This document shows positions 1 to 40,237 of a stretch of DNA of 40,237 nucleotides, in pieces; the stretch's first letter is position 1, and each line of letters starts with the position of its first letter. This stretch comes from Gemmatimonadota bacterium (GTDB lineage: Bacteria; Gemmatimonadota; Gemmatimonadetes; Gemmatimonadales; Gemmatimonadaceae). The notes beneath the pieces were generated by a model, which worked only from the letters and a program-made list of their open reading frames with translations, did not search any database and was not told where the DNA came from. Both the position numbers and the translations under genes were made by a program. The DNA lies in the NCBI GenBank assembly GCA_026387915.1, contig JAPLKS010000002.1, positions 1-40,237 on the forward strand, in the 5' to 3' direction.

Positions 1-2588
<2,588 letters not shown>

Positions 2589-2698
2589 GGGCGATCTCGG
2601 GTGGGTGGGAAAAACCGCCGGCACGCGGGGCGGGCCGGACGTAGGACGGGACAACTATTTAGAGAACGCAGATTCGCGTAACAGCGTTGGCGGCGTCC

Positions 2699-2764
2699 GG
2701 GGTTGGGAGGGGTTGGGGAGGGGGTCGAGAGGGGTTGGGGAGGAGTTGGGGATGGGTAGGTGGG
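2699..2764 (+). repeat. G-rich tract with quadruplex-forming pattern
   Basis: The + strand carries at least nine runs of three or more G separated by 1-6 bases, in a repeating GGGG-TT-GGGG-A style. This meets the usual G3+N1-7 quadruplex rule several times over. It sits in the divergent gap between the metalloprotease (starting at 2588, -) and tsdA (starting at 2831, +). Quadruplex formation is inferred from the pattern only. Confidence 0.6.
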
Positions 2765-2783
2765 ACTAGCGGACTTTTCTCCA

Positions 2784-2805
2784 TTCCCATATCGTTGTAC
2801 GGGAA
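2784..2805. promoter_or_regulatory. Inverted-repeat operator candidate upstream of the sulfur operon
   Basis: TTCCCATA and TACGGGAA are arranged as an 8-6-8 inverted repeat matching at 7 of 8 positions, ending 25 bp before the tsdA start codon. The size and dyad fit an ArsR-family site, and the last gene of this operon encodes an ArsR-type repressor. Assigning this site to that regulator is inference. A clear -35/-10 pair is not visible here. Confidence 0.45.
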
Positions 2806-2830
2806 ACCGCAAGTAACCGGGAGTGACGTG

Positions 2831-3817
2831 ATGTTCTCAGCCGCCAAATTTGCCCGCCACCTCGTGGCCGCCGCTCCGCTCGCCGCGTTTTTTGCGCTCG
2901 CGGCGTGCAGTGCGAGCGACACGAAATACGCCGCGAAGACCGCTCCGGGCGCCACGTCCGCCGTCCATTTCGACGAAGCGGCCTGGAAGCCCCCTCGCGA
3001 AGCTGACATTCCCGCCGACTCACTCGGCAAGAGTATCCGCCGCGGACTGTATCTGGTGCGCTTCACCCCAGAGAGCCTCCCCGCTTTTGCCACATCTGCG
3101 TTGCGCTGCACCAGCTGCCATCAGGACGACGGGCTCAAGGCGAGCGCCGCACCGCTCACCGGCTCTCAGGCGCGCTTTCCCAAATACATGACGCGCAGCG
3201 GTGCGGTGATTTCGCTCGCCGACCGCGTCAACTACTGCTTCACACGCTCGCTGGCCGGCAATGCCATTCCAGTGGGCAGCCGAGAGATGGTGGACATTCT
3301 CGCCTATCTCGCTTTTATCTCGCATGACGTTCCGGTCGGCAAAAAGATCGCCGGTGCCGATGGTTTGATCTCCATGAAGGACACGCTGGTGGGCGACACC
3401 ACGCGCGGACGCGCCGTGTTCGAAGGGAAGTGCATCGTCTGTCACCAGAAGGATGGCGCAGGGCTGGGTCCGATTCCGGCACTCTGGGGCCCCAAGTCGT
3501 ATTCGATTGGCGCGTCCATGGCGCGCGAAGAACGCGCCGCGAGTTTTATCTCGCACAACATGCCGCAGAGCGCTCCCGGGACATTGCTGCCACAGGAAGC
3601 GTTTGACGTGGCCGCGTTTATTAACTCGCACGAACGTCCGGACTCGCCAGGCAAGGAAGGCGATTGGCCAACCGGCGGCGCGCCCGCCGATGTGCCGTAT
3701 GCCACCAAGGGACATGCGCCGCACCGTCCTCCCACAAAGTTGGTGACGCGCGCGAATCCGCAGGGCGCGGTGGTGCCAAATCCGGCGAGCGTACTCACGC
3801 GAGGAGCAAAACAGTGA
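2831..3817 (+). CDS. tsdA: TsdA-like dihaem cytochrome c (thiosulfate dehydrogenase)
   Basis: Probably oxidises thiosulfate to tetrathionate in the periplasm and passes electrons to other cytochromes. The ATG at 2831 is preceded by GGGAG and opens a lipoprotein signal with LAAC (Cys26); an upstream extension of 48 codons is G-rich junk. Two haem sites are visible: CTSCH at residues 93-97 and CIVCH at 201-205. Between them DRVNYCFTRSLAG places Cys136 where TsdA enzymes have the unusual cysteine ligand of the active-site haem. Met244 in HNMP is the likely ligand of haem 2. Length 328 aa is normal for the family. It overlaps soxC by 4 bp (GTGA), so the two are translationally coupled. An alternative is another dihaem electron carrier for SoxC, but the cysteine argues for TsdA. 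Confidence 0.82.
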   Translation: MFSAAKFARHLVAAAPLAAFFALAACSASDTKYAAKTAPGATSAVHFDEAAWKPPREADIPADSLGKSIRRGLYLVRFTPESLPAFATSALRCTSCHQDDGLKASAAPLTGSQARFPKYMTRSGAVISLADRVNYCFTRSLAGNAIPVGSREMVDILAYLAFISHDVPVGKKIAGADGLISMKDTLVGDTTRGRAVFEGKCIVCHQKDGAGLGPIPALWGPKSYSIGASMAREERAASFISHNMPQSAPGTLLPQEAFDVAAFINSHERPDSPGKEGDWPTGGAPADVPYATKGHAPHRPPTKLVTRANPQGAVVPNPASVLTRGAKQ

Positions 3818-5061
3818 AGCGGCGCGACTTGCTCGCGGGCGCTGCAGGGTTGATTGGCGGTGCCGTGTTGGCTGGTGCGCCGAATGCTGCCGCAGGGCAG
3901 CAGCGCGTACCGAGCAGCACGCCCCCCGTGCTTCCACCGCCGATTCCGGACGATCCCACCAAGCTGCAAGGCGCGCCCACCTCGCAGGTGGGCACGCGCT
4001 CCACTTTCGTGACCCCAACGCGCACGCCGTACGGGGAAGTCACTGGTAGCTCGCTCACACCGTTGCAGGATCTCACCGGCACTATCACGCCGGCAGATTT
4101 GCACTTTGAACGGCACCACGCGGGCGTGCCGCGGATTGATCCGGCCAAGCACACTTTAATGATTCACGGACTCGTGAAGCGTCCGCTCGTATTTTCGGTG
4201 GCGGATGTGCAGCGTTTTCCGCAGGTCACGCGCACGTACTTCGTAGAGTGCTCGGGCAATGGTCGCGCGGCATATCGCGATCCCAAGCCTGACATGACAC
4301 CGCAGAAAGTGGCCGGGCTCACCGGCAACAGTGAGTGGACGGGCGTTCCACTTCGCGTGCTCCTCGCGGAAGCGGGCGTAGAGGCGAGTGCGTCGTGGTT
4401 TCTCGCCGAGGGGGGCGACGCGTGTGTGATGACGCGTTCTATTCCGCTCGAGAAGGCAATGGACGATGCCCTCGTGGTGTGGGCGCAGAATGGCGAACCG
4501 CTACGTCCTGAGCAGGGGTTTCCGCTCCGCCTCTTGCTGCCTGGCTGGGAAGGGAACACCAACGTGAAGTGGTTGCGCCGTCTCGAACTCGGCACTCGCC
4601 CGTGGGCGACGCGTTGGGAGACGTCGAAGTACACCGATCCGCTCCCCGACGGCACGGCGCGTCAGTACAGCTTTGAAATGGACGCAAAATCCATCATCAC
4701 GTCGCCGGCCTTTCCGCGCACCATCGTCAAAGGCTGGTGGCCGGTGACGGGGCTTGCGTGGAGCGGGCGCGGCGCGATTCGTCGCGTGGAAGTGAGCACG
4801 GACAACGGTCGCAGCTGGGCCGATGCCGAGTTGCACGGCACGCCGCTCGCGAAGGCGCACGTGCGGTTCACGCATCAGTGGAAGTGGGATGGCACTGAGT
4901 CGGTGCTCCTCTCTCGGGCCACGGACGACACGGGCTACGTGCAACCCACGCGTGCCGCGCTGATCAAGGTGCGCGGCCTCGGTACGGATTTCCATTTCAA
5001 TCAAATCGTTGGCTGGCGCGTGGCGGCCGACGGGCACCTGTTTTTTCACGGGGAGAGCTGA
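3814..5061 (+). CDS. soxC: Sulfite/sulfane dehydrogenase molybdopterin subunit SoxC
   Basis: Molybdenum-cofactor enzyme of the sulfite oxidase family, acting in the periplasm on sulfite or on protein-bound sulfane sulfur. The GTG at 3814 follows GAGGAG at 3801-3806 and gives a 415-aa protein starting MKRRDLLAG, a twin-arginine signal expected for a folded Mo protein. The frame runs further upstream but only as a shadow of tsdA. Cys146 in FVECSGNG is the conserved cysteine that binds the molybdenum. The C-terminal third shows the dimerisation domain typical of sulfite oxidases (GWWPVTGLAWSGRG). It is followed one base later by a SoxD-like cytochrome, the usual partner. No soxYZ, soxB or soxXA is in the window, so free sulfite may be the substrate rather than SoxY-bound sulfur. 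Confidence 0.88.
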   Translation: MKRRDLLAGAAGLIGGAVLAGAPNAAAGQQRVPSSTPPVLPPPIPDDPTKLQGAPTSQVGTRSTFVTPTRTPYGEVTGSSLTPLQDLTGTITPADLHFERHHAGVPRIDPAKHTLMIHGLVKRPLVFSVADVQRFPQVTRTYFVECSGNGRAAYRDPKPDMTPQKVAGLTGNSEWTGVPLRVLLAEAGVEASASWFLAEGGDACVMTRSIPLEKAMDDALVVWAQNGEPLRPEQGFPLRLLLPGWEGNTNVKWLRRLELGTRPWATRWETSKYTDPLPDGTARQYSFEMDAKSIITSPAFPRTIVKGWWPVTGLAWSGRGAIRRVEVSTDNGRSWADAELHGTPLAKAHVRFTHQWKWDGTESVLLSRATDDTGYVQPTRAALIKVRGLGTDFHFNQIVGWRVAADGHLFFHGES

Positions 5062-5062
5062 G

Positions 5063-5704
5063 ATGCCGAACTCAAATAGCGCTGCAGCGCGCGGCACATG
5101 GGTCCGGCGGCCTCACCGGAGAGGCGTGACGGCCGCGATCGGTTCGTCGCTACTGTTGGCGTTGGCAGTCCTGACGGTAGCGTCGTGCGCCGGGCGCGAC
5201 ACACCGGCGCGCTACGAGTTGGGTCGCGCTGCGACGCCGCAGGAGATCGCCGCGCTCGACATTGATGCCGCGCCGGACGGCCATGGGTTGCCGCCTGGCC
5301 ACGGCTCCGTTGCCGAAGGCGCCGCGCTCTTTCAGCAAAAGTGTCAGCAATGCCACGGCGCCAATGGCGAGGGGATGGCGCCCGCCTTTCCGGCGCTCGT
5401 GGGGCGCGACCCCAAGGGCGAGGGTTTTGCCTTTGCCAACGACCCGAAGATCACGAAGACCATTGGCAACTACTGGCCCGAGGCCGTGACCGTCTTTGAC
5501 TATGTGCGGCGCGCGATGCCTCACACCGCGCCGGGTTCGCTCAGCAACGACGAAGTGTATGCGCTCACCGCGCATTTACTCGCGGCCAATAAAGTCATCG
5601 CCGCCGATGCCACGCTCGATTCGGCGTCGTTGGTGCGCGTGAAGATGCCGTATCATGATCGCTTTGTGAAAGACAATCGGCGAGGCGGTTCGGAGCTGAA
5701 GTGA
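5063..5704 (+). CDS. SoxD-like monohaem cytochrome c, lipoprotein
   Basis: Electron-accepting cytochrome for the SoxC enzyme encoded just upstream (1 bp gap). The ATG at 5063 begins a 213-aa protein with an Arg-rich N-terminus, a hydrophobic segment at 27-41 and VASC with Cys42 as the lipid-modified residue. One haem site, CQQCH at 94-98, is followed by NGEGMAPAFPALVG. The sequence before it (LGRAATPQEIAALDID, then DGHGLPPGHGSVAEG) is the characteristic SoxD N-terminal motif. The likely Met ligand is in RRAMPHTAPGSL. SoxD proteins may have one or two haems; here only one is visible. SorB-type sulfite dehydrogenase subunits are the alternative, which would still make it the partner of the Mo protein. 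Confidence 0.83.
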   Translation: MPNSNSAAARGTWVRRPHRRGVTAAIGSSLLLALAVLTVASCAGRDTPARYELGRAATPQEIAALDIDAAPDGHGLPPGHGSVAEGAALFQQKCQQCHGANGEGMAPAFPALVGRDPKGEGFAFANDPKITKTIGNYWPEAVTVFDYVRRAMPHTAPGSLSNDEVYALTAHLLAANKVIAADATLDSASLVRVKMPYHDRFVKDNRRGGSELK

Positions 5705-5744
5705 TTGTCGTTGGCGCGTACGTCCCATTCCTCAGGAGATCAGC

Positions 5745-6284
5745 ATGACAAGTCCCGTAGCGCACGCGCCGCCGATGGCGGCCACTGCTGGAAAAGGAAT
5801 CCCCTCGTGGGCACGGCTCGGCGTCATTTTTGGCGTGGTGAGCGCGGCATCGATTGCGCTCTGGGCGCCGATCGGTGTGAGCGGCACGTATCCGCGGTTC
5901 ATTGGCGCCATTCTGCGCCGCGTGACGCCGGAGTATGCGGCCGCGAATCCGTATCTCGTGAAGATGGGCTCGCTGCTCAAGCCCGAAACTTTTCTGGTGA
6001 TCGGCCTGCTGATCGGCGGCTTTTTGGCGTCGCGCATGAATCGCGAAGCCTCGCCTGAAACGGAGATGGTGCACGCTGGCGAAAAGACGGTGTCGGCGCG
6101 TTATCGCGACGCTTTTCTGGGCGGCTTCCTGATCATCTTTGGGGCGCGCATCGCGGGCGGGTGCACGAGCGGCCACATCATCTCAGGCATTACCCAACTC
6201 TCGGTGAGCGGACTGATCTTTGCGGCCGGCGTCTTTGCCAGCGGCATTTTCACGGCGAAGATGCTCAACGCCGGAGGGCGCTAA
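5745..6284 (+). CDS. YeeE/YedE family permease, first half (sulfur-compound transport)
   Basis: A small membrane protein of 179 aa with about four hydrophobic segments. GARIAGGCTSGHIISG near residues 132-147 is the cysteine motif of the YeeE/YedE (DUF395) family, whose full-length member TsuA carries thiosulfate across the inner membrane through conserved cysteines. Here the family is split into two half-size genes that probably pair. It starts at ATG 5745, 40 bp after the SoxD-like gene, with AGGAG about 8 bases upstream. Its place in the operon suggests import of thiosulfate or export/return of sulfur products; the substrate is inferred from context. Confidence 0.85.
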   Translation: MTSPVAHAPPMAATAGKGIPSWARLGVIFGVVSAASIALWAPIGVSGTYPRFIGAILRRVTPEYAAANPYLVKMGSLLKPETFLVIGLLIGGFLASRMNREASPETEMVHAGEKTVSARYRDAFLGGFLIIFGARIAGGCTSGHIISGITQLSVSGLIFAAGVFASGIFTAKMLNAGGR

Positions 6285-6285
6285 C

Positions 6286-6825
6286 ATGGACCGCATCTAT
6301 GCATTGCTCGTGGGCCTTGCGATGGGCGCGTTGATTCAGCGCGTGCGCGCGTCGAGCCCAGGGATGATCGCGCGTAATCTGCGCCTCGAGAATCTCTCGA
6401 TCATCAAGTTCATGGCGACCACCATCGCCATTGGTACGATTCTCGTGTATCTGCTCAATCTCGTGACGCCAATGCACTTCGACATCAAGCCGACGTACGT
6501 CGTAGGCGTGCTCGTGGGCGGGCTGGTGTTTGGTGTGGGCTTTGGGGTGGGCGGCTACTGCCCCGGCACCTGCGTGGTGGGCATTGGCGAAGGGCGTCGC
6601 GATGCGATCTGGTCCATCGTGGGCGGCGTGGTGGGAGCGCTGGCTTTTACGCTCACCTTCACCACGATTGTCGCACCGATGAACAAGCTTATGGACTTCG
6701 GGAAGATCACGTTGGCCGACGTGCTGCACGCGCCCGCCGTGGCCGTGGCCGTGGTGCTGGGGATTGTGTTCCTTGGCATTGTGGCGTTGCTCCCGACGGA
6801 ACCCGGCGCCAAGGCGAAGAGCTGA
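6286..6825 (+). CDS. YeeE/YedE family permease, second half
   Basis: Partner of the preceding half-permease, starting one base after its stop and also 179 aa. Hydrophobic segments cover roughly residues 5-15, 45-62, 72-95, 108-130 and 148-172. GVGGYCPGTCVVG near 90-102 is the second cysteine-containing motif of the YeeE/YedE family. The two adjacent half genes correspond to the two repeats of TsuA-type transporters. The C-terminus ends in a short basic tail (GAKAKS). Function in moving thiosulfate or a related sulfur species follows from family and neighbours. Confidence 0.85.
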   Translation: MDRIYALLVGLAMGALIQRVRASSPGMIARNLRLENLSIIKFMATTIAIGTILVYLLNLVTPMHFDIKPTYVVGVLVGGLVFGVGFGVGGYCPGTCVVGIGEGRRDAIWSIVGGVVGALAFTLTFTTIVAPMNKLMDFGKITLADVLHAPAVAVAVVLGIVFLGIVALLPTEPGAKAKS

Positions 6826-6833
6826 GATCCCGA

Positions 6834-7196
6834 ATGCCAGACGCGATGAGCGGCAAGCGGGTTCCATCCCGCGAGTTGTTCGACCTGGTCGCCGGGCACT
6901 TTCGAGTGCTCGGCGAGCCGGCGCGGCTTGAGCTCTTGCACACGCTCGCCGATGGAGAACGGTCGGCCGCCTCGTTACTGGCGGAGACGAAAATTTCGCA
7001 GGCCAATTTGTCGAAGCATATGACGGTGCTTTGCCAGGCGGGTTTTGTGATCCGCCGCCGCGAAGGACCGTACGTGCATTACCAGCTGGCCGATGCGCGC
7101 GTCCTTTCGCTGTGCGAGCTGATGTGCGATCGCCTAGAGTCCGACGCGATCTCTGCGCAGGAAATGATCGCGGCGCGGATGCTTCACGAGGGCTAA
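6834..7196 (+). CDS. ArsR-family transcriptional repressor
   Basis: A 120-aa winged-helix regulator and last gene of the sulfur operon, 8 bp after the second permease. The helix-turn-helix reads SAASLLAETKISQANLSKHM (residues 44-63), followed by the wing RRREGPYVHYQL, as in ArsR/SmtB proteins. Cysteines are at 67, 94 and 98; Cys94 and Cys98 sit in the C-terminal helix. ArsR members such as SqrR and BigR sense sulfur species through a cysteine pair, but the first SqrR-type position (near LHTLADGERS) has no cysteine, so thiol sensing here would use a different pair or not occur. Probable target: the inverted repeat at 2784-2805. A second ATG at 6846 could also be used. Confidence 0.87.
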   Translation: MPDAMSGKRVPSRELFDLVAGHFRVLGEPARLELLHTLADGERSAASLLAETKISQANLSKHMTVLCQAGFVIRRREGPYVHYQLADARVLSLCELMCDRLESDAISAQEMIAARMLHEG

Positions 7197-7205
7197 TCGT
7201 GAAGC
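7181..7205. terminator. Hairpin spanning the arsR stop codon
   Basis: GCTTCACGA and TCGTGAAGC form a perfect 9-bp stem around a 7-base loop that contains the TAA stop of arsR. It sits between two convergent genes (arsR ends at 7196, the next - strand gene ends at 7220). There is no T-run on either side, so it may be a Rho-assisted or weak terminator, or an mRNA end-stabilising hairpin. Confidence 0.45.
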
Positions 7206-7219
7206 CTCCGCGCGGGACG

Positions 7220-7990
7220 CTAGAAGGTGAAGCGGCGCCCGACGATCATCTTGAGGATGTTCTTGTCGCCGCTTCCGGAAAGCTGAAAGCCGAATCCGGC
7301 GTTGAACTCCCAGTCTTCGCTGAGGTAGAGATCGATCGTCGGGTAGAGCATGTGCTGCTGCTCATTTGACGGCGCCATCCGACCGATCGTGCCGGTGGAG
7401 GCGTAGTACTCAAAGCCAAACGCTGCTTTTTCCGTTGGCTTCCACGACACTTTGCCCGACGGCTCAAACTCCATCGCCCGGTAGCCCTTTCCAGCGGCGT
7501 CGCCCTTGAGGGCCCAGCCGATCGTGGGATTAAAGGCCCAGTAAAAGTTGCCGATGGTCTGATCCACAATCGGCCGCAGTTCCACTCCCCACTCGGCTTC
7601 GTCGAACTTCCGCTGCGTCGGGCCCACTTCGGCGGAGAGGCTCAGTCCAACCGGGAGCTTCCACTCCTCGGGCACGCGAATGCGCGGGCGGATATGCGAG
7701 CCCACCACCTGCAAGCCGTCGCCGGCGCGCGCGTTGGCAAACACGTAAAAGCCCACTTCAAAGATCTCGCTAAAGCCGTGCGTGATCTCGAGCGTCTCGT
7801 GAAAGGCTTGGTGCGTGGGGAGGACGCCGTTTTCAATCTTCGAACGGCCAGTACCCGTGAAGTTGCTGTGCAACTCAAAGAGCGTCGCGCCCTTTGGGGC
7901 CGTTTCCGAGGGGTAAATCTGGATTTCGTAGTTGGCTTGCGCTGCGAGCGGCGCCGCGAAAAGCAGAGAGGCGAGGAGGATGCGTTTCAT
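7220..7990 (-). CDS. Outer-membrane beta-barrel protein, function unknown
   Basis: A 256-aa protein with a clear signal peptide (MKRILLASLLFAAPLAAQA). The mature part is made of alternating short beta strands with many aromatic residues and ends in GRRFTF; a terminal Phe is the signal for outer-membrane insertion. It resembles the broad group of uncharacterised barrel proteins often annotated as transporter or MetA-pathway-like. It starts 48 bp after the stop of the patatin-barrel gene on the same strand, so the two may be co-transcribed. No substrate can be proposed. Confidence 0.72.
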   Translation of the reverse strand: MKRILLASLLFAAPLAAQANYEIQIYPSETAPKGATLFELHSNFTGTGRSKIENGVLPTHQAFHETLEITHGFSEIFEVGFYVFANARAGDGLQVVGSHIRPRIRVPEEWKLPVGLSLSAEVGPTQRKFDEAEWGVELRPIVDQTIGNFYWAFNPTIGWALKGDAAGKGYRAMEFEPSGKVSWKPTEKAAFGFEYYASTGTIGRMAPSNEQQHMLYPTIDLYLSEDWEFNAGFGFQLSGSGDKNILKMIVGRRFTF

Positions 7991-8038
7991 ATGTGTGATT
8001 AACGCAGGTGCCGACGGAAATGTTCGCGTCCGCTACAG

Positions 8039-10111
8039 TTAGAACCAGTATCCCACGCGAATGAGTGTCGACCGTTCGCCGCTCTGGCTGAAGCCTTGCT
8101 CCAAGCGGATGGGGCCCAGCGGGGTGGTGGCTTCGAACCCGGCGCGCAGCCCAGTGAGGATGACGCCGTTGACGGTGCCCGGATATTTCCGCAGGACGCC
8201 GTAGCCCTGGCTGACTTCGCCGGCCATCAGCTCGACCCGCCAGCGCAGGAACTCGTTGATCGAACTACGAACCAAGATGCTGCTAAAGAGCTCTTGGGAG
8301 CCGAGGAGTTCCCCAATACGAAAGCCAGCAAAACCGTCGGGGCCGGCGAGCGAGAAGAGGAAGTTTGCCGGCATTCGGTGCGCCCATCCCGCGCGCAGTC
8401 GGAGGCGCACGTCGGTGTCGGCATCCCCCCATTGCGACGAGAGGTCGAGCGCCACGCGCTGGTAATCGTTGAGCGCCGTGATGTCGACAGTGCTCCCCAT
8501 TTCGTACTCGCTCCGCGCGCGGAGCAGGCGCGCACGTACGCCTACGGCGCCGCGTGGCTCTTTCGCGGTCTCACGCCAGAAGCGCGATTCGAGACCAATC
8601 TCGTAACGCCACGCGCCTGGTGTCGGGTCTTCGCGTAAACCGAAGAACGCTTGGATCTGTCGGTTTTCCACGCCGGCTAGTTCTGTCTTGCCGTAGAAGC
8701 TGCGCACGCTCTCGTGCATCACCGAGAGTTCCCACGCCAGCGGAAGCGATCGGGTGCCGACCTGCGCGCGTCGCCGTACAAAGGCGGTGAGATCCTGTGC
8801 GTATGTGCCGACGCGCATGAGCAGCGAGCCCTCGGCGTTGCCGTCCCAGAGCGAGCGATTCACGCCGCCGAGCCAGAGTCGGCCAGACATGAACTGATCG
8901 TAGGCGATGCCGAGCCCGAACGCTTTTTGCGGTGCGGGTTGTAGCGCCGGTTGGAAGGCCACGGAATCGCCGGAGCCGGTGGGGCCGAGCCAGAGCGAGC
9001 GATAGCGCTCAGATTTTCCGATAGTGAGCAGGCCGTTCTGGAGCCGCGCGAGGGGCACGCCGCCGCCACTCACAAGCCCGAGGTCGGCCGTTACCGCGCC
9101 TTTGTCCACGGCGTCGCCGCCGGTAACCGAAAAGGTCGTGGTGACGTGGGGCAACGGCCGTTGGCGCGCTTCGCCCAGTGGGTTGACGCACGTGGCTTTG
9201 GCGAACGCCTCACGTGACGACGCGCGCCCCATTGCAATGAGCGAGTCGCCGGCACGACGCGTGAAGTCGAGGTTCGCCATTTTCTGCGTGGGACTCACAA
9301 TCATCACATCGCCCACCGCGGGAATGAGCGCATCCTCGCGGAAGAGCGAACTCATGAGCGAGATCCACAGCTGCACTGGATCTTCGAGCGCGGAGGCTTC
9401 GGGGGCGCCGTACGGGAGCGTGGAAACCCACACGCGCTGCGCGCCTAACTCACGCGCAACAGAGAACGGCACGTTGTCGGCGAGTCCACCGTCGGTGAGC
9501 CAACGGTTGCCGTCCTGCACCGGTCGAAACACCAGCGGCAGTGCCGCACTGGCACGTACGGCGCGGCCGAGGTCACCAGACGAAAGGACGACGGGGTCGC
9601 GTGTCGCGAGATCGGCGGCGACGGCGCGGAAGGGAATGGGGAGCGAGTCAAACGAGCCCCGCGCAATGAGATTGCCGCGCAACATCATCGCTGACACGAG
9701 CGCGTTCACCTCGCCTTCGCGCACCGCCCCGCTCTGCAGCACGTAGCCCGACTGCCCGAGTTCCCACACCGCCACGGGGCGCACCACGCCGAGTGAGGCG
9801 GAGACGCTGGGCTCATAGCGGCGAATCACCCGCTCAATGGGGAGCACGCGCATCACGCTGTCCACTTCGTGCGCCGAGTAGCCGGAGGCGTAGAGGCCTC
9901 CCATAATCGCGCCAATACTGGTGCCAACAATCAGGTCGGGTTTGATGCCGAGGCTGTCGAGGGTCTGCAGCACACCGATGTGGGCAAACCCTTTGGCGCC
10001 GCCACCCGCCAGCACGAGTGCGGTCTTGGCGGGCACGCACGCGTTGACCTGCGCGCGCGCGGCCGAGGCGAGCGAACTCGCCAGCAGGAGGGAGGTGACG
10101 ATGCGGCGCAC
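8039..10111 (-). CDS. Patatin-like phospholipase with C-terminal outer-membrane barrel
   Basis: A 690-aa exported lipid acyl hydrolase. A signal peptide covers about residues 1-20. The patatin domain (about 28-310) shows the oxyanion motif AGGGAKG at 35-41, the nucleophile elbow GTSIG with Ser65, and the dyad DGG with Asp207. From about residue 320 the sequence changes to beta strands and ends in RVGYWF, an outer-membrane barrel ending in Phe, like the Omp85-related barrel of PlpD-type (type Vd) proteins. By family it would cleave phospholipids either at the cell surface or in the periplasm. The start is GTG at 10111; a -10-like element lies about 11 bp upstream, so the message may have almost no leader. 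Confidence 0.88.
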   Translation of the reverse strand: MRRIVTSLLLASSLASAARAQVNACVPAKTALVLAGGGAKGFAHIGVLQTLDSLGIKPDLIVGTSIGAIMGGLYASGYSAHEVDSVMRVLPIERVIRRYEPSVSASLGVVRPVAVWELGQSGYVLQSGAVREGEVNALVSAMMLRGNLIARGSFDSLPIPFRAVAADLATRDPVVLSSGDLGRAVRASAALPLVFRPVQDGNRWLTDGGLADNVPFSVARELGAQRVWVSTLPYGAPEASALEDPVQLWISLMSSLFREDALIPAVGDVMIVSPTQKMANLDFTRRAGDSLIAMGRASSREAFAKATCVNPLGEARQRPLPHVTTTFSVTGGDAVDKGAVTADLGLVSGGGVPLARLQNGLLTIGKSERYRSLWLGPTGSGDSVAFQPALQPAPQKAFGLGIAYDQFMSGRLWLGGVNRSLWDGNAEGSLLMRVGTYAQDLTAFVRRRAQVGTRSLPLAWELSVMHESVRSFYGKTELAGVENRQIQAFFGLREDPTPGAWRYEIGLESRFWRETAKEPRGAVGVRARLLRARSEYEMGSTVDITALNDYQRVALDLSSQWGDADTDVRLRLRAGWAHRMPANFLFSLAGPDGFAGFRIGELLGSQELFSSILVRSSINEFLRWRVELMAGEVSQGYGVLRKYPGTVNGVILTGLRAGFEATTPLGPIRLEQGFSQSGERSTLIRVGYWF

Positions 10112-10117
10112 CCCCTA

Positions 10118-10130
10118 AACATAGTATGTT
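10118..10130. promoter_or_regulatory. Symmetric bidirectional promoter element
   Basis: AACATA-G-TATGTT is a perfect 6-1-6 inverted repeat midway between the divergent starts at 10111 (-) and 10139 (+). It contains TAGTAT on the + strand (10122-10127) and its complement TACTAT on the - strand, both plausible -10 hexamers. A single symmetric -10 could therefore fire in both directions. No strong -35 is visible on either side. Confidence 0.45.
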
Positions 10131-10138
10131 ATCCGTCG

Positions 10139-11284
10139 ATGCCACGCGATTATACCGGAACCCTCGTGACGCCACAGAGTGCCGCCGTGTACGACACGGC
10201 GGCGTCGTCGACGATGTGGGCGGTGGTCTTCGCGGGAGGTATTGGCTCGCGCTTTTGGCCGCTGAGCACGCCGGCGCGCCCGAAGCCGCTCCTCGCGCTG
10301 GTGAGTGGCAGTCCCTTGCTGGCCGACACGGTGGGACGCCTCCAGCCGCTCATTCCACCCGAGCGTGTGCTGATTGCCACGAGCCGAGACATTGCGCCAG
10401 CTATTCGTTCGGTGGTGCAGGAGGTGCCGGAGGCCAATGTCTTAATTGAGCCACGCCCTCTTGGAACGGCGGCGGCGCTCGCGTGGGCCGCGCAGGAAGT
10501 GGCACGCCGTGCAGGCCCAGAGACGCTACTGTGCGCGGTCCATGCCGATCTCGCCATCGGGTTTCCGGGGGCGTTCCGCGAGGGGATACGGCGCGCGGCG
10601 TCTATCGCGCAGAGTGACGACGCGCTTGTGGCCCTCGGCGTGCGGGCCACGCGGGCCGAACCACAGTTTGGCTATCACGTGCCGGGTGCGCTGCTCGATG
10701 CCGATGCGCCGTTCGCTGCGGCTGGCGCGCGTCCTGTGGCGTCGTTTGTGGAGAAGCCGTCGGAACAAGAAGCGCGTGCGCTCGTGGGTGACGATGCGCT
10801 CTGGCACAGCGGTGTGGTGATGGGGAGCGCCAAGCGGTTTCTCAGTGAACTCCGTGACTGCACGCCCGAGATTGCGCCCGGGCTTCCGGCGCTCGCGGCG
10901 GGCGACTTGCCGTTATTCGTGCAGGCGATTCGCTCCGTTGGGCTAGAACGCGGACTGTTGGAGCGCACCGAGCGCATGCTGGTGCTCCCCTGTGACTGCG
11001 GCTGGGACGACGTGGGCACGTGGGCGAGCCTGCGGCGTGCGCGCGAGCTCGACGACGACGGGAACGGTGCGCTTGGGGAGGTGTCGTTCGTGGACGCCAC
11101 CGGGAACGTCGTGCACGCGGAGCGCGGGAGCGTGGTGATGTACGGCGTGTCGCAACTGTTGGTGGTGTCACTCAACGGGCTGACGTTTGTGACGACGCTG
11201 GAGCGGGCGAATGACCTCAAGCCGATGCTCGACGCGCTCCCCGGCAGTATGCGGATAAACCCTAGCGGGCAGAGCGTACATTAA
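10139..11284 (+). CDS. manC: Mannose-1-phosphate guanylyltransferase
   Basis: Makes GDP-mannose from mannose 1-phosphate and GTP in the cytoplasm, for polysaccharide or glycan synthesis. The nucleotidyltransferase signature FAGGIGSRFWPLSTPARPKPLL is at residues 31-52, with the Gly loop and Lys49. VEKP is in the middle, and CDCGWDDVGTW toward the C-terminus is typical of ManC/RfbM enzymes. At 381 aa it lacks the isomerase domain of bifunctional forms. ATG 10139 is taken as start; ATG 10214 (just before WAVVFAGG) would give 356 aa and matches the usual family N-terminus equally well. The frame continues upstream into the patatin gene on the other strand, which is not real coding. Confidence 0.87.
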   Translation: MPRDYTGTLVTPQSAAVYDTAASSTMWAVVFAGGIGSRFWPLSTPARPKPLLALVSGSPLLADTVGRLQPLIPPERVLIATSRDIAPAIRSVVQEVPEANVLIEPRPLGTAAALAWAAQEVARRAGPETLLCAVHADLAIGFPGAFREGIRRAASIAQSDDALVALGVRATRAEPQFGYHVPGALLDADAPFAAAGARPVASFVEKPSEQEARALVGDDALWHSGVVMGSAKRFLSELRDCTPEIAPGLPALAAGDLPLFVQAIRSVGLERGLLERTERMLVLPCDCGWDDVGTWASLRRARELDDDGNGALGEVSFVDATGNVVHAERGSVVMYGVSQLLVVSLNGLTFVTTLERANDLKPMLDALPGSMRINPSGQSVH

Positions 11285-11360
11285 TTTATTATGAATGCGC
11301 GTCCGGCCAGTCTGGGCTCGGCCTCGGACGTTCACCCGACCTGACACGAGGGTTGCATTC

Positions 11361-13514
11361 ATGGTTTCGTTGAGACCGCTCTTCGCCGCCGCTCTGGTGT
11401 TCGGGCTTTCTGCCACCGTCAGCGCGCAGCAAGCCGCGCCGCCCACCGCACCGAGCGACAGCGCCAAGGCCAAGTTGCCGAGCGTGACTGTCACCGCGAG
11501 CCGCTCTGGACTGCCGCTTTTTTCCACGCCGCTGGCGGTGACCACCGTCTCCCGTGAAGAGTGGGCCGGCCGCAGTGGCTTCGGCCTCAACGACGCGCTC
11601 GCGCATGTGCCAGGGGTCTTGGCCCAGTCGCGCTCCGGCAGTGGCGACATTCGTCTCACGATTCGCGGCTTTGGCGCGCGCGGGGCGGGCGATCGCTCCA
11701 ATGCGGGGACCGCGCGCGGTGTGCGCATTCTCCTCAATGGCATTCCCGAGACCGAGCCCGACGGTCGCACGTCGTTCGACGGCGTGGACCTCGCGGCCGT
11801 TTCCAAAATCGAAGTCGTGCGCTCCAACGCATCGGCCCTCTGGGGCAATGCGGCGGGTGGCGTGATCAATATCAATACCGTGCCGGAGTACAGCTCCCCG
11901 TTTGCCGACGCTGAGACGGTGATTGGTGGCGACGGACTCAAGCGGTTTGCGGTGAAGGGCGGCACACTCGCGGGCGCTGCACGTCTGTTCGGCACGTTCG
12001 TGAACTCGGGGTACGACGGGTGGCGTCCGAACTCGCAGGCCACGCGTGCTTTGTTCGATGGCGGAGTAATGGCGCCCCTCGGCGATCGCACGACGTTCGG
12101 CGCGTTGCTGATGGTGACGCACAACAAGTTCAACATTCCCGGCCCACTCACGCAGGCGCAGGTCGACGCAAACCCACAACAGGCCAACGCGACCTATCTC
12201 ACTCGGCTCGAGCGTCGCGACAACGTCATCGGCCGGCTCGGGCTCACGCTCAACCACACGATCGACGAGACGCAGGGCTTTAGCACGATGCTCTTCGTGG
12301 CGCCCAAGTATCTGCAGCGGTCAGAGCGCGGGACGTACCGCGATTTCAATCGCTATCACGTGGGCGGAAACGCCGTGTATCACGCGACGGGCACCTTGAG
12401 CAACGATCTCAAGGGGACGTTCTCGGCCGGCACTGACCTGGCGTACCAGGACGGCACGATTCTGTTCTACGGTCTGACGCCTGCCGGTGGCCGTGCCACC
12501 GACCTCCGCGACAACAAACGCGAAGGCGCGAACAACTTTGGGGTGTTCGTGAATGAAGACCTCGCGGTCGGGGCTGATTGGGCGGTGAGCGTCGGTGCGC
12601 GCTACGACGCGGCGACCTATACCTATAACAGCAACATTACGCCCCAGCTGAACACCACGAAGAGCTTCACCGGCGTCACGCCTAAGATCGGGCTCACCTA
12701 CAAGGTGAATCCCACGCACAGCTGGTATGTGAGCGTTGGCGGAGGCTTTGAAGTGCCGGCGGGGAACGAGACGGACCCCTCCAGCACCTTTGGGCAGGAC
12801 ACCGTCACGGCTATCAATCCGCTGCTGGAGCCGGTGCGGTCCACGACCTACGAATTTGGCACGCGGCACGTGCTCGGCCTGGGCGGGGCGTTCTTGCAGG
12901 AACTCTCGTACGATGCCGCCGTGTTCCTGACCAGTATGTCCAACGAAATCGTACCGTACCGAGGCGGACGGTTCTATTTCACCGCCGGCAAGGCGCAGCG
13001 CACGGGTGCAGAGTTGGGGCTGACGCTGCGCGCGGCGGGCGGGCTGTCGCTTGAGAGCGCGGTGACATTGATGAACGCGGAGTACAAGACGTACCTCGTG
13101 GACTCCGTGCACTACGGCAAGCCGGGCAAGTTCGCCAACTACAGTGGGAATAAAGTGGTCGGGGTTCCCGACGCGATGGTCCACGTGACGCTCGGCTGGC
13201 TTCCCGAGGGATTGGGCGGCCTGCGGTTCCAGCTCGGCACGCAGCAGACGAGCGGCTACTTCCTCGACGATGCCAACACGGTGCGGGTGCCGTCTGAGTT
13301 GGTTTTTGATATCGGCATTGTCGCGACGACGCCATTCGACCTCGGCAACGGGTTGGGGGTGCGCGGTGCCGTCCGCGTGCAGAATCTGACGGACAAGCGG
13401 TATATCGGGTCGGCATTTCTGAATCCGGATGTCGTCAATGGTGTGCCGGTGGCATATGAGCCCGGGTTGCCGAGGCAGTTACTGCTGTCGCTGTCGTTTG
13501 AGCGGTTGAGGTAG
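11361..13514 (+). CDS. TonB-dependent outer-membrane receptor
   Basis: A 717-aa transporter that imports a ligand across the outer membrane using TonB energy. It has a signal peptide (about 1-21, ending SATVSA), a TonB-box-like stretch (LPSVTVTASRSG, 37-48), a plug domain with PGVLAQSRSG, IRGFGARG, ILLNGIPETEPDG and VEVVRS-like IEVVRSNASALWGNAAGGVI, then a 22-strand-type barrel ending ...LSFERLR. The FecA/CirA-like plug contains the RGFG and GN.AGGVINI landmarks. No carboxypeptidase-like N-terminal domain is present, unlike the SusC-type receptor at 21.9 kb. ATG 11361 follows GAGGG. A TATTAT at 11287-11292 just after manC could be its -10, without a recognisable -35. The substrate cannot be read from sequence. 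Confidence 0.9.
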   Translation: MVSLRPLFAAALVFGLSATVSAQQAAPPTAPSDSAKAKLPSVTVTASRSGLPLFSTPLAVTTVSREEWAGRSGFGLNDALAHVPGVLAQSRSGSGDIRLTIRGFGARGAGDRSNAGTARGVRILLNGIPETEPDGRTSFDGVDLAAVSKIEVVRSNASALWGNAAGGVININTVPEYSSPFADAETVIGGDGLKRFAVKGGTLAGAARLFGTFVNSGYDGWRPNSQATRALFDGGVMAPLGDRTTFGALLMVTHNKFNIPGPLTQAQVDANPQQANATYLTRLERRDNVIGRLGLTLNHTIDETQGFSTMLFVAPKYLQRSERGTYRDFNRYHVGGNAVYHATGTLSNDLKGTFSAGTDLAYQDGTILFYGLTPAGGRATDLRDNKREGANNFGVFVNEDLAVGADWAVSVGARYDAATYTYNSNITPQLNTTKSFTGVTPKIGLTYKVNPTHSWYVSVGGGFEVPAGNETDPSSTFGQDTVTAINPLLEPVRSTTYEFGTRHVLGLGGAFLQELSYDAAVFLTSMSNEIVPYRGGRFYFTAGKAQRTGAELGLTLRAAGGLSLESAVTLMNAEYKTYLVDSVHYGKPGKFANYSGNKVVGVPDAMVHVTLGWLPEGLGGLRFQLGTQQTSGYFLDDANTVRVPSELVFDIGIVATTPFDLGNGLGVRGAVRVQNLTDKRYIGSAFLNPDVVNGVPVAYEPGLPRQLLLSLSFERLR

Positions 13515-13517
13515 CGG

Positions 13518-13547
13518 TTGATGGCGCGGTGCCGTTCATCGTATTAT
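13518..13547 (+). promoter_or_regulatory. Sigma70-type promoter candidate for apaG
   Basis: TTGATG at 13518-13523 and TATTAT at 13542-13547 are 18 bp apart and lie 50 bp upstream of apaG, directly after the TonB receptor gene. Confidence 0.5.
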
Positions 13548-13596
13548 TTAGAAGGCTACCTGCGACGCGCTTCTTTGGACGGCACCTCAACACTTC

Positions 13597-14007
13597 ATGT
13601 CACCGAACTCGACTTTTTTCTACCGCATGACCGACGGCATTCGCGTGACCGTCCGTCCTGTGTATCTGCCTGAACAGTCGATTCCGGAGCAGCAGCAGTT
13701 TGTGTTTGCGTATTTTGTGCGCGTGGAGAACACGGCGACGCAGTCGGTGCAGCTGCTCTCGCGCCGCTGGCGCATTCACGACTCAATTGGCGAAGACACC
13801 GAAGTGGCGGGAGACGGCGTGGTGGGCGAACAGCCGTTGCTCATCCCAGGCGCGGTGCACGAGTATCAGAGCTTCTGTGTGCTCAAGTCCGCCAATGGGC
13901 ACATGGAGGGCGAGTATCGCTTTGTGCGCGCCGACTCCACGCGTTTTGATGCCGCCATTCCGCGCTTCACACTCGCCGCTGGCGAGTGGCAGAACTCGTC
14001 GAGTTAG
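13597..14007 (+). CDS. apaG: ApaG domain protein
   Basis: A single-domain 136-aa protein of the ApaG family (fibronectin-III-like fold), historically linked to Co/Mg resistance and diadenosine tetraphosphate levels in enterobacteria; its biochemical role is unsettled. Family landmarks are clear: GIRVTVRPVYLPEQS, FAYFVRVENTA, VQLLSRRWRIHDS, EVAGDGVVGEQPLLIPGAVHEYQSF and MEGEYRFV. The ATG at 13597 gives ten extra residues before the usual start region; ATG 13627 (MTDGIRV) is an alternative. Monocistronic by position, with a promoter candidate just upstream and a convergent gene downstream. Confidence 0.92.
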   Translation: MSPNSTFFYRMTDGIRVTVRPVYLPEQSIPEQQQFVFAYFVRVENTATQSVQLLSRRWRIHDSIGEDTEVAGDGVVGEQPLLIPGAVHEYQSFCVLKSANGHMEGEYRFVRADSTRFDAAIPRFTLAAGEWQNSSS

Positions 14008-14043
14008 TCGAGCGGTCGGCCGCCGTGACGGCGTGCCTCGCGT

Positions 14044-14709
14044 TTAGCGCATCGCGGCTGGTTTCTTTGAGCGGGCCATGCGGAGCAGTAAGGACAGCGC
14101 GAAGAGCACCGAAATCACAAGGACGAGCGCGCTGACGAACTTCACGCTGCGCGCGATGGCGGTGTCCTGCTTCAATCGTCCCGCGTGTGCCAGCAGATAG
14201 TGCCAGTCGTGACCCGCGCCGTCCTCTGAAAAGCTGAGCAGGTCAAGGTCTTGGGCGCGTGCGTCGGCAATGTACGGGGCGAGATTCGCGAAGCTCGAGG
14301 CCAGCCAGGTGCCGCACGCGGCTACGCCGAACCAGTCCTGCGCCGTCACGGCGAGCGCCGCCGCCGCGCCAATCGGTACAAGCAACTGCATCAGGCTGCC
14401 GCCGGCCACCGTCAGCCACTCGCCGCCGAAGGAGAAGAAGAGGTGCCCGAACTCGTGCGCGCCAAAGTTGATGCCGCCAAAGAGATTCGGGCCCATCGGG
14501 TCCTGCAGACAGCGCACGGCCTGCCAGACGAACAGCACTAGGATCAGGGCGCGCCAATGCCAGGCGCGTCCTTCGCACCAGTCGTCCATGCGCTGGCCTA
14601 GTGGGATGCCGTCGGAGTCTTCGCTCACCACGCTAAAATCGCTGGCCGCGCACGGTGGCGCCAGACGGCCCGCCGCACAGGTGCCGATGTCGCGCCCGTG
14701 GGGTATCAT
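14044..14709 (-). CDS. Membrane protein with HEFGH motif, M50-like
   Basis: A 221-aa integral membrane protein. Hydrophobic segments are near residues 55-67, 102-121, 126-146 and 192-209. FGAHEFGHLFFSFGGEW in the first half carries the HExxH zinc signature at the edge of a hydrophobic stretch, as in site-2-protease-like (M50) and related membrane metalloproteins. A second zinc-ligand motif of M50 (NxxPxxxxDG) is not seen, so catalysis is uncertain. ATG 14709 is chosen because GAGG sits about 6 bases before it; TTG at 14718 and ATG 14589 (MDDWCEG) are alternatives. The polar N-terminus before residue 40 is poorly supported. Convergent with apaG, 36 bp apart. Confidence 0.6.
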   Translation of the reverse strand: MIPHGRDIGTCAAGRLAPPCAASDFSVVSEDSDGIPLGQRMDDWCEGRAWHWRALILVLFVWQAVRCLQDPMGPNLFGGINFGAHEFGHLFFSFGGEWLTVAGGSLMQLLVPIGAAAALAVTAQDWFGVAACGTWLASSFANLAPYIADARAQDLDLLSFSEDGAGHDWHYLLAHAGRLKQDTAIARSVKFVSALVLVISVLFALSLLLRMARSKKPAAMR

Positions 14710-14848
14710 ATTCCTCAACCTGTGAACTATTCAAGCTCCGTAGAGGTTTGTAATTCTCGGTGCGGGTCGCGCGGGTTTTGTGATCCACCGCACAGACACG
14801 GTGTTCCGGTAGTGGGCTTTCCTCTGACCTCCGAATATTCTTCCTAGC

Positions 14849-17545
14849 GTGAATCGCCTCTGGTGGACGGTGCTCCTCCTCGCCGCGTGCGAGAGTTCGA
14901 GCAAGACGGTCGAGCCGAACCCGGTCAAGTCGATCGACGTAACACTGTCGGCGGCGCAGGCCGTCGCGGGGGCGACGGTGCAGGCGACCGCCGTCATCAA
15001 AGACGCGGCGGGTGCGATTCTTACGGATCGCCGGCCGACGTGGACTTCTGTTTTTCCGACCGTCGCGACGGTGGATAACAACGGACTCGTCACCACGCTG
15101 GCGGCTGGGCAGGCCACCATCCGTGCCTCGGCGGGCGGTGTGAGCGCCGACGTGACGTTGCTCATTGTAAATCCACGCGCTGCGTCCATTCGCCTTGTGC
15201 GCGACGCCGAAACCGTGTTCATCCCCGGCGGCGCATTGCAGCTGCTTGCGCTGGTCAAAGATTCCAGCGGCGTTGCCATCGCCAATCCGACGATTGCCTG
15301 GCAGTCCACGCAGCCGCTGATCGCATCGGTGAGTGCGCTCGGTCTGGTGACCCCGCTCGCCGTGGGCACCACCACCGTTCGGGCAACAGTCGATGGCAAT
15401 ACGGCCAGCGCGGTCATCACCGTGAAGGCGACGGTTGCGGCGAGTTCTCCAATCATTACGACCGTGGGACCGTCCACAACGCTACGCCCCGGCGGTAGCT
15501 ACACACTTACGGGCTCAAACTTCTCGGCCACCGCGTCGGCAAATGCGGTGGTCGTGGATGGCGTGGCGGCGACAGTCACCTCTGCGACCACAACGCAACT
15601 TGGGATCACGCTGCCGACGTCAGGCTTTGCGTGCGAGCCTTCGCGCACGGTGTACGTGCAGGTGTCGACAGCCGGCCAGTTGGGTATTGCCCCCGTGACG
15701 CTTCAGGTGGCCAACCTGCGCACGCTCGCCGTGGGGCAGAGTGTGGTGATCACGAATGCCGCGGAAGTGCGCTGCAATGAACTCGCGCTGGCCAGTGGTC
15801 GCTATGCGATTAGTGTGTACAACGCGTCACGACAGGCGGTGTCGTCGTCGGCGCCTGGCAATGTGTTTGTGCAGGTGCGTGGTGCGGTGCCTGCTGTGAG
15901 TGCCGCCACGGCGGCAACGACAGCTTCCGCGATCACGAGCACTACGAGCACTGTCGCGCAGCGGGCGACCGTCGACGGTGCGACTGCGATGTCTGGTGCA
16001 GCAGTCGCGGCGCGCCCACTCACCCGTGCCTGGGATGGCGCTGTCCCGCGCATTGGCGGTACGGCCTTTGATCGCGACGAGGAAGTCCGTCGGCTGCGCG
16101 TGGCCGATGTCACCCACGAGCGACTGCTCGAGCGCAATGCGGATTTTATGCGCGCCAACGGTGCGGCCATTCGCGCCGCGCTCGCTCGACCGCGTGCGAA
16201 CACGGTGGCGGCGGCCACCTCCGGGCCGACCATCGGTACGCTCGGCGCCATCACGCCGCTCAAACTGCCCAATCTCGACGCGACCAACTTCTGCGTGACA
16301 AACGTGCCAATGAATGTCCGCACGGCATACGTGGGGACGCACGCCATCATTGTTGAGGACACGGCCACCGTGGCCAATGGCCTGCCGACACTCGCGGGGA
16401 AGATGGACGCGGATTACGCCACGCTCGGGCAAGAGTTCGACAACGTGATGTGGCCGATTCTCACGGCGAACTTTGGCAACCCGCTGGCGATGGACGCCAA
16501 GCTGAGCAGCACGGGCAAGGTCGTGATGGTGTTTACGCCCAAGGTGAACGCGCTCCTCTTTGGCACCATGCTGGGATTTGTGGTGAACTGCGACTTCGAC
16601 GCCTCGCAGCCGTCGAGCAACGTTGGCGAGTTCTTTTATGCTGTGGCGCCCACCAGCACGGACCCCGGCTACACCAGTCGCCCCGACTCGCGCAAGCAAT
16701 GGTTGCGGCTCATGCGCGGGACGGTGCTGCACGAAGTGAAGCACGTCACCGCGTACGCGGAACGGCTGTCGCGGCCTAACTACTCGCTCGAAGAAACGGG
16801 ATGGGAAGAAGGCACCGCGCGCTCGGCGGAAGAGTTCTTGGCACGCACGTACTACGGCACGGCGGCGAAGCAGAACACGGCGTACGCTGCCTCGCTCGGC
16901 TGCGATCTACAGTACAAGATTGCCGGGCCTTGTGCAGATCGCCCGATACTCATGCTGCGGCATCTCGACCAGCTCTACGCCTTTGGCGCCATCACCGAAA
17001 TCGGGTCGCCGCTCGGGCGCACCTTCTCCGGCGACGGCACCTTCTACGCTACGGCGTGGTCTATGCTACGCTGGGCGAATGATCACTTCGCCGCGTCCGA
17101 AGGACAGTTCTTCAAAGACTTCACGGCGAATGCGACCATCGGTGTGCCGAACTTTGAAGCGCGCACGGGGCGCGCCTGGGAAGAATCGCTCGGCGAATGG
17201 TCGCTGGCGCTCTTCCTCGATGACTATCCGTCGTTCACGCCTGCCAACGCGCGGCTCAAGTTCCCGTCGTGGAATCTGCGCAACATGTGGCTCGGGATGT
17301 GTTCCGACCTCGGCCCCTGCACGAGTCCCACCACGCCGTCGCAGTTGTATCCGTCGAGCAATCCGTGGTCCACGCACGCCGGCGGGTTTGGCAACTTCAC
17401 CACAGATCTCTCCTTGGCGGGCGGTTCGTTCTCCATCTTTGAGCTCTTTGGCAACTCAGCGGCGAGTCAGTTGATTGAGGTGCGCTCGCCGGCCGGCACC
17501 GATCCGCCAAATACGATTCGCGTGGCCATCGTACGGTTGCCGTAG
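14849..17545 (+). CDS. Ig-like domain lipoprotein with C-terminal gluzincin metallopeptidase
   Basis: A large 898-aa surface or periplasmic lipoprotein. The GTG start at 14849 opens a very short signal with LLAAC (Cys14). Two bacterial Ig-like (Big_2) domains follow at about 26-108 and 110-197, recognisable by the VATVDNNGLVTTLAAGQATIRAS type of repeat, then an IPT/TIG domain at about 199-290. An Ala/Thr/Ser-rich linker covers about 345-385. The C-terminal half contains TVLHEVKH with His628, Glu629 and His632, followed by GWEEGTARSAEEF, where Glu653 or Glu654 is the likely third zinc ligand. This is the gluzincin pattern seen in M30-like peptidases. Substrate unknown. A perfect hairpin begins at its stop codon. 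A TATTCT at 14836-14841 could make a nearly leaderless message. Confidence 0.82.
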   Translation: MNRLWWTVLLLAACESSSKTVEPNPVKSIDVTLSAAQAVAGATVQATAVIKDAAGAILTDRRPTWTSVFPTVATVDNNGLVTTLAAGQATIRASAGGVSADVTLLIVNPRAASIRLVRDAETVFIPGGALQLLALVKDSSGVAIANPTIAWQSTQPLIASVSALGLVTPLAVGTTTVRATVDGNTASAVITVKATVAASSPIITTVGPSTTLRPGGSYTLTGSNFSATASANAVVVDGVAATVTSATTTQLGITLPTSGFACEPSRTVYVQVSTAGQLGIAPVTLQVANLRTLAVGQSVVITNAAEVRCNELALASGRYAISVYNASRQAVSSSAPGNVFVQVRGAVPAVSAATAATTASAITSTTSTVAQRATVDGATAMSGAAVAARPLTRAWDGAVPRIGGTAFDRDEEVRRLRVADVTHERLLERNADFMRANGAAIRAALARPRANTVAAATSGPTIGTLGAITPLKLPNLDATNFCVTNVPMNVRTAYVGTHAIIVEDTATVANGLPTLAGKMDADYATLGQEFDNVMWPILTANFGNPLAMDAKLSSTGKVVMVFTPKVNALLFGTMLGFVVNCDFDASQPSSNVGEFFYAVAPTSTDPGYTSRPDSRKQWLRLMRGTVLHEVKHVTAYAERLSRPNYSLEETGWEEGTARSAEEFLARTYYGTAAKQNTAYAASLGCDLQYKIAGPCADRPILMLRHLDQLYAFGAITEIGSPLGRTFSGDGTFYATAWSMLRWANDHFAASEGQFFKDFTANATIGVPNFEARTGRAWEESLGEWSLALFLDDYPSFTPANARLKFPSWNLRNMWLGMCSDLGPCTSPTTPSQLYPSSNPWSTHAGGFGNFTTDLSLAGGSFSIFELFGNSAASQLIEVRSPAGTDPPNTIRVAIVRLP

Positions 17546-17585
17546 CAAACAGGGGCGCTCTCCATTGAGAGCGCCCCTGTTTGCT
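17544..17585. terminator. Long perfect hairpin between convergent genes
   Basis: A 19-bp perfect stem (17544-17562 with 17567-17585) closed by a CATT loop overlaps the last bases of the TAG stop of the upstream gene. It lies between the + strand lipoprotein and the - strand ABC permease, so it can stop both transcripts. No T-run follows the stem on either strand; the T bases of GTTTGCT are in the stem itself. Confidence 0.75.
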
Positions 17586-17648
17586 GTGAATCGCGGCCGT
17601 CGGAAGAAAATGGCCGAGTGCGCGTCGAGTTGACGCGCGATGCTGCGG

Positions 17649-20192
17649 TTACGATTCCCGCAACGCCGCCATCGGAGTTTCGCGAAACACGTCCCGTCCC
17701 GTCAGGAAGCCGATGCCCACCGCCAGTGCCATCATGGCAAACGCAATCAGCAGGGCAGGCAGCACGGCGGGCGCGAATGTTCCCTTGAAGACAAAAGTGA
17801 TCAGCGCCCACGCACCGCCAAACGAGAGCACCATCCCAGCCAACGCGCCGAGTGCGCCGAGCAGGAGATACTCGGAGAGGAGGATACGCCCAATCTGCGC
17901 GCGCGTGGCGCCCAGTGTCTTGAGCAGCACGCCTTCGCGCAACCGATCTCGGCGCGTGGCGGCCACGGCACTGAATAGCACCGGCACGCCCATCGCCATG
18001 CTGAACAATGTGAGGAAGCGCACGGCCATCGATACCTTGGTCACGATCTGCGCGACGGTGCGTCGCACGAGGGAGAGATCCAAGCTCGAAATGTTCGGAT
18101 AGCGCGTGACCGTCAGCCGCTGAATTCGCGCAATCGTCGTGTCGCTCGGCACGGCAACTATGGTCGCGAACTGTTTGGGCGCCTGCTCGAGCGCCTTGGG
18201 CGCGAGTACGGCAAAGAAGTTGGGCTCAAAGCGGCCCCAGTCCACCTCGCGGAGGCTCGTGAGGCGCGTGCGAATGCGCACCCCTTGCACGTCCCACGTG
18301 ATGATGTCGCCGAGCGTCACCTTCAGTTGGCCCGCCACGTCCTGCTCGAGTGAGACTTCGGAGATGGAGTCTGGCAGTGTCGTGCGCCCGAGCCAGACGC
18401 CACTGATGAGTTTTTCCGTGGCGACCATCGTGTCGCGGTAGGTAGAGCGGTACTCGCGACGCAGTGACCAGTGGTTGCCTTGGAGTCCGTGTGATTTGGC
18501 CCACGCGCCGGGATCCTGACCATTGAGCGCCGCGACTTTCATGGTGACAATGGGGGCGTAGCCAATCGCGTGCTGCCCTGTGCTGGCGAGAATGGAATCG
18601 ACGCCGGCGCGCTGGTCTTCCTGAATGTCGAACATGATCAGGTTGCCTTTGGACCGCTCGGCGGTGATGTCAAATTGTTTGAGCAAGTTCGACTGCACCA
18701 GAAAGAGCGTGCTCACCAGAAACGCACCAAAGCCGAGTGCGAGCACCACCGACCGTGTTTGATTGGCGGGGCGGTAGAGGTTGGCCACGCCTTGGCGCAC
18801 CACGTACGGCCAGCGCGCTGTGACCATGCGTCGTGCCAGCCAGGCCAGCGCGGACGCGCTCAGCCACAGCACGAGCATCGACGCCGCGATGCCAGCAGCA
18901 AACAGCGCACCGCGCGGCCACGACCCGGCGCGCTGCACGGAGAGAAATAGCACGCCGGCCACGAGCGTGATGTTGACCAGATGCGTGGGAATGTCGGTGA
19001 GCCGCGCTTTGTCGAGTGCGGCGGCGTCGCGACGGAGTGCCTGCAGCGGCGAGACGCGTCGCACCACGAGCAAGGGCCGCAACGCGAACACCAACGCCAC
19101 GCCCACGCCAATGGCGAGTCCGAGTGCAATGGCCCGCCAGTCGAGCGTGACGCGCACATCCACCGGAAGAAAATCTTGAATCGCGAGCGGAAGGAGGAAC
19201 TGAATGACCACGCCCAGCGCCGTGCCTAGCGCCGCGCCCAATAAGCCCATGACGGTCGCTTGCAGCACGTAAATCGCCAGCACTTGTCCGCTGGTGGCGC
19301 CGAGGCAGCGCAGCACCGCTACCGTGTCGATTTTGCGCGTGACGAACGCATGTACACCACTTGCTACGCCAATGCCGCCGAGCAAAAGCGCAATCAGCCC
19401 CACGATGCCAAGGAAGTCGGCGAGCCGGCCGATGTCTTGGGTGAGGTTTTGTTCGCGCTGCGTGACGGTGGTGACGCGCACATTTTCTTTTTGGAATCGC
19501 GGCCGGAGCGGTGCGACCCACTTGGCACTCACCGTGGTGGGCGAGAGCTTGACGAGCACGTCGTAGCTCGCGCGGCTGCCAAAGCCCAAGAGTTGTGTTT
19601 CGGGAATGAAGCGCGCAGGGATGTACACGCGCGGCCCGATGGCTGCGGCTACGCCTGGGTCTCCCGGCACGCTGGTGACGGTGCCGAGGATCTCAAACTT
19701 GGCGTAGCCCACATTGAGCGTGTCGCCAATCTGTGCGTCGAGCGTAATGAGCAGCCCGGGATCCACCAGCGCGTAGGCGCCGCTATGCAATCGCCCCCAC
19801 GCGGCAGCTGGCGACGACTCCACCGTGCCATAGAGCGGCCAGTTGGCGGTAATGCCTTTGATCTGCACCAAGCGCGTGCCGCCACTGCGCGGTGCCATGG
19901 CCATAGAGCCGAAGGTCACCACGCGAGCGACGGGCGTGCCGCGCGTTTCGATGGAGTCGATGGCCTTGAGCAGCGGATCGGGGAAGCGCTGGTTGGCCGA
20001 AAAACTGACGTCGCCGCCGAGGATGCTGCGCGACTGCTCGCGAATGGAGCTTTGCACGTTGCTCGCAAACGAATCGATGGCTACGAGCGCGGCCACGCCG
20101 AGCGAGATGGACGACATGTAGAGCAGCAGTCGGCGGCGCGCCGTGCGGCTTTCGCGCCAGGCGAGGCTGAAGATGGCGGACCAGCGTCTCAC
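17649..20192 (-). CDS. ybbP: ABC transporter permease, YbbP/FtsX family
   Basis: An 847-aa inner-membrane protein and partner of the ATPase encoded just upstream (4-bp GTGA overlap at 20189-20192, GTG start). An N-terminal membrane anchor (about 22-42) is followed by a periplasmic domain, a first FtsX membrane block around residues 250-390 (ADFLGIVGLIALLLGGIGVASGVHAFV), further membrane helices, a second periplasmic domain and a C-terminal FtsX block (SMAMGVPVLFSAVAATRRDR and onward) ending in the typical GRDVFRETPMAALRES. Two FtsX modules in one chain of about 800 aa is the YbbP layout. Such MacB-superfamily systems use ATP for work across the envelope, such as lipoprotein or lipid handling, rather than ordinary import. 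Confidence 0.88.
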   Translation of the reverse strand: MRRWSAIFSLAWRESRTARRRLLLYMSSISLGVAALVAIDSFASNVQSSIREQSRSILGGDVSFSANQRFPDPLLKAIDSIETRGTPVARVVTFGSMAMAPRSGGTRLVQIKGITANWPLYGTVESSPAAAWGRLHSGAYALVDPGLLITLDAQIGDTLNVGYAKFEILGTVTSVPGDPGVAAAIGPRVYIPARFIPETQLLGFGSRASYDVLVKLSPTTVSAKWVAPLRPRFQKENVRVTTVTQREQNLTQDIGRLADFLGIVGLIALLLGGIGVASGVHAFVTRKIDTVAVLRCLGATSGQVLAIYVLQATVMGLLGAALGTALGVVIQFLLPLAIQDFLPVDVRVTLDWRAIALGLAIGVGVALVFALRPLLVVRRVSPLQALRRDAAALDKARLTDIPTHLVNITLVAGVLFLSVQRAGSWPRGALFAAGIAASMLVLWLSASALAWLARRMVTARWPYVVRQGVANLYRPANQTRSVVLALGFGAFLVSTLFLVQSNLLKQFDITAERSKGNLIMFDIQEDQRAGVDSILASTGQHAIGYAPIVTMKVAALNGQDPGAWAKSHGLQGNHWSLRREYRSTYRDTMVATEKLISGVWLGRTTLPDSISEVSLEQDVAGQLKVTLGDIITWDVQGVRIRTRLTSLREVDWGRFEPNFFAVLAPKALEQAPKQFATIVAVPSDTTIARIQRLTVTRYPNISSLDLSLVRRTVAQIVTKVSMAVRFLTLFSMAMGVPVLFSAVAATRRDRLREGVLLKTLGATRAQIGRILLSEYLLLGALGALAGMVLSFGGAWALITFVFKGTFAPAVLPALLIAFAMMALAVGIGFLTGRDVFRETPMAALRES

Positions 20193-20902
20193 CGTGCGTC
20201 TCCGACGGTCGCGGGCGCGGCGTGCACCGTGCCGGTGGCGCGATCTTCAACGACGTCGCCGTCTTTGAGGCGGATGACACGGCTCGTGCGTTCGGCGAGC
20301 GCCGTGTCGTGCGTGACGAGCACGACCGTGGAACCGGACGATTGGTTGAGCGCTTCAAGTAGGGCGACGATGCGTTCGCCGGTAGCACCGTCGAGGTTGC
20401 CGGTGGGTTCGTCGGCAAAGAGAATGCGGGGCTGGTTCACGAAGGCGCGGGCAATGGCCACGCGCTGTTGTTCGCCGCCGGAGAGCTGCGTGGGAAAGTG
20501 CCCAGTGCGGTCGCCCAGCCCCACGCGGTGTAGCAGGTCGCGCGCCCGCTCGGCGGCGTCGGTATCCCCGCGCAGTTCGAGCGGAACTTGTACATTTTCT
20601 AGGGCAGTAAGCGTCGGAATCAGTTGAAAGCTCTGAAAGATGAATCCGACTTTTTCGCCACGCAGTTTGGCGCGGTCATCTTCCGAGAGGCGGGTGATGT
20701 CCACGCCGTCGAGGGTCACGGCGCCGCCGCTCGGGGTATCGAGTCCGGCGAGGAGGCCGAGGAGAGTGGTTTTGCCACTCCCCGACGGCCCGACGATGGC
20801 GACAAACTCGCCCTGCGGGATGGAGAAGGTGACGTGCTTGAGCACGGCAAGGCGGCTCTCGCCGCTTTGATATTCTTTGGTGAGGTCAGTGGCCGTGAGC
20901 AT
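20189..20902 (-). CDS. ybbA: ABC transporter ATP-binding protein, YbbA/LolD type
   Basis: A 237-aa cytoplasmic ATPase that drives the FtsX-type permease downstream. Motifs: Walker A GPSGSGKT (38-45), Q-loop Gln90, signature LSGGEQQ (140-146), Walker B ILFADEP (160-166, catalytic Glu165) and switch His198. ATG 20902 is chosen because the N-terminus MLTATDLTKEYQSG matches the family; a longer reading frame upstream is the shadow of the esterase gene on the other strand. Its start overlaps the start of the divergent tesA-like gene by 8 bp. Confidence 0.93.
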   Translation of the reverse strand: MLTATDLTKEYQSGESRLAVLKHVTFSIPQGEFVAIVGPSGSGKTTLLGLLAGLDTPSGGAVTLDGVDITRLSEDDRAKLRGEKVGFIFQSFQLIPTLTALENVQVPLELRGDTDAAERARDLLHRVGLGDRTGHFPTQLSGGEQQRVAIARAFVNQPRILFADEPTGNLDGATGERIVALLEALNQSSGSTVVLVTHDTALAERTSRVIRLKDGDVVEDRATGTVHAAPATVGDAR

Positions 20903-21722
20903 TCGAAAGATCGGAGAGAAGAGCGGCAAGCGGGCGTGGATCGCGGTCGCGGTCGGCGCACTGGCCTTGGGGGGCTGCGGAAAGCGGAGTGATGCCCCTG
21001 AATCGAAGGCCTCGGGGCGCGTTGGGGTTCCCGTGGAATCAACTACGGTGCCGACCACTGGGGCAACGGTGGGTGCGGGTGGGGCGGGGAGCACGCCCAG
21101 CCCGAATGGGGCGTTACCAACTGCGTCCTCGGAAGCGGCGACTGCGGTCCCTACGGGGCGTCGCCGCGTTTTGATTCTCGGCACCAGCCTCACTGCTGGA
21201 TACGGCCTCGACAACCCGCAGCGCGACGCCTACCCGGCGGTGTTGCAGCAGATTGCCGACTCTCTCGGGGTGGCCGCCGAGGTGATTGGAGCCGGGTTGT
21301 CTGGTGAGACGTCGGCTGGCGCGCTGCGTCGCGCCGATTGGGTGCTCAACCAGCCGGTGGACCTGTTTGTGCTTGAGACGGGCGCGAATGACGGGCTCCG
21401 CGGGTTGAACCCAGATTCCACGGCAGCGAATCTGCGCGCAATTATCGCGAAGGTGCGCACGTCGCATCCGGCGGCGCGTATTGCGCTGGTGCAGATGGAA
21501 GCACCGACGAATATGGGCGCGGCGTATACGCGGAGTTTTCACGCCGTGTTTGGGGCGGTTGCTGCGCAGGAGAAGGTGACGTTACTGCCCTTCTTGCTTG
21601 CGGGCGTGGCCGGCGATAAGGCGCTGAATCAGGGGGATGGGATTCATCCTACGCCGGAGGGTGCGCGGCGGGCGGCGCGGAATCTGTGGCCTATGTTACG
21701 CACACTCATCGCGACGCGTTGA
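20895..21722 (+). CDS. tesA: GDSL-type esterase/lysophospholipase, TesA-like lipoprotein
   Basis: Hydrolyses ester or thioester bonds of lipids in the periplasm, by family. The GTG at 20895 has GAGG 9 bases upstream and gives 275 aa; GTG 20880 or TTG 20877 are possible. A membrane segment ends in LGGC (Cys28), so this is a lipoprotein, unlike soluble TesA of enterobacteria. A Ser/Thr/Ala-rich linker (about 30-88) leads to the SGNH domain: GTSLTAGYG with Ser98, Gly in GLSGETS (block II), GAND with Asn165, and DGIH with Asp248 and His251. All catalytic blocks are present. It is divergent from ybbA-ybbP, the same arrangement as tesA-ybbA-ybbP in Escherichia coli, which supports the naming of all three. 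Confidence 0.88.
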   Translation: MSIRKIGEKSGKRAWIAVAVGALALGGCGKRSDAPESKASGRVGVPVESTTVPTTGATVGAGGAGSTPSPNGALPTASSEAATAVPTGRRRVLILGTSLTAGYGLDNPQRDAYPAVLQQIADSLGVAAEVIGAGLSGETSAGALRRADWVLNQPVDLFVLETGANDGLRGLNPDSTAANLRAIIAKVRTSHPAARIALVQMEAPTNMGAAYTRSFHAVFGAVAAQEKVTLLPFLLAGVAGDKALNQGDGIHPTPEGARRAARNLWPMLRTLIATR

Positions 21723-21792
21723 ACGCTGAAAGGTGGTACTAGCGGACTGTAATGGAGTGCGACAGAATAGCCCCCATACAGCGATTCCGTTC

Positions 21793-21811
21793 CCTTGTCC
21801 CCCGGGCAAGG
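21793..21811. other. Small hairpin in the tesA-susC gap
   Basis: CCTTGTCC and GGGCAAGG can pair over 8 positions (one G-T pair) around three C. It lies 70 bp after the esterase gene and 53 bp before the SusC-type gene. No T-run follows. It might be a weak terminator or leader structure. The rest of the 141-bp gap shows no clear promoter. Confidence 0.25.
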
Positions 21812-21863
21812 TCCACCAGTTCCGGCACCGTCACTCAGTGCCGAGATTCGACGCGAGGTATGC

Positions 21864-24800
21864 ATGCTCGGACGAAGAATGTGTCGGTTGGGGCTCTTGT
21901 TGTTGCTCAGTATTGCTGGGCACAGCGCGAGTGCCCAAAGCGGTGCAACGATTACAGGTACGGTGCGAGATTCCGCGACGAAGGCCGCAGTGCCTGGCGC
22001 GCAGGTCTTTGTGCAAGGCGCGGCGGGAGTCGCGGCCATCGGAGGAGTGACGAACTCGTCCGGCGTGTACCGCATCACCGGCGTCCCAGCAGGCGAAGCA
22101 GCAATCCGGGTGCGTTTGCTGGGCTACAATCTTGCCCAGCGCACGGCGACGCTCACGAGTGGTCAAGTGAGCGTGGTTGATTTTGTGCTGGCGGCATCGA
22201 GTGCGCGCCTCGACCAGGTGGTCGTGACCGGAACCCCGGGTGGCACCCAGATGCGCGCCATCGGCAACGTCGTCGAAACAATCAAGACGTCGGATATCAC
22301 CAACACGGTTCCGACGGCCAATCTTGGCGAAGTGCTGGGCGGTCGTACGCCGGGCGTCACCATTTTGCCGTCCACAGGGCAAGTGGGCACCGGCGCGCAG
22401 ATCCGTATTCGCGGACTGAGCAGCCTCTCGCTCTCAAACGACCCGATTATCTACATCGACGGTGTGCGTGCGAACGCTGACGTCTCGCGCGGCACCACGC
22501 AGCGCGGCGGCGCGGGCGCAAGCCGACTCAATGACATCAATCCCGAGTCCATCCAGAGCATTGAAGTGATCAAGGGACCGGCTGCCGCAACGCTCTATGG
22601 CACCGAAGCCTCGAACGGCGTGATCCAGATCATCACCAAGCGCGGCGCCACAGGAAAAGCCTCGTGGGATTTTTCCACACGCGCCGGCAATAGCTGGATT
22701 CGCAATCCCTCAGAGCGTTCGGGGTTGCTGTACGGGAAGGACGCGGGCGGAAACCTCGTCAACTTCAATCTGTGGGATCACGAAATCGCCTCTGGTCATC
22801 CGGCCGTCTTCGGTACGGGACTGGGGCAGGGCTACAACATCAGCGTACGCGGCGGCACCGACGCGGCGCGGTATTTCAATACGATCGGCTGGGATGACGA
22901 CGGTGGCGTGGTCGCGTGGAACTGGAGCCGCAAGCTGTCGCTGCGATCCAACCTCGATCTGCTCCTGACGGACAAGCTCAAAATCTCGACGAGTGCGTCG
23001 TACATTCGCTCGCGCATCCGACTCGTGCAGGGGTCGCTCTCGATCGATCCGTTCAGCAATCTGATGTGGGGTTCTCCGCTCACGCAGAACCTGGCGCAGC
23101 GCGGCTTCAGTACGGCGCCGCCAGAAGTCGAAAAAACGGTGGCGGACCGCGCCGATAACGACCGCACCACGTTCAGTATTACGACCAACTACTTCCCGAC
23201 GACCTGGTTCACGCATCGGCTCGTGCTGGGTATGGACAACAACGCCGAGAACAACTCGCTGTTGTATCCGCGCGATCCGCTCGGCAGCCTGAGCTTGTTC
23301 GGGTCGCTCGGCACTGGGAGTAAGCGTGTGGAGCGCGCCGCCTCGAACTACCTGACGCTCGACTACTCTGGCGTCGCGAAGTACTCGCGTGGCGAGAACC
23401 TCCAGTTCAAAACGGCCGTCGGCTTTCAGTACTACCGGCGAGAAATAAGCACGATCTCGGCGACGGGCACAAACTTCCCGGCGATTCCGATCACGACCGT
23501 CAGCGGTGGCGCCACGCTCACGGGCTCGGAAGACTACCTCGCGAACGCCACGCTCGGTTTGTATGTGGAACAGCAAGCGGCGTGGAACAACCGCGTATTC
23601 GTGACGGCGGCCGTCCGCGGCGACGACAACAGCGCGTTCGGTAAGCACTTCAAGGCGGCGTACTATCCCAAGCTGAGCGGCGCGTGGGTGATCAGCGAAG
23701 AACCGTTCTGGGGGAAGGTGCAGTACGTGAAGGAGCTGCGTTTGCGTGCGGCCTGGGGCGCGGCTGGGACGCAGCCCGGTACGTTCGATGCGGCGCGGCT
23801 CTACAATCCCGACGTCGGATACAAAGATCAGCCGTCGCTCGTGCCGTCCTCGTACGGCAATCCGGAACTCAAGCCGGAGCGCAGCGAAGAACTCGAAGGT
23901 GGTTTTGAAGCGTCGTTGTTCAATGGCAAGCTCGACGTGGCGTACAGCCACTATGCGCGTAACGTCAAGGACGCGATCGTCAACATGCCGTTGCCGCCAT
24001 CGGTTGGCTTCCCGGGTTCACAGATTGTGAACGTCGGTGCCGTCAAAGGGTGGGGCGACGAACTCAGCGCCACGTACCACGTCATTGAACGCCAGAACTT
24101 CGGTTGGGACATCGGCGGTCAGTATTCGGTGAATGGCAACCGCATCGACAATCTCGGCGGGTTGGCCTTTATCACCGTCGGACAGGGCGGCATGGCGCAG
24201 AACCGCGTCGGCTTCTCCATCGGCGATATTTTCATGTACAAGATTCTGTCGGCCAAGATCGACGCCACGGGCGCCGTCACGGAATCCATTTGTGACGGTG
24301 GCACCGGGAAGGCCGGGCTCGAACAGGGTGGCGCGCCGATGCCGTGCGCACAGGCGCCCCGTGTGTAGTGGGGCCATTCGCAACCGACCTGGACGGCGGG
24401 GCTCAACTCCACGTTCACGTTCTTCAAGTCGTTGCGTCTGTTTGTGCAGGTCGATGGCAACGGTGGCAACTACATGGATGACACCGAAATTCGCGCCCTT
24501 CACAATCTCGGGTTGACGAAGGCCGTCATTCTCCGCAACGATCCAATGTTGCAGGCGTATCGCGCCATCGAAGCGGATGCCGTCGGTACTTATAAGGCCG
24601 GATTCCTCAAGGTGCGTGAATTGTCGGCGACGTATTCGTTCGACAAGCGCGTGCTGAGCCACATTGGGGCCAGCGCCGGCTCGATCAGTCTGGCGGGTCG
24701 CAACCTTATGACACTCTGGACGGCCGCCAATGGGTGGAACACCTCCCGCGACGGCATGGTGATGGTGCCCATCGCTGGCATGCACGTATGGGACGTCGAG

Positions 24801-24890
24801 ACACGCCCGGTGGGCCAGATCTCGAACGGCTTCCAGACGATCATGCCGCCGGTGACGTCGGCGACGTTCACCATTCGGCTTTCCTACTAA
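21864..24890 (+). pseudogene. SusC/RagA-type TonB-dependent receptor, interrupted by an in-frame TAG
   Basis: An outer-membrane transporter of the SusC class, which works with the SusD-type lipoprotein encoded next. ATG 21864 follows GAGG. A signal peptide (about 1-23) is followed by a carboxypeptidase-regulatory-like domain (ATITGTVRDSATKAAVPGAQV), a plug (VVVTGTPGG, ILPSTGQVGTGAQIRIRG, IEVIKGPAAATLYGTEASNGVI) and a long barrel. At codon 835 (24366-24368) a TAG stops the frame. The same frame then continues from WGHSQPTWTAG to the natural end of the barrel (...SATFTIRLSY, stop ending at 24890), about 173 more residues. The sequences on both sides join as one normal SusC C-terminus. The stop replaces one codon; family context suggests an aromatic residue such as Tyr (TAC/TAT), one base away. 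Without readthrough the last barrel strands are lost. Confidence 0.85.
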
Positions 24891-24896
24891 CAGCGG

Positions 24897-26156
24897 ATGA
24901 CGACCATTATGAAAAAGACTCTCCACGCGGTCGCCTCGCTGAGCTTCGCGCTCTGGTTGACCGCCTGCAATAGCTTGCTCGATGTCACAACGCCTGGCCG
25001 CGTCGCGGCCGAGACGCTCAATGATCCTTCGATGGCCGTGGTGCTCGAGTCCGCGGCGATGCAGCAGTTTCAGTGCGCGTTCGGATCGTGGGTGACTACG
25101 GCCGGTGTCATGTCCGGCGAATACCTCGTCTCCAACAACCTCGTGAACTCCAATCTGTGGGGTTGGCGCGGTACGGAAATTCTCACGGCCCCGGGCACGT
25201 GCGCGACGTCACGCACGGCGACCGACCTTGGGTATTACACGCCCATGCAGAGCGCGCGGTTCCAGAACGAAGATGCGTTCGCACGGATCTCGACGCTCAC
25301 CGATGCGCAGGTGCCGACGCGGCAGAAAATCCTCGCCGAAATGTCGGTGTACTCGGGATGGGCGTACTTGTTACTCGGCGAAGGGATGTGCGAAATGACG
25401 GTGAATAGCGGGCCGAAGATCACGCCGGCCCAAACGATGGCGCTCGCGGAAACGCAGTTCACCACCGCGCTTACCTATGCGGCCACCGCGAACGACAACG
25501 ATCTCAAGAATTTTGCGTTGGCGGGTCGCGCACGTGCGCGCCTCAACCTCGCGAACCTCCCGGGCGCGGCCGCCGACGCCGCGCAGGTGTTGCCCGTGGG
25601 TTGGCAGCGCCTCGCCGAATTTTCGGAATCGCGTCCGGCGCGCGAGAACAAGCTTTACAACATGACCATTCGCAACGACTTCCTCTCCGTGGCACCGGCG
25701 TACCGGGCGCTCACCGTGGGTGGTGTGGCGGACACGCGTGTGAAGGTGCTGAACCCGAATCGCAACGGGCAGGACGGGCTCACACCGCTCTACATCCAGC
25801 AGAAGTTCCTCGGCAACGGCGCCGTCGGTTTGCCGATCGCGTCGTGGAAAGAATCGCAGCTCATCTACGCTGAGGCGGTGGGTGGTCAGGCGGCGAAGGA
25901 CGCCATCAACGCGGTGCGTACGGCCGCCGGTGTCCCGAAGCTCGACGGCACCGAGACCAGCGACATCACGGCACTCGTGCTCGAGGAGCGCCGGCGCTCC
26001 CTGTTTAGCGAAGGGCAGCGCTACTCGGACATGATTCGCAAGAACTTGCCGTTCCCCACGGGCGTCAATGCCAAGCAGCAGACGTACGGTCCGATCACGT
26101 GCATCCCACTGCCGAACATTGAGACGCAGAACAACCCGAATCTGCAGGGCAAGTAG
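24897..26156 (+). CDS. SusD/RagB-family outer-membrane lipoprotein
   Basis: Surface lipoprotein that captures substrate for the SusC-type receptor encoded 6 bp upstream. From ATG 24897 the protein has 419 aa; ATG 24909 (MKKTLHAV) is as likely. The signal ends in LTAC (Cys24 from the first start), followed by NSLLDVTTPGRV, the usual start of mature SusD proteins in this group. The body is helical with TPR-like stretches (AEMSVYSGWAYLLLGEGMCEM, NFALAGRARARLNLANLPGAAADA) and near the end has ESQLIYAEAV, INAVRTAAGVP and VLEERRRSLFSEGQRYSDMIR, which are SusD landmarks. It is intact, unlike its partner. Confidence 0.9.
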   Translation: MTTIMKKTLHAVASLSFALWLTACNSLLDVTTPGRVAAETLNDPSMAVVLESAAMQQFQCAFGSWVTTAGVMSGEYLVSNNLVNSNLWGWRGTEILTAPGTCATSRTATDLGYYTPMQSARFQNEDAFARISTLTDAQVPTRQKILAEMSVYSGWAYLLLGEGMCEMTVNSGPKITPAQTMALAETQFTTALTYAATANDNDLKNFALAGRARARLNLANLPGAAADAAQVLPVGWQRLAEFSESRPARENKLYNMTIRNDFLSVAPAYRALTVGGVADTRVKVLNPNRNGQDGLTPLYIQQKFLGNGAVGLPIASWKESQLIYAEAVGGQAAKDAINAVRTAAGVPKLDGTETSDITALVLEERRRSLFSEGQRYSDMIRKNLPFPTGVNAKQQTYGPITCIPLPNIETQNNPNLQGK

Positions 26157-26157
26157 G

Positions 26158-27603
26158 ATGACACCACGCGCAGCATTCACCGCGCGTGTGCGTCGAGGGC
26201 TCGCCGCGCTGGCGGCCCTCGGCGCCTGCGCGCTGGGCGCGTCGGCCACCGCCGGCGCGCAGGCACCAAGTTCGGAACCACTGATCATTCGCGGCGGTTG
26301 GATCTTTGATGCCGTAAAATCAGACGTACGGCGCAACATCGGCGTTGTCGTGATGAGCGGAAAGCTGGTAGAAGTCGACGCCAAGCTGGCCGGCCGCAGT
26401 ACGGCCGGATACAAGGTCGTAGAGCTGGCTGACGACGAGTATCTCCTGCCGGGATTCTTTGATTTGCACGCGCATTACAATGTAAATCTCTTTGGCAAGA
26501 ATCGTCGCGACGAAACTCTGGTGCAGCCGGTGGTGTTCTTGGCCAACGGTGTGACCTCCACGTTCCCGGGCGGCGAGTACAATCCTGACGATATGGCCGC
26601 GATGCGCGATCGCATCGAGAGTGGACAGCAACCTGGTCCGCGGCTGATGCGCTCGGGCGCCTACTTTGGCCGCACGCGTCCGGGGTGGGACGTCAACATG
26701 ACGCCGGAGCAGGTGTATGCCGACGTTGATCATTGGGCCGCGCAAGGGGTGCGCGCGTTCAAGGCCAAGGGCATTGGTCCCGTCCAACTGCGCGCGCTCA
26801 TTGAGCGTGCGCACTGGCACGGTGCCACCGTCACGGGTCACCTCGACTCGGGCTTTCAGGGAAGTGTGAATCCGAAGGATGCGATTCTCATGGGCATTGA
26901 TCGCATCGAACACTTCATGGGAGGCGACGCGCTGCCGGCCACGCAGTCGGCGTACGCGTCGCTCGTGAATCTCGACGTCAACTCCAAAGAGTTTAAAGAG
27001 ATTGTGCAGCTGTACCTGCGGTATCGCGTCAACTTTGATGCGACGATCACGGCGTACGGCTACACGTCGGATCATACCACGGATGATGCCTTCGCCTCGT
27101 GGTACGACGAGCGCTCCTTTTTTACGCCGTACGTGCGGGCGGAGCAGGCTGCTAAAACCGAAGCGCGCCGCCCCAATGCGTCGTTCGACAAGATCTATCG
27201 CGTCAAAAACGCCGAGATCAAAGCGTTCTACGACGCCGGCGGTGGCGACCTGATCACCACCGGTACCGACTACCCGAGCACGGGCGAGTTCTTGCCTGGC
27301 TTCTCGCTCCACCGCGAGATGTTCGCGATGGTGCGCGCTGGGTTGCCGGCCGCCGCGGTGCTGAAGATCGCAACGATCAACGGCGCGCGCGCGATTGGCG
27401 TGGGGGACAAACTCGGCACCATCGAAGTGGGCAAGCTCGCCGACCTCGTGGTGGTCAAGGGAAATCCCGTCAAAGACATTCGCAACACACACAACGTGCA
27501 GAAAGTATTCAAAGCCGGGACAGCGTACGATCCGGCTACGTTGTTCAAGTCGGTGCAGGGCAAGCTGGGGCCGGCAAACAAGGATGAGGCCACCAAGTGG
27601 TAG
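26158..27603 (+). CDS. Secreted amidohydrolase
   Basis: A 481-aa metal-dependent hydrolase exported by a signal peptide (about 1-35, ending TAGAQA). It starts 1 bp after the SusD stop, so the three genes form one operon. Metal and active-site positions of the amidohydrolase superfamily are visible: HAH at 104-106 in LPGFFDLHAHYN, a His in ATVTGHLDS, a His in DRIEHFMGGD and Asp in TTGTDYPS. The C-terminal part has the usual GVGDKLGTIEVGKLADLVVVKGNP. A typical catalytic Lys is not certain. Such exported enzymes beside SusC/SusD often act on dipeptide-like or cyclic amide compounds; the precise substrate is unknown. A strong hairpin follows 57 bp downstream. Confidence 0.87.
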   Translation: MTPRAAFTARVRRGLAALAALGACALGASATAGAQAPSSEPLIIRGGWIFDAVKSDVRRNIGVVVMSGKLVEVDAKLAGRSTAGYKVVELADDEYLLPGFFDLHAHYNVNLFGKNRRDETLVQPVVFLANGVTSTFPGGEYNPDDMAAMRDRIESGQQPGPRLMRSGAYFGRTRPGWDVNMTPEQVYADVDHWAAQGVRAFKAKGIGPVQLRALIERAHWHGATVTGHLDSGFQGSVNPKDAILMGIDRIEHFMGGDALPATQSAYASLVNLDVNSKEFKEIVQLYLRYRVNFDATITAYGYTSDHTTDDAFASWYDERSFFTPYVRAEQAAKTEARRPNASFDKIYRVKNAEIKAFYDAGGGDLITTGTDYPSTGEFLPGFSLHREMFAMVRAGLPAAAVLKIATINGARAIGVGDKLGTIEVGKLADLVVVKGNPVKDIRNTHNVQKVFKAGTAYDPATLFKSVQGKLGPANKDEATKW

Positions 27604-27656
27604 TCAGCGGTTCACGGGGCGATCGACCGTGACGGCATAGCAATACCAACTACAGG

Positions 27657-27713
27657 AAAAAAACACGGAGGGGATCGCGCCGAACCATTGGCGCGATCCC
27701 CTCCGTGTTTCTT
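27657..27713. terminator. Bidirectional intrinsic terminator
   Basis: A perfect 21-bp stem (27661-27681 with 27690-27710) with an 8-base loop lies between the convergent amidohydrolase and S9 peptidase genes. Read on the - strand, the stem is followed by a run of seven T, making a textbook terminator for the peptidase gene. On the + strand the stem ends in GTTT followed by CTTCT, a weaker T tract. Confidence 0.88.
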
Positions 27714-27731
27714 CTGGCGAGACGCGCTCCG

Positions 27732-29765
27732 CTACGCCTTGGGTTTGGTGAACCAGCGATCATACCACGTGATGGAACGCTGCATGGCGTCAATCACGTG
27801 CTTGGTCTCGCGCAGTCCGTGCCCTTCGCGCGGGTACCGCAGCATCTGCGTCTCCACCCCCACGTCGCGGAGCGCCACGTAGAACTGCTCGGCTTCGGCG
27901 ATCGGCACGTCGTTGTCGTTTTCGCCGTGAATAAAGAGCACGGGCGTATGCACGCGCGACACATACCGCAGTGGCGAGCGGGCCCAGAGCGTGTCCATCA
28001 AGGCGCCCTCGTGCGGGAACTTGCCAAACTCCACGGCTAAGTAGTCGTGATAGTACGAGAGATAATTTTGCGTGATAAGGTTGCTGATGCCGGCGCGCGG
28101 AATGGCCGCCTGAAAGCGATCGGTGCGCGTGACGAGCCAGTTGGTGAGCTGCCCGCCATAGCTGCCGCCCTCCACGCCAAGCCGCGACGCATCAATCCAC
28201 GGATACTTCGCGATCGCCGAATCGAGTGCGACGAGCACGTCTTCGGCTTCGGCGCCGTCTTGGTCGCCGAAGATCGCGTCCGCGTGCGCCTGTCCATAGC
28301 CGGTGGAGCCGCGGTAGTTCACCATCAGCACGCCAAAGCCATGTGAGGCGTAGATCTGCGCCGACGAGTTGAACGCCGCGCCCTGCTGACCGTGCGGGCC
28401 GCCGTGCATGAGCACAATCAACGGCGCCTTGCCCGCCGTCAGCTCCAGTGGGCGCGTGAGAAATGATTGTACGGGGCGGTCTTTGACGCTGCGGACGGTA
28501 AACGAATCCACCCCCGCGATGCGTCGCTGAGCGAGCAGGCTATCGCTCAGCGCGGTCACGCGCCGCGTGGTGCCGCGCGCATCGCGCCAATAGAGTTCGC
28601 TCGGGTTTGCTGGAGTCGAAAAGGCATACGCCACCGCGCCGTCCGGTGCCACCGACCACGATCCCAGCGTGCCCGTGCCGCCAACGACGAGTTGGGCTGC
28701 GGTGCCGCTTACGGCTTGCCGGTACAAATGCACGTTGCCGTGCTCCTGCGCGGAGAAATACAGCGCCGAACCATCGGAGGCCCACTGCGGCGCGCCCTGC
28801 CGGTTGTCGAGCGTTGCAACTTCGCGTCGTGCGGAGCCGTCGGCGCGCATCACCCAGCTGTGCGTGTCCTCCATGGTTGTTTCGGAGGAGGTGAGATCGC
28901 GCTTGGTGCCTTGGAAAGCGATCCAGCTTCCGTCTGGCGACCAGGCCGGCGCATACTCGGCGCTTTTGGTGCTCGTGATGCGGCGTGTGGTGCCGTCGGC
29001 CACTCGGACCGCGAGCACATCATAGTTGAAGAACCGGTCCGGATCTTTCTCGCGATTGGACACGAAGAGGATTTCGTCGCCACGCGGGGACCAGTCGATG
29101 GAGTGCTCGTAGTAGTTGCCCGTGGTGAGCTGGCGCACCGCGTTGGTGTTGACGTTGGCGACAAAAATGTGTAGCCGCCGGTTGTCGTTGAACCGACTGA
29201 GCCCTTCGCCGGCGGTCGGTTTGTAGAGGTAGCGTGTGATCACCATGGGGTCGCCGCTGGCGTCGACCTCCGGGCCCGGTGTGGCCGAGATGAACGCGAT
29301 CTGGGTGCCATCGGGTGACCAGCTCAAGCGCTCGCCGCTGGTGGGGAGCGGATGGTTGGTACTCGTCACGTCGGCGACGAGATGCGCGCTGCTCCCATCT
29401 GCATTCGCGACCACCACCCCGTAGCGGGTTCCCTCGCGGCCGAGGTAGGCGATCCGGTCGCCTTTGGGTGCCCAACGGGCAGCAGACACCCCGGCGCCAT
29501 CTCGCCCAATAGGGGCCGAGGCGCCGCTCGCGAGTGTGACGAGGCGCACCTCCGACGTCGGGCGGCCGGCACTGTTGGAGTTGGTCACGGTGATCAGTGC
29601 TTGCAGGCCATTTGGCGAAAGCTGGACGTCGCTCACGGCCCTCAGCAGGTGCAGATCTTCAGCGGAGAATGGCTGCGGTCGCTGCGCCAAGGCTTTGGCG
29701 GTGCCGAGGACGGAAAGGCCGACGAGCAGGGCTCGGAGGCGACGTGTGGAGGCAAAGGCGGGCAT
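27732..29765 (-). CDS. S9-family prolyl oligopeptidase-like serine peptidase (secreted)
   Basis: A 677-aa exported peptidase cleaving short peptides, by family (DPP IV / acylaminoacyl peptidase group). ATG 29765 starts a signal peptide (about 1-28, ending AKALAQ). The N-terminal two thirds are WD40-like beta-propeller repeats (LSWSPDGTQIAFIS, IDWSPRGDEILFVSN, PAWSPDGSWIAFQG). The C-terminal alpha/beta hydrolase domain has HGGPHGQQG (oxyanion loop), GGSYGG with Ser535, Asp617 or Asp619 in GENDNDVP, and His649 in REGHGL. All catalytic residues are present. An open frame of 54 codons further upstream is Pro-rich and lacks a signal sequence, so it is not used. It is not adjacent to the second S9 gene at 32 kb and is clearly different in sequence. 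Confidence 0.92.
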   Translation of the reverse strand: MPAFASTRRLRALLVGLSVLGTAKALAQRPQPFSAEDLHLLRAVSDVQLSPNGLQALITVTNSNSAGRPTSEVRLVTLASGASAPIGRDGAGVSAARWAPKGDRIAYLGREGTRYGVVVANADGSSAHLVADVTSTNHPLPTSGERLSWSPDGTQIAFISATPGPEVDASGDPMVITRYLYKPTAGEGLSRFNDNRRLHIFVANVNTNAVRQLTTGNYYEHSIDWSPRGDEILFVSNREKDPDRFFNYDVLAVRVADGTTRRITSTKSAEYAPAWSPDGSWIAFQGTKRDLTSSETTMEDTHSWVMRADGSARREVATLDNRQGAPQWASDGSALYFSAQEHGNVHLYRQAVSGTAAQLVVGGTGTLGSWSVAPDGAVAYAFSTPANPSELYWRDARGTTRRVTALSDSLLAQRRIAGVDSFTVRSVKDRPVQSFLTRPLELTAGKAPLIVLMHGGPHGQQGAAFNSSAQIYASHGFGVLMVNYRGSTGYGQAHADAIFGDQDGAEAEDVLVALDSAIAKYPWIDASRLGVEGGSYGGQLTNWLVTRTDRFQAAIPRAGISNLITQNYLSYYHDYLAVEFGKFPHEGALMDTLWARSPLRYVSRVHTPVLFIHGENDNDVPIAEAEQFYVALRDVGVETQMLRYPREGHGLRETKHVIDAMQRSITWYDRWFTKPKA

Positions 29766-29987
29766 TCGTTGGCCTGGCGGCAAGGATGGCGGTCGGGGGA
29801 CTTCCGGTGGCGCAGGAGGGGCAGGGCTCCCCTCTGGGCTGCGCGGTAGAACGGTGCTCGGCAAACGTGCCCGTCCGGCGCCTGCAGGGCAAGAACGACT
29901 GGCAGGTGAGCCGCCTACCCAGAGCAAGCGCTAGGAGCCCGGCCGGCGGGCCCCTGAGCCTGTCCACCGGCAATCCCCCGCTAGCAG
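29766..29987. other. Gap between divergent S9 peptidase and efp, no gene seen
   Basis: This stretch lies upstream of both divergent genes. I see no coding region and no clear promoter for the peptidase. A short GC-rich inverted repeat (GAGGGG with CCCCTC, 7-base loop, near 29815-29833) is the only structure noticed. Confidence 0.4.
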
Positions 29988-30016
29988 TTGATACAACTCC
30001 TTTGCCTGACTATAGT
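29988..30016 (+). promoter_or_regulatory. Sigma70-type promoter for efp
   Basis: TTGATA at 29988-29993 and TATAGT at 30011-30016 are separated by 17 bp, close to the consensus, and lie 50 bp before the efp start codon. This is the best promoter match in the window, fitting a highly expressed translation factor. Confidence 0.8.
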
Positions 30017-30065
30017 TAAAGGCTGTCTAAGAAACCCGACTCCAGCATTCATCAGGACGTTTGAT

Positions 30066-30632
30066 ATGGCGATGCCAGCCACCCAGATCCGCCGCGGTAT
30101 GGTCCTCGTGTTCGAGGGCGATCCGTGCCGTGTGATCGAGTTCCGTCACCACACGCCCGGCAACCTCCGCGCAATGGTGCAGGCCAAGCTCAAGAACCTC
30201 CGGAGCGGCTCGAACTTTGAGCACCGGTTCCGCGCTGCCGACTCCATTGAGAAGGCGGACATGGAAACGCATGAGCTCGAGTTCATGTACAAGGGTGGCG
30301 AGACCTACCACTTCATGAATACCGAGAACTATGAGCAGCTCGAGATGGACGACGAGATGCTTGGCGACAATGCGCAGTGGATGCAGGCGAACATGAAGAT
30401 TCTCGCCGAGTATTACGACGGGCGTCCGATCGGCATTCAGCTCCCGCAGTATCTGGTGCTCGAGATTGTGGACACCAGCCCGGTCATGAAGACGGCGACC
30501 AAGACGGCGAGCTCCAAGCCGGCGGTGCTGTCGAACGGGGTGACGGTGAACGTTCCCGAGTTCGTGGCGACGGGCGAACGGGTGCGTGTAAACCCGAATA
30601 CTGGCGAGTATTTGGATCGCGCCAAGGACTGA
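30066..30632 (+). CDS. efp: Translation elongation factor P
   Basis: Helps the ribosome form peptide bonds at consecutive prolines. ATG 30066 with AGGA eight bases upstream; 188 aa, normal length. The three beta-barrel domains are intact: KOW-like N-domain (residues 1-65), OB domain starting THELEFMYKGGETYHFMN, and the C-terminal domain with ATKTASSKPAVLSNG, VPEFVATGERVRVNPNTGEYLDRAKD. The loop that reaches the peptidyl-transferase centre reads HHTPGNLRAMV. Aligning P-G with the P-G-K of Escherichia coli puts Asn33 where the modified Lys34 should be, with Arg35 two residues on. So EpmA-type lysylation is not expected and the EarP-type arginine is not at the usual position. The gene leads a tRNA cluster. 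Confidence 0.95.
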   Translation: MAMPATQIRRGMVLVFEGDPCRVIEFRHHTPGNLRAMVQAKLKNLRSGSNFEHRFRAADSIEKADMETHELEFMYKGGETYHFMNTENYEQLEMDDEMLGDNAQWMQANMKILAEYYDGRPIGIQLPQYLVLEIVDTSPVMKTATKTASSKPAVLSNGVTVNVPEFVATGERVRVNPNTGEYLDRAKD

Positions 30633-30743
30633 GCGCGGTTACTTGCTCGGAAAAGCGTGGCGTGCGGCACTTTACCTGAGAGTCGCAGAGGCTTAAGTTC
30701 CAAAGCTCTGAAGGACGCCGGCCGGGGCGCAAAACCGGAAATG

Positions 30744-30817
30744 GTGGTTGTAGCTCAGTTGGTTAGAGCACCGGTCTGTGGCACCGGGGGTCGCGGGTTC
30801 AAATCCCGTCAGCCACC
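30744..30817 (+). tRNA. tRNA-His (anticodon GTG)
   Basis: A full cloverleaf can be folded: acceptor GTGGTTG with CAGCCAC, D arm with AGCTCAGTTGGTTAGAGC, anticodon stem CCGGT/ACCGG, T loop TTCAAAT. The base before position 1 is G and the discriminator is C, the G-1:C73 identity of histidine tRNA. The CCA end is not encoded. Confidence 0.95.
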
Positions 30818-30909
30818 CTGTGATGGTGAAGGTACCGGAGGCACGGCCGACGGCGTTTTTTGAGGTGCGGGACTTGAGGGCGCCGTCGACTTGGTGTTTC
30901 CGACCTTCT

Positions 30910-30982
30910 AGGTCCGTAGCTCAATTGGTAGAGCACCGGTCTCCAAAACCGGCGGTTGGGGGTTCGATTCCCTCCGGGCCTG
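30910..30982 (+). tRNA. tRNA-Trp (anticodon CCA)
   Basis: Acceptor AGGTCCG pairs with CGGGCCT (one G-T pair), discriminator G. The anticodon loop CTCCAAA gives CCA. T arm GGGGG/TTCGATT/CCCTC is standard. The CCA end is not encoded. Confidence 0.95.
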
Positions 30983-31049
30983 TACGGTGGAAACGGTGGC
31001 AACAGAAAAACTGACGGGCAACCGAAACTGAATTGGATGTGGTCCACGC

Positions 31050-31122
31050 GGCGGTATCGTCTAGGGGCCTAGGACATAGCCCTCTCAAGGCTAGAACACG
31101 GGTTCGAATCCCGTTACCGCTA
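31050..31122 (+). tRNA. tRNA-Glu (anticodon CTC)
   Basis: The loop CTCTCAA gives anticodon CTC, reading GAG. D arm GTCTAGGGGCCTAGGAC is typical of glutamate tRNA. Acceptor GGCGGTA pairs with TACCGCT, making position 1:72 a G-T pair; discriminator A. The weak first pair is unusual but the rest folds well. Confidence 0.9.
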
Positions 31123-31167
31123 TGGCACGACGGGCACGACGGGCACGACGGGTACGACGAGCACGAC
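31123..31167 (+). repeat. Nine-base tandem repeat in tRNA spacer
   Basis: Five near-identical 9-base units based on GGGCACGAC follow directly after tRNA-Glu(CTC). Unit 1 differs at its first base, unit 4 has T for C, unit 5 has A for G. The repeat fills almost half of the spacer before the next tRNA. Confidence 0.8.
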
Positions 31168-31227
31168 GCTGTGCCGCATACAAATACTGGTGACTGAGTC
31201 GGACTGCGGGATTGTTGGAGATAGGCC

Positions 31228-31299
31228 AGCCTCATCGTCTATCGGTTAGGACGGCACCCTTTCAAGGTGCAGAGACGGGTTCGACTCCCGTTGGGGCTA
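31228..31299 (+). tRNA. tRNA-Glu (anticodon TTC)
   Basis: Loop CTTTCAA gives TTC, reading GAA/GAG. Acceptor AGCCTCA pairs with TGGGGCT (one T-G pair), discriminator A. D arm GTCTATCGGTTAGGAC and T loop TTCGACT are standard. Confidence 0.95.
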
Positions 31300-31437
31300 T
31301 GCAGGGCTGCCAACGGGCGGCGTGCAAGAGAAGTAGTGAAAGCAGGGAAGCACCGCAGGGTAGTGGAGTTGGCTCCGCCCCGGCAGGTGAACAAGGGTTG
31401 CTGGACGCTCGGCGATGTGTGGTGCCGAGTCGGTGTT

Positions 31438-31512
31438 GGGGGCGTAGCTCAGTTTGGTTAGAGCACTCGACTGTCACTCGAGAGGTCGCGGGTTCGAGCC
31501 CCGTCGCTCCCG
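31438..31512 (+). tRNA. tRNA-Asp (anticodon GTC)
   Basis: Acceptor GGGGGCG pairs with CGCTCCC (one G-T pair), discriminator G. Anticodon stem CTCGA/TCGAG with loop CTGTCAC gives GTC. Confidence 0.95.
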
Positions 31513-31549
31513 TTGTTGTTGGAGGACCGTAGGTGAAGGGTTCGTCGTT

Positions 31550-31631
31550 GCCCTGGTGGTGAAACTGGTAGACACGCCATCTTGAGGGGGTGGTGCCGCA
31601 AGGCGTCTCGGTTCGAATCCGAGCCAGGGCA
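31550..31631 (+). tRNA. tRNA-Leu (anticodon GAG)
   Basis: An 82-base class II tRNA with a long variable arm (TGCCGCAAGGCGT). Acceptor GCCCTGG pairs perfectly with CCAGGGC, discriminator A, as expected for leucine. Loop TTGAGGG gives anticodon GAG. Confidence 0.95.
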
Positions 31632-31691
31632 TAGCGAGATGTGTGATGCGGGTGCGGCTTCCCTCAAGCTGCGGTTGGTTCCCGTGACACC

Positions 31692-31763
31692 GCCACAGTA
31701 GCTCAGTGGTAGAGCACTCGATTCGTAATCGAGCGGTCGTCGGTTCAATCCCGACCTGTGGCT
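31692..31763 (+). tRNA. tRNA-Thr (anticodon CGT)
   Basis: Acceptor GCCACAG pairs perfectly with CTGTGGC, discriminator T. Anticodon stem CTCGA/TCGAG with loop TTCGTAA gives CGT, reading ACG. Last tRNA of the cluster. Confidence 0.95.
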
Positions 31764-31794
31764 CTTTAGAGAGCAGATCTTATAGGACTATCAC

Positions 31795-31825
31795 CGCCAC
31801 CCCAGTTGGGGTGGCGTTTCTGTTT
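31795..31825 (+). terminator. Intrinsic terminator of the efp-tRNA cluster
   Basis: CGCCACCCCA pairs with TGGGGTGGCG (10 bp, tight loop; probably opens to AGTT) and is followed by TTTCTGTTT. It sits 32 bp after tRNA-Thr. Confidence 0.88.
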
Positions 31826-31944
31826 GGCAGAGTCCAAGTGGCGCATTCTTGCCCCTGAGTGCTGGACGGCGACCAAGCCGAGCGTAGCTTATTCGACAGT
31901 CTGTTCGCGCGGACTGCGCGGCACATGCCGCAGGCTGCGCGCCT

Positions 31945-32011
31945 CGCCACGCATTTCGCCACGCATTTCGCCACGCATTTCGCCACGCATTTCGCCACGC
32001 ATTTCGCCACG
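31945..32011 (+). repeat. Twelve-base tandem repeat before the S9 peptidase start
   Basis: Five identical copies of CGCCACGCATTT (31945-32004) plus seven bases of a sixth, with no mismatch. The array ends 16 bp before the ATG at 32027, so it is in the 5' leader or overlaps the promoter. If an upstream start were used it would encode repeated Ala-Thr-His-Phe, since 12 keeps the frame. Confidence 0.95.
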
Positions 32012-32026
32012 TTCGCCGGAGCTCCT

Positions 32027-34102
32027 ATGCGCCGCCTTTCGTTCCGCACCGTCCCCTGTGCTGTGCTGTTGCTCGCCGCGGTCTTTGCCTTGGCACCGCG
32101 CGCCAACGCGCAGGCCAAGCGTCTGCAAGCCGCCGACATTTTCCAGTTGGAATACGCGGCGGAACCGCAAATATCCCCCGATGGTCAATGGGTGGCGTAT
32201 GTGCGGCAGTGGAGCGACAACATGACGGACCGTCGCCACAGCAATATTTGGCTCGCCAAAGTTGATGGCTCGCTGCACCGGCCGTTGACCTCAGGAAAGT
32301 TCGATGATGTGTCGCCGCGCTGGTCGCCGGATGGCAAGCGCCTCGCGTATGTGTCGAATCGGAGCGGGAGCGCGCAGCTCTACATCCGCTGGATGGACAC
32401 CGGTGAATCGTATGCACTCACCAATGGTGGCAATGCGCCCTCGGCGCCGACCTGGTCGCCCGATGGCACGCAGTTGGCATTCTTGCAGTTGGTGTCGAAG
32501 CCCGCGCTCATGGTCGGCACGCCGCTCGCGCCACCGGCCGGTGCCACTTGGTCGCCGCCGGCGAAGTACACCGATCAACTGGTCTTTCGCTTCAATGGCG
32601 TGGGCGAAGTGCCGCCTGGCTTCATGCACGCCTTTGTGGTGCGTGCCGACGGTGGTGCGGCGCGTCAGGTGACGAGTGGTGAGTTTCATCATGGCGGCAC
32701 GTCGTATGGCGGTGGATCACTTGCCTGGACGCCCGACGGCGCGGAGCTGATTCTCGCTGCACGCAGCGGCAAGAATCCGGAGTTCAACTCGCGTGAGTCG
32801 GATCTGTGGGCCGTTGGCGTCACGGATGGCAAGTCGCGACAGCTCACCGATCGCTATGGGCCGGACCAGAATCCGGCGGTGTCACCCGACGGCAAACTCA
32901 TCGCCTACACGGGCTACGACGACCGGCATCAAGGCTATCAGAACACGCTGCTCTACGTGATGAATCGCGATGGCTCGGGCAAGCGGGTCGTGTCGAGCAA
33001 GCTCGACCAGAGTGTGGCGAGCCCGGTCTGGAGCGCTGACGGTCGCGGCATCTATGTGCAATACGATGTGGAAGGGAACACCAAAGTCGCACTCATCGCT
33101 CTCGATGGCACGTTGCGCACGGTCGCCAGCAATATCGGTACGGGGTCGAGCGCGTACAGTGGCGGCAGTTATTCCGTGTCGCGCGATGGCACGGTGGCCA
33201 TCACGCTGAGTACGCCGACCATTCCCTCGCAGGTCGCGGTGACGACGGGTGCGGCGGGGGCTGCGGTGCGCACACTGACCTCGCTCAATAGCGATCTCCT
33301 CGCGAATCGCGTGATTGGCGCCACCGAGGAAATCTGGTACAAGTCGTCGAAGGACGGCCGGAAGATTCAGGGGTGGATCATCAAGCCGCCGAACTTTGAT
33401 CCCTCCAAGAAATATCCGTTCATCCTCGAGATTCACGGTGGCCCGTTTGCGAATTACGGCGACCGCTTTGACGAAGAAAAGCAGATCATGGCCGCCGCGG
33501 GCTACGTGGTGCTCTACACGAATCCGCGCGGCAGTACGAGCTACGGCGAGACCTTCGGCAACTTGATTCATCACGCGTACCCGGGCGACGATTTCTTTGA
33601 CCTCAACTCCGGCGTCGATGCGGTGATTGCCAAGGGGTATGTGGACGACAAGAATTTGTTCGTGACTGGTGGCAGCGGCGGCGGTGTGCTCACGGCGTGG
33701 ATGATTGGACACACCAACCGATTCCGCGCGGCGTTGGCTTTTTACCCGGTGATCAACTGGGAGAGCTTTGCGCTCACCGCCGACATGGCACCGGCCGCCG
33801 TCAACGATTGGTTCCCGGGCTTTCCGTGGGACAACCGCGAGAACTACGACAAGCGGTCATTGCTCTCGGTGGTGAAGAACGTGAAGACGCCGACGCTCAT
33901 TATGACGGGCGAAGAAGATTTCCGTACGCCGATGTCGGAGTCGGAGCAGTACTACAAGGCGCTCAAGATGACGGGGGTAGACGCGGTGCTGGTGCGCGTG
34001 CCCGAGGAGCCGCACGGAATTCGTCGTCGGCCGAGCCATGCGGCAGCGAAGCTGACAACGCTGGCGGGGTGGTTTGAGAAATACCGCGCCACGTTGCAGT
34101 GA
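32027..34102 (+). CDS. S9-family peptidase (secreted)
   Basis: A 691-aa exported serine peptidase of the acylaminoacyl peptidase/DPP IV group. ATG 32027 is preceded by GGAG five bases away and opens a signal peptide (about 1-29, ending RANAQA); the frame extends upstream through a tandem repeat but lacks a sensible start there. Beta-propeller repeats: ISPDGQWVAYV, PRWSPDGKRLAYVSN, PTWSPDGTQLAFL, LAWTPDGAELIL, PAVSPDGKLIAYTG. Catalytic domain: EIHGGPFANYG, GGSGGG with Ser550 (Gly replaces the more usual Tyr or His after Ser), Asp631 in TGEEDFRTP, His663 in EPHGIRRRPSH. This ending is typical of the subgroup. The next gene overlaps its stop by 4 bp. Confidence 0.92.
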   Translation: MRRLSFRTVPCAVLLLAAVFALAPRANAQAKRLQAADIFQLEYAAEPQISPDGQWVAYVRQWSDNMTDRRHSNIWLAKVDGSLHRPLTSGKFDDVSPRWSPDGKRLAYVSNRSGSAQLYIRWMDTGESYALTNGGNAPSAPTWSPDGTQLAFLQLVSKPALMVGTPLAPPAGATWSPPAKYTDQLVFRFNGVGEVPPGFMHAFVVRADGGAARQVTSGEFHHGGTSYGGGSLAWTPDGAELILAARSGKNPEFNSRESDLWAVGVTDGKSRQLTDRYGPDQNPAVSPDGKLIAYTGYDDRHQGYQNTLLYVMNRDGSGKRVVSSKLDQSVASPVWSADGRGIYVQYDVEGNTKVALIALDGTLRTVASNIGTGSSAYSGGSYSVSRDGTVAITLSTPTIPSQVAVTTGAAGAAVRTLTSLNSDLLANRVIGATEEIWYKSSKDGRKIQGWIIKPPNFDPSKKYPFILEIHGGPFANYGDRFDEEKQIMAAAGYVVLYTNPRGSTSYGETFGNLIHHAYPGDDFFDLNSGVDAVIAKGYVDDKNLFVTGGSGGGVLTAWMIGHTNRFRAALAFYPVINWESFALTADMAPAAVNDWFPGFPWDNRENYDKRSLLSVVKNVKTPTLIMTGEEDFRTPMSESEQYYKALKMTGVDAVLVRVPEEPHGIRRRPSHAAAKLTTLAGWFEKYRATLQ

Positions 34103-35259
34103 GCGATCCGCTGTTGCCTAGCGGCATGACTGACGCGCGCGCGCCGCAGCGCTCGGCGGTGCGCGCACAACTTCCACATCTCACGACGTTGCGATTTTTC
34201 GCAGCGTTTTGGGTGTTGGGCTTTCATACCATTCCACGCGCCGCCGATGACGGCGCGTGGAATGCGTTCTGGGGCCGCGGGTGGATGGGCGTCACTTTCT
34301 TTTTTGTGCTCTCGGGATTCATCCTCGCGTACACCTACGGCGCCACTGCCACGACGGTGGATCGGCGGCAGTTTTGGGTGGCGCGCGTGGCGCGGGTGTA
34401 TCCGCTCTATCTCTTTGCGCTGCTCTTTTCTATTCCACAGCTCTGGCACACCGTGGGGGAGTTCGGCACGCAGGGCGAGGTGGTGAGTGGTGCGCGCCTC
34501 GCGGGTATTGTGGTGTCGAGCCTCGCGATGTTGCAGGCGTGGGTGGATTCGTGGGTGTGTGTGTGGAACTGCCCGAGTTGGTCGCTTTCGGTTGAGGCGT
34601 TTTTCTACGCGCTCTTTCCGTTCTTGCTTCCGCTCATTGCCACCCGCATGGGGCGCCGATTCCTCTTGATTGGCACGATTGCCGGACTTGGCATATCGCT
34701 CTCTGCGTCGAGCGGTGCGGCCGTCGGTGCGCTAGCGCAGGAAGCGTCGATGAGTTCGTTGAATCCGCTCGCACGCCTCCCGGAGTTTTTGCTCGGGCTC
34801 TGGCTGGGCGGTGTGTATTTGGCGCGTCGCCCGTCGTGGACGTTGGCGATGCCGCTGGCGCTCGCGGCCGGATGCGCCACGGTTGCTCTCGCGGTGTGGT
34901 CCGGGATGCATCCGGCGTTTCATGCGCCGCATCTCGTGGCGGCTCCGCTGTTCGCGTTGATTGTGTGGGCGGTGGCAGCGTCGCCCAATCCTTCGCGCGG
35001 CCTCTTGGCGTTCGCTCCGCTCGTGCTACTCGGCGAGTCCAGTTACGCGCTCTACCTACTGCATGGACCGCTGCATGGGTACGCGCTCGCGATTTTCCGC
35101 CGTGTGGCACCTGGCGTGGGCTCGTGGGGAGTGTTCGTACTTTACGCCCTCATGACGATCGTCGTGTCCATTGCGAGTTATCGCTGGCTCGAAGTGCCGT
35201 CGCGCGGGTGGATTCGCGGGCGATTTGCGGCGGTTCGGCGCTCGACGACTACGGGGTAG
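34099..35259 (+). CDS. Membrane acyltransferase, acyltransferase-3/OafA family
   Basis: A 386-aa inner-membrane protein with about ten hydrophobic segments that transfers acyl groups to a surface sugar or lipid. LTTLRFFAAFWVLGFH near the start (catalytic-type His), WMGVTFFFVLSGFILAYTYG and CPSWSLSVEAFFYALFP are the family motifs. LGESSYALYLLHGPL near the end is also typical. The start is GTG 34099 overlapping the TGA of the S9 gene (GTGA), suggesting coupling; ATG 34126 is an alternative. Acceptor unknown. Functional link with the peptidase is not evident. Confidence 0.87.
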   Translation: MSDPLLPSGMTDARAPQRSAVRAQLPHLTTLRFFAAFWVLGFHTIPRAADDGAWNAFWGRGWMGVTFFFVLSGFILAYTYGATATTVDRRQFWVARVARVYPLYLFALLFSIPQLWHTVGEFGTQGEVVSGARLAGIVVSSLAMLQAWVDSWVCVWNCPSWSLSVEAFFYALFPFLLPLIATRMGRRFLLIGTIAGLGISLSASSGAAVGALAQEASMSSLNPLARLPEFLLGLWLGGVYLARRPSWTLAMPLALAAGCATVALAVWSGMHPAFHAPHLVAAPLFALIVWAVAASPNPSRGLLAFAPLVLLGESSYALYLLHGPLHGYALAIFRRVAPGVGSWGVFVLYALMTIVVSIASYRWLEVPSRGWIRGRFAAVRRSTTTG

Positions 35260-35298
35260 GTGGCCGCACAGCCGTCGGCGTCGAAAAACGCGTGAACG

Positions 35299-35736
35299 CT
35301 ACGGCGCGTCGCAGATGGGTTCGCCTTCGCGCCCGGCGTCGAGACCGCCCATCGTCTTGGGTTTGTCACCCACCACGCCGCTCGCACCAACCCAGATGGT
35401 GCAGCTCTTGCCCTTGAGCGCGGGATGAAAGGTGACCATCCCCGACCAGCCACGGCTCCCGGCCTGAATCACCTGCGGATAGAGCGTGCCCTTGGGGTGG
35501 GGATAGAGTCCAAGCGCCTTGCCGTCGGTGGTGTAGCTACCGTGATCGGCCCAGTACTTCTCCTGCACCACCACGAGATTGCGCAACGCAAGCTTCATGT
35601 CGGCAATAGCGTGCGGTGCGGTGGTGGCAGTGTCGGGCACGAGTATTTGCGATGGCGCTTGCGCGTTGAGCGTTGCAAAGCGGCCGGCAGCAGAGGCGAT
35701 GATGGTGGCGGTGATAAGGCGTTTGACGTACGACAT
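35299..35736 (-). CDS. Small secreted protein, pseudopilin-like C-terminal region
   Basis: A 145-aa protein with a signal-peptide-like N-terminus (about 1-26). The mature part has a helix (HAIADMKLALRNLVVVQEKYWADHGSYTTD) that resembles the stalk-to-head junction of type IV pilins and type II secretion pseudopilins, followed by a small beta domain with one Cys pair (SCTIW and EPICDAP). The prepilin cleavage motif (G before Phe plus Glu5) is not present in usual form, although GRFATLNA in the signal is faintly similar. Not confidently assigned. It starts 46 bp after the preceding gene on the same strand and may be the last gene of that operon. Confidence 0.65.
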   Translation of the reverse strand: MSYVKRLITATIIASAAGRFATLNAQAPSQILVPDTATTAPHAIADMKLALRNLVVVQEKYWADHGSYTTDGKALGLYPHPKGTLYPQVIQAGSRGWSGMVTFHPALKGKSCTIWVGASGVVGDKPKTMGGLDAGREGEPICDAP

Positions 35737-35782
35737 TGTTTGATCTCTCGAAGTGAGTCAGCGTTTCAACGACGCCGACGGA

Positions 35783-36970
35783 TTAGTTGACGCGGGGACG
35801 CGGCGCAAAACGCACGGCAACGCCGGCGCAGCAGATGACAAAGAGCAAGGTGAGCGCCGTAGAGACCGGCGGGTTCCATGGTCCGGCGCGGTATGGGCCG
35901 TCGCCTCGGACGAGTTGGAGGCGTAACCAACTGCCGAGCGACTGCCCACTCACGTCGAAATACGCATCCGCAAATGGACTATCAGATTTCCAGAGTTGCG
36001 CAAAACGCGCGGGGCCGAGGTCGCGTGCGAGAGTGCCGAGGAGTTTTGTCTCCGTGGCACCGCCGGCGACGACACCCATCGCCGAGCTGATCCCCGCAGG
36101 CCGGGATGCATTGACGCCGCGTTGCGCGAAGTCGTAGCCGTTCTGCTGTGCATCAACGCGGAGAATGCCAAGGCAGGCCGCGTCGTCACCGGCCGCGCAG
36201 CGTGCGCTGTGCATCAGCGATCGATCGGTTTCGAAATCCAAGTGCATCACGAAATGCCAGACGCTATCTGGGACGGTGGCATTGTAGCTCTGCATCCGGT
36301 ACAAACTGCTGGTGGTGAACTGATCGGTCACGGCGCGTCCTGGTGCGCCGAAGGCGTCGTAAAACGCGCAGCCGCCGAGGAGCGAGCGTGGGGGCAAGTG
36401 GCCTGGCTGCGACGCGGCCACAGCGTTGAGGCGCAGCACGATCACGCAGCGTCCGCCGGTTTCGGTGCGCGGCATGATCATGCGGCGCGTGTTGCCGTTC
36501 TTGATGGAGCGGTTGAACCAGAGCGCGTCGGATCCCGTCGGGTTGGTCGGAGCGGACGCCACCGATACGAAAGCCAGATCCTCAGCGGGGACAACCACAA
36601 TGCCGATGGGTGCTACACCATGCGCTGGGAGTGCGGCACGTTCGGTGCGCACGATCTGCTCGAGGTTCGCTTTGGAGGCTGCGGAGTAGTTGCCGATGAA
36701 GACCACGGGTGCTTCGGCACCGGCGGGGAGTGCGCGAAGCGCGCGCTCCGCCGCCTGCACGTCGAGCCAGAGCGAGCGAGCGGCGAGCAAGCTGGAGGCG
36801 TGTTGCACCCGCGCCTGTGCGATCTCGCGCAGCGTAACGGAGGAGGCGCTTTCGTTGAAGCCGCGCCAGCGCCACATCGGCTCGATGTTTTTTGGGCTAA
36901 AGAATGCGGCGACGAGTACGCCGCAGCCGATGACGAGCATCGCCACCCAACGGGGGAAGGTAAGGGTCAC
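35783..36970 (-). CDS. Uncharacterised double-anchored periplasmic protein B of the GntR-ABC operon
   Basis: I do not recognise this 395-aa protein. It has an N-terminal membrane segment (about 8-24), a large polar domain and a C-terminal membrane segment (about 368-388) with a basic tail (RPRVN), so the middle is probably periplasmic. A helix-rich stretch with many Ala/Arg follows the first anchor (45-82). CAAGDDAAC (Cys-x7-Cys) lies in the second half. RDLGPARFAQLW near 316-327, then GSWLRLQLVR, resembles the C-terminal helical pattern of peptidase-MA-like proteins, but no HExxH is visible, so it would be non-catalytic if related. It shares this layout with protein A upstream, suggesting distant paralogues. 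GTG start overlapping the TGA of protein A by 4 bp. Confidence 0.72.
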   Translation of the reverse strand: MTLTFPRWVAMLVIGCGVLVAAFFSPKNIEPMWRWRGFNESASSVTLREIAQARVQHASSLLAARSLWLDVQAAERALRALPAGAEAPVVFIGNYSAASKANLEQIVRTERAALPAHGVAPIGIVVVPAEDLAFVSVASAPTNPTGSDALWFNRSIKNGNTRRMIMPRTETGGRCVIVLRLNAVAASQPGHLPPRSLLGGCAFYDAFGAPGRAVTDQFTTSSLYRMQSYNATVPDSVWHFVMHLDFETDRSLMHSARCAAGDDAACLGILRVDAQQNGYDFAQRGVNASRPAGISSAMGVVAGGATETKLLGTLARDLGPARFAQLWKSDSPFADAYFDVSGQSLGSWLRLQLVRGDGPYRAGPWNPPVSTALTLLFVICCAGVAVRFAPRPRVN

Positions 36971-38130
36971 GGGCGCCTCCGGGTGGCCACCACGCCAAGC
37001 AGGGCAATCCAGCCGAGCATCACGCCAGCTTGCAGCACGCTGGGCGTCACGAGGTCAGGGCTCGCGGCGAGCGCGTGCGTGCGCCAGTCGCGCACCAGCG
37101 TTGGCGTGTCAATTCCCGACGAGGCCGCGAGCAACTCGCGAACCGGAGTCCCTGTGGGCGCCGCGCGCAGTCGCGCAAAAGCATTGGGCCCACCGCGATC
37201 GAGCGCGTACGCAAAGAGTGTGCGCCGCGAATCTATGTGGAGCGGGCGCGGCACCGTGCGGGTGCGGAGGAAGGCGATGCACGACGCATCATTGCTCTGC
37301 TTGACGCACTGCTTGTACAGGGTGACTTGATCGTCGGCGCTGGGGTTTGGTGGCGTGCGCAACACGATGGCGCGCCGGTCGTCGGCATCATACCAACTAA
37401 GAAGTTCGTCGCCTGCGTCGGTGAGGCCGAGCGCGGATTCGCATTGCGCGAGCGCGCCGACGTGGCAGGCGCGCGCAATCGTGGACGGTGAGGTAGCGAG
37501 GTCCACCGCGACATCTTCCCACGCTTGTGGCGCGGTGGGGCGGGCCGGCATCCAGGCGCCGAGCCAGAGGACGAGCTTGGGCGACTCGCCGTTGGTGGCG
37601 AGTGCGCCGATGAGATCGCTGAGAACATCACGGGCCGGCGTTTCGCGGACCGGTGCGCGAAGACTGTTATAACGTGGGCTGTGGTCCGCGAATTGGAACG
37701 AAAGCCACACCTGGCGTTGCTGCCACCAGTTTGCGTAGGCATACTCAGCTCGCACGTCAATCGGGTGGCCACGCACGAGGGAATCGGCGCTGGCGCCGAG
37801 TACCGTGCGAGCGTCCGTCCAGCTCAGGTTGGCGGCGCGTTGCAGAGCGGCGGCTCCGCCGGGGCCTAGGGCGTCGGTTGTGAAGCGCACGGCGAGCGCG
37901 CCGACCACCACACTGTCGGGGAGATTCGGGCGGGGCAGCGCACGTACCGAGTCCACCTTCCGACGCGCTTCGCGTAAGGCAATATCGGTGCTGCGGAGCC
38001 GTGCTTCGAGGTCGGCGACCTGTGCCGATGCGTTCTGCGCGCGCGCCGCGAGCGGCCACGCGCACGCAACGACGACGGCAACAGCCGCGAACAGTCTGCC
38101 GATTCGCGGACGCATGCGTCGCTCACACAT
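36967..38130 (-). CDS. Uncharacterised membrane-tethered periplasmic protein A of the GntR-ABC operon
   Basis: Not recognised. The 387-aa protein has a cleavable-type signal (about 1-31, ending LAARA), a predicted coiled coil at 35-63 (VADLEARLRSTDIALREARRKVDSV), a large domain and a C-terminal membrane segment (about 363-382) followed by ATRRRP. Cysteines pair in two spots (CHVGALAQC and CVKQSNDASC). Near 311-350, DRGGPNAFARL then TLVRDWRTHAL matches the end pattern of peptidase-MA-like domains, and parallels RDLGPARFAQLW in protein B. No HExxH is present. It overlaps the permease stop by 8 bp (ATG 38130); ATG 38115 is an alternative. Its place suggests a periplasmic partner of the ABC transporter. 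Confidence 0.72.
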   Translation of the reverse strand: MCERRMRPRIGRLFAAVAVVVACAWPLAARAQNASAQVADLEARLRSTDIALREARRKVDSVRALPRPNLPDSVVVGALAVRFTTDALGPGGAAALQRAANLSWTDARTVLGASADSLVRGHPIDVRAEYAYANWWQQRQVWLSFQFADHSPRYNSLRAPVRETPARDVLSDLIGALATNGESPKLVLWLGAWMPARPTAPQAWEDVAVDLATSPSTIARACHVGALAQCESALGLTDAGDELLSWYDADDRRAIVLRTPPNPSADDQVTLYKQCVKQSNDASCIAFLRTRTVPRPLHIDSRRTLFAYALDRGGPNAFARLRAAPTGTPVRELLAASSGIDTPTLVRDWRTHALAASPDLVTPSVLQAGVMLGWIALLGVVATRRRP

Positions 38131-38776
38131 CGATGAGCATCCAGCGCGCGGTGAGCGTGTCGAGCGGCCCCGGCCAGCTGGTGAGTATCACCCAGAGCGC
38201 GGCGGTCGGGCTGTGAAAGCCCACGAGTTGCGCCGCGATCTCTACCGCGCCAACGGCAAACATGATGATGACGGCAACCTTCGCGGCGCTCCGGCCCGCG
38301 AGGTACTGCAACGCAAAGGCCATCCCATAAAACAGGAGGGCGGAGAGATACCAGCGGATGGTGATCCCCGCAGGGTAGGCATGCAGCGTGGCTGGCAGAT
38401 TGGCGCTCGCCGCCGCAACGAGCGAACCGAGGAAGAGTGCGGCCGCTGGCACGGCCAGTAAGGTGGCACCCGCAAGAAAGCGCAGACGCACAAAGGTCGG
38501 CCAGGCGACCGGCAGCGACATCGCGTAGATGTGGCGTCCGATGTTGTCTTTGACCCACGGCCCTGCGGCGAGGCTCGCGCCGCAGACAAAAGCGAGCGAA
38601 ATAAAGAAGAGCGCACCGATCTTGGAGACTTCCATCCATCCCGTCACGGAGGAGTCGTACCCGAAGTGCGGGCGCACACTGATGAGTATGGCCGGTACGC
38701 CGAAGGCGGTGAGCACGTAGAGCACGAGCTCGAGTCGCGCCCACTTCCACTGGGTGAAGAGCGTTTGACGGAACAT
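38123..38776 (-). CDS. ABC-2-type transporter permease-like membrane protein
   Basis: A 217-aa protein with about six membrane segments (roughly 17-33, 51-70, 95-120, 138-156, 162-182, 190-200). The N-terminus MFRQTLFTQWKWARLE and the size fit the short permeases of GntR-ABC (Ytr-like) operons. Its ATG shares one base with the TAA of the ATPase gene (TAATG), so they are coupled. A homodimer would pair with two copies of the ATPase. Substrate unknown. Confidence 0.75.
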   Translation of the reverse strand: MFRQTLFTQWKWARLELVLYVLTAFGVPAILISVRPHFGYDSSVTGWMEVSKIGALFFISLAFVCGASLAAGPWVKDNIGRHIYAMSLPVAWPTFVRLRFLAGATLLAVPAAALFLGSLVAAASANLPATLHAYPAGITIRWYLSALLFYGMAFALQYLAGRSAAKVAVIIMFAVGAVEIAAQLVGFHSPTAALWVILTSWPGPLDTLTARWMLIDV

Positions 38777-39681
38777 TAGTTGGCCTCCACGTCGGGGGTG
38801 CGTGCGGAGCGCAGGAGTTCCACAAAGCTTTCTTCGAGGTCCAGATCAATCACTTCGCGCAGTTCGGAGGTGCCGGACGCAAACCACTGTTGCATCTCCG
38901 GCTGCCAGCCACGCACCACCCATTGCTCTTCGCGCCCAATCGATTGATCGCGATTCAGCAGCGTAAAGGGGAGCGCCCCGATCTCCGTTGGCGCGTCGAG
39001 CACGCGAAGACGCTTGATGCCGCTCCGGAAGGTGGTCATCGCCATCTCGGCGACCATCCGGCCGTCATCCATCACGCCAACGTGATCGCAAATGCGTTCT
39101 TGTTCATGAATGAGATGGCTCGAGATGAGCACTGTGGCCTTTTTGCTGTTCACATATTCGAGGAGCGCGGCGAGCACATCGCGCCGTACGACGGGGTCGA
39201 GTCCGTCGGTGGGTTCGTCGAGAATGAGCAGTTCGGGATTGTGCGCGAGGGCGAGGAGCATCATCAGTTTGCCGCTCTCGCCTTTGGAGAGCCGTTCGAC
39301 ACCGGTTTCGGCGCGGAGGGCAAAGGCGCGGCGGAGTTCCTCGGCGCGCTTGGCGTCCCAGTCGGCGTAGAACGCGGCGTGGTAGCGCATCGTTTCTTCG
39401 ACGGTGAGCGACGTATAGAGGTGCAACCGCTCCGGCACGTAGCCGATGCGCGCGAGCGCGTGGTGCACGCCTTTCGGAACATCGTGGCCCAGCACGGAAA
39501 TGGTGCCATGTTCGGCGCGGAGCATGCCGAGCATGAGTCGGATGGTGGAGGTTTTGCCGGAGCCGTTGGGTCCGAGAAAGCCGTACACGCAGCCGGAGGG
39601 GACGGACATCGCGAGATCGCGAATGGCAAACTCGCGGCCGGCGCGCCAGGTCACGTTGCGGAGCTGAATGACGTCGCTCAC
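38776..39681 (-). CDS. ABC transporter ATP-binding protein, Ytr/drug-export type
   Basis: A 301-aa ATPase. GTG 39681 overlaps the TGA of the GntR gene by 4 bp; a much longer Arg-rich reading upstream is a shadow of that gene. Motifs: Walker A GPNGSGKT (37-44), a YVPE segment where many ABC proteins have the Q-loop, signature LSKGESGK (131-138), Walker B LLILDEP (151-157, Glu156), D-loop GLDP and switch His189 (SSHL). The C-terminal 85 residues form the extra domain usual in this exporter class. It should energise the small permease encoded next. Which way and what it moves cannot be told. Confidence 0.92.
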   Translation of the reverse strand: MSDVIQLRNVTWRAGREFAIRDLAMSVPSGCVYGFLGPNGSGKTSTIRLMLGMLRAEHGTISVLGHDVPKGVHHALARIGYVPERLHLYTSLTVEETMRYHAAFYADWDAKRAEELRRAFALRAETGVERLSKGESGKLMMLLALAHNPELLILDEPTDGLDPVVRRDVLAALLEYVNSKKATVLISSHLIHEQERICDHVGVMDDGRMVAEMAMTTFRSGIKRLRVLDAPTEIGALPFTLLNRDQSIGREEQWVVRGWQPEMQQWFASGTSELREVIDLDLEESFVELLRSARTPDVEAN

Positions 39682-40055
39682 TTGCGGTCCTCGAGTTCTG
39701 AGGTGAGAGCTTTGCGGAGGTCGTCGCGATTGATGCCGAGTCGTGCGGCGGAGGCGAGGAGTTCGCGCACGAGTCGTTTGGCGGCGGCGGTGCGTTCGCG
39801 GGCGCGGGTGTCGGCTGGGACATCGGCGACGTAGGTGCCGGCGCCCTGTTTCATTTCGACGAGCCCTTCGCGTTCGAGGTCGCGATAGGCTTGCACGACG
39901 GTGGCCGGGTTGACGCGCAGTCGTGTGGCGAGGGCGCGGACGGAGGGGAGCCCGTCTCCGGCGCGGAGTTCGCCCGAGGCGACCGCGACGCGCACGCGTT
40001 CGGCGATCTGCGCGTAGATGGGTGTTGGGCTTCTGGGATCGATACGCTCGAACAT
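39678..40055 (-). CDS. GntR-family regulator, YtrA subfamily
   Basis: A 125-aa repressor-type protein and first gene of the ABC operon. The N-terminal winged helix is typical (PIYAQIAERVRVAVASGELRAGDGLPSVRALATRLRVNPATVVQAYRDLEREGLVEMKQGAGTYV; residues 12-76 hold these elements). A short helical C-terminal part of about 45 residues, rather than a large ligand domain, marks the YtrA subfamily, whose genes usually sit at the head of ABC operons and repress them. Its probable operator is the inverted repeat at 40071-40092, just before the ATG at 40055. Confidence 0.92.
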   Translation of the reverse strand: MFERIDPRSPTPIYAQIAERVRVAVASGELRAGDGLPSVRALATRLRVNPATVVQAYRDLEREGLVEMKQGAGTYVADVPADTRARERTAAAKRLVRELLASAARLGINRDDLRKALTSELEDRK

Positions 40056-40070
40056 CGGCGACCTGTGTTA

Positions 40071-40092
40071 GTGTAGTCATACAGTGCTACAC
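40071..40092. promoter_or_regulatory. Candidate GntR operator
   Basis: GTGTAG and CTACAC form a perfect 6-10-6 inverted repeat, 15 bp before the GntR start codon. YtrA-type regulators bind such TGTA/TACA dyads and repress themselves. A perfect TTGACA on the - strand at 40109-40104 lies upstream, but no good -10 is found at 16-18 bp; the nearest TACACT (40075-40070) is 28 bp away. The promoter is therefore uncertain, while the dyad is clear. Confidence 0.55.
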
Positions 40093-40146
40093 ATGGTCTG
40101 GGATGTCAAGAGGGGGTGCGGTCTACCTTCGGCGGGTGTTGGCGGG

Positions 40147-40152
40147 TATTAT
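40147..40152 (+). promoter_or_regulatory. -10 element candidate for tRNA-Gly
   Basis: TATTAT ends 9 bp before the first base of tRNA-Gly, the right distance for a -10. No convincing -35 is seen in the GC-rich sequence before it. Confidence 0.4.
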
Positions 40153-40161
40153 TGGGGAGTT

Positions 40162-40234
<73 letters not shown>

Positions 40235-40237
40235 CTG

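Follow-up and report, generated by a model that had tools for sequence, protein, structure and literature searches.

An in-frame amber codon in a gene for a SusC-type receptor from a Gemmatimonadota bacterium: a probable recent nonsense mutation

A gene for a SusC/RagA-type TonB-dependent receptor in a freshwater member of the Gemmatimonadota carries a TAG codon in frame, and the question that this locus raises is whether the codon ends the protein, is decoded, or does not exist in the cells. The window, by which we mean the whole stretch of DNA analyzed (40,237 nucleotides), is the entire contig C2 of a 3.58 Mb genome in 23 contigs. The first-pass annotation had described an amber codon inside one otherwise open SusC-type gene, and translation of 21864-24890 bore this out, recovering from the ATG at 21864 a single frame of 834 codons, the TAG at 24366-24368 and 173 further codons that begin WGHSQPTWTAGL and end IRLSY before the TAA at 24888-24890. 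Third-position G+C is 0.77-0.82 on both sides of the TAG, with no shift. The features of the locus are as follows.

21864-24365, + strand: SusC/RagA-type TonB-dependent receptor, N-terminal 834 codons (carboxypeptidase-regulatory-like domain, plug, barrel strands 1-17)
24366-24368, + strand: in-frame TAG; the column holds Tyr, Arg, Phe, Leu or Trp in 31 open orthologous loci
24369-24890, + strand: same-frame continuation, 173 codons and TAA, with the receptor's last five barrel strands
24897-26156, + strand: SusD/RagB-family gene (PF07980), intact, stop codon TAG
26158-27603, + strand: amidohydrolase gene, intact, stop codon TAG, syntenic in a genome of the same genus (G001)
27663-27708, unstranded: terminator-like hairpin of 20 pairs between the operon and a convergent S9 peptidase gene

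The interrupted receptor and its operon

In the N-terminal part of the receptor, the models PF13715 (carboxypeptidase-regulatory-like), PF07715 (plug) and PF00593 (TonB-dependent barrel) all exceeded their cut-offs, and the N-terminal 834 residues on their own scored 370.3 bits with TIGR04056 against a curated cut-off of 368.25. The 173-residue tail alone matched positions 817-959 of the 981 in TIGR04056 and aligned with open orthologues, so that the residues after the stop are, as had been proposed, those expected at a SusC C-terminus; judged from the sequence, 173 in-frame codons aligning in this way are no chance open frame. By its TIGR04056 match, its domains and its SusD partner, the gene belongs to the SusC/RagA TonB-linked outer membrane proteins, and it resembles known members of the family (RagA, 6sli; BT2264, 5fq6; BT1763, 5t3r; ButC, 8ypt) in domain order, in having the SusD partner gene directly downstream and in its predicted 22-strand barrel with plug. 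It differs from them in the in-frame stop that deletes the last five strands, which makes it a broken family member. The same genome holds about 18 paralogous receptor frames (869-1137 amino acids), all without an internal stop.

TonB-dependent transporters are expected to have 22 barrel strands, and the C-terminal strand is recognised by BAM and is normally needed for insertion into the outer membrane. The read-through protein was modelled from an alignment of 12 sequences with moderate confidence (mean pLDDT 63.7, pTM 0.63), and the model showed a plug and a 22-strand barrel when long strands were counted from residue 264 on. Its best solved matches were ButC, BT1763, BT2264 and RagA over residues ~120-1008 (Z ~32-36). 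The stop falls between predicted strands 17 and 18, with 17 strands preceding residue 835 and five following it (843-853, 857-867, 914-925, 938-953 and 998-1007), and if it is obeyed the translated product loses the final fifth of the read-through protein and does not form a complete barrel, making only 17 of the 22 predicted strands. Since strands 18-22, including the C-terminal strand, would be lost, loss of function is expected of the truncated receptor on the basis of this model.

The SusD and amidohydrolase frames downstream are both open, in agreement with the first-pass annotation. The susC-susD order was retained in all 15 of the relatives' loci examined, and in G001 the amidohydrolase gene adjoins susC-susD as well. 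The strong hairpin at 27663-27708 is a near-perfect inverted repeat with T-rich flanks on both strands, lying between convergent genes, and is a candidate two-way terminator. Two genes for S9-family (prolyl oligopeptidase-like) peptidases, at 27732-29927 and 31859-34102, lie near the SusCD-amidohydrolase unit, and the amidohydrolase weakly matches a Xaa-Pro dipeptidase model, below its cut-off. The peptidases nearby and this sub-cut-off match hint that peptides may be what the importer takes up, though this falls short of a test.

The stop column in relatives and the age of the codon

In an alignment of 31 orthologous loci, the frame is open across the stop column to the same C-terminus; a few of these loci are duplicate retrievals of one gene, and the independent genes are slightly fewer. 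The nearest relatives found are Gemmatimonadota metagenome bins. The tail is 54-64% identical to its closest relatives and aligns with the C-terminus of open orthologues. The column sits within the motif APRV-x-WGHSQPTW, and the residue standing in place of the stop, which the first-pass annotation had left to such an alignment, is most often Tyr (15 loci), otherwise Arg (7), Phe (5), Leu (3) or Trp (1); this variation argues against a conserved recoding signal. A search of 179 genomes of the family gave 27 with a match (E <= 1e-30) to the C-terminal 265 residues, and no copy other than the window's has a stop inside. Homologues whose protein ends naturally at this point had been named beforehand as grounds for abandoning the idea of a broken gene, and none was found among the 31 aligned loci or the 27 matches. 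Given that the orthologues are open through the column, the natural protein does not end there.

The tail itself gave no sign of accelerated change, since in a fixed 26-sequence tree the terminal branch leading to the window's gene made up 4.6% of total tree length after the stop and 3.9-5.1% before it. Decay of the tail was therefore of little use as a clock and yields only "recent". Comparison of the window with its sister genome G017 (~95-96% DNA identity here) gave a dN/dS of 0.044 for the part of susC that can be seen in both, its first third, of 0.082 for susD and of 0.047 for the amidohydrolase gene, by which measure the operon is under purifying selection. An undecayed tail together with such selection means that the stop is either very young or not in the cells at all.

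G017 was considered as a second witness of the stop and had to be set aside, since its assembly breaks inside susC: contig ends at window positions 22882 and 24780 flank the codon and leave it out. Compared with G017, the window shows ~13 differences across 21500-22882, is identical across 24780-25250 and diverges by ~5% elsewhere. Stretches of susC and its flanks (21500-22882 and 24780-25350) are near-identical between the two genomes, with a dS of 0.03 in the 5' part of susC, against ~0.15 in susD and the amidohydrolase gene; further patches of low divergence lie at 19000-19750 and 32250-33792. From this pattern, the two species may recently have exchanged by recombination a tract that includes the stop codon, and the near-identity is likely the reason why the G017 assembly broke inside susC.

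Decoding of TAG in this genome

All eight tRNAs in the window have ordinary anticodons, none of them CTA, as had been noted before, and the genome-wide check then called for likewise found no CTA among the anticodons read from the 48 tRNAs found. RF1 is present above its cut-off, accompanied by a second release-factor gene of lower score, presumably RF2, while nothing exceeded the cut-off for PylS (best match 25 bits versus 178). Stop codon usage was counted in four 100 kb stretches plus the window, ~440 kb in all. TAG closes 59 of the 220 long coding-like segments there, TAA 64 and TGA 97, and the SusD and amidohydrolase genes of the same operon both terminate with TAG. The same ~440 kb held 13 same-frame coding pairs parted by one stop. 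In 12 of them the two members appear to be adjacent genes, with the downstream one beginning a protein of its own beyond the stop; the only single split gene is the pair at 24366, and the further in-frame TAGs inside genes that the first-pass annotation had proposed to look for were not seen there. RNA 3' of the stop folded no better than shuffled sequences (z 0.54), and Rfam searches of the window returned tRNAs and nothing else.

Together, these data indicate that TAG is an ordinary stop in this genome. The locus is like UAG-recoding systems (pyrrolysine, genetic code 15 phages, suppressor tRNAs) in having an in-frame UAG with coding sequence beyond it, but differs in that there is no tRNA-CTA and no PylS, RF1 is present and TAG is the normal stop elsewhere. 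UAG recoding, including by pyrrolysine, was rejected given the lack of a CTA anticodon among the 48 tRNAs found, the presence of RF1, the lack of a PylS match above cut-off and the lack of any other TAG-split gene in ~440 kb. Our literature search found no paper on nonsense-broken SusC genes in Gemmatimonadota, and the phylum does not appear in the main text of a genetic-code screen (PMC8629427).

Explanations for the codon and their consequences

Among the causes that had been listed for the stop, a recent nonsense mutation, a mixed population and an assembly or base-call error survive, whereas readthrough is strongly disfavoured by the tRNA, RF1, PylS, TAG-usage and RNA-fold results. We consider it probable that the gene was broken very recently by a nonsense mutation at one base, which may be fixed in the population or still segregating there. 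Open orthologues, an undecayed tail, purifying selection and the use of TAG as a normal stop all argue for this reading, under which we infer that the TAG is real in the cells. The absence of decay fits a one-base consensus error just as well. Such an error, whether one wrong base in a metagenome contig or a consensus made chimeric by strains that occur together, would leave the gene intact in the cells, and a single substitution is all that separates the gene from an open frame. In addition, the assembly of the G017 metagenome bin broke in susC, and the near-identical sequence beside its breaks means that sequence shared by co-occurring relatives may have confused assembly. Against this, substitutions that create a stop are a small minority of consensus errors, neither the receptor paralogues nor the ~440 kb sampled show a further in-gene stop, and ~18 paralogues without one indicate that the assembly is not riddled with errors. 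We regard a consensus error as a serious possibility that is nevertheless rather unlikely.

The open and undecayed frame past the TAG would also fit true readthrough by a suppressor tRNA, pyrrolysine or a programmed mechanism giving a short and a long receptor. The negative tRNA, RF1, PylS, TAG-usage and RNA-fold evidence leaves this very improbable; moreover, no orthologue has a stop in what is a variable column, and a barrel short of five strands is an implausible product. Scarcely credible is a natural short receptor of 834 residues, or a tail re-initiated alone to complete a split barrel: a start-capable TTG does lie at 24432, 21 codons into the tail, but re-initiation there would drop predicted strand 18 (843-853), no short or split version occurs among the relatives, and we know of no split barrel of such a kind. 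A TAG acting as an on/off switch of the importer in part of the population (phase variation), conditionally read through or rapidly reverting, seems to us equally far-fetched.

Under a nonsense mutation, a single-base change would have created the TAG in this one receptor gene, RF1 would terminate translation after residue 834, and the product, missing strands 18-22 and with them the last strand for BAM insertion, would misfold and be degraded. The importer would be lost while SusD and the amidohydrolase are still encoded. The locus is like bacterial single-nonsense pseudogenes in having one stop in an intact frame, intact relatives and intact operon neighbours; it differs in a tail with no sign of decay yet and in being known from assembled sequence. 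Gene callers will give two fragments for this one gene (21864-24890). The significance of the event is small beyond the annotation of this genome, and its kind is ordinary: if real, it would be one more case in which a bacterium rich in paralogous receptors has lost one nutrient importer, and a reminder that coding sequence continuing past a stop does not by itself point to recoding.

Follow-up and report, generated by a model that had tools for sequence, protein, structure and literature searches.

What kind of transport system is encoded where genes for a GntR regulator and an ABC pair overlap with those for two large, membrane-anchored proteins of no recognised family? The question is raised by a stretch of 40,237 nucleotides (the window) from a genome of the Gemmatimonadota, a bacterial phylum of soil and water. 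A sequence-only reading of this DNA had suggested that the two proteins, here termed A and B, are paralogues and perhaps a degenerate Peptidase_MA-like pair that works with the ABC complex. The analysis described here leads to the prediction, held at a probability of about 0.6, that A and B, as pseudo-peptidases outside the cytoplasm, serve an ABC-2 complex as subunits that bind a ligand and gate or feed it, under YtrA-type autorepression. The features of the locus are as follows.

40109..40064, minus strand: promoter-operator, with TTGACA (-35) at 40109-40104 and an imperfect dyad, TGTAT-N10-ACACA, at 40083-40064 over the -10 region
40055-39678, minus strand: GntR regulator, 125 aa, YtrA-like in size (Pfam GntR, E 2.1e-19)
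39681-38776, minus strand: ABC-2-type ATPase with a GTG start, 301 aa (Pfam ABC_tran, E 1.2e-24)
38776-38123, minus strand: small ABC-2 permease, 217 aa (ABC2_membrane_5, E 0.047 when taken alone)
38130-36967, minus strand: protein A, 387 aa, with a signal peptide, a putative pseudo-gluzincin domain, two cysteine pairs and a C-terminal membrane helix with a basic tail
36970-35783, minus strand: protein B, 395 aa, with N- and C-terminal membrane helices around a putative pseudo-gluzincin domain and two cysteine pairs
35736-35299, minus strand: small secreted ORF, 145 aa, a neighbour judged to lie outside the conserved unit

The coordinates of the five genes from the regulator to B give exactly the overlaps of 4, 1, 8 and 4 bp that had been claimed, and the 8-bp overlap between permease and A is found again in most operon loci, in which gene order and overlaps are conserved. 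The window ATPase carries a Walker A motif (GPNGSGKT) together with LSKGE and LLILDEP. Taken alone, the window permease scores under the Pfam cut-off for ABC2_membrane_5, and 17 of 32 members of its family match that model at E <= 0.1 (best E 2.3e-6); the two features expected of an ABC-2 exporter, ATPase motifs and an ABC-2 permease, are thus both present, the latter at the level of the family. The regulator has the arrangement of a YtrA-type protein, being a short GntR with a small C-terminal domain whose gene adjoins the ABC genes and overlaps the ATPase gene. PmtR-Pmt is another YtrA-type GntR-ABC operon. The window GntR shows a weak likeness to the NCBIfam PmtR model (60.5 bits, cut-off 200) and the best NCBIfam profile for the ATPase is PmtA (164.9 bits, cut-off 350), so that both miss the curated score cut-offs for the PSM exporter Pmt and its regulator. 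The small secreted protein described as following these genes is present as an ORF; a 46-nt gap separates it from B, and only 4 of 40 operon regions have it nearby, so that it was ruled out as a sixth member and left out of the system.

YtrA regulators are described as binding long dyad operators with distant half sites, typically of about 24 bp (PMC6746942). Upstream of the GntR gene, 43 regions including the window were compared, 12 loci having been dropped (11 without a start motif, one without a start codon). The dyad TGTA-N12-TACA occurs in 31 of these regions (shuffle mean 0.04, maximum 1), its extended form TGTAT-N10-ATACA in 24 (0 in 100 shuffles), and TTGAC with a fitting -10 in 34; the commonest start of the dyad, 26 nt after TTGAC, places it over the -10 region. 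In the window, the dyad ends 8 nt before the GntR start, and an exact TGTA-N12-TACA match is present in shifted phase alongside an imperfect canonical-phase copy. The long inverted-repeat operator of YtrA-type operons is thus found at the family level, with an imperfect copy in the window, and the conserved site suggests that the GntR protein is likely an autorepressor.

Whether these five genes travel together was addressed in several sets of genomes. Among 149 relatives searched, A was found in 39 and B in 32, and profile searches of 395 genomes of the phylum at E <= 0.001 returned 91 matches for A, 90 for the permease and 102 for B. After removal of weak permease rows (G183, G078, G238 and a second G084 row), of second fragments (one in G267) and of rows with an E above about 1e-9 for A or 1e-7 for B, 89 permease loci remained in these 395 genomes; A lies directly downstream on the same strand in 88 of them and B within 2.5 kb in 84, a co-occurrence that is favoured by a permease profile made from loci first found via A and B. 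Four of the five permease loci without B end at or near contig ends (G137, G089:C34, G002:C39 and G092); a truncated B is visible in G092, and in G002 B sits on another contig. The fifth, G313, is the sole permease locus without A. There, a single divergent protein of 365 aa adjoins the permease; it bears a PDZ domain that scores under the Pfam cut-off (PDZ_6, E 1.6e-4), gives weak matches to both profiles (A2, E 6.7e-7; A1, E 0.013) and contains no HExxH. Homologous ABC operons that routinely lack both proteins, which would have spoken against a joint system, were thus not encountered among the 89 loci.

A second set, in which the operon regions were joined with loci named in the GTDB collection, comprised 61 unique loci; permease and A are found together in all 61 and B too in 58, and in the three others only 547, 878 and 1862 bases of contig are left downstream. 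The labels of 45 named loci include 43 from Gemmatimonadota or Gemmatimonadetes groups and two Chloroflexi MAG contigs, which are possibly misbinned, as their soil series also yielded Gemmatimonadetes MAGs. No sixth constant neighbour gene emerged from a cluster survey of the 61 loci, a noisy survey in which shadow ORFs from GC-rich DNA predominated. The order of the five genes is found again across the phylum, and the five-gene unit is a conserved Gemmatimonadota operon, not a chance arrangement.

With regard to A and B themselves, the statement that they match no known family holds for Pfam and NCBIfam at E <= 1. In a Pfam scan of 36 A and 29 B family members, no model matched more than one member of either family; neither A, B nor their relatives matched a known ABC substrate-binding protein family in Pfam or NCBIfam, and PDB sequence searches returned nothing useful. 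Membership of a defence-system or phage family was also considered and rejected: no PADLOC model matched, B gave nothing, and A gave two weak PHROGs matches at its ends (E about 0.02), which were not convincing. The cysteine pairs spaced by seven or eight residues are present as first described, at C222/C230 (7) and C275/C284 (8) in A and C258/C266 (7) in B, and B has an additional pair, C175/C201, absent from the earlier description. All eight cysteines are kept in 90 to 98% of 52 sequences and may form disulfides. The GPxxFAxL motif noted in both proteins proved to be local in its literal form, a looser GP..[FL]..L being present at that position in four of 36 A and four of 31 B sequences; its aligned glycine (G314 in A, G319 in B) is invariant in the alignments. 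Of the single C-terminal membrane helix attributed to each protein, the helix itself is present in both, but B has a membrane-type helix at both ends. The predicted topology is thus a signal-peptide-like N-terminus and a C-terminal helix for A, and a helix at each end for B.

The relationship between A and B is visible only to profiles, since BLASTP of one against the other gives nothing of note. The two family profiles align by hhalign with a probability of 96.8 and an E of 2.9e-10 over 149 columns, as against E 0.046-0.75 in 15 control comparisons with reversed profiles and unrelated operon families; by this comparison A and B are distant paralogues, as had been supposed. Outside the operon, the B profile finds weak matches, and all ten places examined (E 2e-7 to 2e-4), out of about 15 listed (the weak B matches G275, G182, G393, G089:C5 and G391:C10 having been left out), encode HExxH-bearing Peptidase_MA-type proteins. 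Two of these ten, when checked in Pfam, match Peptidase_MA_2 above the cut-off, as does one Peptidase_MA-type protein in the window's own genome. Sixteen proteins of this type, when aligned, share a hydrophobic N-terminus, the motifs HELAH and P.RWFDEGYA, a conserved W in a C-terminal segment, one membrane helix and a basic tail, a layout that A and B repeat apart from the two motifs. Against a profile of 40 Peptidase_MA sequences, B gives an E of 1e-6 and A an E of 5e-4, a link that for A is weak taken alone; the hhalign matches lie mainly in the C-terminal part, and no Peptidase_MA_2 match over the Pfam cut-off is found for A, B or the scanned family members. By these profile comparisons B is a relative of the catalytic, membrane-anchored Peptidase_MA_2 proteins found in its own phylum, and so, with weaker support, is A.

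Structure prediction gave a model of good confidence for A (pLDDT 89.0) and of moderate confidence for B (pLDDT 71.8). Foldseek with these models returned no match at E <= 0.001, and a gluzincin pattern appears only in a second look by structural re-alignment (VIA). E. coli aminopeptidase N heads the VIA rows for A (Z 6.5, rmsd 5.2, 193 residues, chain 193-438); ERAP1 and yeast LTA4 hydrolase are listed as well, and VtrA and CadC rows of 82-100 residues lie within about one Z unit of aminopeptidase N. For B, the best rows are lugdulysin, an M30 peptidase (Z 7.2 and 6.8, rmsd 4.9, 238 and 232 residues), followed by bacterial collagenases (Z 6.2-6.0); from their titles we take about 30 of its 50 rows to be M1, M4, M9, M30 or M61 metallopeptidases, and TFIID rows also occur. 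The predicted fold of B thus resembles that of gluzincin metallopeptidases. Unrelated folds for the two proteins, which would have argued against their kinship, were not obtained, both giving gluzincin-type rows, although all Z scores for A and B are below 8, a range in which unrelated arrangements also score; the fold alone therefore does not settle gluzincin descent, and fold and sequence agree.

If A and B descend from peptidases, they might still be enzymes that have acquired a new active site in the gluzincin cleft, a reading with which the retained fold and disulfide cysteines would be compatible. The zinc motif, however, is present in none of 36 A sequences and in one of 31 B sequences, the latter a chance-like HEAAH downstream of the last conserved cysteine. 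Residue mapping leaves the position of the lost HExxH uncertain in either protein. In 52 sequences of each protein (the window and 51 loci in which all five genes are present), 19 of 387 columns in A and nine of 395 in B are conserved at >= 85%, and these are chiefly taken up by cysteines, glycines, aromatic residues, one proline and a small number of aliphatic residues. Among them A has just three polar residues, Q32, R302 and R320, of which Q32 probably lies at the signal-peptide junction, and B has none, whereas the 16 catalytic relatives retain HExxH and a WFDEGYA-like stretch. The aligned A and B sequences retain cysteines and structural residues but have lost the zinc motif and conserved residues of a catalytic type, which makes continued enzymatic activity very improbable. 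Sequence, fold and conservation together support a descent of A and B from membrane-anchored metallopeptidases of the Peptidase_MA/gluzincin type, with loss of zinc and catalysis, and the suggestion of a degenerate Peptidase_MA pair gains from the profile scores, the HExxH-bearing relatives and, at Z below 8, the fold rows.

What such proteins would do depends on their relation to the permease. Mean pairwise identity is 0.59 for GntR, 0.60 for the ATPase, 0.40 for the permease, 0.27 for A and 0.25 for B. Distance matrices correlate at a rho of 0.71 for permease-A, 0.63 for permease-B, 0.63 for GntR-ATPase, 0.61 for A-B, 0.53 for ATPase-A and 0.49 for ATPase-B (permuted maxima 0.19 to 0.37), differences that could partly reflect the unequal rates of the five proteins. 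This pattern is in keeping with a complex of the permease with A and B in the membrane, as a correlation of distances and not as proof of contact. The operon could also be an antimicrobial-peptide efflux or immunity pump, with A and B as chaperone-like subunits whose sole task is to stabilise or fold the permease. The best ATPase profile, PmtA, points in that direction, albeit below cut-off, as does clnRAB of C. difficile, a GntR-ABC operon induced by LL-37; clnRAB as described, however, consists only of regulator, ATPase and permease (PMC6117091), and the rapid evolution of A and B, the fastest of the five, fits ligand contact better than a folding role, so that this alternative appears quite unlikely. 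Somewhat less improbable, though still unlikely, is that the ABC pair is a non-transporting mechanotransmitter reshaping A and B, which as effectors would act on the cell wall or outer membrane. FtsEX offers an analogy for such an arrangement. The obligate coupling of the permease with A and B and the membrane anchors of both proteins speak for it, and work on the ytr operon of B. subtilis discusses a complex that is perhaps not a transporter (PMC12772383). Against it stand the absence of a wall-acting gene as a constant neighbour in the same noisy survey of GC-rich loci and the lack in A and B of any conserved catalytic residue to do work on the wall.

The preferred reading, that of pseudo-peptidase subunits serving a transporter, can be put as a sequence of steps. 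The YtrA-type GntR repressor would occupy the dyad over its own -10 region until an envelope signal lifts repression, upon which the five proteins would be made in order by coupled translation, as the observed overlaps suggest. The link to envelope stress is by analogy, because ytr of Bacillus subtilis is induced by lipid II-cycle inhibitors (PMC12772383) and clnRAB by LL-37. A dimeric ABC-2 permease and the ATPase would, from their families, form the motor. A and B, anchored by their C-terminal membrane helices and held by disulfides, would sit at the outer surface of the membrane, most probably paired on the permease, as co-occurrence and distance correlation suggest. Their old peptide cleft may bind a peptide-like or envelope ligand and thereby gate or load the transporter. 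Other GntR-ABC operons suggest, by analogy, that the system probably exports envelope-active peptides or defends against them, which is the weakest step.

To our knowledge, extracytoplasmic partners of ABC-2 transporters are few, and a dead-peptidase pair tied to one permease family would, if true, represent a novel means of equipping a pump with a receptor or gate, and would show reuse of a peptide-binding cleft without catalysis. Old enzymes seem here to have been reused as transporter parts. The broader prediction, for which we would give slightly less than even odds, is of a class of ABC-2 machine confined to the phylum, in which a heterodimer of zinc-less gluzincins serves as dedicated extracytoplasmic receptor or gate, with the simpler one-gene PDZ form of G313 as its sister. 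Some 90 loci with unnamed proteins, from a phylum that has received little study, would also be joined into a single system open to testing, for which the operator is defined and catalytic relatives serve as outgroup.

Several known systems share parts of this design. As in YtrGABCDEF, ClnRAB and PmtR-Pmt, a short GntR repressor heads an ABC operon; as in YtrA-type operons, the operator is a long dyad with distant half sites (PMC6746942); and as in Ytr, where it is YtrF, an extracytoplasmic protein belongs to the operon (PMC12772383). Unlike YtrGABCDEF, the present unit has one ATPase and one small permease, and its extracytoplasmic part would be a paralogous pseudo-gluzincin pair, whereas YtrF is a lipoprotein; unlike PmtR, its GntR falls far below the NCBIfam PmtR cut-off. 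Neither such an operon nor pseudo-gluzincin ABC partners were described in the literature searched; on that basis the regulator-ABC layout is already known and the obligate, putative pseudo-gluzincin pair is the new part. With the Peptidase_MA_2 (PF13485) proteins of Gemmatimonadota, A and B share a signal peptide, a putative gluzincin-like domain, a C-terminal membrane helix with a basic tail and a similar C-terminal segment ending in a conserved W. Those proteins keep HELAH and RWFDEGYA, whereas A and B lack both, have conserved cysteines and match no Pfam model. A further parallel is TAF2 of human TFIID, an inactive homologue of M1-type aminopeptidases; there, as proposed here, a dead gluzincin-fold protein serves as a structural or binding part, although in an unrelated system that is nuclear and not of the membrane.

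A simpler form of the operon system, in which a single PDZ-containing pseudo-gluzincin gene follows the GntR regulator, ATPase and permease, is found in survey genome G313, where it is the sole extra gene (region L233). A second such protein lies in genome G276, in a region (L223) that begins at a contig end.

L233:4368-5462 (G313), PDZ-containing pseudo-gluzincin protein without HExxH
L223:1-1335 (G276), PDZ-containing pseudo-gluzincin protein without HExxH

In genome G391, the rows of the A, permease and B profile searches place two permease-A-B blocks in tandem (contig C241, 1967-7719). Two further operon copies are carried on contigs labelled as a Chloroflexi MAG (L161 and L163), possibly through misbinning or transfer.

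The small secreted product of the window ORF at 35299-35736 looks pilin-like, and no database match to support this reading was found; its relatives adjoin operon copies in four regions (L061, L096, L098 and L099). The window also holds a convergent gene:

34099-35259, strand opposite to the operon, Acyltransferase_3 membrane protein

A relative of this protein likewise adjoins the operon in L061.

The window's own genome also encodes a naturally occurring counterpart to proteins A and B that is of the active kind (locus L146):

G000:C13:87808-88278, membrane-anchored protein of the Peptidase_MA_2 type, catalytic type
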